Assembly: GCF_001305595.1 (NCBI RefSeq)
Contig: NZ_CP012401.1
Location: forward strand, 2,057,001-2,121,000
Source of the DNA: Azospirillum thiophilum
GTDB taxonomy: Bacteria; Pseudomonadota; Alphaproteobacteria; Azospirillales; Azospirillaceae
Length of the DNA stretch: 64,000 bases
Direction of reading: 5' to 3'
Shown here: in pieces, positions 1 through 64,000 of the stretch
Layout: each line of letters starts with the position of its first letter
Numbering within the stretch: position 1 is the first letter of the stretch
Translations under genes and position numbers: made by a program
Notes under the pieces: generated by a model
What the model was told of the DNA's origin: nothing
What the model saw: the letters and a program-made list of their open reading frames with translations, nothing else
Database searches by the model: none

Positions 1-366
1 CTGGACGGTGTCCTGGCGGGGTTCGATGGCTATGCCGCGAACGTTCATGCGCTGGTGTCGCCGACAGCGAAGGTCGGGATCGATGATCTGCTGCTGAGCC
101 GCTATCCCGAACGCACCTTGCTTTGGGCTGTTGCCCTGACCATGCGGGACCGCTTGGCGGAGTCCATCACCGAATACCTTGCGAACAAGCCGGCCGGTTT
201 GCCGCACGCCGCACGCGAAGCCAAGCTGGCAACGCTGGAGGCGTCTCTGCTGAAACTCGAGCGCGACGAAGAGAAGCTGATCGAGCATGCCGGCGCCGCC
301 GGGATCGAGATCATGCGCCGAGTAGATGCGGATCCCCGTGCCGTTCTCGACATTATCGAAAGCTGA
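1..366 (+). CDS. C-terminal part of a hypothetical (prophage-region) protein, open at the window edge
   Basis: The frame is open from base 1 and ends at a TGA at 364-366, so the true start lies outside the window. About 121 residues are visible. The last 60 are rich in Ala, Glu, Lys and Leu and look like an amphipathic helix or coiled coil. I recognise no family. The stop lies 8 bases before the ATG of the next gene, a relative of a phage head-assembly protein, so a phage structural role is plausible but unproven. Confidence 0.55.
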   Translation: MDGVLAGFDGYAANVHALVSPTAKVGIDDLLLSRYPERTLLWAVALTMRDRLAESITEYLANKPAGLPHAAREAKLATLEASLLKLERDEEKLIEHAGAAGIEIMRRVDADPRAVLDIIES

Positions 367-374
367 GGCTTGCC

Positions 375-896
375 ATGTTCCGACACATGCTTGCGCATTT
401 GAACCCTTTTGCCTTTTGCGGGGCTGGCACCAAGGAGGCTCCCAAACGGACGCTGAGCCCGCCCGGCAGACCTGCCGGGCGGTTCAGCTTTGCTGATGTT
501 CTCCAACGCTCCACGGGGCGCACAAGCGGCGGGAACAGTAGTGCGGCCTATGGCGGCACCCGAGTAGGATCATCGGGCGGAGACAAGGCCGAGAGGGACC
601 GCTGGCGGACCGTGTTCGCGTCACCAGAAGCACAGGATCGACCTGAAGCGGCCTGCACCATGCTCGCTACAACGAACATGCCGCCGGCCAAGATCATCGC
701 GGCGTTGGTGGGGATACCGAAGCCGATACGGGGCAATCCGGAAATGATCGCCGCGATGGATGCTTTCCATATCCCCAAGATCGGCGCTGCCTACGAGGGG
801 CCGGTTCTGTCGGAAGATCAGCAGGCAGCCCATGCCGTGCTTGCCAGCCTGAACCAGACTCTCCATCCGCTCAACCGCCTGGACAGGAAGGCATGA
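375..896 (+). CDS. Phage head-assembly/scaffold-like protein, relative of the gene at 13988-14503
   Basis: The frame gives 173 residues from an ATG at 375. It shares a layout with the protein encoded right after the S49 protease at 13988: an N-terminal AHLNPF motif near residues 7-12, a low-complexity linker, a block of the form R-x-R-x3-(I/V)FA-x-P, then N-P-x3-AAMDA-x2-IP and a final AxAVLASL. The shared blocks point to a common ancestor, probably a capsid assembly or scaffold component. The usual neighbours (protease upstream, decoration protein downstream) are absent, so this is a remnant of a second related prophage. Function is inferred from the relative's position in a lambda-type head cluster. 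Confidence 0.6.
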   Translation: MFRHMLAHLNPFAFCGAGTKEAPKRTLSPPGRPAGRFSFADVLQRSTGRTSGGNSSAAYGGTRVGSSGGDKAERDRWRTVFASPEAQDRPEAACTMLATTNMPPAKIIAALVGIPKPIRGNPEMIAAMDAFHIPKIGAAYEGPVLSEDQQAAHAVLASLNQTLHPLNRLDRKA

Positions 897-953
897 TCAG
901 GCGCGGGAAGTCGATAGCTGTGCGGGCTTCCTGATTTCCTCCGCTGGGTATGG

Positions 954-994
954 AAGGATCCGTCGACGGCAATTCAGACGGTCGACGGATCCTT
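954..994. repeat. Perfect 14-bp inverted repeat with 13-nt spacer
   Basis: AAGGATCCGTCGAC at 954-967 is matched exactly by its reverse complement at 981-994. No T-tract follows, so it is not a typical terminator. It lies between two phage gene remnants and may mark a recombination scar or a protein-binding site. Confidence 0.75.
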
Positions 995-1025
995 AATCAG
1001 GGGCGGGCCGCGCCGGGACAAACGG

Positions 1026-1427
1026 ATGGAGCGCCAGCTGCGGGCCGCTGGCCTGCTGTCGGCCAGGATGTTCGCCCTTCCGAGCGAAGAGGCCAGCCTC
1101 GACGCCTACGGCAACATGCGTCGGCCGGAGGTGGTCCGCATCCTGGTCGCCGACCTATGCTTTCGGGTAGCAGCGATGCAACGCCAATCGGAGCAACAAC
1201 GCCCACAGCAGGAAGCAGCATTGCCCGGCAATGCTTGCGGGCTGTCGCCGGGCATCTACCAGCGCGACGGCACCGACGCCCGGCCAGTGGTGACCTTCGT
1301 TCGGGCGCCAAGTACCGCCCGCCTCCGCTTCCACGACATCGAGGAGCGGGCGGGTCGCGCCAACATCGGACGGCGCCTCGAGGAGGCGGTGCGGCCGGTC
1401 AACGCCCGCTTCGCCGCCCGACGGTAA
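1026..1427 (+). CDS. Phage structural protein fragment (neck/minor-tail type)
   Basis: The frame gives 133 residues. It contains L-D-A-Y-G-N-M-R-R-P followed by a helix, then PGIYQRDG and a run of the form PVVTFVRAPS-x-x-x-RLRF. From memory this is the arrangement of the C-terminal half of a phage structural family with a YGN(M/I)-R-x4-(I/V)L block and a PG(I/V)(Y/W)-R-x-G core. The N-terminal half is missing, there is no good ribosome-binding site before the ATG at 1026, and the frame stays open upstream to a stop near 990. It is therefore probably a truncated gene beside the inverted repeat at 954-994. The precise role is not known. Confidence 0.45.
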   Translation: MERQLRAAGLLSARMFALPSEEASLDAYGNMRRPEVVRILVADLCFRVAAMQRQSEQQRPQQEAALPGNACGLSPGIYQRDGTDARPVVTFVRAPSTARLRFHDIEERAGRANIGRRLEEAVRPVNARFAARR

Positions 1428-1571
1428 GCGCCTAGCTGGCCGCCGCGGGTCCTTCCGGGGGCACCCCCCAGAGAGGGTAATTCGGGCCGCACCCCCACAC
1501 CCTCTAAGAAAATTTCCAGACGCGCTTTTTGTTTACTTCCGAAGCAGGTTGAGGGGGATTAGGAGCGGGAC

Positions 1572-2251
1572 TCATAACGGGTAGGCGAAGATTGCCGCGA
1601 ATTGGACAGCTGCCATGAAATTGGTCGCGGATCAGTCATGCCGGGTGGCGATGCGCCAGAAGTCTTTGAGGCTTCCGAGCATGCGCTCGATCACGTTACG
1701 GTTGCGGTGGAGGTAAGGGGAAAAGCAGTTTTTCAGCACGTGTTGATGCGTGGTGGGATGCTGAGCGCGGCTCCCGCCTCCTCGATCTTCCGGTAAGCAG
1801 CGGCACTATCGTAGCCTTTGTCGCCGTGTAGAAGATCGGTGGCGAGCATCCGGTCGAGCAGGTGGTCAGTGGCGGTGCAGTTGGCCATCTGACCTCCAGT
1901 CAGCAGGAAAGCGAGTGGCGAACCGTGCGGTTCGCTCGGGGCGTGGATTTTTGTGGTCCGCCCGCCACGGGATCGTCAGATGGCCTGTGCTCGTTTCCCC
2001 CTCTGCCGCCGCTTACCGAACAATGGTCGCACACCACTGTGGAGTCGGTCATCCCCTGGACTGGCGGGCCACCCGCTGCCGCCAAAGGATGGAAGATGTT
2101 TTTCCAAACGCCTTTGGCCGCCCAGCGGACAAAGCGGATGTAGAGCGTCTCACGGCGATGATCCAAGCGCGGCTTGCCGCGGGTGTTGCTCGGAAGGTGC
2201 GGCTCCAGCCCCCAAACTGCTCCACCATCAGCCAAAATGACCGTCGCTCAT
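1572..2251 (-). pseudogene. Decayed IS5-family transposase (IS427-like) with frameshifts, stops and an internal deletion
   Basis: On the minus strand the pieces of an IS5-family transposase appear in order but in shifting frames. They are GLEPHLPSNTRGKPR near the start, then RFVRWAAKGVW, GPPVQGMTDST, AFLLTGGQMANCTATD, LLHGDKGYDSAA, and finally NVIERMLGSLKDFWRIATRHD followed by an in-frame TGA before SATNFMAAV. At least three frame changes and two stops are needed to join them. The segment between the first block and RFVRW is shorter than in the family, which indicates an internal deletion. I could not recognise the element's terminal repeats. It cannot make a transposase. Confidence 0.85.
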
Positions 2252-2368
2252 CACAAAGCCTCTTTCAAGGGTGTTGAATCGCGACGGTTCTATCCAGAAA
2301 GTTTCTTTATGGGTTTTAACCTAAAGTGGTAATGTTCTTCGTGATCGTGGCCGATATGACGTGGATGT

Positions 2369-3406
2369 TTACCATATGTAAGGGGTGGATGACTTAGTAA
2401 CGTAAGCGGAATTGCCAACTAGAGCCTTTGCTTTCTCATATGAGGAATTCTGATTTGGCCCAGGACCAACAATTATCTTATTAATTGGCAATTTCTTTTT
2501 CCCGCTGTGAGAAAATAATGACGCGTATGATACCTCTTTTTCTGAACGAGTTCTGGTTCTTATCTGGTGAAGGTCATGCTTCGGAGGAAAGTGTTTGCTT
2601 ATATTATACTTATCTGAGCTTTCTTTTGTCATTGGACATGCTACAATTCTGACCTCCCTTTCTTCGTAAAAGCCTCTATGTTTAAATCTCGTAGCTCTCG
2701 ACATGAAGTCCATGTATATGGATGTCTTCCATTCTTTCTGATCTTTGATTGCTATATCCCAAACGCGGCAGAACTCATCAATCAAAGGAGCGCATTCTGA
2801 AATTACTGTATCTGACCCATAATTATATATTACGTCATCGATGAAAAGAGCCCAGTAAGTGTTTGAAGAAAATGACTGGAAAACTAGATCGCATATAATC
2901 TTGGTATCGAATACAATTGCAAAACTTTCCATTCCTCCATATGCTCGCCACTGGCTAAGTAGGCCATTTTCCTTTTCATAACTATCATCTCTGCTATGAG
3001 AGCAGAATGATGTGATAAATGGGATTGAAGTATTATTATTAGTATCTCTGTTCTCGACCGTTGCACCATAGATAGCGCTCACAAGGCATTCAGCTTCATT
3101 CTTTGCACTATTCCAGTTTCCGCCAGACTTCTGTACAAGCGTTCTTTCCTTAAAGCCTTTTTTGCCAAAATCTTTCATTTTATCCACCATTTTGGGGATT
3201 AATGCTTTAACGAGGGGATCTTTTAAGTGACTTATCTCTGTATAATCATTCAGGCAGTCATAGCGTGTTGCCCACAAAGTACCGGAACTCCAGATGCCTT
3301 TGAGGCCTTCCCAAGTTGTGTAGTGAAATAACTCTCTGTGCCTTTTGTGTAATGGTCCGTGCTTTGGAATGTAATTATAAATAGAAATCTTGCCGGTTTC
3401 TTCCAT
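2369..3406 (-). CDS. DUF2971-family protein in an AT-rich prophage accessory module
   Basis: The protein has 345 residues from the ATG at 3406, chosen because AGGAG lies 6 bases upstream; an ATG at 3421 has no such site. DUF2971 signatures are visible: FHYTTWEGLKGIWSSGTLWAT (H28-Y29-T30), CLND-x2-E at 51-57, SFCSHSRDD near 133-141, LLSQWRAYG at 149-157 and EREVRIV at 249-255. The family has no settled biochemical role. Its H-Y-T ... W-R-x-Y-G ... E layout recalls ADP-ribosyltransferase-like folds such as DarT, but that is only an inference. The stop of the upstream gene is 18 bases away, and both follow a regulator on the same strand. Base composition is far more AT-rich than the neighbours, pointing to recent transfer. 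Confidence 0.8.
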   Translation of the reverse strand: MEETGKISIYNYIPKHGPLHKRHRELFHYTTWEGLKGIWSSGTLWATRYDCLNDYTEISHLKDPLVKALIPKMVDKMKDFGKKGFKERTLVQKSGGNWNSAKNEAECLVSAIYGATVENRDTNNNTSIPFITSFCSHSRDDSYEKENGLLSQWRAYGGMESFAIVFDTKIICDLVFQSFSSNTYWALFIDDVIYNYGSDTVISECAPLIDEFCRVWDIAIKDQKEWKTSIYMDFMSRATRFKHRGFYEEREVRIVACPMTKESSDKYNISKHFPPKHDLHQIRTRTRSEKEVSYASLFSHSGKKKLPINKIIVGPGPNQNSSYEKAKALVGNSAYVTKSSTPYIW

Positions 3407-3424
3407 TTTGTTCTCCTGCATGGT

Positions 3425-4027
3425 TTATTCTTTTAAGGGAAGTCCATATTCTTCGTGAAGGCGGAAAGATAGTGCTGTGCACTCTTCATTATTCCCATTT
3501 GCTGCTAACAGCATTGCGCGAAGAAACGCCAACATTGCTTCACGGGGAGCGTTCTGAGCCCATTGTGACAATAGCTTTGCACCGTGAGGGTCGCTAAATG
3601 CCTCCCAAATGTCGGCCTCGAATGCTTCTGGCTTCTTCATTGCAAACCAGTTCAGGAAAACTCTTCTGGTCAGAGATGTTGTTTGTTGTATCTCTGCTAA
3701 GTTCATGGTGGCCATAAATATCATAAGGTCATTTTTTTCCGTATTGAAGAATATTACTTCATTAGGATCTCTGTCTGCGTGCTTAAAAAAGTTGGCAGGT
3801 GCTGCTAGTCCTCTAAGAAAACCCTTTAAAGCACTATCCTTTAAATGAATTATAAAAGCATCTCCTATAGAAAATACCTTGCCATGTTTGCATAAATCTT
3901 CTGCTACTTCGTAGGCCGCAGCAGAGAGTGTATGAACAGAAACAGGAAATTTGTTTTCAGCAAGAAGATTGATGGCAGCGTCAATTTGCTCAGACGCGGC
4001 ATGAATTTTAGAGACAGTCATTTCCAC
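3425..4027 (-). CDS. Hypothetical protein, helical, partner of the DUF2971 gene
   Basis: The protein has 200 residues from a GTG at 4027; an ATG at 4021 is an alternative. A purine-rich AGGGGCG stretch lies 8 bases before the GTG. Visible features are an N-terminal helical region with FPVSVHTLSAAAYEVAEDL near residues 28-46, then FLRGLAAPANFFKHADRDP near 74-92 and a helical C-terminus. The H-T-L-x-A-A-A-Y and N-x2-KHADRDP motifs belong, as I recall, to a family of uncharacterised proteobacterial proteins. A HEPN-type RNase motif (R-x4-6-H) is not convincingly present. It sits between a CI/Cro-like regulator and the DUF2971 gene on the same strand, so the three probably form one transcript. 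Confidence 0.7.
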   Translation of the reverse strand: MEMTVSKIHAASEQIDAAINLLAENKFPVSVHTLSAAAYEVAEDLCKHGKVFSIGDAFIIHLKDSALKGFLRGLAAPANFFKHADRDPNEVIFFNTEKNDLMIFMATMNLAEIQQTTSLTRRVFLNWFAMKKPEAFEADIWEAFSDPHGAKLLSQWAQNAPREAMLAFLRAMLLAANGNNEECTALSFRLHEEYGLPLKE

Positions 4028-4039
4028 AATATTTCGCCC

Positions 4040-4279
4040 CTAAGATTTATGGAATTTATCCTTCGTCAGACGAACGCCAGGACCCTCACCATTCTCATCA
4101 ATAAATATGATGCCAGCCTCCTCAAGAGTCTTTCTCATTGTGGAAATTGTGACCTCTTTTAGTGCCTCTCCACGCTTAAAGCGACCAATGGTATCTAATG
4201 AAACCTTTGATGCCGCAGATAAATTTCGAGTTCCCCAACCAAGGGCAGCAAGGGCCATCTCAAGTTGGATGGGAAGCAT
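4040..4279 (-). CDS. XRE/CI-like prophage transcriptional regulator
   Basis: The protein has 79 residues from the ATG at 4279 (MLPIQLEMALAALGWG). Longer starts upstream would run through the operator palindrome, so this one is preferred. A lambda-repressor-like helix-turn-helix is visible at residues 5-60: LEMALAALGWGTRNLSAAS, KVSLDTIGRFKRGEA, and TISTMRKTLEEAGIIFI. The last block (TLEEAGIIFIDENGEGPGVRL) is the usual C-terminus of short XRE regulators in phages and mobile elements. It has no peptidase domain, so it is not a LexA-type CI. It diverges from the replication-type gene at 4426 across a spacer full of dyads, the classic immunity-region layout. It probably controls its own operon (3425-4027, 2369-3406) and the early region. 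Confidence 0.8.
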   Translation of the reverse strand: MLPIQLEMALAALGWGTRNLSAASKVSLDTIGRFKRGEALKEVTISTMRKTLEEAGIIFIDENGEGPGVRLTKDKFHKS

Positions 4280-4336
4280 TCGGATCACCGATACGATTTT
4301 GGTTGATGGGTCCAGAGATGAAGAATATCGTATCAA

Positions 4337-4354
4337 TGATCCGATATCGGATCA
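4337..4354. promoter_or_regulatory. Perfect 18-bp palindrome, candidate repressor operator
   Basis: TGATCCGATATCGGATCA is its own reverse complement. It lies in the 146-base spacer between the leftward regulator (start 4279) and the rightward early gene (start 4426). A second dyad, GATACGAT at 4290-4297 with ATCGTATC at 4327-4334, flanks it. Both are plausible sites for the XRE regulator. Confidence 0.6.
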
Positions 4355-4359
4355 AGCGC

Positions 4360-4393
4360 TCGGGTCGAGTGGAGTAGCAGCCACTCGACCCGA
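4360..4393. repeat. Perfect 13-bp inverted repeat with 8-nt loop in the immunity spacer
   Basis: TCGGGTCGAGTGG at 4360-4372 pairs exactly with 4381-4393. It lies 32 bases before the ATG at 4426, so it could be an operator or could form a hairpin in the leader of the early transcript. No T-tract follows. Confidence 0.65.
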
Positions 4394-4425
4394 TCTAACC
4401 ACACACCGAACTGGAGCTTCGGATC

Positions 4426-4983
4426 ATGGCTGATTCCGAGAATACCATACCTTTGCCTAAAACCAGCGGCTTCCCGCCGCCAGTCCCGCCGTCGCTGGAC
4501 CTTCGTCGTCTCTGGTGGATGAAACTCGATGTCACCGCCTTGCTGAATAGCACGTTCAACATGACGGCCGATGATACGGGGTGGCGCTGCGGTATCACCC
4601 TCTACATGAAGGCATGGCATCAGGTGCCCGCCTCAAGCCTTCCCGATGATGATGCCATGCTGTGCCATATGGCCGGCTTGGGGCGTGATCTGGAAACATG
4701 GCGTCGCGTTAAAGGGACCGCTCTGCACGGCTTTACCAAGTGCAGCGATGGCCGCTTGTATCACCCCTTCCTAGCCGCGCAGGCCCTTGAAGCCTGGGGT
4801 GAGTTCGAGCGGATGAACGCCCGCCGAACCAAGGATCGTGAGCGCAAGCGTACTCGCGGAAATGTCGAAGAGGCGTCCGAAGGAATTCCAGCGGAAAAAT
4901 CGCTACAGGACAGGACAGAACAGTCTCCCCCCTTCGTCCCCCCAGACGGCGCCGCCGGATTTGACCCCGCTGGCTCGGCTTTA
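4426..4983 (+). pseudogene. 5' part of a DUF1376 phage replication-type gene, interrupted by the IS1595 element
   Basis: This piece encodes 186 native residues from an ATG preceded by GGAG. A DUF1376 (YdaU-like) domain covers roughly residues 26-130: LWWMKLDVTALLNSTFNM, WRCGITLYMKAWHQVPASSLPDDD and a W-x2-V-K-x4-GF block. A charged linker follows, with several Arg/Lys near residues 130-145. Such proteins sit in phage early regions and are thought to act in replication initiation. The gene is split by an insertion whose left end begins at 4984. Its reading frame resumes exactly at 6653 once the element and one target duplication are removed, giving a 270-residue protein. Confidence 0.85.
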
Positions 4984-5100
4984 CGGACTTATGTAGCATC
5001 CGCCACTATGACCGGCGGGTGAGCACAAATCATGAACTTGATGATTCACAACGGAGTCGTGGCCGGGTAGACTCGGGCAATCACCGTGTCGGAGATCGCC

Positions 5101-6099
5101 ATGCCCCGTCGCACCAAAAGCCAGCACTTCCTTCTCAGCGCCGCGGCGCGCACGCTGTCGCTGGCGACCGTGCTGCGCCTGTCGGACACGGAAGCCGAGA
5201 CGGTGTTCGCGGCGATCCGCTGGCCGGAGACGAACGGGCGTCCCGTGTGCCCGGCGTGCGATTGTGATGCGGTGTACGACTGCCGCCGGCCGAGCGGTGC
5301 GCCTCGCTGGCGCTGCAAGCGGTGCCGCAAAGACTTCTCCCTCACCTCGGGCACGCTGTTCGCCTTCCACAAGCTGGCGCTCCGGATGTACCTCGCCGCC
5401 GTGGTGATCTTCGTCAACGAGGTGAAGGGCAAGGGCGCGCTGCCGCTGTCGCGCGACCTGGGCGTCCAGTACAAGACGGCGTTCGTGCTGGGCCACAAGA
5501 TCCGCGAAGCGATGGCGGCCGAGAGCCGCGGTGTCGTCATCGGCGGCGCGGGCAAGGCGGCGGAGATCGATGGGGCCTACTTCGGCGGCCACGTCCGCCC
5601 GGAGAACCGCAAGGCGGAGCGCAAGGACCGCCGGCTGGCCATCAACCAGACCGGCAAGCGCCGGTGTGTCGTCACCATCCGCGAGCGCGACGGCCGCACC
5701 CTGACCGGCGTGTTCCCGTCCGAGGACGCCGCCGGCAGCTTCATCCGCTCGCGCGTCGCCAAGGGCACCGAAGTGCATGCGGACGAGTCCAGCGCCTGGA
5801 ACGACCTGCACGCCCGCTACCCGATGCACCGCATCAACCACCAGGACGCCTACAGCCAGGACGGCGCCTGCACCAACGGGGCGGAATCTTTCTTCTCGCG
5901 CATCCGCCGCGGGGAGATCGGGCACCATCATCACATCTCGGGCCTCTACCTGCACCGCTACGCCAATGAGGCCGCGTTCCGAGAGGATCATCGCCGGACC
6001 AGCAACGGCGAGCAGTTCCGCGTCGTGGTCGGGCTGGTGACGAAGACCGGCCCGTCGGTCGATTTCTGCGGCTACTGGCAGCGCGCTCACGCGGCGTGA
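5101..6099 (+). CDS. IS1595-family transposase (ISXO2-like DDE domain)
   Basis: The protein has 332 residues from the ATG at 5101, with GGAG 6 bases before it; a GTG at 5086 is an alternative. The N-terminal zinc ribbon has C50-x2-C53 and C72-x2-C75. The catalytic triad fits D157 (EIDGAYFGG), D228 (HADESSAW) and E262 (NGAESFFSRIRR). The IS1595-type TNGAESFFS-x-IRR-x-EIG and YLHRYANEAAFRED blocks are present. It cuts and joins the element's ends. The frame is intact, so the copy may be active. Its 3' end overlaps the passenger gene by 13 bases, tail to tail. Confidence 0.93.
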   Translation: MPRRTKSQHFLLSAAARTLSLATVLRLSDTEAETVFAAIRWPETNGRPVCPACDCDAVYDCRRPSGAPRWRCKRCRKDFSLTSGTLFAFHKLALRMYLAAVVIFVNEVKGKGALPLSRDLGVQYKTAFVLGHKIREAMAAESRGVVIGGAGKAAEIDGAYFGGHVRPENRKAERKDRRLAINQTGKRRCVVTIRERDGRTLTGVFPSEDAAGSFIRSRVAKGTEVHADESSAWNDLHARYPMHRINHQDAYSQDGACTNGAESFFSRIRRGEIGHHHHISGLYLHRYANEAAFREDHRRTSNGEQFRVVVGLVTKTGPSVDFCGYWQRAHAA

Positions 6100-6548
6100 T
6101 CGGCGGGTTCGGCCGGAAGGCGCCAGCGGGCGCCCAGGCCATTGCCGATCTTCTCCACCGTGCCCTTGCCTTTCAGGGCGGTCAGGGTGTTGAGGACGCG
6201 CTGGATGAAGTCGGAGCGGGTCTTGCGGTCTTCCGGATCGAGCCCTTTGTCGCGCAGCGCGGCGACGGCGATCTCCTCAGCGGCAACGACACGTCCCTCT
6301 GCCATGCGCAGCGCCTCCAGGCAGCGGCGCGCCAGCTCGCCGCTGGCGAAGTAGTGGGAGCGCCTCGCCGGCGGCTTCTTCGGCGCGATGCTCTCCGGCT
6401 CCAGTTCCGGGGCGAACAGGCGCAAGGTGGCGTCCAGGTGCACCAGGTCGGCCCGGTGCTGAGACATCCGCTTCTCAAGCTCAAGGATTGCCCCGGAGAT
6501 CTCGCCCCGCTTCTCCCGCAAGGCGCTGACAACGTGCGGCTCGCCCAT
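6087..6548 (-). CDS. Passenger protein of the IS1595 element, function unknown
   Basis: The protein has 153 residues and is encoded inside the element, convergent with the transposase. Residues 8-45 form a probable coiled coil (LREKRGEISGAILELEKRMSQHR). A second part contains HYFASGELARRCLEALR near 65-81 and a winged-helix-like tail, TRSDFIQRVLNTLTALKGKGTVEKIG near 111-136. This could be a DNA-binding accessory or regulator of transposition. No enzyme motif is visible. Its position between the transposase and the right terminal repeat shows that it travels with the element. Confidence 0.75.
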   Translation of the reverse strand: MGEPHVVSALREKRGEISGAILELEKRMSQHRADLVHLDATLRLFAPELEPESIAPKKPPARRSHYFASGELARRCLEALRMAEGRVVAAEEIAVAALRDKGLDPEDRKTRSDFIQRVLNTLTALKGKGTVEKIGNGLGARWRLPAEPADHAA

Positions 6549-6652
6549 ACTCCATGCCCCTTCTGTGCGGCTTCAGGGCGACAGGGTAGCTGGCAGGGCG
6601 GCGACGCGGCAGGATCAGGCGGTGGCGGGTGCTACATAAGTCTGCGGCTTTG

Positions 6653-6907
6653 CTGGGTAGCGACAGGAACGCCGTGGAGTGTCGGCCACGATCCAGCAAG
6701 GGCGGACGGAAAGAGCGCCTGCGTTCCGCTCCTGAAAGGGTGTCGGATGCGAATGCGCAATGGCGCTGCCGCTTGGCTGTAGGGCCGGAAAAGCCTTGGC
6801 TTTCGTCTTGGGGACCGCAGCCGGGCGAACCTGGATGTGATGCGCCCGCCGCCTTGGTCGCGGCCAGCCCTTGGGGTCAGCGTTTATCCGCAACTCCTGC
6901 CGAGTGA
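6653..6907 (+). pseudogene. 3' part of the DUF1376 gene interrupted by the IS1595 element
   Basis: Removing 4984-6644 and one target duplication joins codon 186 of the 5' piece in frame to this segment, adding 84 residues and a TGA. The tail has W-R-C-R-L ... W-L-S-S-W-G-P-Q-P-G-E-P-G-C, which matches the C-terminal W-x2-R ... W-G-P-x-P-x2-P-G-C pattern I associate with phage replication-type proteins. The stop lies 7 bases before the next start (6915), consistent with one early operon before the insertion. Confidence 0.8.
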
Positions 6908-6914
6908 GCCTGAC

Positions 6915-7016
6915 ATGAGCAAAGCCAATCTGGTGCTGGGCTGCGAAGGTGAATTCCAGCCCTCGTATGAGGCGCTTGTCACGGTCAGCGATACTCAGGA
7001 GGTGGCCCATGGGTGA
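6915..7016 (+). CDS. Small phage protein, 33 residues
   Basis: This short frame starts MSKANLVLGCEGEFQPSYEA and lies 7 bases after the end of the DUF1376 gene. It overlaps the next gene by 8 bases (ATGGGTGA), the usual sign of translational coupling. No family is recognised. It was chosen over noncoding because of the tight packing on both sides and because its frame closes exactly inside the next start. Confidence 0.5.
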   Translation: MSKANLVLGCEGEFQPSYEALVTVSDTQEVAHG

Positions 7017-8034
7017 CGCTGCCCTGTCGATCACTCCAGCGCGGCCGGCGCCGACGCGGCGCGCTGTGCTTGCCGGGGGTGTAGCGTTTACGGCCGTTCC
7101 CGACGCCAAGATCATGCCGCCGATCGGCATGGTGAAGGGCGCTCCGGTGCGGGATCCCGTGGTCGATCTCTGGTCCCGCTACATGGCGTTGGAAGCCGAC
7201 GTCGAGGCGGCTTGGACCCTTGTTGAGGCAGCAAAAGCGCGGCTGCCCGCATGGGCGCAGGAGGCGGGGTGGCCGGTCTGGACCGATGCCATGATCGCGG
7301 AGCACCGTCTGCCGGAAGCATGGACGCAGCCCGGCTTGGCCGAACTGGTGAGGCTTCACCGGGAGCGGCTGTGGCATTGTCCAATCGGAGACAATGCAGC
7401 CCGCATGCAGTGTGTGGTGGAGCATCGGGCGCGTGCCCGCGCCTGGATTGCCCGCGTGCGTGAACAGCGACAACTCCGAAACGTTGCCGGCATTCCCGAG
7501 CTGGTGGCGCAGGCAGATGCACTGTGGGATCGCCGTAGCGCCATCGAAGCGGAGATCCTGCGCACTCGTCCCCTGACCATGCCCGGTGTGGTGTGCAGCA
7601 AGCTTCTGGTCTGGCGGGACAACCTCGATGGCCTGGACGAGGATGGGGCCGGCTTCACCGACGACATTGTCCTGTCGGTTCTGTCCGACCTTCAAGCCGG
7701 AGTCGCCACTGGTGCATCTTCTCTGCCGCTGAACGCCGCCGGGGACGATGTCCGCTTTCTCGCATGGGAAGCCGAGTTGGCAGAGTTGTTGGGCCGGCGC
7801 TTCGAGGTGGACGAACCGTCAACGCATCACAGACGGGTCGACGCGCTGGAGCGGTTGATCGCCTGGACGCCAGCATCGGGGCATGTGGGCGCCTTGGTAA
7901 AGCTGCGGCGGCTGGTCTGCCCGCAGCTGGGTCTGTTCGCCTGCGGGCACCGGACGGACGGAGACACCGAGGCGATGATCCGCGACGTAATGCGGGTGAT
8001 TGCCGCGCATGTCGCGGATGGCTCCGATGGATGA
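7009..8034 (+). CDS. Hypothetical phage early-region protein
   Basis: The protein has 341 residues from the ATG at 7009, preceded by AGGAGG about 7 bases upstream. Residues 15-30 (PTRRAVLAGGVAFTAV) resemble a Tat or membrane leader, but the rest looks soluble and helical, rich in Trp, Arg and Ala. Repeated W-x-R and R-x2-R-x-R-x-W patterns lie around residues 120-165. I recognise no enzyme motif. It overlaps the genes on both sides (8 bases each), so it belongs to the early operon that ends with the integrase. Its GC-rich composition differs from the AT-rich modules at 2369-4030 and in the integrase gene. Confidence 0.65.
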   Translation: MGDAALSITPARPAPTRRAVLAGGVAFTAVPDAKIMPPIGMVKGAPVRDPVVDLWSRYMALEADVEAAWTLVEAAKARLPAWAQEAGWPVWTDAMIAEHRLPEAWTQPGLAELVRLHRERLWHCPIGDNAARMQCVVEHRARARAWIARVREQRQLRNVAGIPELVAQADALWDRRSAIEAEILRTRPLTMPGVVCSKLLVWRDNLDGLDEDGAGFTDDIVLSVLSDLQAGVATGASSLPLNAAGDDVRFLAWEAELAELLGRRFEVDEPSTHHRRVDALERLIAWTPASGHVGALVKLRRLVCPQLGLFACGHRTDGDTEAMIRDVMRVIAAHVADGSDG

Positions 8035-8227
8035 GCGCCGTTCCGCCCTACTGGAAAAAGCCGTCGGGCTTCTTGCGGCAGTGTTTCGCACCATGGACCC
8101 GAAGGAAAGGGACAGCCTTCTGGAGCTAATGGATCAAGCAGGTAATGCGTCCGGGCCTGACAAGGGGCGCTTAATGAAATTGATCCACGAGCGCCTCAAG
8201 AGCCACAACGATAGTAATTGCTCGTAA
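8027..8227 (+). CDS. Small hypothetical phage protein
   Basis: The protein has 66 residues from the ATG at 8027, overlapping the previous stop (8032-8034) by 8 bases. It is mostly helical and charged (ERRSALLEKAVGLLAAVFRTM, then KERDSLLELM and KGRLMKLIHERLK). No family is recognised. The overlap implies translational coupling to the 341-residue protein. It is the last small gene before the integrase. Confidence 0.55.
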   Translation: MDERRSALLEKAVGLLAAVFRTMDPKERDSLLELMDQAGNASGPDKGRLMKLIHERLKSHNDSNCS

Positions 8228-8313
8228 ACAAATCCTGTCATAGATACAGCGCTATCGCCCACTCTTGTGGGTGGGGCGGTGGCGCTTCTATGCAGAGGCA
8301 TGGAGAAGTTCAC

Positions 8314-9549
8314 ATGGCATCTGTACGGAAACGTGAGTGGCAATACAACGGCGAAGTAAAAACCGCTTGGGTTGTAAACTATACAGATCAGTCTGGGAAG
8401 CGCCGGTTGAAGACCTTCGACCGGAAAAAAGAGGCGGATGCATATCGGCTAAAGGTCGAAACGGAAATAGAAAAAGGTGAGCACACGGCAGATGGATCAT
8501 CCGCAACTGTCGCCCAAGTCTGCGATCAATTCTTAAAAAGCGCAGAGGAACGCTATAAGGCCGGCTCTATTGGGACGTCGACATTTTACAAGTATAGGCT
8601 GGCTGTCGATAGATACATTATTCCCGCAATTGGAAGTCGTAGATTTAACTCTCTGTCATGGTCTGATCTCGAAACTCTTCAAAGGGGGTTTTCTAAAGTT
8701 TCTCCTACGACAGCAAATGGATATCTTACCACCCTGAAAATGATTGAGGATTATGCAATCCGGAGAGGTTACACTAAGAAGAGAATAGTAAGAGATTATC
8801 GGTTGGATTTCGCATCTTCAAAAAAGAAGAAAATTCGGATACCGGCCATCGAAGATATACTTTCTATACTGAAAATTGTTGATGAAAGGCCGAGAAACTA
8901 TGTTATTCGTGGTCATATGCTTCTCAGGTGCTTTGTCCATCTGGCCGCCTTCTGTGGGCTGCGGTATGGTGAGATTGCTGGGCTGACCAAGGATAATATT
9001 GACCTAGACAATAAAATGATAATGGTCCGCCATTCTCTTACAAGCTGGGATGAATTGAAGCAGCCAAAGACGGAGGCAGGCGTTAGGAACGTTCCAATAC
9101 CGGCCCATATCGTCGCTCTATTGAAAGAGTGGATCGAGAAGCACCAATTGATCAATGATAGAGATCTTGTGTTCCGTACGAGCACTGGATACCCTATAAA
9201 TTCTGGAAATTTCCATACGCACTTTTGGCATCCTCTGTTAAAACGGGCAGGACTGTATTCAACCGATGGGGATCAACTCCATTTTCATGCGCTTCGTCAC
9301 TTTACGGTGTCGTTCATGCTCAACCAGGGCATTCCGGTAACGGAAGTGTCTCGACATGTCGGGCACAGTCGTTCGGACATCACCTTGAACACCTACGCTC
9401 ATGCGTTGGCAAATGACGGGCAGAGGCAGGAAGCGATGGATCGCATTGCAGATGTGTTGTTGGATCGAGCGCGCGCCGCTCCCCAACCGACCTCAACGGA
9501 GCGCATCGGCGAACGTAATCGCAAGGATCAGGCGCGACCTGCGGAATAG
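8314..9549 (+). CDS. int: Tyrosine recombinase (phage integrase)
   Basis: The protein has 411 residues from an ATG at 8314, the first with a sensible N-terminus (MASVRKREWQ). It has an N-terminal arm-binding beta region (WVVNYTDQSGKRRLKTF), a core-binding SAM-like domain at about residues 62-160, and a catalytic domain from about 175. The active-site set fits R217 (CGLRYGE), K252 (PKTEAG), H325-x2-R328 (HALRH), H351 (GHS) and nucleophile Y361 (NTYAH). It should catalyse integration into and excision from attB. The gene is more AT-rich than the structural genes that follow. The natural target is probably the tRNA-Pro scar at 31199-31243, but that pairing is inferred. Confidence 0.93.
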   Translation: MASVRKREWQYNGEVKTAWVVNYTDQSGKRRLKTFDRKKEADAYRLKVETEIEKGEHTADGSSATVAQVCDQFLKSAEERYKAGSIGTSTFYKYRLAVDRYIIPAIGSRRFNSLSWSDLETLQRGFSKVSPTTANGYLTTLKMIEDYAIRRGYTKKRIVRDYRLDFASSKKKKIRIPAIEDILSILKIVDERPRNYVIRGHMLLRCFVHLAAFCGLRYGEIAGLTKDNIDLDNKMIMVRHSLTSWDELKQPKTEAGVRNVPIPAHIVALLKEWIEKHQLINDRDLVFRTSTGYPINSGNFHTHFWHPLLKRAGLYSTDGDQLHFHALRHFTVSFMLNQGIPVTEVSRHVGHSRSDITLNTYAHALANDGQRQEAMDRIADVLLDRARAAPQPTSTERIGERNRKDQARPAE

Positions 9550-9601
9550 CACGGATGGTTCCGGCCGCGACAAGAGCGCGACATAGATCATTAAAGCATT
9601 G

Positions 9602-9618
9602 ATATAGAATATCTATAT
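9602..9618. repeat. 17-bp AT-rich palindrome at the integrase/terminase junction
   Basis: ATATAGAATATCTATAT has 7-bp arms around ATA. It lies in the 70-base gap between the integrase stop and the point where terminase homology begins. It may be a promoter element, a recombinase site or the scar of the deletion that fused the modules. Confidence 0.6.
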
Positions 9619-9619
9619 T

Positions 9620-11317
9620 CCAGATGCGGAAGATTTCGGAAGCGGCGAGATCGCGCCGATGCTGCGCGACACCCCGGCGCTGAAGCCGCTGCTGCGGCCG
9701 GTGAGGAAGGGCGAGAAACAGGACAACGCCGCCTTCTACCAGCTGAGCAACGGCGCCAGCGTGCGGGTGGTCGGGGCCGCGTCGGACGACGCCTTCCGCC
9801 GCTACTCGGCCCGCTTCCTGTTCGCCGACGAGATCGACGGCGACGGCTGGACGCCCGGCGCCAGGACCCAGGGCGACAAGCTGAAGCTGTTCTGGACCCG
9901 CGGCGAAACCTTCTGGAACCGCTCGATGGTGCGCGGTTCCACCCCGCTGCTGTACGAGACGAGCCGGGTGTGGCGGCTGTGGCTGGCGTCGGACCAGCGC
10001 CGCTATTTCGTGCCCTGCCCGCAATGCTCGGAGGCCGCCGGCCGGCTCGACGGCTGGCAGCATCTGGATTGGGGCGGGCCGGACGTGCCGCACGGGCTGA
10101 AATGGAGCCTGGACGCCGAGGGCGCCCTGGACAAGGTGTGGTACGTCGGCACCTGCGGCTGTGTCATCGAGGAGCGGCACAAGGCGTGGATGGACGCCAA
10201 CGGCGAGTGGCGGCCGACCGCAAGGGCCAAGGTGCCTGGCCATGTCGGGATGCATCTGTGGACCGGCATGTCGCTCAACCCCAATGCGGCGTGGCCGGTG
10301 ATCGTCCAGGAATGGCTGGAGGCGCAGGCCGACCCGGCGACGCTGGTGCAGCCCTTCGTCAACCTGCGGCTCGGCCGGCCCTACCGGGCGACCTATGGGC
10401 AGGAGATCAAGAGCGCCAGCTTCATCGACCGCATGGAGCCGTACCCGGCAGAGGTGCCGGCGGGTGTCGAGTTCATCACGGTGGGGGTGGACGTCCAGTC
10501 CGGCAAGGTCAACCCGCGGCTTGAGGCATCGGCCTATGGCTGGGGCCGCGGGCTGGAGGTCTGGCTGATCGGGCATTTCATCCTGCCGGGCGATCCGGCC
10601 AAGGCCGAGGTGTGGGCGGCGCTGGACGAGGGGGTGCTGCTGCGGCGCTACCGCAAGCCGGACGGCAGCACGCTGGACGTGCGGGCGACCTGCATCGATT
10701 CGGGCGGCCACCACACCCAGGAGGTCTATGCCTTCGCCAACAAGCGCCGGGCGCGGCGGGTGTGGGCGATCAAGGGCCGCTCGGAAAGCCGGGGGCAGCG
10801 GGGCCGGGTGTGGCCGCGCAAGCCGTCGAGCAAGCTCGGCCATGTCTGGTACATGATCGGCGGCAACGCGGCGCGCGACTGGGCCTATGGCTCGCTGCCG
10901 GTGGACAGGCCGGGGCCGCGGCGGGTGCATTTCCCGCAAGCCGCCATCGACGGCGCCCGCGAGCTGGACGAGGAGTTCTTCGCCCAGCTGACCCGCGAGC
11001 GGCTGATCGTGCCGCGCGGCCAGCAATACACGGTGTGGCAGAAGCCGGCCGAGGCCCATGAGGCCGGGGTGTGCTTCGTCTACGCCTACGCCGCGGTGTG
11101 CGGCCTTCAGGCGCTGTCCGGCAAATACGTCAAGCTGGGCGAGGCCGATGCGGTGCCGGTGCCAGTGACCGACTCGGATGACACTGGCGCGGACTCGACA
11201 CCCGCCGACGCCATCGCCGCGGCGGTCGCCCGGGCGCGCAGGCTGAGCCAGCCGGCCGCGGCAGTCCAACCGGCGGCGCCGGCGGCCTCGACCGACAAGG
11301 GGGAACTGTACCTATGA
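9620..11317 (+). pseudogene. terL: Phage terminase large subunit, N-terminally truncated (GpA/TerL, lambda type)
   Basis: Homology starts at about 9620 with P-D-A-E-D-F in an open frame; the first in-frame ATG is at 9659, giving 552 residues. Visible family features are APMLRDTPAL, a Walker B-like FLFADEID (D57-E58 from that ATG), a zinc-type CPQC and CGC pair, and a nuclease domain with ITVGVDVQSGK and TCIDSGGHHTQEVY. Family members are about 100 residues longer and carry the Walker A ATP-binding loop in that missing part. The truncation coincides with the junction to the integrase module, so the packaging motor is probably inactive. The 3' end overlaps gpW by 4 bases. Confidence 0.88.
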
Positions 11318-11547
11318 CCGACGTCACCAGTCTGGAGGCGTGGCTCGCCGACGCGCGGGCCGCCCACCATGCCCTGCAGCTCGGCCGGCAGACGGTCAGC
11401 GTCCGCTTCGGCGACCGCGTGGTCGAGTACGCCCCGGCCAACGCCCAGGCGCTCGCCGGCTACATCGCCTCGCTGGAGCGCCGGATCGCCGCGGCCCGGG
11501 GCCGGCGCGGGCCGGCGGTGTCGCCCTATGTCCGGACCATCGGCTGA
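11314..11547 (+). CDS. Head-tail joining protein gpW-like
   Basis: The protein has 77 residues. Size, position between terminase and portal, and the pattern of an N-terminal helix, a short beta hairpin (QTVSVRFGDRVVEYAPAN) and a C-terminal helix (LAGYIASLERRIAAARG) match the lambda gpW family. Such proteins plug the portal and connect head to tail. Its ATG overlaps the terminase stop and its TGA overlaps the portal ATG. Confidence 0.85.
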   Translation: MTDVTSLEAWLADARAAHHALQLGRQTVSVRFGDRVVEYAPANAQALAGYIASLERRIAAARGRRGPAVSPYVRTIG

Positions 11548-13142
11548 TGGCGCCCGCTCCGGTCATCCTCGACCAGCACGGCCGGCCGATCCCGCAATCC
11601 GACATCCGCCGCGCCCGGGCGCAGGCGGCGATGGGCGCCTTTCTCGCCGGATCGGGCAGCGCGCCCGAGCTGCGCGACTGGACGCCGGCGGCGGGCTCGG
11701 CCGATGCCGACCTCGATGGCGACCGCCAGACCATCGCCGCCCGCGCCCGCGACCTGGAACGCAACGACGCGCTCGTCTCCGGCGCGGTGCAGTCGCTGAA
11801 GGACAGCGCCATCGGCTTCGGGCTGGATTTCCAGTCGATGCCGGATTACCGGGCGCTCGGCATCGACCGCGACCGGGCGCAGGACGCCGCCCGGCGGATC
11901 GAAGCGATCTGGCATGAATGGAGCGAGGACCGCGACGCCTGCGACGTCACCGGCCAGCTGCCCTTCGGCGCCATGCTGCGCCAGTCGGTGCAGTCCGACC
12001 TGGTCAACGGGGAAAGCCTCCAGCTCGCCCTGTGGCTGCCCGAGCGGCAGCGCCGGCTGGGCAGCCGCTTCGCCACCGTCATGCAGACGGTGGAGGCCGA
12101 CCGGCTGTCCAACCCGCAGGACCGCATCGGCGACCCGCGCCTGCGCGACGGCGTCGAGCTGGCCGGCTACGGCGCCCCGGTCGCCTACCATATCCGGTCC
12201 AGCCATCCGGGCGACCTGTTCATGCCGTGGGCGATGGCCGCAGCCGAGTGGCAGCGGGTGGCGCTGCGCGGACCGGGCGGGCGGCGGGTGGTGATCCATT
12301 CCTTCGATCAGAAGCGCCCAGGCCAGCACCGCGGCGTCTCGGTCTTTGCACCCGTGATGACCGAGCTGAAGCAGCGCGCCCGGTTCCAGCGCGCCGAGCT
12401 GCAGGCGGCGGTGGTCAATGCGGTGATCGCCGCGGTGCTGGAAAGCCCGGCCGACGGCCAGACGCTGGTCGACCTGTTCGGCGACGCCAACGCCTACATG
12501 GACATGCGCAACGCCCAGCCGGCGGTCCAGCTTGGCATCGGCCCGGGCGGCGCCATCCCGCGGCTGCTGCCGGGCGAGACGCTGAAGGGCTACTCGTCCA
12601 ACCGGCCGAGCGCCGGCATGGACGGGTTCGTCACCACGGTCAGCCGGCTGATCGCCACCGGCATCGGCATGACCTACGAGACCTTCATGCGCGATTTCAG
12701 CAAGACCAACTACTCCAGCGCCCGCGCGTCGCTGCTGGAGGGCTGGCGCTTCGTGCTGTTCCTGCGCATGCACAAGACGCTGACCTGGTGCCGGCCGACG
12801 CTCGACCTGGTGCTGGAGGAGGCGGTGTGGCGCGGCTACCTCGACCTGCCGGGCTTCGCCGAAAGCCGGGCGCGGCGGCAGGCCTGGCTGCGCGGGGTGT
12901 GGCGCGGGCCGGCGCGCGGCTGGGTCGACCCGGTGAAGGAAATCACCGCCGCGGCGATGCGGGTCCGGCTCGGCATCTCGACCCTGCGCGACGAGGCGCT
13001 GGACCAGGGCCGCGACCTCGACGACCTGCTGGACCAGATCGCGCTGGAGCAGGAGGCGCTGAAGGCGCGCGGGCTGACCCTGCCCGAGGTGAATTTCATG
13101 CCCACAGCTGACCAGCCCGAGCCGGCAGCCGCCGGCGCCTGA
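11547..13142 (+). CDS. Phage portal protein (lambda gpB family)
   Basis: The protein has 531 residues, close to the lambda portal family. Typical blocks are RARDLERNDALVSGAVQSLKD near 60-85, MLRQSVQSDLVNGES, VEADRLSNPQDR, VIHSFDQKRPGQHRGVSVFAPVM, the central wing/stem region, and NYSSARASLLEGWRF near 395. It forms the dodecameric ring at the capsid vertex through which DNA is packaged. A stop 15 bases before the protease ATG and the shared reading direction place it in one late operon. Confidence 0.93.
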   Translation: MAPAPVILDQHGRPIPQSDIRRARAQAAMGAFLAGSGSAPELRDWTPAAGSADADLDGDRQTIAARARDLERNDALVSGAVQSLKDSAIGFGLDFQSMPDYRALGIDRDRAQDAARRIEAIWHEWSEDRDACDVTGQLPFGAMLRQSVQSDLVNGESLQLALWLPERQRRLGSRFATVMQTVEADRLSNPQDRIGDPRLRDGVELAGYGAPVAYHIRSSHPGDLFMPWAMAAAEWQRVALRGPGGRRVVIHSFDQKRPGQHRGVSVFAPVMTELKQRARFQRAELQAAVVNAVIAAVLESPADGQTLVDLFGDANAYMDMRNAQPAVQLGIGPGGAIPRLLPGETLKGYSSNRPSAGMDGFVTTVSRLIATGIGMTYETFMRDFSKTNYSSARASLLEGWRFVLFLRMHKTLTWCRPTLDLVLEEAVWRGYLDLPGFAESRARRQAWLRGVWRGPARGWVDPVKEITAAAMRVRLGISTLRDEALDQGRDLDDLLDQIALEQEALKARGLTLPEVNFMPTADQPEPAAAGA

Positions 13143-13157
13143 CGGAGTCCCCCCGAG

Positions 13158-13991
13158 ATGCTGAAGACGACGCAGCCCTTGCTGGTGGCCCCGGCATGGG
13201 CGGAGACCGCGGCCGCGCGCCTGGTGCAGCTGGGCCGCGCCGAGCTTCCGGCCGGCTGCTTCCGGCTGGGCGAAGTCAACGGCACGCGTCGCCCCTACGA
13301 GGTGGATCAGGGCGTGGCGCTGGTGTCGGTGGCCGGGCTGCTGGTGCCCAAGCTCGGCTACATCGGCGCCGGCTGGGCCACCGGCTATGACGGGTTGCGG
13401 GTTCAGCTCGCCCATGCCTTCGCCGATCCGGACGTGCGGGCGATCTGCCTCGACATCGACAGCGGCGGCGGCATCGCCCAGGGCTGTTTCGACCTGGTGG
13501 ACTGGATCGTCGCCGCCAAGAGGGCGGCGGGCAAGCCGGTGGCGGCGATCTGCAGCGAGGAGGCCTATTCCGCCGCCTATGCGCTCGCCTGCGCCGCCGA
13601 CAGCATCGCGGTGCCGCGCACCGGCGGGGTGGGGTCGATCGGCGTCTGGTTGATGCACTGGGACCAGTCCCGGATGCTGGAGGGGGCCGGGATGGTGCCG
13701 ACCATCGTCCAGTCCGGCGCTCACAAGACCGACGGCCACCCCTATGCCGCGCTGCCCGAGGCGGTGCGCGCCGACTGGCAGGGGCAGGTCGACGCGCTGC
13801 GCCGGCTCTTCGCCGAGACCGTCGCCCGCGCCCGCGGGCTGGATTTCGCGGCGGTCCTCGCCACCGAGGCCCGCTGTTTCGAGGGGCCGCTCGGCACCGC
13901 CGAGGCCGTGCGCCTCGGGCTGGCCGATGCGGTCCTGCCACCCGACCGGGCCTTTTCGGCCCTGCTGGACCATGTGAGGGACAATCCGTGA
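13158..13991 (+). CDS. Capsid maturation protease, S49 family (lambda gpC-like)
   Basis: The protein has 277 residues. It has the SppA/S49 serine-lysine dyad: S138 in EEAYSAAYALA and K190 in SGAHKTDGHP. LDIDSGGG at about 98-105 and GGVGSIGVW at about 156-164 are the expected substrate-binding strands. In lambda-type phages it processes the scaffold and portal inside the prohead. In lambda the protease and scaffold are nested in one gene. Here the assembly protein is a separate gene overlapping its stop by 4 bases (ATGA-type coupling at 13988). Confidence 0.92.
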   Translation: MLKTTQPLLVAPAWAETAAARLVQLGRAELPAGCFRLGEVNGTRRPYEVDQGVALVSVAGLLVPKLGYIGAGWATGYDGLRVQLAHAFADPDVRAICLDIDSGGGIAQGCFDLVDWIVAAKRAAGKPVAAICSEEAYSAAYALACAADSIAVPRTGGVGSIGVWLMHWDQSRMLEGAGMVPTIVQSGAHKTDGHPYAALPEAVRADWQGQVDALRRLFAETVARARGLDFAAVLATEARCFEGPLGTAEAVRLGLADAVLPPDRAFSALLDHVRDNP

Positions 13992-14503
13992 AGAGCTTCA
14001 GCTTCGCCCACCTCAACCCCTTCGGCCGCTCGAAAGCCGCGGACGGGGACGCGCAGGACACCACCACCACCAAGGCCGGCGCCGGCGGCGATGCCGACCA
14101 GGAAGACGGCAAGGAAACGCCGGCGGATGGCGACGAGCCGAAAGCCGATGCCCCGCAGGCCGCCGCCCCCGGCGAGCGCGAGCGCTGCGCCGCCATCTTC
14201 GCCGCGCCGGCGGCCGCCGGCCGGGTCCAGCTCGCCGCCCATCTGGCCTTCAACACCGACCTGTCGGTCGAGCTGGCCTGCGCCGCGCTGGAGGCCGCAC
14301 CGATCGGCGCCGCCGCACCCGCCGCCACCCCGGCGCCCGCCGGCAACCCGCTGGCGCTCGCCGCCATGGACGCCCACCCGATCCCGGCCGTCGGGCCGGC
14401 CACCGACACCGGCTCCCTGAGCGACGACGACAAGGCCGCCGCCGCGGTGCTGGCCAGCATGGCCGCCGTCGGCCTCATTCCCAAGAAGGACGGCACCCGA
14501 TGA
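13988..14503 (+). CDS. Head assembly/scaffold-like protein
   Basis: The protein has 171 residues. It starts with an AHLNPF motif near residues 7-12, followed by an acidic, Thr/Asp-rich disordered stretch at about 18-60, then an Ala-rich helical domain with CAAIFAAP, NPLALAAMDAHPIP and AAAAVLASM. Its place between the protease and the decoration protein, and its charged helical make-up, fit a scaffold or protease-coupled assembly factor. It is related to the protein at 375-896. It is translationally coupled on both sides (4-base overlaps). Confidence 0.65.
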   Translation: MKSFSFAHLNPFGRSKAADGDAQDTTTTKAGAGGDADQEDGKETPADGDEPKADAPQAAAPGERERCAAIFAAPAAAGRVQLAAHLAFNTDLSVELACAALEAAPIGAAAPAATPAPAGNPLALAAMDAHPIPAVGPATDTGSLSDDDKAAAAVLASMAAVGLIPKKDGTR

Positions 14504-14859
14504 TCCCCGCCAGCTTCTCTTCCCAGGTCAACCCGCCGCTGCCGTCGCTGATCGCCGGCGACTTCCCCCGCGTCACCCGGCTGGTGACCATCGCCGGCGG
14601 GTCCGGCCTGCTGCCGGCCGGCGCGGTGCTCGGCCGCATCACCGCCAGCAAGAAACTCACCCTGTCGGCGTCCGCTGCCGGCGACGGCTCCGAAGCGGTG
14701 CGCGCCATCCTCGCCGAGCCGGTCGACGCCACCGACGCCGACGTCCAGGCCATCGTCTACCTGACCGGCGAGTTCAACCCGGACCAGCTGACCTTCGGCG
14801 CCGGCCACTCCGCCGTGTCGGCGGCCGACGCGCTGCGCGCCCTGTCGATCTTCCTCTGA
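14500..14859 (+). CDS. Head decoration protein (lambda gpD family)
   Basis: The protein has 119 residues with the gpD-type beta pattern: residues 20-30 (GDFPRVTRLVTIAGG), LPAGAVLGRIT, KLTLSASAAGDGSE, ILAEPVDAT and VYLTGEFN. It decorates and stabilises the expanded capsid lattice. The order protease - assembly protein - D - E matches lambda. Start and stop are tightly packed between neighbours. Confidence 0.88.
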   Translation: MIPASFSSQVNPPLPSLIAGDFPRVTRLVTIAGGSGLLPAGAVLGRITASKKLTLSASAAGDGSEAVRAILAEPVDATDADVQAIVYLTGEFNPDQLTFGAGHSAVSAADALRALSIFL

Positions 14860-14871
14860 GGACACCCGCCC

Positions 14872-15897
14872 ATGGACATCTACTCCACCCTCGCCATGCT
14901 GGGGGTGCTGCGGTCGCTGCGCGCCAAGGCCCCCCGCTTCCTGCTGGACATGTTCTTCCCGCTGGCCAGCTTCAGCGACACCGGGAAGATCCTGTTCGAC
15001 GTCGAGGTCGACGACGTCGAGGTCGCCCCCTTCGTCTCGCCGCTGTCGGCCGGCCGCGTCGGGTCGGACAGCGGCTATGAGACCCGGATGTTCGCCCCGG
15101 CCTATGTGAAGCCGCTGCACGACATCAAGCCGGACGAGCCGCTGCGCCGTCTCGCCGGCGAGCCGCTGGGCGGCGCCCTGTCGGCCGGGGCGCGGGAACA
15201 GGCGATCCTGGGGGCCAAGCTGCAGCGCCAGCTGACCCAGATCCTGCGCCGCAAGGAGGTGATGGCGGCCGAAGTGCTGCGCACCGGCAAATGCGTGGTC
15301 AAGGGGCCGGACTATCCGGAGGTGCTGGTCGATTTCCAGCGCGCCGGCGAGCTGTCGCTGCTGCTGTCCGCCGCCGCCCGCTGGGGCGAGGCCGGGGTGT
15401 CGCCCTTCGCCGACCTGTCGGAATGGATCGACCTGGTCGGGCGCAAGTCCGGCGCCGCGGTCAATGTCGTGGTGATGGACGCCAAGGCCTGGGCGCTGTT
15501 CGAGGCCGATCCCAAGCTGGAAAAGGTGCTGGACCGGACCCTGGGACAGGCGGCCATCGTGCAGATGGGCTTCCAGCCCGGCGTTCCCGGAACGCCGGTG
15601 TTCAAGGGCCGGATCGGGATGGTCGAGCTGTACACCTACAACGACACCTACACCGATGGCGGGACGACCCGGGCGCTGCTGCCCGATCACACCGTGCTGC
15701 TGGGCGCCACCGGGGCGATGGAGGGCACCCAGGCCCATGGCGCCATCCTCGACCCGCGCGCCGGCTACCAGGCGCTCGAGGTGTTCCCCAAGAGCTGGAT
15801 CGAGGAGAACCCGGGCCGGCGCCTGCTGCTGAGCCAGTCGGCGCCGCTGGTCTACCCACGGCGTCCCAACGCCTGCATGGCCGTGACGGTGAGGTGA
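14872..15897 (+). CDS. Major capsid protein (lambda gpE family)
   Basis: The protein has 341 residues, the usual length of the gpE family. Recognisable blocks are FLLDMFFPLASFSDTGKILFD near 22-42, EVAPFVSPLSAGRV, ETRMFAPAYVKPLHDIKPDEPL, LRRKEVMAAEVLRTGKCVV and the C-terminal YPRRPNACMAVTVR. It builds the HK97-fold shell. A GAGG site precedes the ATG. Confidence 0.92.
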   Translation: MDIYSTLAMLGVLRSLRAKAPRFLLDMFFPLASFSDTGKILFDVEVDDVEVAPFVSPLSAGRVGSDSGYETRMFAPAYVKPLHDIKPDEPLRRLAGEPLGGALSAGAREQAILGAKLQRQLTQILRRKEVMAAEVLRTGKCVVKGPDYPEVLVDFQRAGELSLLLSAAARWGEAGVSPFADLSEWIDLVGRKSGAAVNVVVMDAKAWALFEADPKLEKVLDRTLGQAAIVQMGFQPGVPGTPVFKGRIGMVELYTYNDTYTDGGTTRALLPDHTVLLGATGAMEGTQAHGAILDPRAGYQALEVFPKSWIEENPGRRLLLSQSAPLVYPRRPNACMAVTVR

Positions 15898-15900
15898 GCC

Positions 15901-16230
15901 ATGGCCAGGCTGCGCCTGCTGGCCACCGTGAAGGTGGACAGGGAGACCTCGCTGCGGCCCGGGGCCGTCATCGAGGTCAAGGATCCGGACGATGCCGACG
16001 CCGCCTCGCTGGTCGCCCGCGGCTTCGCCCGCTGGCTGAAGGCCGGCGACGAGGCCGGGGAGGAGGGCCTGCCGCCCGACCGCATCATCGCGGCGATCGG
16101 CCGGCTCGACCCGGCCAATCCAAGGCACTTCAAGGCCGGCAAGCCGGAGCTGAAGGCGCTGGGCGAGCTGCTGGGGGTGGATGTCACCGCCGACCAGCGT
16201 GACCGGGCCTGGGCGGCCCTGCAGGGCTGA
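15901..16230 (+). CDS. Small head/packaging-associated protein with HeH/LEM-like tail
   Basis: The protein has 109 residues. The N-terminal half is a small beta domain (LRLLATVKVDRETSLRPGAV). The C-terminal half (FKAGKPELKALGELLGVDVTADQRDRAW) resembles the helix-extended-helix motif seen in phage head proteins next to the capsid gene. The exact role is unknown; DNA packaging or head completion is plausible. It starts 3 bases after the capsid stop. Confidence 0.6.
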   Translation: MARLRLLATVKVDRETSLRPGAVIEVKDPDDADAASLVARGFARWLKAGDEAGEEGLPPDRIIAAIGRLDPANPRHFKAGKPELKALGELLGVDVTADQRDRAWAALQG

Positions 16231-16236
16231 CCGGCC

Positions 16237-16539
16237 ATGCTCTTCGATGACCTCAACACCGCCTGCGCCGGCGCCTTCGGTGAGCCGGCGGTGATCCGGC
16301 GGCCCGGCCGGCCCGACGTCACCGTCACCGGCATCTTCGACCGCCGGCACTACCAGCAGGACACCGACGGCGGGCCGGTGTCGACGCTGGTGACCTCGCT
16401 GGCGGTGGTCGACGCCGATGTCGGCGGACCGGTGCCCGCCGGCGCCGCCATCGAGCTGCGCGGCCTGACCTTCACGGTGTCGGAGCCGCGGCCCGATGGA
16501 CAGGGCATGACCGTGCTGCTGCTGCGGGAGTCGCGGTGA
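16237..16539 (+). CDS. Head-tail joining protein (lambda FII-like)
   Basis: The protein has 100 residues and is mostly beta: VTVTGIFDRRHYQQD, VSTLVTSLAVVDADVG, GAAIELRGLTFTVSEPRPDGQGMTVLLL. That pattern, the size and its place after the capsid block fit the gpFII / head-tail attachment family. It would form the ring to which the tail docks. Its stop overlaps the next start by 4 bases. Confidence 0.7.
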   Translation: MLFDDLNTACAGAFGEPAVIRRPGRPDVTVTGIFDRRHYQQDTDGGPVSTLVTSLAVVDADVGGPVPAGAAIELRGLTFTVSEPRPDGQGMTVLLLRESR

Positions 16540-16967
16540 TGCACCAGCGCACGACGATCCGCGCCGCCATCGCCGCGGCGCTGGGGGCCGTCGCCCCGGT
16601 CACCGCCAACCGGGACGATCCCTTGCCGGCCGACGCGCTGCCCTGCATCGGCCTGTTCACCCCCGACGAGACGGCGCAGGAACTGACCATGGGCAGCCGG
16701 CGCCAGCTGCGGCGCCTGGAGCTCTATGTCGACGGCTATGTCCGCGCCGACGGCACCGCCGGCGACCTGGACGACCGGCTCGACGCCATGGCGCTGCGCA
16801 TCGAGCAGGCGATGGCCGCCGGCCGGCGCTTCGGCGGGCTGGTCGACCGCATCGAGCTGCTGCGCACCGTCACCGACCGCCTGACCAGCGGCGAGCTGAA
16901 GGCCGGCGTCACCCGCCTGCAGTTCGCCGTGACCTACCAGACCGGCTTCGGCCAGCCGGATGCCTGA
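16536..16967 (+). CDS. Tail terminator / minor tail protein-like
   Basis: The protein has 143 residues with an N-terminal helix (RTTIRAAIAAALGAV), a beta core (LPCIGLFTPDETAQEL ... RRLELYVDGYVRA) and an alternating helix-strand end with LQFAVTYQTGFG. This matches tail-terminator (gpU-like) or closely related neck proteins that sit just before the tail tube gene. The assignment rests mainly on position and fold pattern. Confidence 0.6.
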   Translation: MMHQRTTIRAAIAAALGAVAPVTANRDDPLPADALPCIGLFTPDETAQELTMGSRRQLRRLELYVDGYVRADGTAGDLDDRLDAMALRIEQAMAAGRRFGGLVDRIELLRTVTDRLTSGELKAGVTRLQFAVTYQTGFGQPDA

Positions 16968-17053
16968 TCCCGGCGCCTGAATTCGACGTCCATCCCATCG
17001 CGGCCATCCGGTTTCCGAGAGGCCTTTTCTCTGCCCGAAGGAGGGGCATTCCC

Positions 17054-17533
17054 ATGAGCGGCAACGCTGTCCAGAGCGCCGGCACGCGCCTGTTCCTGTC
17101 CACCACCGCCCTGTGCACCACCGAAGCGCAGTACAAGGCGCTCGCCTGGACCGAGGTCGAGGAGATCGAGGACATCGGCGCCTTCGGCGAGACCTTCGAG
17201 AAGGTCACCTACAAGACGCTGGGCGACGGCGCGGTCCACAAGAAGAAGGGCACCGTCGACTATGGCTCGGGCACGCTGAAGCTGGCCCGGGTGCCGGCCG
17301 GCGCCGGCCAGACGGCGATCCGCGCCGCGGCCAGGAACCGCAAGGCGGCCTACAACATCAAGATCGAGTTCGACGACGCCCCCGACGGCGGCACCCCGAC
17401 CACGATCTACCTGCGCGCCTACGTCATGTCCTACACCACCGAGATCGGCTCCAACGACAAGGTGATCGAGACCAGCGTCGGGCTGGAGATCGACGCCGAG
17501 CCGATCGAGGTCGCGGCCGACGACGGCCAGTAA
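17054..17533 (+). CDS. Major tail tube protein
   Basis: The protein has 159 residues with a good AGGAGG site before the ATG. A tail-tube pattern is visible: AGTRLFLSTTALCTTEAQYKAL, W-T-E-V-E-E-I-E-D-I-G-A-F-G, VTYKTLGDGAVHKKKGTVDYGS and VIETSVGLEID. It polymerises into the inner tube of the flexible tail. It is followed by the tail chaperone and tape measure genes, the universal siphophage order. Confidence 0.88.
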   Translation: MSGNAVQSAGTRLFLSTTALCTTEAQYKALAWTEVEEIEDIGAFGETFEKVTYKTLGDGAVHKKKGTVDYGSGTLKLARVPAGAGQTAIRAAARNRKAAYNIKIEFDDAPDGGTPTTIYLRAYVMSYTTEIGSNDKVIETSVGLEIDAEPIEVAADDGQ

Positions 17534-17616
17534 GCGCCGGCGCAGACCTCCCACCCTTGAGCCGGCGGCCCGCCCTGGCTGCCGGCACCTTCCCCCGTCC
17601 ACCGAGAGATCCAGCC

Positions 17617-17991
17617 ATGACCGCCTCCAGCACGGCGCCGCGCTTCGCGCACGGCGTGATGACCATCCATCTCGACGGCGACGACGTCGAGCTGTTCGCC
17701 AACGTCCGCGCGTCGCGCACCATCTGCCGCCTCTATGGCGGGCTGAACCAGGCCTTCACCAACACCAACGCCTTCGACTTCGACACGCTGGTCAACGTCG
17801 TCAACGCCGCCGCCGGCCGGGTCGGCAAGGCGGCCGAGGCCACCGCCGAGGCGATCTTCGCCGAAGGCGTCATCACGGTGGCGCCGCAGGTGCTGCTGTA
17901 TCTCAACTTCCTCGCCGGCGGCGGCAAGGCGCCCAAGTCGGAAAGCGTGAAGGCGGACAGCGAGGCCGCCCCGTCGGGGGAAGCCGGCTGA
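17617..17991 (+). CDS. Tail assembly chaperone (lambda gpG-like)
   Basis: The protein has 124 residues. It lies between the tail tube and tape measure genes, where lambda encodes G and G-T. The N-terminal beta segment (VMTIHLDGDDVELFANVRASRTICRL) and helical middle fit tail-tube-coupled chaperones. Near the 3' end is a run of five G residues at 17976-17980 followed by AA, read as tcg-ggg-gaa, a possible -1 slippage site. The frame ends at 17991 while the -1 frame is open through 18245. Confidence 0.75.
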   Translation: MTASSTAPRFAHGVMTIHLDGDDVELFANVRASRTICRLYGGLNQAFTNTNAFDFDTLVNVVNAAAGRVGKAAEATAEAIFAEGVITVAPQVLLYLNFLAGGGKAPKSESVKADSEAAPSGEAG

Positions 17992-18005
17992 CCTTCCCGG
18001 ACTAT

Positions 18006-18245
18006 GTGGACCGGATGTTCGCATACGCCACGGGGTGGCTCGGATGGTCGCGCAGCGAGGCGCTGGACGCCCCGTTCCCCGACATCCAGCTCGCCCTGGA
18101 CGGGAAGGTCGATTTCCTCGCCGCCACCACCCCCGGGGCCAGGCGCAGGACGCGCCGCAAGCCCAAGGACGTGGCGGAGCTGAAGGAGCGGGCGCGGGCC
18201 GTCTTCGGCCTGAAGCGCGCGGAACAGGGCATGGGCGCCGGGTGA
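18006..18245 (+). CDS. Probable frameshift extension of the tail chaperone (lambda gpT-like)
   Basis: The frame is open upstream without a stop through the end of the previous gene, and reads LTFPDYVDRMFAYATGWLGWSRSEALDA. A GTG at 18006 is the first start-like codon but has no ribosome-binding site. The best reading is a -1 frameshift product joined to the chaperone at about 17976-17981. The extension is 79 residues from that GTG, with an Arg/Lys-rich patch (ARRRTRRKPKD) and a helical end. In lambda the equivalent extension binds the tape measure protein. Confidence 0.65.
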   Translation: MDRMFAYATGWLGWSRSEALDAPFPDIQLALDGKVDFLAATTPGARRRTRRKPKDVAELKERARAVFGLKRAEQGMGAG

Positions 18246-18275
18246 CCGGCGCCCTTTTCGTTTCCGGAGACCGGC

Positions 18276-21200
18276 ATGGCTGATTTCCCCGGCATGATGG
18301 TGCCGGTCGGTGCGGACGACAGCGGCCTGCGGCGGGTGCTGTCGCAGGCCGAGGCCCGCGTCGACCAGTTCGCCGGCCGCGTCGACGGCTCCGTGCGCAA
18401 GGCTGCCGGCAGCTTCGACGCGCTGGGCACTGCCGCCGGCCGCGTCGCCGGGGTGGTCGCCGGCATCGGGCTGGCGCAGGGGGCGGGCGAAGCGATCAAG
18501 GCGGCCGACGCCTGGAGCCTGTCCGCCTCGAAAATCGCGCTTTATGCCGGCGCCGGCGAGAAGGCGGTGGCGGTTCAGGAGCAGCTGTTCCAGGCCGCCC
18601 AGCGCGCCCGTTCGGCGCTGGAGCCGACGGTCGGGCTCTACACCTCGCTGGCCGATGCCGCCCTCACCATGGGCAAGTCGCAGGGCGAGGTGATCCGGCT
18701 GACCGAGACCATCTCCAAGACCTTCCGCATCTCCGGCACCGAAGCCGGCACCGCCGCCGGCGCCCTGGTGCAGCTGTCGCAGGCGATGGGCAGCGGCGTG
18801 CTGCGCGGCGACGAGTTCAATTCGGTGATGGAGGCCTCGCCGCGGCTGGCCAAGGCCTTGGCCGACGGGCTGGGGGTGCCGCGCGCCGCGCTGAAGTCGC
18901 TGGCCGAACAGGGGGCGCTGACCGCCGACAAGGTGGTGAATGCGCTGCTGCGCCAGAGCACCGCCATCGACACCGAGTTCGGCCGCATGGCCACCACCGT
19001 AAGCGACAGCCTGATCGTGCTGGCCAACGCCGCCCAGCGCCAGATCGGCCAGCTGAACCAGGCGACCGGCACCACGGCGGCGCTGTCGCGCGGCCTGCTG
19101 GCGGTGGCCGACAACTTCGACACGCTGGCCGCCGGGGCGCTGACCGCCGCCACGGCTCTGGGCGCGGTCTATGCCGCCCGCGGGCTGGCGCCGGCGATCG
19201 GCGCCGGGGCGCAGTTCGTCGCGTCCCAGGTGGCGCTGCGCAAGGAGCTGGTGAGCAACACCGGCCACCTGCTGCAGAAGGAGGCGGCGCTGCGCGCCGG
19301 CGCCGCCGCGTCGGTCGAGGCTGCGGCGGCCGACGTCGCCGCGGCGCAGGCCGCCCAGGCCAAGGCCCGCGCCGACCTCGCCGCCCGCGCCACGCAGTAT
19401 GAGGCGGCGCTCGCGCTGGACGGCGCCATCGGCCGCACCGCGCGCCTGGTGCAGGCCGAAGAGGCGCTGATCGTCGCCCGCAACGCCCGGGCGGCGGCCG
19501 ACCTGCGGGTCACCGAGACCACGGCGGCGCTGACCATGGCGACGGGTGCCCAGGCCTCCGCCATCGCCGGCACCGGCGTCGCCGCCACGGTGGCGGCGCG
19601 TGGCATGGCCCTGCTGTCGGGTGCCATGGCCCTGGTCGGCGGCCCGGCAGGGGCCGCCCTGCTGGCCGGCGCCGCGGCGGTGGCCATCTTCGCCACGCGG
19701 ACCACGGTGGCCGAACAGGCGGCCAGCAGTTTCGAGCACGCGCAGCGCGCCGCGCAGGATGCGGTGAAGGACGCCGCCGGCGACGTCGAGCGGCTGGCCC
19801 GCGAGTATGGCCGGCTGTCCGATGCCATGCGGGCGGTGACCCGGATCAAGCTGGACGAGGCGCTTGCCGAACAGGCCAAGGCGATCGCCGCCCAGCGCGC
19901 CGCCGCGTCGGCCGCGGTCTATGGTGCCGACTCGCTGGCCCGGCCGGTGTCGGGCAGCTGGACCGTCTCGACCGACAGCGCCAGCTCGGCCCGCGTCTAC
20001 GAGACGATGGGGCTGGCCGCCGACCAGGTCGACCGGCTGCGAACGGCGTTCGCCGCCTTCCACTCGGCCGCGGCCGACGATCCCGACGCCATCGCCACCC
20101 TGGTGCGGGTGCTGGACGAGGTCGGCCGCACCGCCGGCGCCGCCGGCAAGCCGCTGCAGGAGCTGGCGCAGCGCTTGGCCGATCCGGCGACCAAGGCGGA
20201 AGCGGCCTCCCGGACGGCGAAGGAGCTGGCCGCCCGGCTGGCGCTGCTGGCCGACCCGGCCAACGAGGCGGCCAGGGCGGTGCTCGCCGCCGGCCAGACT
20301 GCCGACGGTGCCGCCTCGCGCTTCGCCGGGCTGGGCTCGGCGGTGGGCGGCGTGGCGTCCAAACTGGCCGAGCTGCAGGGAAAGAGCTGGACCCTGTCGC
20401 TGCCGGCCGGGCTGGAACGGCGCGTCGGCGAGATGGTCGGGCCGCCGCCCGAACAGAAGACTCCCGTCGTCACCGGCCTGCAGGACCGCGGCCGCTCCGA
20501 CGACGACACCGCCTATCAGGCATGGGACACTCAGCGCAGCGTCGCCCGCACGGTCCTGCGGAACCGGGTCATTCCGGCGGAGTCGGCCGAAGCGGTGCGG
20601 CTGCTGACGCTGGAGGCCGACGCCAGCGAAAAGCTGGCCAAGGCGCGGACATCGGGCAACCCGGCTACCATCAAGGCGGCCGAGGTCGAGGTGGAGGTCG
20701 CCCGGCGCCTGCGCGACGGCCTCGACCCGGCGCGCGAGGCCGACACCCGCGCCCAGCTGCTGCGCAAGGCCCGGGCCGAGCTGGCCGGCGAGGTCGGCGC
20801 CCAGGTCACCCAGCTCAATCAGGACGTCGCCGCCCAGCAGCGGCTGGCCGCTGCCGCCGGCAAGGGCGAGGCCGCCCAGCGCGCCGCCGCTTCGGCCAAC
20901 CGGGTGGCTGCGGCCGGGCTGAAGGGCTATGGCGACGCGGCGGCATCGGCTGAAGCCCAGCTCGAGGCGCTGACCGTCCAGCTGCTGCGCAAGGACGCCG
21001 ACCAGCCGATCCAGGACCGCATACGCGCGGCCACGGCGCTGGTGGAGGCCTACGAGCAGGGTCCGAAGGCGGTCAAGGCGGCGGAGCTGGCCGAACAGGC
21101 CCACACGCTGGCGCTGAAGGAGGGTGAGGACGGAACCCAGGCCTACAGCGAGGCCAAGGCCCATTACATCGGGCTGCTGACCCGGGCGCAGCAGCTGGAG

Positions 21201-24200
21201 TCGGCGGCGGCGGCCGGGCCGCTGCTGCAGCGGCAGCGCGACCAGCTGGAGCTGGGGCAGCAGCAGCTGGCCCTGATGGGCGCGTCGGCCGAACAGCGCG
21301 CGCTGGAACTGGCCCGCACCCAGGCGCTGATCGACCTGCGCGAGCACAACATCGACGCCGCCAGCCGGGAGGGGCAGGCCTATCTGGCCAATGCCGAAGC
21401 GCTCGCCTGGCAGACTTCGGCGCTGGAGCGCACCAGCGCCGCCTATCAGGAGCTGGAGCGGTTCGGCGACCGGTCCTTCGACGCCATCCTGCAGAAGCTG
21501 TCCGCCGCCGGCAAATCGACGATGTCGTGGGCCGACGCCATCGCCACCGTCAGCGTCGAGCTGCAGCAGCTCGCGCTGAAGATGGCCGTCATCAACCCGG
21601 TCAAGAACGCGGTGCTGGGCACCAACCTGCCCACCCTGTTCGATCTGGGCGGCGGCACCGGCGGGCAAACGGGACAGGGTGGCGGGCTGGCGGGCAACCT
21701 GACCGACACGGCCCTGTCGAAGGGTGCCGGCTGGGCGGCGGACAAGCTGGGGCTGACCAGCGGTCTCGACAGCATCATGAACACCCCGCTGTGGGGCTCG
21801 GCCGTCTCGATGTCGTCGGTCGGCGGCGGTGCCACCGTCATCGGCACGGCAAACCCGATCATCGGCGCGTCCACCGGAGCGATCCAGGCCGGCAGCCTGA
21901 ACGCGGCCAACGGCGTCGTGAACGCCGGCAACACCGCGGCGCTGAACGCGTCCTACAGCGGCACCGCCAGCGGCGCGGCCGGCACGGCGGGCGGCACGCT
22001 GGGCGGCGTCCTGGGGGCCGCCGGCGCCGGCGCCTTCGGCGGCGGCCTGGTCGGCGGCGCGCTCGGCACCGCGACCAACAGCAAGGCGGTGGGCGGCCTG
22101 TCCGGCGCGGTGGCTGGGGCCGGGTCGGCCTATCTGGCCTCGATCATGGGGATATCGTCCCTGGGCGGGCCGATCGGGCTGGCGATCGGCGCCGTGGTCG
22201 GCGCGATCATGGGCATGGTCGGCACCCAGAAGGCGAGCGTCGGGCCGAACGCGTCGGGCAACGTCGTCATCGACGGCAAGGGTGGGTTCCGCACCGACAC
22301 CGCTTTGGCCGACAACGGTGCCGATGCCGGCCAGATGCAGCAGGTCACCGACGCCGTCGCCACCGCCATGAACACGGTGGTGGCCGGTGTCGGCGGCAAG
22401 CTGACCGGCGGCGACGGGCTGAACACCGGCCTGCTGCAGTTCTTCGCCAAGGACAACAAGTGGTACGTCACGCCGCAGCAGGGCGAGAACGCCGGCAAGC
22501 GGGCGTCGTTCGGGTCGCAGGACGAGGCGATCCAGTACTACATGCGCGAAAGCCTGAAGGGTCTGATCGGCACCGGCCAGCTGATCGGCCTCGATGACGA
22601 CACCAGGACGGCGCTGACCACGTCCAAGGCGACGACCGCCGAAGGGCTGGCGACCGACCTGGGCTTCGCCGCCGGCTTCCGCCAGCAGCTCGACCTGATG
22701 AACGCCAGCCTGGATCCGACCAACAACCAGATCAAGGCCTTCACCGAAGCGGCCAAGGCGATCGGCGACCAGGTCAGGACAAACATCACCGATTGGCGCG
22801 ACAAGGCGGCCGAGCTGGGGCTGGCCACCGAGACCGAGCTGACCGCCGCAGCCCGCAAGGGCATCGAGGCGATGATGGGTCTCGGCCCGGCGACCAAGCC
22901 GCTGGTCGGCATGGCCGCGGCGACCAAACAGGCGGAAATCGAGTTCGAACAGTTCCGGCCGGCGCTGCTGTCGCTGGGCTACACCACCGGCGAGGTGGCC
23001 GAACTGGCGGCGCGCTACACGAAGAAGCTGCAGGACAGCTACGCCGACGCGGTGGCCACTGTGCAGCGCCAGGGCGCCGTCGCCATCGAGGCCCTGATCG
23101 ACCCGACCGCCAGGACCGGCGCGCTCGACCGGCTGCAGGGGCTTGGCCTCGACCGCACCGACTCCGCCATCGAGGGGCTGGCCGGTGTCATCGACGGGAT
23201 CGAGCGGGCGGCATCCGCCGGCGCGCTGACCATCGAGGCCGAGCGGGCGGCACTCGGCCGGCTGAACACCGCGCTCTATGACGGCACCCTCTCCGGCGAC
23301 CAGTACACCGCCATGGTGGGCATGCTCACCCAGGCGTGGCAGGACAGCGCAGACACCGCCCAGGCGGCGGCGGAAAAGGCCAAGGCGCTCGCCTCCTACC
23401 GGGCCGACGTCACCGGCCGGATGCAGGCGGCGGTCGGCAACAGCCGCGGTGCCGGGCTGATATCGCTTGACGCCCAGCAGGCAACGGCACTCGCCGCCGC
23501 GACGGCGGCCGGCTACGACACCACCCAGCTGCGCCTGGTGCAGGCGGCCGAGCGGGCCGCCCAGGCCTTCCAGCTCGCCCAACAGGATGTGCTGGAGGCC
23601 TATGACCGCGAGATCGCCGCCCGGCAGGAGGTGGTGAGCGCGATCCAGTCCGGCGCGCTTGCCCTGCTGCAGGCGGCGCGGCAGTTCCAGGATGCCCGCG
23701 CCGCGCTGCGCGAAGGCGACGACTCGCCGCTGGCGCCGCGCCGGAAGATCGAGGAGGCGACCGGCCGCTTCGACGCCGCCTATGCGGTGCTGAAGGACAG
23801 CGGTTCCACCGATGCCGACAGGGAGACCGCGCGCCAGACCCTGCTGCAGCTCGGCCCCACCCTGGTGGCGCTGGAGAAGGCGGCCAGCGGCGGCACCGCG
23901 TCGTCGCTGTTCGACAAGGTGGACGCCGTCTTCGCCGAGCTGGGCGACACCGGCGGGCTGAGCCTCGACACCGCCACCCGGGATCTGCAGGTGGCGCAGG
24001 ACCAGCTGTCCGAGCTGCAGAAGGCCCGGACCGAGGCCGCGGCGCTGGGGCAGCGCCAGCTCGGCAGCCTGTCCGGCCTGCGCGACGTGCTGGACCAGAG
24101 CAACGCCGTCTGGCAGGCGGCGCTGACCCCGCTGCTGCAGCTGACCGGCACCGCAGACAGCCGGCCGCGCTATGCCGCGCCGGCGGCGGTACAGACGGCA

Positions 24201-24923
24201 TGGGATGGGCTGTCGGCCGAGCAGCAGCACGGCATCGCCCGCGCCATGGGCTGGGGCGGGGACATCGACGAGGCCTTCAACCTGTGGCTGGCCAGCTCGA
24301 CCCAGCGTGCCGCCACCTTCGGCGCCGACGTCACCGCCATCGCCGACGGGGCGCGCTATGGCGCCTCCGAATCGGTGCAACGGGCGTGGGACGCGCTGAC
24401 CGAGGCGCAACGGCTCGCCGCGGTGCGGGGTGCCGGCTATGACGGCGGGCTGGATGCCGGGCTGAACGCCTGGGTGCAGCTCGGCCACCGCGCCGCCTTC
24501 GAGGCGAATGTGCTGGCGCAGGCGCATGGCGCCGGCATCCCGGGCTTTGCCACCGGCGGCATTTCCTATGGGCCGCAACTGGCATGGGTGTCGGAAGGCG
24601 CCCACAGCGCCGAGGCCCATGTGCCGCTGCCCGACGGCCGGCGCATCCCGGTGGCCCTCGACCTGCGGCTGCCCGGCAGTGATCTGATGCCGCCGGCGCC
24701 GATAGTCTCCTTCCGCCGTCCCGAGCTCGATGCCGGCGTCGCCGGCATGGCCGCGCTGCTGGCGGCGGTGGAGGGCCTGCGCGACGAGGTCCGCGCGCTC
24801 GGCCGCGACGCCCTGACCCAGCGCGCCCGCATCGGCGCCGATGCCGCCGCCCTGCTGGCCCGCGTCGAGGCGGCCACCGGCGACCTGCCCCGCAAACTCG
24901 CCAACACCCGGAGGGCCGCATGA
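18276..24923 (+). CDS. Tail tape measure protein
   Basis: The protein has 2215 residues. An N-terminal tape-measure domain (about residues 60-250) includes SALEPTVGLYTSLADAAL, ETISKTFRISGTEAGTAAGA and GSGVLRGDEFNSVMEASPRLA. Hydrophobic segments follow near 425-475 and glycine-rich hydrophobic segments near 1230-1320. Between lie long Ala/Gln-rich coiled coils. The C-terminus has two related copies of about 60 residues beginning AVQTAWDGLSAEQQ and SVQRAWDALTEAQR, then GFATGGISYGPQLAWVSEG. It sets tail length and delivers DNA. At about 0.15 nm per residue the tail would be near 330 nm (inference). It overlaps the next gene by 4 bases. Confidence 0.93.
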   Translation: MADFPGMMVPVGADDSGLRRVLSQAEARVDQFAGRVDGSVRKAAGSFDALGTAAGRVAGVVAGIGLAQGAGEAIKAADAWSLSASKIALYAGAGEKAVAVQEQLFQAAQRARSALEPTVGLYTSLADAALTMGKSQGEVIRLTETISKTFRISGTEAGTAAGALVQLSQAMGSGVLRGDEFNSVMEASPRLAKALADGLGVPRAALKSLAEQGALTADKVVNALLRQSTAIDTEFGRMATTVSDSLIVLANAAQRQIGQLNQATGTTAALSRGLLAVADNFDTLAAGALTAATALGAVYAARGLAPAIGAGAQFVASQVALRKELVSNTGHLLQKEAALRAGAAASVEAAAADVAAAQAAQAKARADLAARATQYEAALALDGAIGRTARLVQAEEALIVARNARAAADLRVTETTAALTMATGAQASAIAGTGVAATVAARGMALLSGAMALVGGPAGAALLAGAAAVAIFATRTTVAEQAASSFEHAQRAAQDAVKDAAGDVERLAREYGRLSDAMRAVTRIKLDEALAEQAKAIAAQRAAASAAVYGADSLARPVSGSWTVSTDSASSARVYETMGLAADQVDRLRTAFAAFHSAAADDPDAIATLVRVLDEVGRTAGAAGKPLQELAQRLADPATKAEAASRTAKELAARLALLADPANEAARAVLAAGQTADGAASRFAGLGSAVGGVASKLAELQGKSWTLSLPAGLERRVGEMVGPPPEQKTPVVTGLQDRGRSDDDTAYQAWDTQRSVARTVLRNRVIPAESAEAVRLLTLEADASEKLAKARTSGNPATIKAAEVEVEVARRLRDGLDPAREADTRAQLLRKARAELAGEVGAQVTQLNQDVAAQQRLAAAAGKGEAAQRAAASANRVAAAGLKGYGDAAASAEAQLEALTVQLLRKDADQPIQDRIRAATALVEAYEQGPKAVKAAELAEQAHTLALKEGEDGTQAYSEAKAHYIGLLTRAQQLESAAAAGPLLQRQRDQLELGQQQLALMGASAEQRALELARTQALIDLREHNIDAASREGQAYLANAEALAWQTSALERTSAAYQELERFGDRSFDAILQKLSAAGKSTMSWADAIATVSVELQQLALKMAVINPVKNAVLGTNLPTLFDLGGGTGGQTGQGGGLAGNLTDTALSKGAGWAADKLGLTSGLDSIMNTPLWGSAVSMSSVGGGATVIGTANPIIGASTGAIQAGSLNAANGVVNAGNTAALNASYSGTASGAAGTAGGTLGGVLGAAGAGAFGGGLVGGALGTATNSKAVGGLSGAVAGAGSAYLASIMGISSLGGPIGLAIGAVVGAIMGMVGTQKASVGPNASGNVVIDGKGGFRTDTALADNGADAGQMQQVTDAVATAMNTVVAGVGGKLTGGDGLNTGLLQFFAKDNKWYVTPQQGENAGKRASFGSQDEAIQYYMRESLKGLIGTGQLIGLDDDTRTALTTSKATTAEGLATDLGFAAGFRQQLDLMNASLDPTNNQIKAFTEAAKAIGDQVRTNITDWRDKAAELGLATETELTAAARKGIEAMMGLGPATKPLVGMAAATKQAEIEFEQFRPALLSLGYTTGEVAELAARYTKKLQDSYADAVATVQRQGAVAIEALIDPTARTGALDRLQGLGLDRTDSAIEGLAGVIDGIERAASAGALTIEAERAALGRLNTALYDGTLSGDQYTAMVGMLTQAWQDSADTAQAAAEKAKALASYRADVTGRMQAAVGNSRGAGLISLDAQQATALAAATAAGYDTTQLRLVQAAERAAQAFQLAQQDVLEAYDREIAARQEVVSAIQSGALALLQAARQFQDARAALREGDDSPLAPRRKIEEATGRFDAAYAVLKDSGSTDADRETARQTLLQLGPTLVALEKAASGGTASSLFDKVDAVFAELGDTGGLSLDTATRDLQVAQDQLSELQKARTEAAALGQRQLGSLSGLRDVLDQSNAVWQAALTPLLQLTGTADSRPRYAAPAAVQTAWDGLSAEQQHGIARAMGWGGDIDEAFNLWLASSTQRAATFGADVTAIADGARYGASESVQRAWDALTEAQRLAAVRGAGYDGGLDAGLNAWVQLGHRAAFEANVLAQAHGAGIPGFATGGISYGPQLAWVSEGAHSAEAHVPLPDGRRIPVALDLRLPGSDLMPPAPIVSFRRPELDAGVAGMAALLAAVEGLRDEVRALGRDALTQRARIGADAAALLARVEAATGDLPRKLANTRRAA

Positions 24924-26494
24924 CGACGGTGCGACTGGTCGACCTCACCCTGTTCCATCGCCCCAGCGGCCACCGCCACCGGCTGCCGCTGGCCAGCTTC
25001 CCCGGCTACCAGTCCGGCCCGGCCGACGATCCGCCCAACGTCACCTGGCTGCCGCTGGTGACCGCCGGCGCCGACGCCGCGGTGTCGATCGGCAGCCTGG
25101 GGGCCGCCGACGGGCAGGCCGAGCTGCGGATCGGCGACCTGGTGCTGCGCAACGAGGCCAGCCGCAACCCGGCGCAGCGTTTCGCCAGCCTGCAGGACCT
25201 CGACACCGGCCAGTGGCTCCGCGTCGCCCTCGACGACAGGCCGCTCGATCTGCTGCTGGCCGGCGATTATGTCATCCAGTCGGTGGCCGAGCGCGAGATC
25301 GAGGACGGGGCGCCGCTGGCCGACGCCGTCACCATCTGGACCGCCCGGGCCGGCCAGCCCAAGCCCAAGCGCAGCGAGATCGCCCTGCCGATCTACGATG
25401 CCCGTCTCGACTTCGACACCCCGATCCAGACCGAGCGTTACCAGGGCACCGGCGGCTATGAGGGGCCGGCCGAGCTGAAGGACACGCTGAAGGAGCTGCC
25501 GCTCGGGCACTGCCCGATGGCGCGGCCAACCTATCTCGGCATCGTCGAGGGCTATCACCGCTGGTCGGTCGGCGGCGGCCGGCCGGTGCAGGACGTGCCG
25601 CGGGGCTGGTCTTCCGGCGTCGCGGTGGCCAGACAGGCGGCAAGTGTCCCGAGCGACAACGCGCATTTCACCGCCGACCTCGCCACCGGCATCCTCACCA
25701 CCACCGTCAGGTATGCCGACTTCCGCGTCGAGGTGCTGGGCCGGACGTTCAATGGCACGTACCGCCGGTATGTCGGCGAGTTGATCGCCGCGCTCGCCAC
25801 CGGCGCCGGGCTGGCCAGCACGGTGGACGTTGCCGGCATGGACGCCAGTCCGCGCACCGTCGGCCTGTTCCTCGCCGCCGGCGACGGCACCACCCATGCC
25901 GCCGCCTACGCCAGGTTCGTCGGCTCGGTGCCGCGCGGCGGCTGGTACATCGGCACCGCCGGCCAGCTGGTGGTAACGCGCGTCCCCCACCCGAATGCCG
26001 CCGCATCGATCCGGGCCTACAGCAGCGCCGCCGGCACCACCGCCGGCCTGCAATATGTCGAGGGCCGGCATAACCCGCCGGCCAAACAGGTGGTGCTGCG
26101 CTGCGCCCACAACCCAAGCCCGTCCACCGCAGCCACCGACGCGACGGCAGCCGATGCCACCCGCTGGACGCAGGAATGGCTCGAGGTGCCGTCCACGGTG
26201 GACGCGGCGATCGCCGTCGCCTGGGGAAACGCCGCCAAGGTGGCCACCATCGAGACAGCCCTGACCTTCAGCGCCGACGCCGCGGCCGAGTTGCCGGCCT
26301 GGGTGGCCGAGCTGTCGGCGCCGCCCACCCTCTACGAGCTGCCGGTGCCGGACGGGGCGCCGGGGGTGTGGATCGGCGACACCGTGACGGTGGAGGACGA
26401 CATCGCCGGTTTCGCCGCGGGGGCGCCGGTGGTGGTCTATGGCCGGACGATCGCCGACCGCAGCGGCGGCGCCACCCTCTCCGTGGCGCGCTGA
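24920..26494 (+). CDS. Phage tail-tip/baseplate protein
   Basis: The protein has 524 residues, directly downstream of the tape measure gene. It is beta-rich with few charged helices: LVDLTLFHRPSGHRHRLPLASFPGY at the start, a long Thr/Val/Gly-rich middle and a C-terminal VWIGDTVTVEDDIAGFAAGAPVVVYGRTI. The position corresponds to distal-tail or hub proteins of siphophages. I cannot assign a specific lambda homologue (M, L, K, I or J). A 4-base overlap with the tape measure gene indicates coupling. Confidence 0.65.
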   Translation: MTTVRLVDLTLFHRPSGHRHRLPLASFPGYQSGPADDPPNVTWLPLVTAGADAAVSIGSLGAADGQAELRIGDLVLRNEASRNPAQRFASLQDLDTGQWLRVALDDRPLDLLLAGDYVIQSVAEREIEDGAPLADAVTIWTARAGQPKPKRSEIALPIYDARLDFDTPIQTERYQGTGGYEGPAELKDTLKELPLGHCPMARPTYLGIVEGYHRWSVGGGRPVQDVPRGWSSGVAVARQAASVPSDNAHFTADLATGILTTTVRYADFRVEVLGRTFNGTYRRYVGELIAALATGAGLASTVDVAGMDASPRTVGLFLAAGDGTTHAAAYARFVGSVPRGGWYIGTAGQLVVTRVPHPNAAASIRAYSSAAGTTAGLQYVEGRHNPPAKQVVLRCAHNPSPSTAATDATAADATRWTQEWLEVPSTVDAAIAVAWGNAAKVATIETALTFSADAAAELPAWVAELSAPPTLYELPVPDGAPGVWIGDTVTVEDDIAGFAAGAPVVVYGRTIADRSGGATLSVAR

Positions 26495-26497
26495 GCC

Positions 26498-27409
26498 ATG
26501 GCGACCGGACTGCTGGCCCACATCAACGAGCTGTCCGAACAGGACTGCGCCATTTCCGGCACGCCCGCCGATTGGGCGGCAACGGCGCCGCTCGATGCGC
26601 TGAAGACCCTGCCGCTGGTCGACGCCGCGGTGTCCACCCGCATCGGCAGCCGGGACGAGCCGCTGGTGCTGGAATGGGAATGGCCGCGACCCATCGACCT
26701 GACCTATGCCGGGCTCTACCGCACCAATTTGTGGAAGACCGGCCGGGTGAGACTGGAGGCGTTCAAGACCAGCGCCCGAACCTCGCTGGCCTTCAGCACG
26801 CAATCCGCCGGCGGCATCGACCGGCTGGTGCTGCCCGGGCTCTACGATCCGAAGACCCTGCGCTTCGGCGGCGAGAACACCGTGCTGGGCCAGCTGGGCG
26901 CCCGGGAGTTCCTGCGCTATCCCACCAACATCCATGTGGTGATGCCGCTGTGCAGCGCGCAGGTGCTGCGCTGGACGATCTACGGCCCGGCCTACCGGGT
27001 GACCGGCAGCCACTACAGCACCACGGAGCAGGCCTATCGCATCGGCTTCGGCTGGGCCGGCGACAGCCTGGCAATCGACCGCCATGTCGGCGCGTCGGCG
27101 GACGGCTACCGCCGCGGCGGCAAGGTGACGGAGCTGGCCGGCGGCGGGGTGGCGGTGGAGCCCGGGCGCGGCCGGCGCACCGCGACGCTGGACCGCACCG
27201 TCAACGAGGCCGGCGACCGCGACCGCCTGTTCGACCTGGTCACCTTCCTCGACGCCGACCGGCCGGCGGTGTGGCTGCCGGACACCGACAGCGCCTTCGA
27301 CTGCTACCGCTACGGCGGCCTTTTCCAGGTCATCGAGGACTTCAGCCAGAAGTACCTGAACGACCTGCACAGCGCCGCCACGATTTCCCTTGGCGAGGTG
27401 ACGACATGA
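26498..27409 (+). CDS. Phage tail-tip protein, function unknown
   Basis: The protein has 303 residues. It contains EPLVLEWEWPRPIDLTYAGLYRTNLWKTGRVRLEAF, a jelly-roll-like strand pattern, and a C-terminal block ending FQVIEDFSQKYLNDLHSAATISLGEV. No known motif gives a precise role. It is translationally coupled to the fibre gene (ATGA overlap at 27406-27409) and probably attaches the fibre to the tail tip. Confidence 0.6.
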   Translation: MATGLLAHINELSEQDCAISGTPADWAATAPLDALKTLPLVDAAVSTRIGSRDEPLVLEWEWPRPIDLTYAGLYRTNLWKTGRVRLEAFKTSARTSLAFSTQSAGGIDRLVLPGLYDPKTLRFGGENTVLGQLGAREFLRYPTNIHVVMPLCSAQVLRWTIYGPAYRVTGSHYSTTEQAYRIGFGWAGDSLAIDRHVGASADGYRRGGKVTELAGGGVAVEPGRGRRTATLDRTVNEAGDRDRLFDLVTFLDADRPAVWLPDTDSAFDCYRYGGLFQVIEDFSQKYLNDLHSAATISLGEVTT

Positions 27410-29337
27410 CCACGCTGGCCACCATGCTGGCGGCGGCCCAACGGCTGCTGGGCTACTACAACGGCGACGAGAAGACGGCACAGAACCCGGGCGGCCTCAC
27501 CGGGGTCGGCGGCATGGCCGACAACTGGGATCCGTGCATCCAGGACATCGGCACGGTGGCCAACGGGGTGGGCGATGCCCTGACCGTAGCCTCCGCCAGC
27601 GAAGGGAATGCCGCCGCGTCGGCCGCCGCCGCTGCCGACAGCGCGCAGAGCGCCCAGCAGAACGCCCTGGCAACGGTGGCCGATCGGCAAGCCACCGGAC
27701 AGGACCGGCAGGCCACCGCGGCCGACCGGCAGGCGGTCGCCACCGACAAGGCCGCCGTGCATGCTGATCGCCTCGCCGCCGATGCCGACGCGCAATCCAC
27801 CGCGGCGGATCGGCAAGCGGTCGCCATCGACAAGGCCGCCGTCCATGCCGACCGCCTCTCCGCCGATGCCGACGCGCAATCCACCGCGGCGGACCGGCAG
27901 GCGGTCGCCACCGACAAGGCCGCCGTCCATGCCGACCGGCTGGCCACCGAAGCCGCTGCCGCTGCCGCCCAGACCTGGAACCCGGCCAGCTATGTGCCGA
28001 AGACCGGTGGCGATTACACGGGAAAGGTTGGCGTTTCGCCTGGGTCCGCTGGGGCGCCGGGGCTGGCGGTGACGGGCGATCCCGACACCGGCATCGCCCA
28101 GTTGGGTGGGGCGGATACGCTGTCGGCCGTCGCCGGCGGTGCCGAAATCTGGCGTATCAGCACGTCTTATGTTTGGGTTGGCGGGGCTCCTGGCAGCGAA
28201 AGCCTCCGCATCGCATTGCTGCCGGGGGCCGTCGCGGCGGTGACTGTGTCCGGTACCACCCCCGGCGGCATGTCCGTCGTCAGCACGACCGCGGGCGCCC
28301 TCTCCGTAACTTCGGCCAATGGCATGGTGCGTGTGCATGGGCAGCGCGCCGTTCACCTGACCCTGACAGGTGCCGATGCTGGAGGGGTTGCGACGGTCGG
28401 TAGCAGTGGCGGTGATCTCAATCTGACCAGTGCCACCGGTGTGGTGCGGCTGAATGGCGCTCCGATGGGGGGTGGCCTGTTCGCCGGGACGGTCGCGAAG
28501 TCGGTGAATTACACCGTCGTCGCATCCGATGCCCGCTATCTGATCGAATGCACGGCCAGTCTGACGCTTTCGTTGACAGCTGCGGCGACGCTTGGGAGTG
28601 GTTTCACCTTCGCAGCGTGGAACAGCGGCACCGGGGCCGTCGTCATCGACCCGAGCGGTTCGGAACTGATCAACGGCGGCGCGACGCTGACCCTGTTGGC
28701 CGGGCAGTGGGCTTTCATCACCTGCACCGGAACGGCATGGAAGGCGCTCACGCAGACGGCACAATCGTCATGCGTCTTGTCGCCGACCGACAAGGAAAGC
28801 GGGCTGATCGTCACGAACGGCGGCTTGACGGCATCGGTCGCGGCCGGTGGCGTCATGCAGTCCGGTCGCGCCACCGTGGCGTTGTCAGGTCAGAAGTATT
28901 TCGAGATCGCGCTTGATGTGAAGGCGTCGTCCGGCTCGTCGGCTTTTGTCGGGATTGCGACCGCAGCCGCCGCTTTCGGGTCGCCTTTCGGCTTGGCGAC
29001 GAGCGCGGGCGGGTATGCGTATGCCGACGATACCGGCAATCTGCTGAACAACGGTTCCGAGGGTGCATGGGGCAGCTCGTGGAATGCTGCGGGCGTCGTG
29101 ATCGGAGTGGCATTCGACGACGTGTCAACGCCCGGAACGGTAAAGGTCTGGTTCTCGCGCAACGGCGTCTGGCAGGCCTCTGGCAATCCGGCGACCGGCG
29201 CAAACCCGGCATTTTCCATTTCGTCGGCGGTCTTCTATCCGGCGATCACTTGCAAAAATGGCGGCCAAGTCACGGCCCGGTTCACCGCCGCGGCTTGGAC
29301 GTACTCCGCCCCTGCTGGCTTCACTCAGATTTCGTGA
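27406..29337 (+). CDS. Tail fibre with SPRY-like receptor-binding domain
   Basis: The protein has 643 residues from the ATG at 27406; the frame upstream of this is only a shadow of the previous genes. Residues 1-65 are an attachment region. Residues about 65-190 are an Ala/Asp/Gln-rich coiled coil with nearly three copies of a 28-residue repeat (ADRQAVATDKAAVHADRL...). A Gly/Ser/Thr-rich beta shaft follows to about 480. The end (about 485-643) has KYFEIALDVKASSGSSAFVGIA, a GYAYADDTGNL-type strand, VVIGVAFDD and KVWFSRNGVWQ, the hallmarks of a SPRY/B30.2 fold, and finishes SAPAGFTQIS. It should bind the host receptor. Base composition in the shaft is less GC-rich than in neighbouring genes, consistent with domain swapping. 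Confidence 0.88.
   Translation: MTTLATMLAAAQRLLGYYNGDEKTAQNPGGLTGVGGMADNWDPCIQDIGTVANGVGDALTVASASEGNAAASAAAAADSAQSAQQNALATVADRQATGQDRQATAADRQAVATDKAAVHADRLAADADAQSTAADRQAVAIDKAAVHADRLSADADAQSTAADRQAVATDKAAVHADRLATEAAAAAAQTWNPASYVPKTGGDYTGKVGVSPGSAGAPGLAVTGDPDTGIAQLGGADTLSAVAGGAEIWRISTSYVWVGGAPGSESLRIALLPGAVAAVTVSGTTPGGMSVVSTTAGALSVTSANGMVRVHGQRAVHLTLTGADAGGVATVGSSGGDLNLTSATGVVRLNGAPMGGGLFAGTVAKSVNYTVVASDARYLIECTASLTLSLTAAATLGSGFTFAAWNSGTGAVVIDPSGSELINGGATLTLLAGQWAFITCTGTAWKALTQTAQSSCVLSPTDKESGLIVTNGGLTASVAAGGVMQSGRATVALSGQKYFEIALDVKASSGSSAFVGIATAAAAFGSPFGLATSAGGYAYADDTGNLLNNGSEGAWGSSWNAAGVVIGVAFDDVSTPGTVKVWFSRNGVWQASGNPATGANPAFSISSAVFYPAITCKNGGQVTARFTAAAWTYSAPAGFTQIS
27721..27957 (+). repeat. 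84-bp tandem repeats (about 2.8 copies) in the fibre coiled coil
   Basis: Units start at 27721, 27805 and 27889. Each encodes 28 residues of the fibre's coiled coil. Copies differ at a few bases only, so the array probably expands and contracts by slippage, changing stalk length in steps of 28 residues. Confidence 0.9.
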
Positions 29338-29346
29338 GGATCGACG

Positions 29347-29820
29347 ATGATCAGGACTTGCCCGCCATACGATCAGTCGACGCATCGCCCCATCCCGGAT
29401 GCCTTTGACAAGGCGCCGGATGGAGCCGGCGGCATCCAACTGGTGCAACTCGTCGAACCGATCCCGCTGGCCGAGATGAAGGCTGTACGCAAGGCCTCCG
29501 CCACGGAGCTGCGGTGGCAGCAGGAAACCCGCGGCATCGTCATCGCCGGGGTGCCGGTGGCGACCGACGACCGCAGCAAGACGCTGATCCTGGGCAAGCG
29601 CGCCCAGGCACAGGCCGATCCGGCCATGATCTTTCGGTGGAAGGCGGCCAGCGGTGAATGGGTCGACCTGACCGGCGCGCAGATCATCGCCGTTGCCGAC
29701 GCCGTCGCGGACCATGTGCAGGCGTGCTTCGACCGGGAAGGCGAACTCCACGACGCCATCGACGCGGCCGAAACCGCTGAAGCGGTGCTGACCGTGGACA
29801 TCGCCGCCGGCTGGCCCTGA
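29347..29820 (+). CDS. Tail fibre assembly chaperone, DUF4376 domain
   Basis: The protein has 157 residues and follows the fibre gene by 9 bases with a GAGGA site. The C-terminal domain shows the DUF4376 pattern: LRWQQETRGIVIAGVPVATDDRSKTLI, then FRWKAASGEWVDLTGAQIIAVADAVADHVQACFDREGEL. These proteins are thought to help fold or attach fibres. A proline-rich N-terminal segment of about 40 residues precedes it. Confidence 0.85.
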   Translation: MIRTCPPYDQSTHRPIPDAFDKAPDGAGGIQLVQLVEPIPLAEMKAVRKASATELRWQQETRGIVIAGVPVATDDRSKTLILGKRAQAQADPAMIFRWKAASGEWVDLTGAQIIAVADAVADHVQACFDREGELHDAIDAAETAEAVLTVDIAAGWP

Positions 29821-29891
29821 CCCTCCGCGACAATATTCCAACCGACCGATCCGGCGCCCGCGAGGCGCCTTTTCCATGCCCGGAGGATCCC

Positions 29892-30653
29892 ATGCGTGCC
29901 ATTCCGCAAGCCGCCGTCGACCTGGTGAAGGAGGCCGAGGGACTGCGCCTCACCGCCTATCCGGATCCCGCCACCGGCGGCGCCCCCTGGACGATCGGCT
30001 ACGGCCACACCGGCCCGGACGTCCGGCCGGGGCTGCGCATCAGCGAGGCGCAGGCCGAGCAGCAGTTGCAGGCCGACCTGGACGCCGCCGCGGCGGTGGT
30101 CGACCGCGCCGTCACGGCGGAGCTGACCGACGCCCAGCGCGGGGCGTTGGTGTCCTTCGTCTTCAATGTCGGTGCCGGCCGGAGGGCCAAGGGCAAGGAC
30201 GCCGGCAAGGATGGCTTCGTCACGCTGAAGACGGGCCAGCCCAGCACGATGCTGCGGAAGCTGAACCTTGGTGACGCGGCCGGCGCCGCGGCCGAGTTCG
30301 CCAAATGGACGCGGGGCGCCGGCAAGGTCATGCCCGGCCTGGTCAAGCGCCGTGCGGCCGAGGCTGCCCTGTTCCTGGCGGACGAGGCCCACCCGGTGAG
30401 CCGGGGCGCCGAGCTGGCGCCGGCCATGAAGCCGATGGCCAGGTCGGTCAGCGCCGTCAGCGGCGGCGGTGCGCTCGGCCTCGCCGGCGTGGCTGTGCTG
30501 CTGGACCAGGCGCGCGACGTCTCGACCGCCATCAAGGGGCTGCTGCAGGCGCTGCCGTCCGGGGCGATGGGCTGGGCGGTGGCCGCCCTGCTGGGGCTGG
30601 CGGTGGCTGTGATGCTCTACCGGCGCTGGGATGACCAGCGCAAGGCGGCCTGA
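29892..30653 (+). CDS. Endolysin: GH24 phage lysozyme fused to a C-terminal membrane region
   Basis: The protein has 253 residues. The lysozyme domain covers residues 4-165. The T4-type catalytic triad fits E16 (EAEGLRL), D25 (YPDPATGG) and T34 (PWTIGYGHT). Residues about 195-253 are hydrophobic: a first segment (GALGLAGVAVLL) and a clear membrane span (GAMGWAVAALLGLAVAVMLYRRW), then a basic tail. Ordinary phage lysozymes stop after about 165 residues. The tail may anchor the enzyme or act as a holin-like or pinholin-like release element. No separate holin gene is evident nearby, which supports that idea. It abuts the spanin gene by a 1-base overlap. Confidence 0.88.
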   Translation: MRAIPQAAVDLVKEAEGLRLTAYPDPATGGAPWTIGYGHTGPDVRPGLRISEAQAEQQLQADLDAAAAVVDRAVTAELTDAQRGALVSFVFNVGAGRRAKGKDAGKDGFVTLKTGQPSTMLRKLNLGDAAGAAAEFAKWTRGAGKVMPGLVKRRAAEAALFLADEAHPVSRGAELAPAMKPMARSVSAVSGGGALGLAGVAVLLDQARDVSTAIKGLLQALPSGAMGWAVAALLGLAVAVMLYRRWDDQRKAA

Positions 30654-30898
30654 TGCTGGCCTTCCTCGCCACCGGCTGGGGCCGGGCGGCTACCGGCCTG
30701 ATCCTCGCCAGCGTGGTGCTGGCGGGGATTGCCACCTTCGGCGCGCTTCAGCGCCGGGCAGGGCGGCAGGATGCCGCCCTCGAGTCGACCACACAGACAC
30801 TCCGGAACGCAGAGGTGCGCCATGGGATTGAGGATGATCTGCGCCGGCATCCTGCTGGCGCTGCTGAGCGGCTGCGCGACCAGTGGAGCCGGGACTGA
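30653..30898 (+). CDS. Inner-membrane spanin (Rz-like)
   Basis: The protein has 81 residues with one N-terminal membrane span at about residues 9-30 (GRAATGLILASVVLAGIATFGALQ), then a charged periplasmic helix. The ATG overlaps the lysozyme stop (TGATG). Its small size, topology and an overlapping lipoprotein gene in another frame identify it as an i-spanin, which bridges the envelope and disrupts the outer membrane at the last step of lysis. Confidence 0.8.
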   Translation: MLAFLATGWGRAATGLILASVVLAGIATFGALQRRAGRQDAALESTTQTLRNAEVRHGIEDDLRRHPAGAAERLRDQWSRD

Positions 30899-31028
30899 GG
30901 GCGGCTGCGCTGCCTTCCGCCCGATCTACACCAGCCGGGCCGATATGCTCACCGATGGCACGGCCGAGCAGCTGCTGGCGCACAATCTGACCGGTGCCCG
31001 CCTGTGCAGGTGGGCGCCGGTCAGATAA
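30822..31028 (+). CDS. Outer-membrane spanin lipoprotein (Rz1-like), nested with the i-spanin
   Basis: The protein has 68 residues. It starts inside the i-spanin gene in another frame at 30822 and runs past its end. The signal peptide ends in a lipobox, LLSGC at residues 15-19 (ICAGILLALLSGCATSG). The mature part has CAAFRPIY, a TDGTAEQLLAHN block and a final C-R-W. This is the typical o-spanin arrangement, with two gene products joining across the periplasm. Confidence 0.82.
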   Translation: MGLRMICAGILLALLSGCATSGAGTEGGCAAFRPIYTSRADMLTDGTAEQLLAHNLTGARLCRWAPVR

Positions 31029-31093
31029 GGCCATCAGAGTATGCCGGTGGGTGTCCTGCCATCTCCCCTTCTTTGTTTGGGTCTCAGAGAGGC

Positions 31094-31115
31094 GTTTGCG
31101 AGAGTGTTTGCGAGA
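31094..31115 (+). repeat. 10-bp direct repeat near the prophage end
   Basis: GTTTGCGAGA occurs at 31094-31103 and again at 31106-31115, 2 bases apart and about 85 bases from the tRNA scar. Closely spaced short direct repeats near an att core are the usual form of integrase arm-type sites. That role is inferred. Confidence 0.5.
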
Positions 31116-31198
31116 CGGAGGCGTTTTGGCATTGATTCAGCCCTTGGAAGGGGAGGTGAACTCTTTGAAAATCAATAAGTTAGAAGGAGTGCCGCCTT

Positions 31199-31243
31199 CT
31201 GGGGGTCTGAGGGTCGCAGGTTCGAATCCTGTCGCTCCGACCA
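31199..31243 (+). other. attR: 3' fragment of a tRNA-Pro(GGG) gene
   Basis: The segment begins within an anticodon loop (CTGGGGG, anticodon GGG) and continues through the variable loop, the T-arm GCAGG-TTCGAAT-CCTGT and the acceptor strand CGCTCCG-A-CCA. No 5' half is present: nothing upstream pairs with CGCTCCG, and the bases before the loop do not pair with the anticodon stem. CGG...CCG-A-CCA ends are typical of proline tRNAs. This is the scar left when a tyrosine integrase crosses over in a tRNA anticodon loop. The full tRNA gene should lie at the other prophage end, left of this window. Confidence 0.82.
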
Positions 31244-31260
31244 ATTCCGGAAGGGCCGGA

Positions 31261-31295
31261 AAAGCCTTGGAACCCAACAGTTCCAAGGCTTTTTC
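31261..31295 (+). terminator. Rho-independent terminator of the tRNA-Pro gene
   Basis: A 14-bp stem (AAAAGCCTTGGAAC at 31261-31274 with 31281-31294), a 6-nt loop and a T-run of five follow the tRNA fragment by 17 bases. Its presence supports this side being the original chromosomal flank downstream of the tRNA gene. Confidence 0.85.
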
Positions 31296-31555
31296 TTTGC
31301 CCGGTTCATCGGCCTCCGATGTGTCGCCTGTCGGCACCGTGTGAACTCTTGTGTGGAAGTCGAACCGGTTCCCATCTGCAGCGCCGCCATGGCCGCCACC
31401 GCTTGACGGGCGCCAGCAGCTTTTAAAACGTCAATCAGAACCCCGGTCCTGCGTATCGAATCTGTCGACCAGTCCCGGCGGCAGATGGGTTTTGGTCCGT
31501 GCTCCAAACATCTGGATCCGATGGCATGCACATATCGCATCGCGCGCAATTGAAT

Positions 31556-31597
31556 GGCGCATATCAAAATTCATTGCAAGCAATCAAATTGTGCGCC
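31556..31597. promoter_or_regulatory. Dyad-rich AT-rich control region of ohr, candidate OhrR operator
   Basis: An outer inverted pair GGCGCA (31556-31561) / TGCGCC (31592-31597) encloses ATTGC-AA-GCAAT (31573-31584) and two AATTG-type words, one of them just left of the outer arm. OhrR operators are AT-rich dyads containing CAATT/AATTG. The region lies about 115 bases before the ohr start and is the only AT-rich stretch nearby. Confidence 0.5.
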
Positions 31598-31709
31598 ATG
31601 TTTATTCCCACGACATGACGCGGCGCTGGCACTTCCCGCCGTCGCCTCCCGGTTCCAACCCGGCGACAGCTCCCGAGGGGCATCGCCTGCACGTAAGGAG
31701 TTGCACATC

Positions 31710-32129
31710 ATGAAGACCCTCTATTCGACCAAGGTGACCGCCACCGGTGGCCGTGACGGCAAGGCCGTCAGCGAGGATGGCCTGTTGTCGGTCGCGCTGG
31801 CCGCGCCGAAGGAACTCGGCGGGCAGGGTGGGGCCACCAATCCGGAACAGCTGTTCGCCGCCGGTTACTCGGCCTGCTTCATCGGTGCCATCAAGTTCGT
31901 CGGCAACCGCGACAAGATCGCCGTTCCGGCCGACCTGACCGTGAATGCCAAGGTCGGCATCGGCGCCCGTGACGACGGTGAAGGCTTCGGACTGACGGTC
32001 GATTTCGTGGTTTCGCTGCCGGGCATGGACAGCGCCGTTGCCGAAGACCTCCTCGCCCGCGCGCACAAGGTCTGCCCCTACAGCCACGCCACCAAGGGCA
32101 ACATCCCGGTCACCACGACCGTTGCCTGA
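31710..32129 (+). CDS. ohr: Organic hydroperoxide resistance protein Ohr
   Basis: The protein has 139 residues, the standard Ohr length, with AAGGAG before the ATG. It has the catalytic C56 (GYSACF) and resolving C122 (VCPYSHAT), with R15 and E46 (NPEQLFAAGYSACF) completing the site. Ohr is a cytoplasmic thiol peroxidase that reduces organic and lipid hydroperoxides using lipoylated proteins. A MarR-family regulator with a matching N-terminal cysteine follows on the same strand, the classic ohr-ohrR pair. It is the first intact host gene beyond the prophage scar. Confidence 0.95.
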   Translation: MKTLYSTKVTATGGRDGKAVSEDGLLSVALAAPKELGGQGGATNPEQLFAAGYSACFIGAIKFVGNRDKIAVPADLTVNAKVGIGARDDGEGFGLTVDFVVSLPGMDSAVAEDLLARAHKVCPYSHATKGNIPVTTTVA

Positions 32130-32283
32130 GGGCATCGGGTAAGGCAGTGAACCGGACCGCCCGCCGCACATGGCAGGCGTTCCGGGGTTGCGCCGTCGGG
32201 CTGTTGCGCGCGATTGTGCCGGGCACGATCGACCGACGCGCAATGCCCCGGCGGCGCGCGCCGTTTTAAAGGTTTCCGAAATC

Positions 32284-32739
32284 ATGACGGCCGACAAAGA
32301 CGACCCGCTTCTGCTGTCCAACCAGGCCTGCTTTGCGCTCTATTCGGCCAATCTGGCGATGACGCGTGTCTATCGCCCGCTGCTGGAGTCACTGGGCCTG
32401 ACCTATCCGCAGTATCTGATGATGCTGCTGCTGTGGGAGGAGGACGACCAGTCGATGAAGGTCCTGGGCGAGCGGCTGGGGCTGGACAGTGGCACACTCA
32501 CCCCTCTGCTGAAGCGGCTGGAAGGGCAGGGGCTGGTCAGCCGCGCCCGCGACCCGCAGGACGAACGGCTGGTGCGCGTCCGCCTGACCGCGGAGGGGAC
32601 TGCGCTGCGCGGCAAGGCCGAATGCCTGCCGGCCCGCATCACCGCCGCCGCCGGCTGTTCCGCGCCAGAGCTGGGCCCCCTGCGCGACGCGTTGCTGCGG
32701 CTGCGCGACGATCTGAACCGGGCGGCGGATCGGGGCTGA
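32284..32739 (+). CDS. ohrR: MarR-family organic peroxide sensor OhrR
   Basis: The protein has 151 residues from the ATG at 32284. The OhrR signature QACFALYSANLAMTRVYRP carries the reactive C16. Two more cysteines, C114 and C125, suggest the two-Cys Xanthomonas type that forms a disulfide on oxidation. The winged helix covers about residues 55-105 (LGERLGLDSGTLTPLLKRLE, then DPQDERLVRVRLT). It should repress ohr and itself until oxidised by organic peroxide. It lies 154 bases after ohr. Confidence 0.93.
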   Translation: MTADKDDPLLLSNQACFALYSANLAMTRVYRPLLESLGLTYPQYLMMLLLWEEDDQSMKVLGERLGLDSGTLTPLLKRLEGQGLVSRARDPQDERLVRVRLTAEGTALRGKAECLPARITAAAGCSAPELGPLRDALLRLRDDLNRAADRG

Positions 32740-32786
32740 CCCGAAAGCCGTTGGTCTCCTGTCCTTCACTGTCGAGGTGCTTTGCG

Positions 32787-33377
32787 ATGACCGAGGACCG
32801 TCTCCGCATCCGGCCGGCCGATGCCGACGACGCGCCGGATCTGGCACGGCTGATCGATATCGCCGGGGGCGGTGTCTACGCCTTCCTGCTCGACGGGCTG
32901 ATGCCGGGAATGAGCGCGGCGGAGATGCTGATGCCTGGCCTGGCCGGACGCAGCGGCTCGCTGTCGCACCGGCAGAGCGGCGTAGCCGAACTGGATGGAC
33001 GGGTGATCGGCATCGCCCACGGCTATCCCACCGACTGGATCCGGACGGAGGATTACAGCGGCCTGCCGCCAGACCGTGTCGCCCATATGGCCACATTTTC
33101 CGAAACGCTGGACTGGGGCAGCTATTTCCTGTCGGCGCTGACGGTCGATCCCGCATGGCGGCGGCAGGGCATCGCCGGACGGCTGCTCGGCTGGTTCTAC
33201 GAGCGGGCGCGAACCGGCGGCTTCAACCGCGTCACCCTTCATGTCTGGGCCGACAATGCGCCGGCCCGCCGCCTCTACGCCGGTGAAGGCTTCGAGGAGA
33301 TCGGACAGGCCGACATCCCCTGGCACCCCCGCCTGCCGCATCATGGCGGCAGCATCCTGATGCGGCGTCACCTCTGA
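32787..33377 (+). CDS. GNAT-family N-acetyltransferase
   Basis: The protein has 196 residues from the ATG at 32787. GNAT motif A is visible as SALTVDPAWRRQGIAGRLLGWFYERA near residues 113-138, with R-R-Q-G-I-A binding acetyl-CoA pyrophosphate. Motif B follows with NAPARRLYAGEGFEEIG. The first half has a GGGVYAFLLDGLMPGMSAAEML segment typical of a GNAT subgroup in Proteobacteria. The substrate is unknown. It converges on the hydrolase gene at 33385 with 7 bases between stops. Confidence 0.85.
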   Translation: MTEDRLRIRPADADDAPDLARLIDIAGGGVYAFLLDGLMPGMSAAEMLMPGLAGRSGSLSHRQSGVAELDGRVIGIAHGYPTDWIRTEDYSGLPPDRVAHMATFSETLDWGSYFLSALTVDPAWRRQGIAGRLLGWFYERARTGGFNRVTLHVWADNAPARRLYAGEGFEEIGQADIPWHPRLPHHGGSILMRRHL

Positions 33378-33384
33378 GCGGTTG

Positions 33385-34380
33385 TTACTCGGCGATCAGG
33401 GGCTCGGCAGGCGCGTTTTCGACGGACAGCCTGTCGACGCAATCCGCAACGAGGTCAGGGTCGGCATAATGCACCATGTGGCCGGCCCCCGGCACCCAAT
33501 GCAGGGTGCTGTTGGGAAGGACATGGTGCAGGCGGCTGCTCTGCTCCTCCTGCGTGACGACGCGGTCGTCATGTCCGGCGACGACCACCACCGGCAGGGA
33601 CAGTCCGGCATAGCGGTGCTGCAAGCGGTCGGCTGCGGGAGCCATGGTGACGCCGTCCTGGGCATTGGCCCGCAACTGGCCGGGGCGGGTGATCAGGGCG
33701 GCCGGGAAGGTCCCGGTCAGGCCGTCCGGCACCGGCTGGGGGGAGAACATCGCCTTCAGCATCAGCGGCATCATCGCCTTGGAGAAGGGCGGCGAGAGGG
33801 TGTGGCGCAGCAGGTCGCCCAGCACCGGCGTCGCCACCGGGGCCACCATCAGCGCGTCCACCCGCGTGGTCGGGAAATAATAGCCGGCCAGCAGCACCAG
33901 GCCGCGCGCCGAATCCGGATGGTCCAGCGCCAGGGCCAGCGCGACCAGCGTGGCATAGGAATGGCCGACCACCACCGCCTGCTCGATCCCCAGGACGACA
34001 AAGGCCCGGGCCAGCAGATCCGCCTGATCCTCTGGCGTCCAGTCGCAACCGCGCGGCCGCTTGCTGTAGCCCATGCCCGGCCGGTCGAAGGCGATCACCC
34101 GATGGGACCGCGCCAGCCGGTCGAACAATCCGCTCGCCAGAAAGTCGTCGAGGGTCGAGGCGTTGCCGTGCAGCAGGACCACCGGCGGTCCGCTGCCGGC
34201 CTCGAGGTAATGCAACCGCACGCCGTCGACGGTCAGGAAACGCCCTTCGGGCGGATGGCGCCGCTCATCCCGCCGCGCGACCAGTGTGTTGACGGCCGCC
34301 AGGCCGCCCAGCGCCAGCGCGGCGATGCCGAAAGCCTTGACGGCGCCGGAGTGGCGGATGTCGTGAGTGCGGCGGGTCAT
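33385..34380 (-). CDS. Alpha/beta hydrolase, membrane-anchored or exported
   Basis: The protein has 331 residues from the ATG at 34380. An N-terminal hydrophobic segment at about residues 15-33 (KAFGIAALALGGLAAVNTLV) suggests a signal anchor. Fold motifs are VVLLHGN (oxyanion loop), FDRPGMGYS, the nucleophile elbow GHSYA with S141, and a late GAGHMVH for the catalytic histidine. HDD in VVVVAGHDDR gives the acid. The substrate is unknown; epoxide hydrolase-like or esterase activity is possible. Confidence 0.82.
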   Translation of the reverse strand: MTRRTHDIRHSGAVKAFGIAALALGGLAAVNTLVARRDERRHPPEGRFLTVDGVRLHYLEAGSGPPVVLLHGNASTLDDFLASGLFDRLARSHRVIAFDRPGMGYSKRPRGCDWTPEDQADLLARAFVVLGIEQAVVVGHSYATLVALALALDHPDSARGLVLLAGYYFPTTRVDALMVAPVATPVLGDLLRHTLSPPFSKAMMPLMLKAMFSPQPVPDGLTGTFPAALITRPGQLRANAQDGVTMAPAADRLQHRYAGLSLPVVVVAGHDDRVVTQEEQSSRLHHVLPNSTLHWVPGAGHMVHYADPDLVADCVDRLSVENAPAEPLIAE

Positions 34381-34477
34381 GGCGGTCGTTCTCCCAAACG
34401 GCTGCTGCTGCGATGCAGCATCGTGGGAGAACAACCGCCGACGGGGGGAAGCGTTCCCGATCAGGGACGCGCTTGCT

Positions 34478-35410
34478 TCACTTCCCGGCCTTCAACTGTT
34501 CGCGCGTCAGCCAGAACACCTCGCCGAAGCTGTTGGCGGTCTGCAGCCACAGGAAGTCAAGGTGGGGATACTCGGCCTCCAGGATCTCGCGGCCGGTGCC
34601 GAACTCGCACAGCAGGCCGCCGTCCGGGGTCAGGTGCTTGGGCGCTTCCTTCAGGATGCGGCGAACGATGTCCAGCCCATCATCGCCGCCCGCCAGCGCC
34701 AGCGCCGGCTCGGCACGGAATTCCGGCGGCAGGGCCTCCATCGCCTCGGCGTCGACATAGGGCGGGTTGGTGATGATGACGTCGTACTTGCGCGTCTTCA
34801 GCGGGGCGAACAGGTCGCCCTGGTGCAGCGTGATGCGGTCCTCGAAGCCGCTGTCGGCGACGTTGCGCTTCGCCACCTCCAGCGCGTCGGGCGACAGATC
34901 GACGGCGTCGACCTGGGCTTCCGGGAAGATGCGGGCGGCCAGGATGGCGAGACAGCCGGAGCCGGTGCAGAGATCCAGCACCCGCTCGACCGAGGTCGGA
35001 TCCTCCACCAGGGTGAAGTCGTCGCCGCCGAACAGGTCGGAGAACAGCAGTTCGCCGATGTAGGAGCGCGGGACGATCACCCGTTCGTCGACATAGAAGG
35101 GGATGCCCTGGATGTAGGCCTTGTTCAGCAGGTAGGGCGCCGGCTTGCGGGTGTCGATGCGGGCATGGAGGATGCCGGCCACCGCCTCGCGCTCCGCCGC
35201 GGTCAGCCGCGACTCCAGATAGGGCTCGAGCTGGTCGACGGGCAGGTGCAGCGTTTCCAGCACCAGGAACACCGCCTCGTCGAAGGCGGTGGTGGTGCCA
35301 TGGCCGTAATCGAGATCGGCCTCGTTGAAGCGGCTGACGCCGTAGCGCAGGAAATCGCGGATGGTCTTCAGCTCGGCGGCCGCGGCGGCGGCGGTGTGCT
35401 TGGTGGTCAC
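34478..35410 (-). CDS. prmB: Ribosomal protein uL3 glutamine methyltransferase PrmB
   Basis: The protein has 310 residues from the GTG at 35410. The N-terminal helical domain (LKTIRDFLRYGVSRFNEADLDYGHGTTTAFDEA) is characteristic of PrmB rather than PrmC. The SAM-binding motif VLDLCTGSGCLAI is at 144-156, and the catalytic NPPY at 215-218 binds the glutamine amide. It methylates Gln in ribosomal protein L3. The residue pattern VPRSYIGELL before the SAM domain is also typical. The ArsC-family gene lies upstream on the same strand. Confidence 0.92.
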   Translation of the reverse strand: MTTKHTAAAAAAELKTIRDFLRYGVSRFNEADLDYGHGTTTAFDEAVFLVLETLHLPVDQLEPYLESRLTAAEREAVAGILHARIDTRKPAPYLLNKAYIQGIPFYVDERVIVPRSYIGELLFSDLFGGDDFTLVEDPTSVERVLDLCTGSGCLAILAARIFPEAQVDAVDLSPDALEVAKRNVADSGFEDRITLHQGDLFAPLKTRKYDVIITNPPYVDAEAMEALPPEFRAEPALALAGGDDGLDIVRRILKEAPKHLTPDGGLLCEFGTGREILEAEYPHLDFLWLQTANSFGEVFWLTREQLKAGK

Positions 35411-35456
35411 GGGCGGCAGGCTCCGGTGAGGGTGCGGACGGCGGATAATGGCGGGC

Positions 35457-35798
35457 TTACAGGATTTCCAGCACCGACTCCGGCGGGCGGCCGATGCGGG
35501 CATGGTCGCCCCTGACCACGATCGGGCGTTCGATGGCGGCGGGATGGGCGGACAGGGCGGCGACCAGCGCCGCACCGTCCAGTTCCCTGGCGATGCCGGC
35601 CTCGGCCGCTTCCTTGGCGCGGGTGACGGCGCGCGGCTTCTTGCCCAGCTTGGCCAGGATGGCGGTCAGCTCATCGGCGGTCGGCGGGGTCTTCAGATAC
35701 TCGATCACCACCGGCTCGACGCCGCGGGAGCGCAGCAGCTCCAGCGTTTCGCGCGACTTGCTGCAGCGCGGGTTATGGTAGATCGTCACGTCGCTCAT
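35457..35798 (-). CDS. arsC: ArsC-family reductase (glutaredoxin-dependent arsenate reductase-like)
   Basis: The protein has 113 residues from the ATG at 35798. The family motif YHNPRCSKSRETLELLRSRG places the active cysteine at C12. The C-terminal part has RPIVVRGDHARIGRPPE, in which the R-P-I/L-V and G-R-P-P-E blocks are conserved. The protein would reduce arsenate with glutaredoxin, though some family members (YffB/Spx-like) have other roles. No ars operon genes are nearby, so an arsenic role is unconfirmed. It is transcribed toward prmB with a 46-base gap. Confidence 0.85.
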   Translation of the reverse strand: MSDVTIYHNPRCSKSRETLELLRSRGVEPVVIEYLKTPPTADELTAILAKLGKKPRAVTRAKEAAEAGIARELDGAALVAALSAHPAAIERPIVVRGDHARIGRPPESVLEIL

Positions 35799-36006
35799 GG
35801 TCTGCTTCCAAGGTTCGAGGAGCGGTCCGAGAGATACACCCATCCCGCGTTCCGCGCCAATCCGGCATGCGGAAACGCTGCGGCGGCGCAACATCCCTCA
35901 GGTGACAAGGGCTTCCGTTGGTATTATTTTGCGCGCTCGCTTTTCCGCTGCCCGCCTGAGTCGTTTCGGCGGACGGGCCGCGGAACAGAACCGCTGCCCA
36001 GAACGG

Positions 36007-37260
36007 ATGCCGGCCGTGACCAAGCTCTCGCTCTCCAAGGACAAGATCAACATCCTTCTTCTGGAAGGTGTCCATGACAACGCCATCGACGAGCTGGCCC
36101 GCGGCGGCTACGCCTCCGTCGAGCGGCTGCCCCGCGCGCTGGACGAGGCGGAGCTGCTGGAGCGCATCGGTTCGGTCCATATCCTGGGCATCCGCTCGCG
36201 CACGCACCTGACCGCCAAGGTGTTCGAGGCGGCGAGCAAGCTGATCACCGTCGGCTGCTTCTGCATCGGCACCAATCAGGTCGACCTGAAGGCGGCGCGG
36301 CGCCACGGCGTCCCGGTCTTCAACGCCCCCTATTCCAACACCCGGTCGGTGGCGGAACTGGTGATCGGCGAGATCATCATGCTGATGCGCGGCATCTTCG
36401 AGAAGTCGCAGCTGGTCCATGGCGGCGGCTGGATGAAGTCGGCCAAGGACAGCTACGAGATCCGCGGCAAGACGCTGGGCATCGTCGGTTACGGCCATAT
36501 CGGCACCCAGGTGTCGATCCTGGCCGAGGCGATGGGCATGCAGGTCCGCTTCTACGATACCGTGCGCAAGCTGGCGCTGGGCAACGCGCGGGCCTGCGAC
36601 TCGCTGGAGGAGCTGCTGTCGGTCTCCGACGTGGTGACGCTGCATGTGCCGGACACCCCGCAGACCCGCGACATGATCGGCGAGCGAGAATTGGCCGCCA
36701 TGAAGAAGGGCAGCCATCTGATCAACGCCGCCCGCGGCCAGGTTGTGCAGATCGAGGCGCTGGCCGCCGCGATGAAGTCCGGCCATGTGCTGGGCGCCGC
36801 CATCGACGTCTTCCCTGTCGAGCCCGGCTCGGACAAGGACGAGTTCCAGAGTGCGCTGCGCGGCATCAAGACCGCCATCCTGACCCCGCACATCGGCGGC
36901 TCGACCATGGAGGCCCAGGCCAACATCGGCACCGAGGTGGCGCAGAAGCTGATCGAGTATTCCGACAACGGCTCCACCGTCGGCGCGGTCAACTTCCCGC
37001 AGGTGGCGCTGCCGGTGCAGGCCGGCTGCACCCGCTTCCTGCACGTCCACGAGAACCGTCCGGGCATGCTGCGCAAGGTGAACGAGGTGTTCTCCGGCCG
37101 CGACCTGAACATCGCGGCCCAGTATCTCCAGACCGATCCGGAGCTGGGCTATGTCGTGGTCGACGTCAACGGCGACGTCGACGAGCTGGAGGTCACCAAC
37201 GACCTGCGCACCATCGAAGGCACCTTGAAGGCGCGCTTCCTGTTCCCGTCGCATCGGTGA
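36007..37260 (+). CDS. serA: D-3-phosphoglycerate dehydrogenase
   Basis: The protein has 417 residues from the ATG at 36007. The Rossmann motif GIVGYGHIG is at 158-166, the catalytic residues fit R243 (NAARG), E272 (VFPVEP) and H295 (TPHIGGST), and CFCIGTNQVDL at 84-94 is typical of the E. coli-type enzyme. A C-terminal ACT domain (about 340-417, FLHVHENRPGMLRKVNEVF) should bind serine for feedback control. It catalyses the first step of serine synthesis. A strong hairpin follows the stop. Confidence 0.95.
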   Translation: MPAVTKLSLSKDKINILLLEGVHDNAIDELARGGYASVERLPRALDEAELLERIGSVHILGIRSRTHLTAKVFEAASKLITVGCFCIGTNQVDLKAARRHGVPVFNAPYSNTRSVAELVIGEIIMLMRGIFEKSQLVHGGGWMKSAKDSYEIRGKTLGIVGYGHIGTQVSILAEAMGMQVRFYDTVRKLALGNARACDSLEELLSVSDVVTLHVPDTPQTRDMIGERELAAMKKGSHLINAARGQVVQIEALAAAMKSGHVLGAAIDVFPVEPGSDKDEFQSALRGIKTAILTPHIGGSTMEAQANIGTEVAQKLIEYSDNGSTVGAVNFPQVALPVQAGCTRFLHVHENRPGMLRKVNEVFSGRDLNIAAQYLQTDPELGYVVVDVNGDVDELEVTNDLRTIEGTLKARFLFPSHR

Positions 37261-37270
37261 TCCTGCGGAA

Positions 37271-37304
37271 GGGCCGGAGCGCCGGTTTCCCGGCGGTCCG
37301 GCCC
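37271..37304 (+). terminator. Hairpin after serA, likely terminator
   Basis: Arms at 37271-37285 and 37290-37304 pair over 15 bp with one mismatch around the loop TTTC. The T-tail is weak (TTCAT), so it may be a weak or rho-assisted terminator. Confidence 0.6.
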
Positions 37305-37350
37305 CTTCATGTCTCTTGTCGGCGGACGGTTTCCCGGTAACAGTGGCGGC

Positions 37351-38085
37351 ATGACCGTTCGCTGCCTGTTCCCCCTCCTCGCCGCTGTCCTTGGCGGCAT
37401 GTCGTCGGTGCCCGCGCCGGCCGCAGCGCAGTCCAACGGCTGCGACGGCTTTCCTACGCCCACGCTGAGCGTCGAGAGCGTCCTGGCGCCGATCCAGCGT
37501 GACGATGCGCTGACGGTGGTGCAGCTAACCCGGCTGCCGGGTCGCTCGCCGGGACCGGTCGGCACCACCAGCGGTCATGTGCTCGGCCTGACCCAGGCGC
37601 GGTACGGCGAGCAGTCGCAGGTCTCCGCCCTGTTCAAGGCGATGGGCGACGGCACCTATTGCTCGGCCCCCAGGGCGGTCACCGTCACTTTCGGCTTCCA
37701 GAAGCGCACCGTCCATGTCGCGAGGGAGATCCCTGCCGAGTCTTGCCTGCATGGCGAGGTGCTGGCGCATGAGATGAGGCATGTCGCAGTGGATGAGGAA
37801 CTGCTGCGCGAGTTCATGCCGCAAATCCGCAGCCGTCTGGAGGAGGTGGTCGCGCGCCTGGAACCGGTGCGGTCGCGCAGCCAGGCCCAGGCGATGGCGG
37901 CGATCCGCCGGCCGCTCGAATCGGCGATGCGCGGCATCATGCGCGACTTCGGCCGCGAGCGCGACCGCCGGCAGGCCCGGATCGACACGGTGGAGGAGTA
38001 TGAACGGGTCAGCCGCGTCTGCAACGGCGAGGCCCGCAACTATCTGCCCAAGCCGGCGGCGCGGCAACCGGTGCGCCGGGGTTGA
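37351..38085 (+). CDS. Secreted hypothetical protein with HExxH motif
   Basis: The protein has 244 residues from the ATG at 37351, which begins a clear signal peptide (MTVRCLFPLLAAVLGGMSSV, cut near PAAAQ). A zinc-protease-like HEMRH lies near residues 141-145, followed by VAVDEELLREFM. The second half is Arg/Glu-rich and helical. The motif HE-x2-H with nearby acidic residues suggests a metalloenzyme exported to the periplasm, but no third ligand is certain. Two cysteine pairs may form disulfides. I do not recognise the family with confidence. Confidence 0.7.
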   Translation: MTVRCLFPLLAAVLGGMSSVPAPAAAQSNGCDGFPTPTLSVESVLAPIQRDDALTVVQLTRLPGRSPGPVGTTSGHVLGLTQARYGEQSQVSALFKAMGDGTYCSAPRAVTVTFGFQKRTVHVAREIPAESCLHGEVLAHEMRHVAVDEELLREFMPQIRSRLEEVVARLEPVRSRSQAQAMAAIRRPLESAMRGIMRDFGRERDRRQARIDTVEEYERVSRVCNGEARNYLPKPAARQPVRRG

Positions 38086-38105
38086 TGGCCAGGGTTGAGG
38101 GGGGC

Positions 38106-38447
38106 TCAGCGCCGGCGCCGCCGGTCGGTGGCGTGGCCGTCGACGAACTCCGGCGGCTTCCGGCGGACCCAGCGGACGAAGGCGGCGAGCTCGGGATGGC
38201 CGCGCAGGGCGTCGATCTCGTGATACTGGTCACGCAACTGCCGTTCGGTCAGCACCGCATGGATCTTGGCGTGGCAGATGCGGTGCATCGTCACCGTCTC
38301 GCGCCCGCCATAGGTGCGGGGGATCAGGTGGTGGTCGTTCAGGCTGCTGCCCGGCACCATCGGACGGCCGCAGAGCGGGCAGGCGGACCGTTCGGGGGCG
38401 GCGGACGGCAGGGGCTTGGCGGGAAAGGGATCGTCAGGAAGGCGCAT
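38106..38447 (-). CDS. HNH nuclease-domain protein
   Basis: The protein has 113 residues from the ATG at 38447. The structural zinc cysteines C23-x2-C26 (CPLCGRPM) precede the HNH core: NDHHLIPRTYGG at 38-49, then MHRICHAKIHA at 54-64, with C58-H59 and H63. The rest, with WVRRKPPEFVDG near the end, is typical of a small proteobacterial HNH family found as a single host gene. The cellular role is unknown; it could be a nicking nuclease. It converges on the gene ending at 38085. Confidence 0.82.
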   Translation of the reverse strand: MRLPDDPFPAKPLPSAAPERSACPLCGRPMVPGSSLNDHHLIPRTYGGRETVTMHRICHAKIHAVLTERQLRDQYHEIDALRGHPELAAFVRWVRRKPPEFVDGHATDRRRRR

Positions 38448-38820
38448 GTCGTTCGGAACCGGCTGGCGCCGCCCATGTTGGCTGGTCTGGAGGGACCATG
38501 ATCCATATGGTCCGCAACCTCCGGGAGGCCATAGTGGACGATCGCGACTCACAGCCTCGAGACCGGAAGACAGCCAGCCGGGAGACGTCCGGCAAGGCCG
38601 CCGGTCCATCCGCCGACTGCACCGAGTATGGCCAGCCCGCCGGCTCGCCGGGTGCGCGTGGCGGCGCCACCTGTTACGGCGGCATCCAGCGGGTCCAACC
38701 GCGGACCCGGCCCGCCGCACCTGTGCCTTCCGACAAAAAGCCGGGCTCGGACCCATAGGAAAAGGGGGGAGCCGCGGTGACGGCTCCCCCCTTTTTTCCT
38801 CCTGACGGCCGGATGCCGGT
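38448..38820. other. Intergenic region between HNH gene and carA
   Basis: The stretch holds the promoter side of the HNH gene and, at its right end, the carA terminator at 38765-38798. A rightward open frame from about 38498 to 38758 has no ribosome-binding site and a low-complexity product, so I do not call it a gene. Confidence 0.7.
38765..38798 (-). terminator. Strong rho-independent terminator, bidirectional, downstream of carA
   Basis: An 11-bp stem (GGGGGGAGCCG at 38765-38775 with 38782-38792) and a 6-nt loop are flanked by A4 on the left and T6 on the right, so it can act in both directions. It lies 23 bases past the carA stop. Confidence 0.9.
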
Positions 38821-39993
38821 TCAGGCCGCCTTCTTCTCGGCGATCAGCTGGACGAAGCGGTCGAACAGATAGTGGCTGTCCTGCGGGCCGGGCGAGGCTT
38901 CCGGATGGTACTGCACCGAGAAGACCGGCTTGTCCTTCAGGCGGATGCCCTCGTTGGTGCCGTCGAACAGGCTGACATGGGTGACCTCGGCATCGGCCGG
39001 CAGCGTCTCGGGGATGACGACGAAGCCATGGTTCTGGCTGGTGATCTCGACCCGGCCGCTCGCCAGATCCTTGACCGGATGGTTGGCCCCGCGGTGGCCC
39101 TGCTGCATCTTGGTGGTCTTGGCGCCGAGCGCCAGCGACAGCATCTGGTGGCCCAGGCAGATGCCGAACATCGGCACGCCGGTGTCGAGCAGGCCCTTGA
39201 TCGTCGGCACGGCATATTCGCCGGTGGCGGCGGGGTCGCCGGGGCCGTTGGACAGGAAGATGCCGTCGGGGCTGTGGCGCATCACGTCCTCGACCGTGGC
39301 GGTCGACGGCACCACCGTCACCTTGCAGCCGGACGCGGCGAGGCAGCGCAGGATGTTGCGCTTGGCGCCATAGTCGATGGCGACGACATGGTATTGCGGC
39401 TTGTCCTGGGTGGCATAGCCGCCGCCAATGGTCCATCCGGCCTCGGTCCAGTCATAGGTCTGGCGGCAGGACACGTCCTTGGCCAGATCCATGCCCTCCA
39501 GCCCCGGCCAGCCCTTGGCCTTGGCGACCAGCGCCTCGATGTCGAAAATGCCGTCGGGCGAATGGGCGACGACGCCGTTGGGCGCGCCGAGGTCACGGAT
39601 GCGGCGGGTCAGCCGCCGGGTGTCGACGCCGGCCAGCCCGACGAGGCCGTAGCTCTTCAGCCAGTCGTCGAGATGGCGGGTGGCGCGCCAGTTGGACGGG
39701 TCGGTGATGTCGGCGCGCAGGATCAGGCCGCGGGCGGCCGGGGTGATCGTCTCGATGTCTTCCGTATTGGCGCCGGTGTTGCCGATGTGCGGGAAGGTGA
39801 AGGTGATGATCTGCCCGGCATAGCTGGGGTCGGTCAGGATCTCCTGATAACCGGTCATGGAGGTGTTGAAGCACACCTCGCCCACCGAATCCCCCGTGGC
39901 GCCGATGCCTCGGCCGCGGAACACCGTGCCGTCGGCCAGGACAAGCACGCCGGTGTGGACCGCATCGTCGGAGGGGGGAGTGGCGACAGTCAT
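38821..39993 (-). CDS. carA: Carbamoyl-phosphate synthase small subunit
   Basis: The protein has 390 residues from the ATG at 39993. The N-terminal CPSase small-subunit domain (FRGRGIGATGDSVGEVCFNTSMTGYQE) is followed by a class I glutamine amidotransferase domain from about 200. The catalytic triad is C279 (FGICLGHQ), H363 and E365 (QYHPEA). It hydrolyses glutamine and passes ammonia to CarB for arginine and pyrimidine synthesis. carB is not in the window. The gene diverges from yqeY. Confidence 0.96.
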   Translation of the reverse strand: MTVATPPSDDAVHTGVLVLADGTVFRGRGIGATGDSVGEVCFNTSMTGYQEILTDPSYAGQIITFTFPHIGNTGANTEDIETITPAARGLILRADITDPSNWRATRHLDDWLKSYGLVGLAGVDTRRLTRRIRDLGAPNGVVAHSPDGIFDIEALVAKAKGWPGLEGMDLAKDVSCRQTYDWTEAGWTIGGGYATQDKPQYHVVAIDYGAKRNILRCLAASGCKVTVVPSTATVEDVMRHSPDGIFLSNGPGDPAATGEYAVPTIKGLLDTGVPMFGICLGHQMLSLALGAKTTKMQQGHRGANHPVKDLASGRVEITSQNHGFVVIPETLPADAEVTHVSLFDGTNEGIRLKDKPVFSVQYHPEASPGPQDSHYLFDRFVQLIAEKKAA

Positions 39994-40350
39994 TCCTATG
40001 AACCTTCCCAAAAACCGCGGCCGGCGACTGATCGACTGATCGGCGGAACGGCGACGGCCTAGCGTCCCGCCGGGCGCGCACACGGAACCGCTCGCACCCC
40101 GCATCCGCCGGAAAAGACGGTGGTGCGGGATCGAGTGGGCTGATCGGGTGGGCCGGACATCCTATATGACAATCAGCCGGCGGATTTCCAGCAATAGCTT
40201 TGCAGGGCTGCCTTGGGCCGCTGGCAAAGTCCGGTATTTTGTGTGGAAATCGGCGGGCGCTTTCGGGGATAGTCCCCCGCTCTCCAACGGGCGGCCGGTC
40301 CTCCCGGCATGGCGCGTCCGGTACGGCACGACGAACAAGGAAGACAGGAC
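39994..40350. promoter_or_regulatory. Divergent promoter region of carA and yqeY-dnaG-rpoD
   Basis: This 357-base spacer is less GC-rich in its middle (about 40160-40260). It must contain the promoters of carA (leftward) and yqeY (rightward). I do not see a convincing attenuator, riboswitch or pyrimidine-type leader in it. GGAAG lies 11 bases before the yqeY start. Confidence 0.6.
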
Positions 40351-40815
40351 ATGACGCTGCGCACGCGGTTCACCGAGTCCCTGAAGGAGGCGATGCGCGC
40401 CAAGGACATGCGCGCGGTCTCCACCATCCGCATGATCATGGCCGGTCTGAAGGACCGCGACATCGCCGCCCGCTCCCGCGGGGTGACCGACGGCATCGAC
40501 GAGGCGGAGATCCTGTCGATGATGCAGGGCCTGATCAAGCAGCGCACCGAATCGGCGGCGATGTACGACCAGGGCGGCCGTCCCGAACTGGCCCAGCAGG
40601 AGCGCGAGGAGATCGGGGTCATCGAACGCTTCCTGCCCAAGCAGATGAGCGAGGAGGAGGCCACTGCAGCCATCGACTCCATCGTGGCGGAGCTGGAGGC
40701 GTCCAGCATCAAGGACATGGGCCGGGTGATGGCCGAACTGAAGGCCCGCCATGCCGGCCAGATGGACTTCGCCAAGGCCGGCGGTCTGGTGAAGGCGCGC
40801 CTGTCGGGCAAATAG
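40351..40815 (+). CDS. GatB/YqeY-domain protein
   Basis: The protein has 154 residues from the ATG at 40351. The YqeY pattern is clear: LKEAMRAKDMRAVSTIRMIMAGLKDRDIAAR, then LIKQRTESAAMYDQGGRPELAQQEREEIGVIERFLPKQMSEEE, and a C-terminal KDMGRVMAELKARHAGQMDFAKAGGLVKARL. The domain binds tRNA in GatB, but the stand-alone protein's role is unclear. In Rhodospirillales it regularly precedes dnaG and rpoD, as here. Confidence 0.93.
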   Translation: MTLRTRFTESLKEAMRAKDMRAVSTIRMIMAGLKDRDIAARSRGVTDGIDEAEILSMMQGLIKQRTESAAMYDQGGRPELAQQEREEIGVIERFLPKQMSEEEATAAIDSIVAELEASSIKDMGRVMAELKARHAGQMDFAKAGGLVKARLSGK

Positions 40816-41014
40816 TCTGTAGGGCGGCCGGGCGAACAGGGCGGACCGGCCGCCACGGGACGATTATCAGGGCTGCGCTGGCCCCTGCGGCCTTGGGGCT
40901 GGCAGCCATGATCCCCATACTATGCCTCTGCTGCAGCTTTGCGCCCTGAGGCGTCCGGCGCCCACTCATCCGCCCAATTCACTCCGCCCAACTCGCTCCG
41001 GTGACCGTTCGACC

Positions 41015-42925
41015 ATGGCTTTCCCGCCCCAATTCCTGGAGGAGCTGCGCAGCCGGCTGACGCTGTCGGAGGTGGTGTCCAAGCGCCTGCGCCTGATCCG
41101 CGCCGGCCGGGAGTTCAAGGCGCCCTGTCCTTTCCACAATGAGAAGTCGCCCTCCTTCTACGTCAACGACCAGAAGGGATTCTTCCATTGCTTCGGCTGC
41201 GGTGCCCATGGCGACGTCATCGGCTTCGTCATGCGCCACGACAATCTGGGCTTCCCCGAGGCGGTGGAGCATCTGGCCGGCGATGCCGGGCTGCCGGTGC
41301 CGCGCCCGACGGAGGAGGACCGCCAGCGCTACGAACGGCGCAAGACCCTGCACGATCTGGTCGAGCAGGCGACCCGCTGGTTCGAACAGCAACTGCACAA
41401 TTCCGCCGGCCGCTCGGGTCTGGAGTATCTGGTGCGGCGCGGGCTGGACGACGACATCATCGCGCGCTTCCGGCTGGGCTATGCGCCCGGCGATTCGAAC
41501 GCGCTGCGCATCCATCTGGGCAGGCAGGGCTTTTCCGACGAGGACATGGTCAATGCCGGGCTGCTGAAGCGGCCGGACGACGGCCGGGCGCCCTACAGTT
41601 TCTTCCGCAACCGTGTGATGTTTCCGGTGACAGACCGGCGCGGACAGGTTGTGGCCTTCGGCGGGCGCATCCTGGAGGGCGACGGGCCGAAATACGTCAA
41701 CACCGCGGATACGCCACTCTTTCATAAAGGCACGCTGCTCTATGGCCTGTCGCGGGCGCGGCAGGCGGCGGCCGACGGCAAGCCGGTGATCGTCGCCGAA
41801 GGATATATGGATGTCATCGCCCTGGTCCGCGCCGGTTTCGAGGGGGCGGTGGCGCCGCTGGGCACCGCGCTGACCGAAACCCAGGTGCAGGAGCTGTGGA
41901 AGCTGATCCCGGCGGCGGAGAAGGTGCCCTTCCTCTGTTTCGACGGCGACAATGCCGGCCGGCGCGCGGCGTGGCGGGCGGTGGAGCGCATCCTGCCGCA
42001 CCTCGCCCCCGGCCAGTCGGCCCGCGTCGCCTTCCTGCCGGAGGGCGAGGATCCGGACAGCCTGATCCGCGCCCAGGGGGCCAAGGCGATGGGTGCTGTG
42101 CTGGAGGCCGCCATCCCGCTGTCCGACGCGTTGTGGCGGATGGAGAGCGAGGGCAGGCCGACCGACACGCCGGAGGCCAAGGCGGCGGTGAAGGCGGCGC
42201 TGGAAGCCCGTGTCGCCACCATCGCCGACCGCGACGTCCAGAGCTTCTACCGCACCGAGATGCGCCGCCGCGTCGACGAGGCCTTCGCGCCTGCGCGGCC
42301 CGCCTACAATCGCGGCCCCTGGGTGCCGGGGCAGGGGCGCGGCCGTTTCGGCGAGCCGCCCCGCCGCCATGTGCCGGGTGTGCCGGGCCGCCTCACGTCC
42401 AAGCCGGCGGGGGAGGGGCGCGGCCGCGTCTCCCGCCTCGCCTCGATGCGCGAGCGGATCCTGCTGGCGACCATCATCAATCACCCGGAGCTGTTCGGCG
42501 AACTGACCGAGCCCTTCGGCCTGTTGCCGTTCGGTGACCCGGAGCTCGAAAAACTGCGCTGGGCCGTCATCGAATGCCTTTCCGACGACCGCAACGACGA
42601 CTCGACACTTGACGCCGAAGCGCTTTGTCGCCACTTGTCATCCGCCGGCCATGAGGCCATGGTCGGCGCTTTGCTAGGCGAGTCGACCTATGTCCATGCC
42701 GGCTTCGCCCGTCCGGATGCCTCTACCGAGGACGCCCGGAAGGGATGGTGGCCTGCGTGGCGGCACCTGCACTACGAGCGGGTGCTCGACGATCTTAGGG
42801 AAGCGAAAGCGGCTCTGACCCGTGACAACAGCGAGGCAAACTTCGCGCGGGTCGTGGCTCTTCAGCAGGAGGTCATAAAGTCCGGCCTGGGTATGACGGA
42901 TGATGGTGACTTTGACGGTGTCTGA
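41015..42925 (+). CDS. dnaG: DNA primase
   Basis: The protein has 636 residues from the ATG at 41015. The zinc-binding domain has C38, H41, C59 and C62 (CPFHNEKSPSF ... HCFGCGAHGD). The TOPRIM catalytic core has E262 (VAEGYMDV) and D310-x-D312 (CFDGDNAGRRA). The RNA polymerase-like motif GGRILEGDGPKYVNT lies near 216-230. An Arg/Gly/Pro-rich linker (about 430-480) leads to the DnaB-binding C-terminal domain. It makes RNA primers for replication. It is followed by rpoD, the conserved macromolecular synthesis arrangement. Confidence 0.96.
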   Translation: MAFPPQFLEELRSRLTLSEVVSKRLRLIRAGREFKAPCPFHNEKSPSFYVNDQKGFFHCFGCGAHGDVIGFVMRHDNLGFPEAVEHLAGDAGLPVPRPTEEDRQRYERRKTLHDLVEQATRWFEQQLHNSAGRSGLEYLVRRGLDDDIIARFRLGYAPGDSNALRIHLGRQGFSDEDMVNAGLLKRPDDGRAPYSFFRNRVMFPVTDRRGQVVAFGGRILEGDGPKYVNTADTPLFHKGTLLYGLSRARQAAADGKPVIVAEGYMDVIALVRAGFEGAVAPLGTALTETQVQELWKLIPAAEKVPFLCFDGDNAGRRAAWRAVERILPHLAPGQSARVAFLPEGEDPDSLIRAQGAKAMGAVLEAAIPLSDALWRMESEGRPTDTPEAKAAVKAALEARVATIADRDVQSFYRTEMRRRVDEAFAPARPAYNRGPWVPGQGRGRFGEPPRRHVPGVPGRLTSKPAGEGRGRVSRLASMRERILLATIINHPELFGELTEPFGLLPFGDPELEKLRWAVIECLSDDRNDDSTLDAEALCRHLSSAGHEAMVGALLGESTYVHAGFARPDASTEDARKGWWPAWRHLHYERVLDDLREAKAALTRDNSEANFARVVALQQEVIKSGLGMTDDGDFDGV

Positions 42926-43095
42926 CGGTTGATGGTTCGTATCGTCGGCAATCTGGCATCGGTTGATGGGACGGGGCCGCATGGCTGGTTCTGGGTAGTT
43001 GCACGGTTGGGGGGTGGGGCGGACGGGCCGGGGAACCGGGACCGGGCGCTCCTGTCGTCTTTTTTTCAATGGGGTAATGCGGGGGCACCGATCGC

Positions 43096-45108
<2,013 letters not shown>

Positions 45109-45132
45109 CCGGGAGCGGCATGGTTCGTAGCG

Positions 45133-45159
45133 AAACGGAGGCCTTTCGGCCTCCGTTTT
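45133..45159 (+). terminator. Rho-independent terminator of rpoD
   Basis: An 11-bp stem (AAACGGAGGCC at 45133-45143 with 45148-45158), a TTTC loop and a short T-run lie 24 bases after the rpoD stop. Confidence 0.88.
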
Positions 45160-45240
45160 CGCATGTGGATTTCGTGGACCGATCGAAGAACGAGGGGTTG
45201 CATTTCCCCCGGCCTTTGTCGCAGAGTGCGGCCCGCGGTT

Positions 45241-45316
45241 GGGCCTGTAGTTCAGCGGTTAGAACGCGCCGCTCATAACGGTGTTGTCGTCGGTTCGAAT
45301 CCGGCCGGGCCCACCA
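45241..45316 (+). tRNA. tRNA with CAT anticodon (Ile2 or elongator Met)
   Basis: The 76-base cloverleaf folds fully. The acceptor is GGGCCTG/CGGGCCC, the D-stem GTTC/GAAC, the anticodon stem CGCCG/CGGTG around CTCATAA, the T-arm GTCGG-TTCGAAT-CCGGC, and CCA is encoded. CAT in this context can be tRNA-Ile2 (if C34 is lysidinylated) or elongator Met; it lacks initiator features (three G-C pairs in the anticodon stem, unpaired 1-72). Sequence alone does not settle which. Confidence 0.95.
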
Positions 45317-45359
45317 TTTTTTCCCGAACGACCCAACACTCTGATCGGGGGTCTTGGTC

Positions 45360-47036
45360 GTGGGTGATGCTCTCCAACTCGTTCAATCGGCTGCGGCGGC
45401 GTTGCAGCGGCGGGAGCCGGCGGGGGCGCGCAAGCTGTTGCGGCAGGCGCTGGCGCTCGACCCGGGGCGGGGCGACGGGTGGAGCATCCTGGGCGTGACG
45501 TCCATCGGCAGTGGCGATGCGGTGGGCGCCCTGGCGCCGTTCCGCCGGTCGCTGTGCTGTGCGCCGGCCAATCCCGCCTATGCGCGCAATCTCGCGGCCT
45601 GCCTGAAGCGGCTGGGGCGGTCGGGCGAGGCCGTAGCCGTCCTGCATCGGGCGACGCTGGCAGGCGCACTGGCGCCCGACTTGCTCTGCGATCTTGCCGA
45701 TTTGCGGCTGGGGGGCGGCAACGGTTCGGCGGCGTTGCAGCTTTACCGGCTGGCGTTGCTGCTGGCACCGGACCATGGGCGTAGCCTGAACAATCTGGCG
45801 GAGACCCTGCGCCGGCAGGCGATGCCGGAGGCGGCGACGGAGCTGTTCCGGCTGGCGCGGCTTCGCGGCACGGCAGCGGCCTGGGCCTCGGCAGGGGCGG
45901 AACTGGTCGAGGCCGGGCGGATCGAGGAGGCTCAGCCGGCGCTTTGCCGGTCGCTGGCGCTCGATCCAGCCGACGCGGCAACCTGGAGCAATCTTGGATT
46001 TGCGCATCTGCAACGGCATCGGGCGGAAGCAGCGGTGGCGGCATTTGCCCGTGCCCGCAGGCTTGATCCGGCATTGGCGGAGGTACCGGTCGGGCAGGGC
46101 AGTGCGCTGATGCTGATGGGTTGCGTTCGCGAGGGAGCGGCGCTTTATGAGGAAAGATTGCGGCTGCCGCTGTTCCAGTCGCCGCGGCGCTTCGACCGGC
46201 CGGACTGGGATGGCCGCATCCGGCCGGGAGCAACCCTGCTGGTCCATGCCGACCGCGGACTGGGGGATGCGATCCAGTTCATCCGCTACGCGCCCATCCT
46301 GCGGGCGCGGGGGATGCGGGTGCTGTTCTGCGGCCAGGAGAGCCTGCTGGACCTGCTCCGGTCCTCCGGCGTCGTGGACGCGGCCTTCGGCTATGAAGAG
46401 GAGTTGCCGCCTTACGACATGCATGTCCATGTGATGAGCCTGATCCACCGGATGGGCACCGAACTGGACGACATCCCGGCCGACATTCCCTATCTCCGCC
46501 CGTCGGAAGCGGCGACGAGCCGCTGGGCCGGGCGGACCGCCGGGCTGAAGGGGCTGAAGGTCGGCATCGTCTGGGCCGGTTCGGCGCAGTTCCGCTACGA
46601 CCGGGACCGCTCGCCCCGGTTGGCGCCGCTGCTGCCGCTGTTCGACATTCCGGGGGTGACGGCGGTGGTGCTCCAGTTCGGTCAGGGACGCGACGACATG
46701 GCCAAGTTGCCGTTACCCGCAAGCATTGTGGATTGGGGCGGGGAGTTGCAGGGCATGGACACCACCGCGGCAGCCTTGGAAGGGCTGGATGTGGTGGTCA
46801 GCTCCTGCACCTTCATGGCGCATCTGGCCGGTGCGTTGGGGCGGCCGGTGTCGGTTCTGCTGCATGCCGGGTCGGAATGGCGTTGGCTGCGTGGGCGGGA
46901 GGAGTCGCCTTGGTATCCGACGGCGCGGCTCTACCGCCAGACTGTTCCCGGCGACTGGTCGGGGCCGGTGGCGCGGCTGGGGGCCGATCTGGCGGCGCTG
47001 GCGGAGCGGCGGGCCGCATCCGGACTGCAAGGCTGA
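45360..47036 (+). CDS. TPR-repeat protein with C-terminal glycosyltransferase-like domain
   Basis: The protein has 558 residues from the GTG at 45360; a TTG at 45354 is also in frame. Residues 1-265 hold about six tetratricopeptide-like units (for example LLRQALALDPGRGDGWSILGV and ATWSNLGFAHLQRHRAEAAVAAFARARRLDP). From about 300 the domain resembles the heptosyltransferase (GT9) fold: LLVHADRGLGDAIQFIRYAPIL, VGIVWAGSAQFRYDRDRS, VVSSCTFMAHLAGALGRPVSVLL. Such TPR-GT proteins occur in many alphaproteobacteria and may modify envelope or flagellar glycans. The substrate is unknown. It begins 44 bases after the tRNA. Confidence 0.8.
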   Translation: MGDALQLVQSAAAALQRREPAGARKLLRQALALDPGRGDGWSILGVTSIGSGDAVGALAPFRRSLCCAPANPAYARNLAACLKRLGRSGEAVAVLHRATLAGALAPDLLCDLADLRLGGGNGSAALQLYRLALLLAPDHGRSLNNLAETLRRQAMPEAATELFRLARLRGTAAAWASAGAELVEAGRIEEAQPALCRSLALDPADAATWSNLGFAHLQRHRAEAAVAAFARARRLDPALAEVPVGQGSALMLMGCVREGAALYEERLRLPLFQSPRRFDRPDWDGRIRPGATLLVHADRGLGDAIQFIRYAPILRARGMRVLFCGQESLLDLLRSSGVVDAAFGYEEELPPYDMHVHVMSLIHRMGTELDDIPADIPYLRPSEAATSRWAGRTAGLKGLKVGIVWAGSAQFRYDRDRSPRLAPLLPLFDIPGVTAVVLQFGQGRDDMAKLPLPASIVDWGGELQGMDTTAAALEGLDVVVSSCTFMAHLAGALGRPVSVLLHAGSEWRWLRGREESPWYPTARLYRQTVPGDWSGPVARLGADLAALAERRAASGLQG

Positions 47037-47097
47037 AGCCTTTTGGGCACAAGCGTGGCCGTTGCGCATGAATTTTGCTGCAAGCCCGACAAAGTCT

Positions 47098-47123
47098 GGA
47101 ATAAAGGATGCGCGGCAGGCGTT
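47098..47123 (+). promoter_or_regulatory. Candidate ECF-type promoter before the sigma/anti-sigma operon
   Basis: GGAAT at 47098-47102 and CGTT at 47120-47123 are separated by 17 bases, the architecture of alphaproteobacterial ECF promoters (GGAA-C/T ... CGTT). It lies about 160 bases before the sigma gene start, consistent with autoregulation. Confidence 0.5.
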
Positions 47124-47283
47124 CGCACCCATATGCATCGGGTTCTCCCTCGGCCGCAAGGCCGGATGGAACGGCCCGGCCCTGGACATGCGGCGCCCTT
47201 GTCGTCCCATCCGGCCGCCTTGCGGCCGACGGGGAAGGCCATGGCGTGAGCCGTGGCGTGATCGGTAAGGATCGGGTGCGCGG

Positions 47284-47793
47284 TTGAGCAAATTCGGGGT
47301 CGATCTGGAAGTCCACATCGCGTCCTTGCGGCGCTACGCGCGTGCGTTGCTGCGCAACGGCGCGGATGCGGAGGATCTGGTGCAGGAGGCGTTGACCCGC
47401 GCGGTGGCGCGGGCCGACAGCTTCCAGGCGGGGACGAACCTGCGGGCATGGCTTTTCACCATCCTGCACAACGTCCACGTCAATCAGGTCCGTTCCAAGG
47501 CCGCCCGACCGCAGGAGGTCGACGTCGCAGACGTCGAATCGAAGCTGGTCACCCCGGCACGGCAGGAAGAGCGGGTCGAGCTGCGCGAGATGATGCGTGC
47601 GGTCGACGAGTTGCCGGAGGAGCAGCGCAAGGTGCTTCTTCTGGTGGCGCTGGAGGGCCTGAAATACGACGAGGTCGCCGATACGCTCGGCGTGCCGATC
47701 GGAACCGTCATGTCGCGCCTGTCGCGGGCGCGGGAGGCGGTGCGGGCGAAACTGGCGAACGAGGGTGGCGTCACCCTCCGGCGGGTGAAGTGA
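47284..47793 (+). CDS. ECF (group IV) RNA polymerase sigma factor
   Basis: The protein has 169 residues from a TTG start at 47284. Region 2 is LRRYARALLRNGADAEDLVQEALTRAVARADSFQAGTNLRAWLFTILHNVHVNQVRS (about 15-71). Region 4 is MRAVDELPEEQRKVLLLVALEGLKYDEVADTLGVPIGTVMSRLSRAREAVRAKL (about 102-155). Region 3 is absent, as in all ECF factors. An anti-sigma factor overlaps its stop by one base. The general stress EcfG system (NepR/PhyR) is not seen here, so this is a separate, membrane-signalled factor. Confidence 0.92.
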   Translation: MSKFGVDLEVHIASLRRYARALLRNGADAEDLVQEALTRAVARADSFQAGTNLRAWLFTILHNVHVNQVRSKAARPQEVDVADVESKLVTPARQEERVELREMMRAVDELPEEQRKVLLLVALEGLKYDEVADTLGVPIGTVMSRLSRAREAVRAKLANEGGVTLRRVK

Positions 47794-48731
47794 TGAATGC
47801 GCATCGGGTGTCAGAGGACGAACTCCACGCCTATGTGGATGGCCAACTGGACGGAAACCGCCGCCTCGCGGTGGAACGATGGCTGGCCGACGATTCCGAG
47901 GCGGCGCGCCGGGTGGAGGATTACCGCGCCCAGGCGGTCCTGCTGCACGAGATGTTCGATTCGGTCCTGCGGGAACCGCCGGGCGACACCGTCCAGGATC
48001 TGACCGACCGGCTGAAGGGCCGCATCGCCCGCAACGACAACCATCCGGCGTGGCATGCCCGGCCGCTGGTTCGTTTCGCCGCCGCGGTGATGCTGGTGGT
48101 CGCCGGTGCGGCCGGCGGCTGGATGGGCCGCGGCGCCGATCAGCAGGCGGCCGCTCCCATCGCCCAGCAACGCCAGACCCTGGCCACCTTCGCCCAGGAG
48201 GCGACCCAGGCGCACCGCTTCTACACCTCCGACGAACGGTTCCAGGTTGAGTTGGGCGCCGACAACCAGGACGAGCTGAATGGCTGGCTGTCCAAGCGCA
48301 TGGGCCGCGACGTCTTCGGCCCCGACCTCGGCCGGGTCGGCTACCGCCTGATCGGTGGCCGGTCGCTGCCGACCGACATGGGCGCCGGCGCGCAGTACAT
48401 GTACGCCAACGACGCCAACAAGCGGATCACCCTGTTCGTCGGCGCACCGCAGAGCGGCAACCAGTCCAACTTCAGCTTCACCCAGAACGGCGACGTCGCC
48501 ACCTTCTATTGGGTCGAGGGGCCGCTGGCCTATGCGCTGGCCGGCCGCCTGTCGAAGGAGGAACTGCTGGAGATCGCCAAGGCCGTCTTCCAGGATGTGA
48601 AGGCCGGTCCGCCGCGGCGCGAGCCGCCGCCCGAACAGCAGCCGCAACAGCCCCAACCGCAGCCGCAGCAGCAGGATCAGCCGGCCGGCGTCCAGCCGGT
48701 CAGCGACACGCAGAAGCCGAAGGACAGCTGA
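47793..48731 (+). CDS. Membrane-bound anti-sigma factor
   Basis: The protein has 312 residues and overlaps the sigma gene by one base (TGATG arrangement), so it is coupled. The N-terminal cytoplasmic helical domain (VSEDELHAYVDGQLDGNRRLAVERWLADDSEAARRVEDYRAQ) has the usual anti-sigma pattern, without a zinc-binding HxxxCxxC motif. One membrane span lies at about 93-111. The periplasmic part (about 115-275) has VELGADNQDELNGWLSKRMGRDVF, then YRLIGGRSLP and VATFYWVEGPLAYALAG. The last 40 residues are Gln/Pro-rich. It should hold the ECF factor at the membrane until an envelope signal releases it. Confidence 0.88.
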   Translation: MNAHRVSEDELHAYVDGQLDGNRRLAVERWLADDSEAARRVEDYRAQAVLLHEMFDSVLREPPGDTVQDLTDRLKGRIARNDNHPAWHARPLVRFAAAVMLVVAGAAGGWMGRGADQQAAAPIAQQRQTLATFAQEATQAHRFYTSDERFQVELGADNQDELNGWLSKRMGRDVFGPDLGRVGYRLIGGRSLPTDMGAGAQYMYANDANKRITLFVGAPQSGNQSNFSFTQNGDVATFYWVEGPLAYALAGRLSKEELLEIAKAVFQDVKAGPPRREPPPEQQPQQPQPQPQQQDQPAGVQPVSDTQKPKDS

Positions 48732-48762
48732 AGTCGCGGGTGCTCTCTCCCCGGGGGACCCG

Positions 48763-49413
48763 TTATCTATCCAGCAGCGTCGCCTTCAGCCAGTCGCGCA
48801 GCTCGCGGCAGACCGCCTCCGACGCCTCGTCCAGCGCATGCCCGGTTCCGGGGACCAGCACGAGCTTTTTCGGCTCGCGTGCCTTGCGGTGGACGTGGAT
48901 GGAGCAGCCGGGCGACAGGATGTCGTCCGCCTCGCCATGGATCAGCAGGATGGGGCAGGACAGGTCCTGCACCGGGTCGGTGCCGTAGCCCTGGGTGGCC
49001 AGCGCCACCACCGTACAGACCGCCCCGCGGTTGGATGCCGCCGCCTGGATGACGGCGGCGCCGCCGAAGGAATGGCCGACCAGCCCCACATGGTGGATGC
49101 CCTGGCGTCCGAGGAAGCTCAACCCGCACAATATGTCGTACACCGCCTCCTCCAGCTCGCGCGGGTCGCGGAATCGCAGGCGCAGCGATGCGATCCCGTC
49201 GCCGGTCAGGTCGGCGGCCAGCCGCGGATAGAGCCCGCGTGCCGGCGTGTCGAATCCGCCGCCGATTCCGCCGACCCAGAGCACGGCCAGCTTTCCGTCC
49301 GGGGCCGGATAATAGCGTCCCTCGACCGGTCCGCGGTCGGTGTCGAGGCCCAGCGGTCGATAGCCCTCGGCGTCGGCGGCGCCCAGGGTCGCAGTCAGCA
49401 GAGGCACGGCCAT
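48763..49413 (-). CDS. Dienelactone hydrolase-like alpha/beta hydrolase
   Basis: The protein has 216 residues from the ATG at 49413 with AGGAGGA upstream. The nucleophile motif GLVGHSFGGAAVI is near residues 112-124, the acid is in LIHGEADDI and the histidine in GTGHALDEASEAV. A lid domain is lacking, so it is a minimal hydrolase. It may be an esterase or lactonase; the substrate is unknown. It runs opposite to the flanking operons and converges on the anti-sigma gene. Confidence 0.82.
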   Translation of the reverse strand: MAVPLLTATLGAADAEGYRPLGLDTDRGPVEGRYYPAPDGKLAVLWVGGIGGGFDTPARGLYPRLAADLTGDGIASLRLRFRDPRELEEAVYDILCGLSFLGRQGIHHVGLVGHSFGGAAVIQAAASNRGAVCTVVALATQGYGTDPVQDLSCPILLIHGEADDILSPGCSIHVHRKAREPKKLVLVPGTGHALDEASEAVCRELRDWLKATLLDR

Positions 49414-49567
49414 CCTCCTTTCCGGTCGGTGCTTTACCGAACATAACGGGCGACGGGCCGCGTGGTTGCCGCGCACCGGATGCACCACAGCCTTTGCGAC
49501 AGGCAACGAAGCCGCAACCCGGCTGTTCTCCATTCACAGCGATTGGACAGACGGGAAAGGAGCGGCG

Positions 49568-50413
49568 ATGGCGTCGAACAGTCTGAGTGAACACGGCCGC
49601 CGGCCGGAGCCGACCATTCCGCCTTTGTCCGCGACGGATGGGGCTGCGGGAACCGGTGGGCGATGGCTTGCCATGATGGGCGGCACCGTGCTGGGGGTGC
49701 TGGGGTTGCGGCGGCCGGGATGGAGCGGCGCGATGATCGCGCTGGGCGGTGCCGGGCTGTTCGCCGCCGGTGCCCTGGGGCTGCGGCCCCTGAGCGCGCA
49801 GATCCTGACCGCGCAGCCGAAACCCGGTGCATGGCGCAGCGGCGGGCCGGGGCCGCGCCGCCATATGCTGACGCCGGAGCGCACCCAGGCGGTCGTCACC
49901 ATCGCGTCGGATCCGGGAACGGTCTTCCGCTTCTGGCGCAACTTCGCCAACCTGGCGAAGTTGATGCCTCAACTTGAGCGGATTGATGTGCTGTCGGCCA
50001 CCGAAAGCCGATGGATCGCGCAAGCCGGCGGGATACCCGGCGGGGAAGCCCTGAGCTGGCGTTGCGTGCTGGATCGCGTCGACGAGGACCGGCTGCTGAC
50101 CTGGCATACGGTGGGCGAGACGGCGCTGCCGCACCGTGCCTCGCTGATGTTGAGCCCGGCGCCGGGCAACCGCGGGACGGAGGTGCGCCTGACACTGGTC
50201 TATCGCGTTGCGGCAACGGACGTGGCGGCGCTGTTGGGCGTGACGCCGCAGTTGCAGGCGGAGGAGGCGCTGCGCCGGCTGAAGCAACGGGTCGAGACGG
50301 GTGAGCTGTCGACCACCGACCGCCAGCCGCGTGGGCATGGCTCCTCGGGCCTGGGGTCGTCCGGCTCGAACCTCGACTCCGGCCCCGGCGATTCCCGGGA
50401 GGCGATGGAATGA
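49568..50413 (+). CDS. SRPBCC (polyketide cyclase-like) membrane protein
   Basis: The protein has 281 residues from the ATG at 49568. Two hydrophobic segments near 33-70 (LAMMGGTVLGVLGL and AMIALGGAGLFAAGALGL) form a short membrane hairpin. A START/SRPBCC domain follows (about 105-250): VVTIASDPGTVFRFWRNFANLAKLMPQLERIDVL and VRLTLVYRVAATDVAALLG. Such proteins often sit beside zinc alcohol dehydrogenases, as here, where the stop overlaps the dehydrogenase ATG by 4 bases. The ligand is unknown. Confidence 0.85.
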   Translation: MASNSLSEHGRRPEPTIPPLSATDGAAGTGGRWLAMMGGTVLGVLGLRRPGWSGAMIALGGAGLFAAGALGLRPLSAQILTAQPKPGAWRSGGPGPRRHMLTPERTQAVVTIASDPGTVFRFWRNFANLAKLMPQLERIDVLSATESRWIAQAGGIPGGEALSWRCVLDRVDEDRLLTWHTVGETALPHRASLMLSPAPGNRGTEVRLTLVYRVAATDVAALLGVTPQLQAEEALRRLKQRVETGELSTTDRQPRGHGSSGLGSSGSNLDSGPGDSREAME

Positions 50414-51657
50414 AGGCGCTCTGCTGGAACGGCCCTGGTGACCTGCGGGTGGAGCGGGTGCGCGACCCGGTGCTGGTCAACCCACATGACGTGATCGTCA
50501 AGGTGACGCTGTCGTCGGTCTGCGGATCGGACCTGCCTCTGCTCGACGGCCATGTGCCGACCATGCGGCCGGGCGACATCATCGGCCGCGAGTTCCTCGG
50601 CGAGATCGTGGAGAAGGGGGCGGAGGTCCGCCATCTCAACCGCGGCGACCGGGTCGTCGTCATGTCGGTCATCGGCTGCGGCCATTGCGGCCATTGCCGG
50701 AACGGCGAAAGCGCGCTGTGCGACAACTCCAACCCCAATCCGGAGCGTGCCCGTGCCGCCTACGGCCATTGCGGTGCCGGCCTCTTCGGCCATAGCCACG
50801 CCTTCGGCGGCTATGCCGGCAGCCATGCCGACTATGTCCGCGTGCCCTATGCGGACTTCAACGCCATCCGCGTGCCGGAGGGGGTGAGCGACGAGACGGC
50901 GGTCTTCCTGTCCGACACGGTGCCGACCGGCTACATGGCCGCCGAGATGGCCGGCATCAGGCCGGGCGACGTGGTGGCGGTGTGGGGCTGCGGCGCGGTT
51001 GGCCAGATGGCGATCCACAGCGCCCATCTGCTGGGTGCCGGGCGGGTGATCGGCATCGACCGCGTTTCCGGCCGGCTGCGCGCCGCCCAGATGAAGGCGG
51101 GAGCGGAAACGCTGGACTATGGCCGCGTCGACGTCTTCGACTCGCTGCAGGCGATGACCGGGGGGCGCGGCCCCGACGCCTGCATCGACGCGGTCGGAAT
51201 GGATGCCGACGACAATGCTGGCGATGGCGCCTCCAACCCGGCGGAGGATCTGTACGACCGCGGCAAACGGACGGTCGGGCGGACGGTCGGCCGGATGGTT
51301 GGGCAGGCGGTGGAGCAGGAGGCGGTGGGGGTGCGGACCGACCGGCCGGCGGTGTTGCGGCAGATGATCGAGAGTTGCCGCAAGGGCGGCACCCTCTCCA
51401 TCGTCGGCGAGTATGGCGGGCTGATCGACCGCTTCCCGCTGGGGGCGGCGATGAACAAGGGGCTGGCCTTCCGCATGGGACGGCAGAACGGCCAACGCTC
51501 CGCCATGCGCCTGTTCGAGCATATCGGGAAGGGAGAGCTCGATCCGTCCTACCTGATGACGCACCGCCTGCCGCTGGACGACGGGCCGCAGGGCTATCGT
51601 CTGTTCAAGGACAGGGCCGAGGATTGCCTGCGCGTCGTCTTCGCCCCGCATTCCTGA
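50410..51657 (+). CDS. Zinc-dependent alcohol dehydrogenase (formaldehyde dehydrogenase-like)
   Basis: The protein has 415 residues. The catalytic zinc site includes C38 (VCGSD) and E61 (GREF). The structural zinc site is C90-x2-C93-x2-C96-x7-C104 (GCGHCGHCRNGESALCDN). The NAD-binding motif is AVWGCGAVG. The subgroup with HSHAFGGYAGSHADYVRVPYAD and GEYGGLIDRFPLGAAMNKG is the glutathione-independent formaldehyde dehydrogenase-like clade. An unusual Arg/Val/Gly stretch near residues 285-300 is encoded by a 12-bp tandem repeat. The substrate is unconfirmed. It is coupled to the SRPBCC gene upstream. Confidence 0.9.
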   Translation: MKALCWNGPGDLRVERVRDPVLVNPHDVIVKVTLSSVCGSDLPLLDGHVPTMRPGDIIGREFLGEIVEKGAEVRHLNRGDRVVVMSVIGCGHCGHCRNGESALCDNSNPNPERARAAYGHCGAGLFGHSHAFGGYAGSHADYVRVPYADFNAIRVPEGVSDETAVFLSDTVPTGYMAAEMAGIRPGDVVAVWGCGAVGQMAIHSAHLLGAGRVIGIDRVSGRLRAAQMKAGAETLDYGRVDVFDSLQAMTGGRGPDACIDAVGMDADDNAGDGASNPAEDLYDRGKRTVGRTVGRMVGQAVEQEAVGVRTDRPAVLRQMIESCRKGGTLSIVGEYGGLIDRFPLGAAMNKGLAFRMGRQNGQRSAMRLFEHIGKGELDPSYLMTHRLPLDDGPQGYRLFKDRAEDCLRVVFAPHS

Positions 51658-51690
51658 GGCCCCGCATTCCTGAAACTGGGGAGAGCCGAT

Positions 51691-51945
51691 ATGGAGCTGA
51701 TCTACGCCTATCCCGCCGAGCGGGGCCGTGGTGTCGAAGCCGAGATCGTCGGCACCCTGCGCGACCGCTTCGGTGCCGTCGTCCAGACCGCGCGCGAGGA
51801 ACGCGACGCCGAGCGCGGACGGCGCACCGACGTCTTCGTCACCCTGGACGTCACCGACGATCGGGCCGAAGCGGCGCTGACCGCCCTGCGCGCCCATCCG
51901 CTGGTGATCGACGCGGCGGCACGGAGCTTCGGGGAGAGGGTCTGA
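51691..51945 (+). CDS. Small hypothetical protein
   Basis: The protein has 84 residues with GGGAGAG before the ATG. The alternating strand-helix pattern (MELIYAYP, VEAEIVGTLRDRFGAVV, TDVFVTLDVTDDRAEAALTALRAHP) suggests a small ferredoxin-like or ACT-like fold. No family is recognised. It sits between the dehydrogenase and treZ on the same strand. Confidence 0.6.
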   Translation: MELIYAYPAERGRGVEAEIVGTLRDRFGAVVQTAREERDAERGRRTDVFVTLDVTDDRAEAALTALRAHPLVIDAAARSFGERV

Positions 51946-52069
51946 TGGGGGCAGCCGGGGCGCCGGAGGCGCCGGCACCGAAGAACGCCAGCGCAAAGGG
52001 ACAGGATCCGGGCAATTTCCTCCATATGGCTGTGACCAAGCTCCCCCGCCGCTGTTGAGCAGGGAGCAT

Positions 52070-54121
52070 ATGCAAGCTCCGACCATCCAGTCCGGGAGGC
52101 CCGCCTTGGGGAAGTTTGCCACCGTTCCGCCTGCCGAACATCCGCCTGTCGACACGTCCCGTCGCTGGCCCATCGGCGTGGAGGTGCAGCCTGGCGGCAT
52201 CCTTCCGTGCGCCCTTCCGTGCGCCCATGCGCGGGTCTGGGCGCCCGAGGCGGAGCGGGTGGAACTAGTGATCGGGCCGGACGGGCGTACCGCGGTGCTG
52301 GAGAGCGAGGGTAACGGCTATTTCTCCGGCGCGGTGCCTGGGCTGGAGGCCGGCGCGCTCTACCGGTTCCGGCTGGACGGCAGGGAGACGCTCTATCCCG
52401 ACCCGATGTCGCGCTTCCAGCCGGACGGGCCGCACGGTCCCTCGCAACTGGTCGATCCGCACCGTTTCGCCTGGACCGACCAGGGCTGGAGCGGCCGGCC
52501 GATCGCCGGTCAGGTCATCTACGAGATGCACATCGGCACCTTCACCCGGGAAGGCAGTTGGGACGCGGCGCTGGCGGAACTGCAGGCGCTGGCCGAACTC
52601 GGCGTCACGGTGCTGGAGGTGATGCCGGTCTCGGACTTCCCCGGCCGCTTCGGCTGGGGCTATGACGGGGTGAACCTGTTCGCGCCGACGCACCTGTATG
52701 GCGATCCCGACGCCATGCGCCGCTTCGTCGACGGGGCGCACCGGCTGGGGCTCGCCGTCATCCTCGACGTCGTCTACAACCATCTGGGCCCGGACGGCAA
52801 TTATCTGAAATGCTTCGCCGGAGCGTACTTCACCGACCGCTACAAAAACGACTGGGGCGAGTCGATCAATTTCGATGGTCGCGTTTCCGCTCCGGTGCGC
52901 GAATATTTCCTCACCAATGCCGCCTTCTGGATCGAGGAATACCATTTGGACGGGCTGCGGCTCGACGCCACCCAGTCGATCTTCGACGCCAGCACCCCGC
53001 ACATCCTGACCGACATCTCCCGTGTCGTGCGCGAGGCCGCCGGCCATCGTGCCGTCATCCTGGTGGGAGAGAACGAGCCGCAGCACTCCAGCATGGTGAA
53101 GCCGGCCGGGGAGGGCGGTTATGGGCTCTGCGCCATCTGGAACGACGATTTCCACCATTCCGCCATGGTGGCGCTGACCGGCCGGATGGAGGCCTATTAC
53201 AGCGACTACCGCGGCACGCCGCAGGAACTGGTGTCGGCGGCGAAGTACGGTTTCCTCTATCAGGGCCAATGGTATGGCTGGCAGGGCAAGCGCCGCGGCA
53301 TGCCGGCCTTCGGAATGCCGCAACCGGCCTTCATCGCCTTCCTGCAGAACCATGACCAGATCGCCAACTCGGCCCGCGGCCAGCGCCTGCATGCGCTGAC
53401 CACGCCGGGCCGGCTGCGGGCGATGACGGCGCTGACCCTGCTCGGCCCGGCCACGCCGATGCTGTTCCAGGGACAGGAGTTCGCGGCCAGCGCCCCATTC
53501 CTCTATTTCGCCGACCATCAACCCGAACTTGCGGCCATGGTCGGGAAGGGGCGGGCGGAGTTCCTGAGCCAGTTCCCCAGCATCGCCGACCCGGCGATGC
53601 TGGAGGGTTTGTCCAGGCCGGACGCCGAGGACGGCTTCACCCGTTGCAAGCTCGACCACCGGGAGCGTGAGACCAACGCCGGTGTCTGGGCGCTGCACCG
53701 CGACCTGCTGCGGCTGCGCCGCGAGGATCCGGTCTTCTCCGCCCAGCGGGCCGGCGGGCCGGAGGGTGGACTGGATGGTGCCGTGCTGGGCGAGGAAGCC
53801 TTCGTCCTGCGCTTTTTCCATGACGGTGAAGAGGGCGGCGACCGGCTGCTGCTGGTCAATCTGGGTCGTGACCTGACGCTGCCCGCGCTGGCCGAGCCGC
53901 TGCTTGCTCCGCCCGGGGATGGCGCCTGGACGGTGCTGTGGTCGAGCGAGGAACCTGCCTATGGCGGCTGCGGAACGGCGCCGGTGGAGCGGCCGGGCGG
54001 CGCATGGCGGCTGCCCGGCCATGCCGCCCTGGTGCTGGGGCCGGCGCGCGGCTTCCCGACGGAAAGCGACGGTGCCGGGGGCGACACAACCCCGGTCATC
54101 GTGGTTTCCAAAAGCATGTAA
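52070..54121 (+). CDS. treZ: Malto-oligosyltrehalose trehalohydrolase
   Basis: The protein has 683 residues from the ATG at 52070, with AGGGAG upstream; an earlier in-frame TTG at 52055 is less likely. It has an N-terminal CBM48-like domain (about 40-110) and a GH13 barrel with FGWGYDGVNLFAPTHLYG, the nucleophile D299 (DGLRLDATQSI), the acid E334 (LVGENEP) and D429 (LQNHDQIAN). The LDVVYNHLGPDGNYL block is typical of TreZ. It releases trehalose from maltooligosyl-trehalose made by TreY; treY is not in this window. The debranching gene follows by 25 bases. Confidence 0.93.
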   Translation: MQAPTIQSGRPALGKFATVPPAEHPPVDTSRRWPIGVEVQPGGILPCALPCAHARVWAPEAERVELVIGPDGRTAVLESEGNGYFSGAVPGLEAGALYRFRLDGRETLYPDPMSRFQPDGPHGPSQLVDPHRFAWTDQGWSGRPIAGQVIYEMHIGTFTREGSWDAALAELQALAELGVTVLEVMPVSDFPGRFGWGYDGVNLFAPTHLYGDPDAMRRFVDGAHRLGLAVILDVVYNHLGPDGNYLKCFAGAYFTDRYKNDWGESINFDGRVSAPVREYFLTNAAFWIEEYHLDGLRLDATQSIFDASTPHILTDISRVVREAAGHRAVILVGENEPQHSSMVKPAGEGGYGLCAIWNDDFHHSAMVALTGRMEAYYSDYRGTPQELVSAAKYGFLYQGQWYGWQGKRRGMPAFGMPQPAFIAFLQNHDQIANSARGQRLHALTTPGRLRAMTALTLLGPATPMLFQGQEFAASAPFLYFADHQPELAAMVGKGRAEFLSQFPSIADPAMLEGLSRPDAEDGFTRCKLDHRERETNAGVWALHRDLLRLRREDPVFSAQRAGGPEGGLDGAVLGEEAFVLRFFHDGEEGGDRLLLVNLGRDLTLPALAEPLLAPPGDGAWTVLWSSEEPAYGGCGTAPVERPGGAWRLPGHAALVLGPARGFPTESDGAGGDTTPVIVVSKSM

Positions 54122-54146
54122 ACGCACAGCAGATCGCAGGTCCATC

Positions 54147-56183
54147 ATGTCTGATTTCGTTCGCACCCTGTCGCACGACGTGCTCGAGAACGGTTCCGAC
54201 AGCACGGGAACCCGGGAATGGCTCGTCGCGAACGGCCTCGGCGGCTACGCATCGGGGGCGGTTTCGGGGGCGGTGACGCGGCGTTACCACGGGCTGCTGA
54301 TCGCGGCGCTGCCGGCACCGCTCGGCCGGGTACTGATGCTGAGCCAGTTGAGCGACACCGTCGTCGATGCCGACGGCCGTGATTACTGGTTGAGCAGCCG
54401 CGAGGCGAGCGGCGACCCCGGCGAGGATGGGCAGACCGCGGCATTGCAGGAATTCCGGATGGAATCCGGCCTGCCGGTCTGGCGCTTCCGTGCCGGCAGC
54501 GTGCTGATCGAGAAGCAGATCGTGCTGCCGCACGGACAGAACATCGTCCATGTGACCTATCGTGTGCTGGAGGCCGGACAGGCAGTCCAGTTGCGGCTGC
54601 GCCCCGTGCTGGCCTTCCGGACACAGGAATCGGCGGTGGACAAGCCGCTGGCCGGCGCCTACCGCATCACCGCGGAGGGTCAGCGCTACGAGGTGTCGGC
54701 CGGTCCCGACCTGCCGGTCCTGCGCATGGCGATCGAGGGCGGGGACTTTTCCATGACGCTCGACGGCGGCATCCGCCGCGAGATCTATTACCGGGTGGAG
54801 GACGAGCGTGGCTACCAGGCGCGCGGCTCGCTGTGGACGCCCGGCTATTTCAGCGGTGAGGTCAGTGCCGGGCGGAGCATCACCTTCGCCGCCGCGACCG
54901 AAGAGTGGTGGCGGCTGGAAGCCTTGCCGCCGGGCGACGTGCTGGGATTCGAGACGGAACGCCGCCGCCGCATCATCCAGAACGCCCACCCGTCCCTGCG
55001 CACCGGCGCCATGGCGGACCTCGTGTTGTCCGCCGACAGCTTCCTGTTCGTGCCGGCCGGCCGCGTCGCCGACCAGATGCGGGCACGGGCGGAGGGCGAG
55101 GAGGTGCGGACGGTGATCGCCGGCTACCACTGGTTCACCGATTGGGGTCGCGACACCATGATCGCGCTGGAAGGGCTGACGCTGGCCACCGGCCGCCACA
55201 TGGAGGCCGGCTGGATCCTGCACACCTTCGGCCACTACATCCGCGACGGCCTGATTCCCAACATGTTCCCCGACGGCAAGGATCGCGGGCTGTACCATAC
55301 GGCGGATGCCACGCTGTGGTTCTTCCATGCGCTGAACCGCTATCTGGGCGTCACCGGCGACCGCGACACGCTGCGGCTGCTGTTGCCAAGGCTGCGCGAG
55401 GTGATCGACTTCCACCGCCGCGGCACCCGTTTCGGCATCGGCGTCGATCCCCGCGACGGGCTGCTGCGCCAGGGCCAGGAGGGCTACCAGCTGACCTGGA
55501 TGGACGCCAAGGTCGAGGATTGGGTGGTCACGCCGCGCCGGGGCAAGGCGGTGGAGATCAATGCCCTGTGGTACAACGCATTGCGCCTGATGGCAGGCTG
55601 GCTGCGCGAGGAGGAGGGCGAGGCCACGGCACGCCCGCTGGACGAGTTGGCCGATCAGGCATACGCCTCCTTCAACGCCCGCTTTTGGTGCCAGTCGGCC
55701 GGCCACCTGTTCGACGTGGTGGACGGGGACCATGGCGACGACATCGCGTGCCGGCCCAACCAGATCTTCGCCGTCTCGCTCGACCATCCGGTGCTGGAGC
55801 GCGACCGGTGGGAGCCCGTGGTGGAGACGGTGCGCAGCCGGTTGCTGACCCCGGTCGGGCTGCGGTCGCTGGCACCGGGCAGCCATGACTACAAGGCCAA
55901 ATATTTCGGCGACCTGCGGGCGCGCGACGCGGCCTATCACCAGGGCACCGTCTGGGGCTGGCTGATCGGCCCCTATGTCGATGCATGGCTGAAGCTGCAT
56001 CCGGAGGACAAGGCGGGAGCGCGCCGGCTGCTGGAGAGCTTCCTGCCCCATCTGGACGAGGCCGGCATCGGCACCATCAGCGAAATCTTCGATGCAGAGG
56101 CCCCTTTCACCCCGCGCGGCTGCATCTCCCAGGCCTGGAGCGTGGCCGAGGTCCTGCGCTGCTGGGTGAAGACTGAGGGATAG
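54147..56183 (+). CDS. Amylo-alpha-1,6-glucosidase / glycogen debranching enzyme (GH133)
   Basis: The protein has 678 residues from the ATG at 54147. The N-terminal GDE domain opens EWLVANGLGGYASGAVSGAVTRRYHGLL. The GH133 catalytic region carries AGYHWFTDWGRDTMIALEGLTLATGR near 325-350, TWMDAKVEDWVVTPRRGKAVEINALWYNAL near 450-480, and YHQGTVWGWLIGPYVDAWL near 595. It removes alpha-1,6 branches from glycogen or malto-dextrins and pairs naturally with treZ upstream in turning glycogen into trehalose. The gap of 25 bases suggests one operon. Confidence 0.92.
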   Translation: MSDFVRTLSHDVLENGSDSTGTREWLVANGLGGYASGAVSGAVTRRYHGLLIAALPAPLGRVLMLSQLSDTVVDADGRDYWLSSREASGDPGEDGQTAALQEFRMESGLPVWRFRAGSVLIEKQIVLPHGQNIVHVTYRVLEAGQAVQLRLRPVLAFRTQESAVDKPLAGAYRITAEGQRYEVSAGPDLPVLRMAIEGGDFSMTLDGGIRREIYYRVEDERGYQARGSLWTPGYFSGEVSAGRSITFAAATEEWWRLEALPPGDVLGFETERRRRIIQNAHPSLRTGAMADLVLSADSFLFVPAGRVADQMRARAEGEEVRTVIAGYHWFTDWGRDTMIALEGLTLATGRHMEAGWILHTFGHYIRDGLIPNMFPDGKDRGLYHTADATLWFFHALNRYLGVTGDRDTLRLLLPRLREVIDFHRRGTRFGIGVDPRDGLLRQGQEGYQLTWMDAKVEDWVVTPRRGKAVEINALWYNALRLMAGWLREEEGEATARPLDELADQAYASFNARFWCQSAGHLFDVVDGDHGDDIACRPNQIFAVSLDHPVLERDRWEPVVETVRSRLLTPVGLRSLAPGSHDYKAKYFGDLRARDAAYHQGTVWGWLIGPYVDAWLKLHPEDKAGARRLLESFLPHLDEAGIGTISEIFDAEAPFTPRGCISQAWSVAEVLRCWVKTEG

Positions 56184-56771
56184 GCCTGCGGTCGTTGCCG
56201 GCCCGTTTAGACGAAGGGCATAAGGCCCGCGACGAAGGTTGCTTCCCCTGTAACAATGGTGCAATGGCCTTGGAGGCAGTTGTCAACAGGGCACAATCGG
56301 GTGTGAAATCGACGTGCCGGCTGGAATGTGACAGATTTCGGTTGACACGCAGCCCAGGCTTCCAAAGGCATGAATAGTAGTTTCTCTTTATGGATCAGGT
56401 GCTTACAGAAATTGCCTGATTTTTGGGCAAACACCGTGAGGCCCTTGAATCGCCTAATGCGAATCGGGGCTGCCCACGGCTTGCCCACACAGTTATCCAC
56501 AGCGTCTGTGGAGACCGCTGGCCCGGCTGGCGGTCATGCCTTCCGCCGCGCCTGCCTGTAGCCTGTTCGTCGCGACCTGTCCGTTGGTTCCCTGTGCTTT
56601 CGACCAATGGCAGGGATGGACCCGGTCCAACGGGGTAATCGGTTTGGATTTTGGCCAAGCCGGGAAAAGTCTCCTATAGTTTCCCTGCCAGTCTCTTCAG
56701 CGCCCTGTCCATCCGGATGGTTCCGATCATTCGGATCGGCGGCAGGGGGGATAGCCAGAGCGGAGGTGCCA
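56184..56771. other. Long intergenic region with a DnaA-box-like site
   Basis: These 588 bases are less GC-rich than the genes (notably 56330-56420) and hold no supported gene. A perfect TTATCCACA lies at 56493-56501, with the looser TTGCCCACA at 56481-56489 just before it. A TTGACA hexamer lies at 56342-56347 without a good -10. One DnaA box alone does not make an origin; it may be a promoter-proximal DnaA site. Confidence 0.5.
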
Positions 56772-57122
56772 ATGCGGAACGTTGTGCGGAGCGTTGCCGG
56801 CGCGCCGTATCCGGCGGTCCGGACCGGTTGGGCCGCCGGGGTGCCGGAAGAAGCCTCCCGCCGCCGCGGCACGGTCGGCCTGCTGGCCGCGCTGGCCGGT
56901 CCGGTGCTGGGGGCGACCGTTCTGGGTGCGCTGATCCTGCATCTGATGGCCGGTCTGGTCGCGCGTCTTCCCGTTTCCGACGCCCTGGGTGCTGTGTCGA
57001 TCATGGCCGGCATGACGGTGGTTCTCGTCACCCTGCTGCCCTTTGCCTTGCTGTGGGTACGGCGGGCGCAACGGGTCTGGGCGGATGTCCAGAATGCCGG
57101 GCAGGACGATGCCCGCCGCTGA
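56772..57122 (+). CDS. Small membrane protein, function unknown
   Basis: The protein has 116 residues with GGAGG before the ATG. Two hydrophobic spans are visible at about residues 35-63 (GTVGLLAALAGPVLGATVLGALILHLMAG) and 75-95 (VSIMAGMTVVLVTLLPFALLWV). The ends are Arg-rich and probably cytoplasmic. No family is recognised. Confidence 0.65.
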   Translation: MRNVVRSVAGAPYPAVRTGWAAGVPEEASRRRGTVGLLAALAGPVLGATVLGALILHLMAGLVARLPVSDALGAVSIMAGMTVVLVTLLPFALLWVRRAQRVWADVQNAGQDDARR

Positions 57123-57245
57123 CAAGCGGTCAGGGATTACCCGAAGGCTCTTTCCCGCAGGAATCCGTTGCTCCCGGCGCTTCACCCGCGTTTAATCGCT
57201 GGCGGGGGCGGTATCGCGCCGTTCTGCGGTGTTCCGGGGGCATGG

Positions 57246-57608
57246 ATGGGGCTTTTCGACTTCCTGAAAGTCACGGTGAGCGACAAGAAGGCGGCAAAGC
57301 CGGCCGGCCGGCTTCCGGTCAGCGTCGTGGAGTTCGACGGGAAGTGCTTTCCCATCGTGTCGCTGACTCCCAAGGGCTTCGTCGCCCGTAGCTTCGATGG
57401 ATCGCTGATCGCCGGCCAGAACGCACGGGTGTCGGTGCGGGTCGACGATGCTTCCGGAAAATTCTCCTTCTCCACGACCGTGACCGTGGTGGAAGTCAAG
57501 GGGGCGAGCCTGGGAGCGACCTGGACGTTGCTGCCGGCGGACGTCCAATCGGCGATCCGCCAGTACGCCCAGCTTCGCAAGCAACAGGACGCTAAAACCG
57601 CGAAGTAG
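57246..57608 (+). CDS. PilZ-like small beta protein
   Basis: The protein has 120 residues from the ATG at 57246. A run of strands (LPVSVVEFDGKCFPIVSLTPKGFVARSFDGSLIAGQNARVSVRV, then FSFSTTVTVVEVKGASLGATWTLL) has the spacing of a PilZ domain, including the V-S-L-T-x-K-G-F turn in place of D/N-x-S-x2-G. The RxxxR c-di-GMP motif is not clear, so it may be a non-binding PilZ-like protein. It ends in a helix, AIRQYAQLRKQ. Confidence 0.5.
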   Translation: MGLFDFLKVTVSDKKAAKPAGRLPVSVVEFDGKCFPIVSLTPKGFVARSFDGSLIAGQNARVSVRVDDASGKFSFSTTVTVVEVKGASLGATWTLLPADVQSAIRQYAQLRKQQDAKTAK

Positions 57609-57664
57609 GGTACTGCCCGTCTTTCCCCGCTCCCGAGCCGGCCGGAGCCGGCCCCCGGCCCCCC

Positions 57665-59299
57665 TTACTGGCGGTCGGTCGCCGCGTCGGCAGGCGGCGA
57701 CGGCATTCCGGCATTGACGATCTTGGGAAGCGTCAGGTTGCGTGCCCTATCCAGCCATTCCGACAGCGTGACGAACTCGCACCCCTTTTGCCGCAGTTCG
57801 GCGATCACGCGGGGCAGGGCCTGTGCGGTGGAGGGATAGGTGGAGTGCATCAGGAAGACGTTGCCCGGCATGCCGCCGGCCTTGATCTGGCTGACGATCT
57901 TGTCGGCGTTGCGGACCTGCCAGTCGCGGGTATCGACCGACCATAGGACGGAGCCCATGCGCTCTTCCCGCGCGATGGCCAGCAGATCTTCCGAATAGCG
58001 TCCGTAGGGCGGGCGGAACAGCACCGGATTGGCACCGAATTCGCGCAGGATGCGGTTGGCCTCGGTGATCTCGTAACGCGCCCCGGCCGCGTCCATCTTG
58101 CGCAGGTCGGAATGGGTCAGGCTGTGGTTGCCGATCTCGTGCCCGCTCACGACGAAGTCGTGGATCAGTTCCCCGTGCCGTTCGGCGATGCGCCCGACCG
58201 GGAAATAGGTGGCGCGTACACCCTCGCGGTTCAGGATGTCCAGGACCTGACGGGTGACCGTGCGGTGCGGACCGTCGTCGAAAGTCAGGGCGCAGAGGTT
58301 CCAGTTCTGCTTCTTCAGCGTCGCCGGCATCACGTCGTAGCGCGAATCCGGCATCACCGAGCGCAGCCGGCCCTTGCGGCGGCTGTGTTGCTCGATGTCC
58401 GCCATCGTGCGGGCATCTTCCTCGCTGTAGATGATCGTGCCGTCGGCCGGCGGTATCGCAAGGGCGACCGACGGTGGAGGCGGGGCGAGCGGTGCCGCGA
58501 CGGCCGAGCCGATGGGCGCCAGGACCGAGGTGGTGGTGCCCGGCTGCGGCGGCTCGGGCTTGACGGCGGGCTGCGGTACCTCCGGTATGATGGCCGGTTG
58601 CGGCACCTCCGGCTTGGTGGCCGGTTGTGGTTCGGCCGAAGGCTGCGCGACGGCGACGGTCACGGCCGGCGGTTTGGCCGGTGCCGGGGCGGGAGCGGCG
58701 GCGGCCGGCATCGGGGAATTCGCTGCTACGGCCGCCGTCTGGGCGTTTGGAACCTGTGCGGCGGACGGCGCAGGCCGATCGACGACGAGGCAGCCGAAGC
58801 CGGCACCGACGAGCTTGCGGCACAGCGCCTTCGGATCGACGCCCTTGCCGATCTGGGCGTACAGAGCCACGCCGCCGGACTCGCTCTTGCCGTCCAGCAG
58901 CATGACCGACGCGGTCAGGTTGGCGGTCAGCTCCGGCTCGCGCCGTTGCAGGCTTTTCCAGCTCCACCATGCGTCGCCGTCGCCGGAATAGATGCCGAGT
59001 TGCAACACCGGTCCATTGGCCGTGGGCGTCGCGGCGGGCTTTTCTTCCGCCTTGGCAGAAGCTGCGGCCGGAGCGGCCGTCTGCTTCGCGGCGGGCGGGC
59101 GTTGCGGTCGGGTTTCAGCGGCATGGGACGACGCCGGCAGGCTCAGGGCGCCGCCCAGCAGGGCCGTAGCGACCACCACCGTGCCGAGCAGGCTGCCGTG
59201 CTGCCGGACGACCGGTGCGGCGACTCGGCTGCGGACGGCGTCGGCCACCCTGGGGGAGGGGGCGGGAAAGGCGGCGTTCGGCCAAAGGATGCGCAACAT
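57665..59299 (-). CDS. Polysaccharide deacetylase with SPOR-like domain
   Basis: The protein has 544 residues from the ATG at 59299. A signal anchor lies near residues 37-60 (LGTVVVATALLGGALSLPASSHA). A SPOR-like domain covers about 95-172 (VLQLGIYSGDGDAWWSWKSLQRREPEL ... FGCLVVD). A Pro/Ala/Val-rich linker with PEVPQPA-type repeats follows (about 175-290). The NodB catalytic domain begins near 340, with LTFDDGPH, GHEIGNHSLTH (metal ligands), RPPYGRYSED, SVDTRDW and LMHS. It would deacetylate a cell-wall or surface glycan, with SPOR possibly targeting it to septal peptidoglycan. Confidence 0.85.
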   Translation of the reverse strand: MLRILWPNAAFPAPSPRVADAVRSRVAAPVVRQHGSLLGTVVVATALLGGALSLPASSHAAETRPQRPPAAKQTAAPAAASAKAEEKPAATPTANGPVLQLGIYSGDGDAWWSWKSLQRREPELTANLTASVMLLDGKSESGGVALYAQIGKGVDPKALCRKLVGAGFGCLVVDRPAPSAAQVPNAQTAAVAANSPMPAAAAPAPAPAKPPAVTVAVAQPSAEPQPATKPEVPQPAIIPEVPQPAVKPEPPQPGTTTSVLAPIGSAVAAPLAPPPPSVALAIPPADGTIIYSEEDARTMADIEQHSRRKGRLRSVMPDSRYDVMPATLKKQNWNLCALTFDDGPHRTVTRQVLDILNREGVRATYFPVGRIAERHGELIHDFVVSGHEIGNHSLTHSDLRKMDAAGARYEITEANRILREFGANPVLFRPPYGRYSEDLLAIAREERMGSVLWSVDTRDWQVRNADKIVSQIKAGGMPGNVFLMHSTYPSTAQALPRVIAELRQKGCEFVTLSEWLDRARNLTLPKIVNAGMPSPPADAATDRQ

Positions 59300-59572
59300 A
59301 TCGGTCCCGTCGCTTGGCCCAGCCACAATCTGCGGGACCGCCGGTTGATCCCGGTGCAATATCACCCCGAAAGTATTAATTCAAACGACAAGCGGCGGAA
59401 TTGGGGCAAATCCGGCGGTTTTCGGGCAGGCGTTGCCGTTGGGAAACGGTGCGGTGCGACAAGGCCGGAACCGGCGGGGGAGCGGCGGGGTTCATTAGGG
59501 ACCGGCAGGATGGCCGGACAGCGCGCAAGACGCTTTCCAAGGCCTCCGCTCCCTTCACTCAAAGGCCCACCG

Positions 59573-59962
59573 ATGAAGACGACGCCCCATCATATGGACG
59601 AGGAACTGGAAAGCCGCATCCGCCGGCGTGCCCATGAAATCTGGGAGCGGGAAGGCCGTCCGGACGGGCGCGAGAATGCCCATTGGGAACTCGCCAGCGA
59701 GGAGATTGCGATCCAGGACAATTATCTGGACACGCTCAAGCCCAACCCGGCCGGGGGACCGGAAGCGACGGCGATGCGGACGGAACCGGTCGAACCGGTG
59801 CTGAGCATGGCGAACCAGGGAGAACAGCCGGGGCTTGCCGACCAGGGCGAGGAGTTCGGTATGCCGATGCGCGGCGACCGCGACGTCTGGCCGAGGCCGG
59901 ACGAGGCCGCCTCCACCGCCGTTCCGCCCAACCGCAGCAAGAAGACGCGCCGCCGGGCTTGA
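59573..59962 (+). CDS. DUF2934-family small protein
   Basis: The protein has 129 residues from the ATG at 59573. The DUF2934 pattern ESRIRRRAHEIWEREGRPDGRENAHWELASEEI is at about residues 12-44. The rest is disordered, with Pro, Glu and Gly and a basic tail (NRSKKTRRRA). The family's role is unknown; it is common in plant-associated alphaproteobacteria. It converges on the L,D-transpeptidase gene. Confidence 0.85.
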   Translation: MKTTPHHMDEELESRIRRRAHEIWEREGRPDGRENAHWELASEEIAIQDNYLDTLKPNPAGGPEATAMRTEPVEPVLSMANQGEQPGLADQGEEFGMPMRGDRDVWPRPDEAASTAVPPNRSKKTRRRA

Positions 59963-59984
59963 GCTTCCCGGCGGACGTCGGGAA

Positions 59985-61301
59985 TCAGGCGCGCGACGTG
60001 TCGGCAGGGACGGCACCGGCAGCAGGAGCGCCCTCCGACCCGGCCGTATCGGACCTGCCGCCCGTCGCCGCGGCGCGGCCGGTGTCGGTCGGGGGGGCCG
60101 CAGGCGTGGCCGGCATGGTGGACGGCGCATCCGTCGCCGGAACCGAGACGGTGGCCGGCGCGTCGTCCAGCCGGTCGTAGATGTCGGGATGCAGGCGGAC
60201 CGTTCCGTCCGTCTCCACGGTCGCGATCCAGTAGACGAACTGCACCGGCATGGGAGCCGCCAGCTTCACCCATTGCGGCTGTGGGCGGTCCAGCATGCGG
60301 TCGATGCGTGCCGGTGTCACGGTGGTTCCCTGGAGAAGCAGTTCGGCCAGGCGCCGCGGATCCTCCAGCCGCACGCAGCCGGAACTGATCGAGCGCAACT
60401 CGCGGGCGAACAGCCGTGGCTCGTTGGTGCCGTGCAGATAGATATCGTAAGGGTTGGTCAGGTTGAAGCGAAAGCGGCCAAGCGCATTGTGGTCGCCCGG
60501 CTGCTGCACGATCCGGACGCGACCGGGGCTGACTTCGTTCCAGTCGACCGTTTCGGGAGCCACCTCCTGCCCGTCGAGATAGACGACGGCGTTCTGGATG
60601 CCGGGCGTACCCTTGGCCCGTAGCATCGGCAGCTTGTCTTCCTTCAGGATGGTGGGTGGCACGGTCCAGGTCGGGTTGACGATGATGTGCGTGATCCGGT
60701 CGGTCAGCAGCGGCGTCTCGCGCGACGGCCGTCCGACGATGGCGCGCATCGTCAACTCCTCCTCTCCGCCGCGGACCAGTGTGGTGGTCTGGTCGGTCAG
60801 GTTCACCACCAGCACGCTGTCGGGCGCGGTGTCGCGGAAGCTGCGCATCGCCGCCGCACTCTGTCGCATCAGGGCCGCGGCCTCGGCGGGGGTACGGTCG
60901 AGCGCCGCGCGGGTGCCGGCCCCTACCAGCCCGTCCGGTTTCATTCGTTGCGAGAGCTGGAACGACTTCACCGCACGGTCGATGTCGATGGTGAACAGGT
61001 CGGACAGCTTGTCGGCCGGCAGCAGCCCCAACTCCACGAGCCGTTGCGCCAGACGGCCCACCCGTTCGCCCGCGCTGCCGAGCTTCATCAGCCCGCCTTC
61101 GCCGATCCGGGCTGAGACCTGCGGTGCGGCGCGGTCCAGTTCGACCGCGGCGGCATCCAGGCGGTCGGCCCATTGCGTCAGGGTGTCGCGGTAGGGCAGG
61201 GCGTCCGCCGGTGCGGCCCCAAGCAACGCCAGCGCCGATGCGGCGGCCAGTGCCAGGGCGGCCAGCTTGCGGGGCTTGTGGAGATCGGCGGATACGGTCA
61301 T
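59985..61301 (-). CDS. L,D-transpeptidase (YkuD/YcbB-like) with peptidoglycan-binding domain
   Basis: The protein has 438 residues. A signal peptide covers 1-35 (LAALALAAASALALLGAAPADA). A PG_binding_1-like helical domain (about 75-137, LAQRLVELGLLPADK ... AVKSFQLSQRMKPDGLVGAGTRAAL) precedes the YkuD domain. The catalytic motif H290-G ... S307-S-G-C309-V-R311 is intact. It forms 3-3 crosslinks or attaches proteins to peptidoglycan in the periplasm. The C-terminal 70 residues are Ala/Pro/Thr-rich and disordered. Confidence 0.93.
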   Translation of the reverse strand: MTVSADLHKPRKLAALALAAASALALLGAAPADALPYRDTLTQWADRLDAAAVELDRAAPQVSARIGEGGLMKLGSAGERVGRLAQRLVELGLLPADKLSDLFTIDIDRAVKSFQLSQRMKPDGLVGAGTRAALDRTPAEAAALMRQSAAAMRSFRDTAPDSVLVVNLTDQTTTLVRGGEEELTMRAIVGRPSRETPLLTDRITHIIVNPTWTVPPTILKEDKLPMLRAKGTPGIQNAVVYLDGQEVAPETVDWNEVSPGRVRIVQQPGDHNALGRFRFNLTNPYDIYLHGTNEPRLFARELRSISSGCVRLEDPRRLAELLLQGTTVTPARIDRMLDRPQPQWVKLAAPMPVQFVYWIATVETDGTVRLHPDIYDRLDDAPATVSVPATDAPSTMPATPAAPPTDTGRAAATGGRSDTAGSEGAPAAGAVPADTSRA

Positions 61302-61679
61302 GTCGGAACCCTCTGTCGCATGGGGGCGGCGACTTGCCCGAAGGGATGCGCCGCGGTCCTTTTACTCAATCTATGCAACGCAATAATGGAAGGCGAGGCG
61401 TGGAGAGCGAATTTTCTCCAATCATTCCTCCGGTGTGATTTTCCTGCCGCCATCCTATGACTGTCCTATGCAATAAGGTCACAGTATAAAATTTTTTAAT
61501 TGCCTCGGCCGATGACCTTCCCTATACGAATATCCGTCCGGACACGTTTCACACCAGATGGGACGGTTCGGACCAGCGTTGGACATAAGGTTTACACCAT
61601 CGCGGGCGCTGCGCGACCCGCCAAACGCCGAACGGCCAAAACGTAGAACGGCCAAAACGTAAAACGAAGAGGTTCGGGG
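61302..61679. other. Divergent promoter region of the L,D-transpeptidase and DUF882 genes
   Basis: This 378-base region has an AT-rich core at about 61370-61505. It should carry the promoters of both diverging envelope genes. A perfect 16-bp tandem repeat lies at 61630-61661, just before the rightward start. No gene is supported here. Confidence 0.65.
61630..61661 (+). repeat. Perfect 16-bp tandem direct repeat before the DUF882 gene
   Basis: GAACGGCCAAAACGTA occurs twice without spacing (61630-61645, 61646-61661), and the left copy is preceded by a related AAACGCC. It ends 18 bases before the ATG at 61680, so it lies in the leader or promoter and could be a regulator site. Confidence 0.75.
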
Positions 61680-62312
61680 ATGCATTTGGGGGATGATGAG
61701 CGTGCCGCACCGGCGATCGGGCGGCGCGGGTTCCTGAGCTTTGCCGTAGCGGCAGTGTCTGCGGCGGTTCCTGTCGCCTCGGCGACGATCACGGGGGTAG
61801 CCACCAGCGTGGTGACGGCTCCGGTCCTGTTCGGGACCGGTTCGGCGGAGGCGGCGCCTCTGACCGGCGGCGTCCGCCGCCTGACCCTTCATAACATCAA
61901 CACGAACGAACGGTTCGACGGCGTCTATTGGGCGGACGGCCATTACAAGCCGGACGCGTTGCGCAAGCTGGACGTGCTGTTGCGCGACCACCGCGCCAAG
62001 CAGGTCTGCCGCTATGACCCGCGCCTGTTCGACCTGCTGGCCCGCGTACACCAGTCCGTCGGTTCCGACGATCCGTTCGAGGTGATCTGCGGCTACCGGT
62101 CCCGCCGGACCAACGCCATGGCGCGGCGCCGGTCGCGTGGGGTCGCCAAGGAAAGCTACCACACCCGCGGCATGGCCATCGATATCCGCCTGCCCGATAC
62201 CCAATTGCGCGCGATCTCCGAGACGGCGCGGGCGATGCAGGCCGGCGGCGTCGGATTTTACCCGCGCAGCGGTTTCGTTCATCTCGACGTTGGTCCCGTC
62301 CGCAGCTGGTGA
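61680..62312 (+). CDS. Tat-exported DUF882/M15-like peptidase (YcbK family)
   Basis: The protein has 210 residues from the ATG at 61680. A twin-arginine signal GRRGFLSF at 14-21 is followed by a hydrophobic stretch to about 58. The M15-type zinc ligands fit H161 (SYHTRGMAIDI), D168 and H201 (GFVHLDVG). ICGYRSRRTN near 136-145 is family-typical. It probably cleaves peptidoglycan crosslinks in the periplasm, beside the divergent L,D-transpeptidase. The long perfect hairpin at 62342-62393 follows. Confidence 0.9.
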   Translation: MHLGDDERAAPAIGRRGFLSFAVAAVSAAVPVASATITGVATSVVTAPVLFGTGSAEAAPLTGGVRRLTLHNINTNERFDGVYWADGHYKPDALRKLDVLLRDHRAKQVCRYDPRLFDLLARVHQSVGSDDPFEVICGYRSRRTNAMARRRSRGVAKESYHTRGMAIDIRLPDTQLRAISETARAMQAGGVGFYPRSGFVHLDVGPVRSW

Positions 62313-62341
62313 GGCCGGCGCATCCGTCCGGGAATGATGCC

Positions 62342-62393
62342 GATAACTGGAAAGGCTCCGCATTCTTAACGATGCGGAGCCTTTCCAGTTATC
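62342..62393 (+). terminator. Very long perfect hairpin (22-bp stem, 8-nt loop), terminator-like
   Basis: The arms 62342-62363 and 62372-62393 are exact reverse complements. No T-tract follows, but the hairpin sits 29 bases after the DUF882 stop and downstream of the convergent XRE gene's stop at 62464, so it can block transcription from both sides. It may instead be a repeated mobile palindrome. Confidence 0.65.
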
Positions 62394-62463
62394 CAGTCCA
62401 TTTGGCGATTTGCCTTCCGTGACGTTCGGGTCCGTCGTTTTCGAGTCGGTCGTTCGCGGCTGT

Positions 62464-63219
62464 TCAGTTGCGGGACGGCGGCTTGGACGCGCGCAGAATG
62501 TCCGTCGGATCCCACACGGCACCGTGCCGCCGTCGCGCCTTGTTGGAATTGTCGGTGGATTTCACCGTCTTGATCCGCGGGGAGTCGTTGCGGACGGTGC
62601 GACTTGGGCCCCGAACGCCTTCGGCCTCCAGGACCGCGCCATCCGCTTCCCCGGCCGTCATGCCGTTGTCGGCAGGGCTGCTCGAGGATCGCTCCGGGGT
62701 CTTGATCTGGGGCGGCAGGCCCTCGTCCCGTGGTGCCGCTGTGGATTTCCCATCCTCGCCGTCTTCCGGGCTCTCGGGGGATTCCTTGATTTCGGGCGAG
62801 AGGGCGGAGAGCAGCGACAGCATCTCGTCCGAGACATGGGCTGGGGCGGCGCGCCACAAGCGTAGCAGGCGGGCCTCCCGCCGGCTGATCTGGGTTCCTG
62901 TCTCCTCCGCCTCGTTGCCGCTGCTGCGCAGCCGGCGCGACGAACCGGGGTCGTTGTAGCTATCGAAGAAGAAGCTGACCGGAACATCCAGGACTTGGCC
63001 CAGGCGATAGAGCGTGCCTGCCGAGATACGGTTGGAGCCGCGTTCGTATTTCTGCACCTGCTGGAAGGTCAGGCCGATGGCCTCGCCCAATTTTTCCTGG
63101 CTCATTCCCAGAAGGGTCCGGCGCATCCTCACGCGCTGCCCGACATGGGCGTCCACAGACCAGGATTCCGGCGATCCGCGTCGTCCTCTTTTGCGCGCCG
63201 TCGGTTCACTCATGTCCAT
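62464..63219 (-). CDS. XRE-family transcriptional regulator with long disordered tail
   Basis: The protein has 251 residues from the ATG at 63219 (another ATG lies two codons later). The helix-turn-helix covers about residues 26-85: VGQRVRMRRTLLGMSQEKLGEAIGLTFQQVQKYERGSNRISAGTLYRLGQVLDVPVSFFFD. This form is common in alphaproteobacteria and resembles nodulation or cell-cycle linked regulators of the SinR/NolR-like Cro/CI class. The C-terminal 130 residues are Ser/Pro/Glu-rich with no domain. The start is preceded by an AT-rich region. Confidence 0.85.
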   Translation of the reverse strand: MDMSEPTARKRGRRGSPESWSVDAHVGQRVRMRRTLLGMSQEKLGEAIGLTFQQVQKYERGSNRISAGTLYRLGQVLDVPVSFFFDSYNDPGSSRRLRSSGNEAEETGTQISRREARLLRLWRAAPAHVSDEMLSLLSALSPEIKESPESPEDGEDGKSTAAPRDEGLPPQIKTPERSSSSPADNGMTAGEADGAVLEAEGVRGPSRTVRNDSPRIKTVKSTDNSNKARRRHGAVWDPTDILRASKPPSRN

Positions 63220-63756
63220 TGGTCTCCGATACCCAGTCGTTCGCAGCCTCTCTTTGCGAGAATGAAAGGATTGTTTGCACGTCCGTTGTTTGACTTCAAG
63301 AGAAAAATCATTAATATTAACGTATTTCCGCCATATTCCGATAGGCAGCGGTGTTGGACCAGCATTCGCCGGAAACTCCCTGTTACAGTTTTGTATTGTG
63401 CGCATGATCAAGGAAATCAATTCCGTAGACACTCTATCCGTACCCTGCGCATATCCCATTGTGAAAATGACCGATTCTTCGGGCTCATCCACTGGTTGGA
63501 TCGACAGCTTTCCGAATTCGGAATTTATCCGTTCGATCGCGGACGGTGCTTGGATCTTCCAAATGTCGGTAGAAGACGTTCTGGTTCCAGCAAATAATCA
63601 TGCGCCGGCAAAGCAATTTTTCGCGTGCGAAAGGGCGATAGCGTCGGTCACGCGCCTGAAATCGCAGGCTGTCGCGGGGTGACTCGTTGTCCAGCCAAAC
63701 ATTAATCTATAATTAACCATGATAAAGGTGCTGGACCGGCCATCCTGTCGGCCGAT
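63220..63756. other. AT-rich intergenic region upstream of the XRE gene
   Basis: These 537 bases contain no supported gene. AT-rich stretches at about 63295-63345 and 63695-63725 look regulatory. A TTAA-N7-TTAAC site is at 63702-63717 and a shorter TTAATATTAAC at 63311-63321. A rightward open frame at 63275-63682 has no ribosome-binding site and an unremarkable product, so I do not call it. Confidence 0.55.
63702..63717. promoter_or_regulatory. Candidate CtrA-binding site
   Basis: TTAATCTATAATTAAC matches the full CtrA consensus TTAA-N7-TTAAC exactly and continues into CAT. CtrA is a response regulator conserved in alphaproteobacteria, including Rhodospirillales. The site is 483 bases before the XRE start and 40 bases past the stop of the leftward gene at 63757, so the target gene is uncertain. 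Confidence 0.5.
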
Positions 63757-64000
63757 TCAAGCTTTCCCGGCCTGCGATGCGTGACGACGCATATCGGCCT
63801 TGGCAGCGCCTCTCCGCCGCACAGGAGGTGCGGCCGCCTCCCATGGGCCGCCGGGCATAGCGAAGCCCTCCACATGGTCGCGCAGCTTCTGGATCTGGGA
63901 AGGGGTCAGGCTGCGGCCGAAGCGGGACTTCAGCAGGGTCGCCAGCGCTCCCCGGGTCGGCCGGGCGCCGGCGGACGACAGCGTCCGGTAGGCGACGAAG
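63757..64000 (-). CDS. C-terminal part of a hypothetical protein, open at the window edge
   Basis: On the minus strand the frame is open from the window end to a TGA at 63757-63759, giving about 80 residues. They include ARPTRGALATLLKSRFGRSLTPSQIQKLRDHVEG, a helical basic segment, and an Arg/Ala-rich tail. The family is not recognised. The N-terminus lies beyond base 64000. Confidence 0.6.
   Translation of the reverse strand, partial: FVAYRTLSSAGARPTRGALATLLKSRFGRSLTPSQIQKLRDHVEGFAMPGGPWEAAAPPVRRRGAAKADMRRHASQAGKA

What the first reader, a model, noticed from the sequence alone, without database searches (positions are those of the whole stretch)
2369..4279. AT-rich three-gene prophage module (XRE regulator, 200-aa protein, DUF2971 protein): candidate accessory or defence cassette
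Three leftward genes share AT-rich composition unlike their surroundings and sit in the lysogeny position, diverging from the early region across an operator-like spacer. Two encode proteins of unknown function: a 200-aa helical protein with KHADRDP and a DUF2971 protein with H-Y-T, SQWRAYG and EREVR motifs. Genes transcribed with a prophage repressor are often superinfection-exclusion or anti-phage genes. The H-Y-T ... E pattern could reflect an ADP-ribosyltransferase-like fold, which would make this a toxin-based system. That function is inference; no homologue pair was searched.
Basis: partly seen in the sequence, partly recalled or inferred. Interest (0 to 1): 0.75.

Follow-up and report, generated by a model that had tools for sequence, protein, structure and literature searches.

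The report
Swappable cargo genes inside a phage-gene insertion
Two AT-rich genes of unknown function, one resembling DNA/protein ADP-ribosylating enzymes and one resembling RNA-cutting HEPN proteins, are exchangeable cargo behind the repressor of a mobile element that has inserted itself into the DNA-packaging gene of a resident bacterial virus; they are probably defence or competition genes, but this is untested.

Summary
The three leftward AT-rich genes are real and intact: XRE regulator 4040-4279 (45% GC), 200-aa helical protein 3425-4027 (42%), DUF2971 protein 2369-3421 (39%), tightly packed and divergent from a phage-type replication gene across an operator-like spacer. The whole region lies in a 16.0-kb insertion with two tyrosine integrases that splits the terminase large-subunit gene (terL) of a resident Azospirillum prophage; six congeners show the empty site. 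A second isolate has the same element at the same terL site, but with a different AT-rich two-gene cassette behind a 60%-identical XRE. XRE plus cargo is therefore an exchangeable cassette. DUF2971 resembles DarT (ART) profiles only over the N-terminal H-Y-T motif, well above shuffled controls; fold matches to DarT are the sensible ones but not significant. The 200-aa protein is a helical family with sub-threshold HEPN signals and a mostly lost catalytic Arg. The two genes are normally not partners: one adjacent pair in about 110 other loci. DUF2971 alone is recurrent cargo of P4/PICI-like satellites (integrase-AlpA-DUF2971). Best reading: exchangeable accessory, probably anti-phage, cargo; ART-based toxicity is a moderate inference. 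A new variant of a known kind.

The parts
2369..3421 (-). DUF2971 protein, 350 aa; N-terminal L-F-H-Y-T motif (residues 31-35), N58-D59..E62, SQWRAYG, K247..F251..E254-x-E256-x-R258
   Evidence: PF11185 E 2.2e-6 over the gathering score; phrog_1762 E 3e-9; invariant columns of a 60-row alignment all kept; AF2 pLDDT 82
3425..4027 (-). 200-aa all-helical protein of an unnamed family (motif N-F-F/L-K-H-A-D), GTG start; stop is 3 nt before the DUF2971 start
   Evidence: 80 loci in genome contigs, 22 in viral contigs; AF2 pLDDT 92, all helix; sub-threshold HEPN_Apea matches in 9 of 65 members
4040..4279 (-). XRE-type regulator, 79 aa from ATG 4279
   Evidence: No Pfam hit by itself, but about 60% identical (44 of 73 columns) to the XRE at the same place in L254, which hits HTH_3
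4280..4425 (.). Divergent operator-like spacer; 18-bp perfect palindrome TGATCCGATATCGGATCA at 4337-4354 and related arms 4280-4300 / 4324-4344
4426..4981 (+). DUF1376 / phage replication protein gene, truncated by an IS; its counterpart in L254 is not interrupted there
4982..6645 (+). IS1595-family insertion (transposase 5086-6099), absent from L254
   Evidence: DDE_Tnp_IS1595 E 3e-39
1538..4395 (.). Exchangeable cassette: cargo plus XRE, different in the second isolate; left edge sharp, right edge inside the divergent spacer
6949..8034 (+). 361-aa protein of unknown function, element backbone
   Evidence: kept in L254 within a 91.9% identical DNA block; no family match
8218..9549 (+). Tyrosine integrase next to the right junction
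   Evidence: Phage_integrase E 6e-27; 96% identical copy at the same terL junction in L254/G037
9623..9629 (.). Right junction core GATGCGG; left junction core at L223:13602-13608 (16.0 kb away)
9623..11317 (+). C-terminal part of the split terL of the resident prophage
   Evidence: phrog_15 positions 452-970; residues 138-690 of the intact TerL of L256

Best explanation
The module is the immunity-plus-cargo cassette of an integrative element (a small prophage or satellite-like element) that uses a tyrosine integrase to insert into terL of resident Azospirillum prophages. SHOWN: the insertion in terL, the same element at the same site in a second isolate, exchange of the whole XRE-plus-cargo block between isolates, and intact reading frames. 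INFERRED: the XRE binds the palindromic spacer, represses the DUF1376 operon and allows its own leftward operon to be transcribed in the dormant element, so the 200-aa and DUF2971 proteins are made in the lysogen. INFERRED: they are accessory fitness genes, most likely against competing phages. DUF2971 would act as an NAD+-dependent ART-like effector, and the 200-aa HEPN-like protein as an independent or loosely coupled second factor.
For: terL is split into residues 1-147 and 138-690 of the intact protein. The flanks are contiguous in six congeners, five with a full-length TerL frame. L254, which is G037 contig C763, has the same integrase (96%) and backbone at the same terL junction. The cargo in G037 is a different AT-rich pair with tight overlap, and the XREs are 60% identical. 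DUF2971 alone recurs as cargo of satellites, integrase-AlpA-DUF2971-...-DUF5906 primase, in 11-12 loci, and in 64 viral loci in all. ART link: hhalign probability 44-52%, score 34.1 against at most 17.5 in 100 shuffles; DarT and Tpt1 chains among the fold hits. HEPN link: 9 of 65 members match HEPN_Apea below threshold and AbiV is the most probable PDB match.
Against: No functional data. No PADLOC match. ART similarity covers only 28-31 columns; no fold match reaches E 0.001. The HEPN Arg is mostly absent (19 of 106 members have it) and is Ala in the window protein. The two genes are rarely neighbours. The DUF1376 gene is broken by an IS, so the element may be defective. That the XRE is a working repressor is not tested.
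Confidence: 0.45

Rival explanations
1. The 200-aa protein and DUF2971 form a dedicated two-gene toxin-antitoxin or abortive-infection unit: DUF2971 is an ART-like toxin and the HEPN-like protein, with its catalytic Arg lost, holds it in check or senses the phage.
For: 3-nt spacing here and a 14-nt overlap in the only other pair, L050 in a Hydrogenedentota genome, same order and strand. With about 80 DUF2971 places per 398 genomes such adjacency is expected fewer than 0.001 times by chance (own estimate).
Against: About 110 other loci of the 200-aa family have no DUF2971 neighbour and 100 or so DUF2971 loci have no 200-aa neighbour. Both families evidently work alone. The two pairs are only 23-28% identical.
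Confidence: 0.2
2. Lysogenic-conversion cargo with no anti-phage role, for example stress, regulation or superinfection immunity limited to the element's own kind.
For: Neighbours of the 200-aa family are very diverse, including housekeeping genes; no defence-library match.
Against: Some neighbours are defence-type genes (Vsr, AAA_15/AbiEii-like, Mrr, PIN); DUF2971 recurs in satellites, whose cargo is often anti-phage (own knowledge).
Confidence: 0.25
3. The genes are a decaying remnant in a patchwork of insertion sequences and phage fragments, without present function.
For: IS1595 interrupts the DUF1376 gene; IS-like remnant at about 1600-2280 (sequence reading only); two further transposases in the left half.
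Against: All three frames are intact, all invariant DUF2971 residues are kept, and both protein models are confident.
Confidence: 0.1
4. The module is the lysogeny region of the resident prophage itself.
For: XRE divergent from a phage replication gene with operator-like palindromes.
Against: The block sits between two halves of the resident prophage's terL, with an integrase at the junction and empty sites in congeners.
Confidence: 0.03

Closest known systems
DUF2971 (PF11185) / phrog_1762
   Same: Sequence match over the curated cut-off; all invariant residues present
   Different: Has an inserted, little conserved stretch (about residues 85-130); function of the family is unknown
DarT ADP-ribosyltransferases (PF14487, ART superfamily)
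   Same: Shared N-terminal hydrophobic-H-[YIF]-T ... L..I...G.L motif; DarT recurs in the fold search
   Different: No detectable similarity beyond about 30 residues; no DarG-like macrodomain or NADAR partner next to it; fold score not significant
HEPN superfamily (Apea-like HEPN PF18739; AbiV PF18728)
   Same: All-helical model; HEPN_Apea is the only Pfam family recurring in more than three members; AbiV is the most probable PDB match; R-N-F-F-K-H in some members fits the Rx4H pattern
   Different: All scores below thresholds; the Arg is present in only about 18% of members and is Ala here
Cargo slots of P4/PICI-like satellites and prophages
   Same: One or two variable, AT-rich accessory genes next to regulatory genes of an integrative element; DUF2971 itself is found as such cargo
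   Different: Here the slot is behind an XRE repressor and the element sits in terL of a prophage; of the element genes scanned none is AlpA or a DUF5906 primase

Membership tests
DUF2971 (PF11185) | Match over the Pfam gathering score | tested here: met
   29.3 bits against 22
DUF2971 (PF11185) | Invariant residues of the family | tested here: met
   Y34, N58, D59, E62, L155, S156, R159, Y161, Y199, K247, E254, E256, R258, P320 kept
DarT / ART superfamily | Profile match to the family | tested here: inconclusive
   No DarT match in the Pfam scan; hhalign probability 44-52% over 28-31 columns, clearly above shuffles
DarT / ART superfamily | ART fold (split beta-sheet of two three-stranded units) | tested here: inconclusive
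   Alpha/beta model, pLDDT 82; best sensible PDB hits DarT 7omv, 7yk3, 7omw but E 0.2-1, TM 0.2-0.37
DarT / ART superfamily | NAD+ consumption or ADP-ribosyl transfer | not testable with these tools
   needs biochemistry
DarTG system | Adjacent DarG macrodomain (or NADAR) antitoxin | tested here: not met
   Neighbours are the 200-aa helical protein and an IS-like remnant; no macrodomain match
HEPN | Rx4-6H motif | tested here: not met
   Window protein has A-N-F-F-K-H; R at that place in only 19 of 106 members
HEPN | HEPN helical-bundle fold or profile match | tested here: inconclusive
   HEPN_Apea in 9 of 65 members, best E 0.0054, below threshold; AbiV prob 0.47, TM 0.37-0.46
Known anti-phage defence system | PADLOC model match | tested here: not met
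   no match at E up to 1
P4/PICI-like satellite | Integrase with AlpA and DUF5906-type primase | tested here: inconclusive
   Integrase present; of the element genes scanned none is AlpA or a DUF5906 primase (a DUF1376 replication gene instead), but not every ORF of the 16 kb was scanned

The most novel reading that the evidence does not exclude
A mobile element that parasitises phages by integrating into the conserved terL motif of resident prophages, which disables their packaging until it excises, carries interchangeable two-gene defence cassettes behind its repressor; the one here pairs an ART-like NAD+-consuming effector (DUF2971) with a catalytically altered HEPN-like protein, a defence pair not yet described.
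Probability: 0.2. Interest if true: 0.75.

Novelty: new variant of a known kind. Interest (0 to 1): 0.5.

Why it matters
DUF2971 is common (69 of 398 sampled genomes of the phylum) and recurs in satellites and prophages, yet I found no known function for it. A testable ART link would place a large set of mobile-element genes among NAD+-dependent effectors. An element that targets terL would be a direct way for one mobile element to block the packaging of another.

Tried and rejected
(1) Stable pairing of the two genes: rejected; only L050 among about 110 other loci. (2) A conserved other partner of the 200-aa family: none found in its 80 genomic and 22 viral loci; neighbours are diverse. (3) A conserved antitoxin next to DUF2971 in viral loci: none; the recurrent neighbours are integrase, AlpA and replication genes of satellites. 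(4) Close DUF2971 relatives in viral contigs or sequenced phages: none. (5) Fold search of the 200-aa model in the viral library: nothing. (6) Sequence search of both profiles against PDB: only noise. (7) A first hhalign script control used a wrong (global) flag and was repeated in local mode. (8) The 30-42% relatives of the integrase do not abut terL in the loci checked, so terL targeting is shown only for the close pair. (9) Paper searches for DUF2971 function or for terL-inserted elements found nothing useful in the held library. (10) Rfam scan of window 1-10000: nothing.

Full report
OBSERVATION. The three leftward genes are present as described: DUF2971 2369-3421, a 200-aa protein 3425-4027, and an XRE regulator whose ATG is at 4279 (stop 4040). 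They are 3 and 12 nt apart. Their GC is 39.3, 42.0 and 45.1%, against 60-73% over most of the flanks. The divergent gene at 4426 is a DUF1376 / phage replication protein. The spacer has an 18-bp perfect palindrome, TGATCCGATATCGGATCA (4337-4354), and related half-sites, as expected for a repressor operator; binding is not shown.

CONTEXT, WHICH CHANGES THE READING. The window lies in a 7.6-Mb, 8-contig genome; its genus is taken as Azospirillum because a same-genus genome (G007) and a named A. brasilense plasmid carry the same integrase relative at nearly the same coordinates. The terminase large subunit of a resident prophage is split: its N-part is at L223:13215 onward (20 kb of DNA left of the window), its C-part at window 9623-11317. 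The two parts correspond to residues 1-147 and 138-690 of an intact TerL in a congener. In six congeners the two flanks are contiguous, five of them with a full-length TerL frame. The insertion is 16.0 kb, with the 7-bp core GATGCGG at both junctions (L223:13602-13608 and window 9623-9629). It has one tyrosine integrase near each end and several IS elements. The module is therefore in an element nested in a prophage gene and is not the resident prophage's own immunity region.

A SECOND OCCUPIED SITE. The viral contig L254 has the same length (10,159 bp) and content as contig C763 of the congener G037 and is counted as one isolate. It carries the same integrase (96%) at the same terL junction, and 8.5 kb at 91.9% identity. 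Its DUF1376 gene is uninterrupted at the place where the window has an IS1595 insertion. It keeps an XRE in the same place (60% identical), but the DNA behind it is different: contig L297, which continues the same backbone up to the base equivalent to window 1537, then carries an AT-rich leftward pair, a 208-aa HTH protein and a 279-aa protein that overlap. The HTH protein has a weak PADLOC candidate match, PDC-M64B E 5e-7. That L297 and L254 are adjacent in that genome is inferred from the shared backbone, since they are separate contigs. So the block from 1538 to about 4395 is an exchangeable cassette of repressor plus cargo.

THE DUF2971 PROTEIN. It passes the Pfam cut-off and keeps every family-invariant residue. 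The family is common: 69 of 398 genomes sampled from the phylum, and 64 viral-contig loci. In 11-12 loci it sits in P4/PICI-like satellites as integrase - AlpA - DUF2971 - ... - DUF5906 primase, so it is a recurrent single-gene cargo. For the ART idea I built a DarT alignment and compared profiles: probability 44-52%, P about 2e-4, over 28-31 columns that align L-F-H-Y-T...I...L with DarT's I-Y-H-I-T...I...L. The local score of 34.1 compares with a maximum of 17.5 in 100 column shuffles and 12.5 for the reversed alignment. AlphaFold gave pLDDT 82; in the PDB search DarT (7omv, 7yk3, 7omw, 7omx, 7omy) and one Tpt1 recur among the hits, none significant, next to long helical noise such as V-ATPase subunits. 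I read this as a probable but unproven ART relationship.

THE 200-AA PROTEIN. It belongs to a family with no name in Pfam, NCBIfam or PADLOC, found in 80 kept genomic loci from many phyla, 22 viral loci and 9 of 398 genomes of the phylum; it is absent from the 44 congeners searched. The model is all helix, pLDDT 92. HEPN_Apea is the one Pfam family that recurs below threshold (9 of 65 members), and AbiV, a HEPN RNase, is the most probable PDB match although not significant. N79, F80, K82, H83, A84 and D87 are invariant, but the Arg needed for the HEPN motif is present in 19 of 106 members and is Ala here. It is best called HEPN-like, catalytic activity doubtful.

DO THE TWO GENES BELONG TOGETHER? 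Only one other adjacent pair was found, L050 in a Hydrogenedentota genome, same order and strand, overlapping by 14 nt. That single case is unlikely by chance (my estimate, below 0.001, from the DUF2971 density), but all other loci of both families lack the partner. They are mix-and-match cargo with an occasional association, not an obligate system.

MECHANISM. Shown: insertion, exchange, gene integrity. From established knowledge of temperate phages: genes co-transcribed with a repressor are expressed in the lysogen, and a published screen found many anti-phage genes in prophages and satellites (PMC9519451). Inferred: DUF2971 as an NAD+-dependent effector and an anti-phage role. ARTs and NADases are used widely in such conflicts (PMC9503650); that paper's main text does not mention DUF2971.

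VERDICT. A real, intact, exchangeable accessory cassette.

Noticed in passing
L223:13602 to window 9623 (G000:C1:2050602-2066623): A 16.0-kb integrase-bearing element splits terL of a resident prophage; the same element is at the same terL site in one other isolate (L254 / G037), with empty sites in six congeners.
   Followed up: yes
L297:3701-5163: The equivalent slot in the other isolate holds a different AT-rich, overlapping pair: 208-aa HTH protein (weak PADLOC PDC-M64B match) and a 279-aa protein with no family.
   Followed up: partly
L008, L159-L169, L184, L189, L190: DUF2971 recurs directly behind AlpA in P4/PICI-like satellites (integrase - AlpA - DUF2971 - DUF5906 primase); possible satellite cargo hotspot.
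   Followed up: partly
window 4982-6645: IS1595-family insertion interrupts the DUF1376 replication gene of the element.
   Followed up: yes
window 1001-1545 and L223:12139-12722: A minor-tail-like segment inside the insertion is 78% identical to one just left of terL in the resident prophage (duplicated or homologous phage block).
   Followed up: no
L223 about 2100-6500: Long internal tandem repeats (1.1-kb units 96% identical and others) left of the resident prophage genes.
   Followed up: no
G000:C2:984072-984329: A second DUF2971 gene on another replicon of the same genome, a better Pfam match than the window copy.
   Followed up: no
L296:8025-8156: G037 contig C397 ends in DNA matching L223:13742-13874, just inside the left junction, but the rest of that contig does not match the resident prophage; left end of the G037 element unresolved.
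   Followed up: partly
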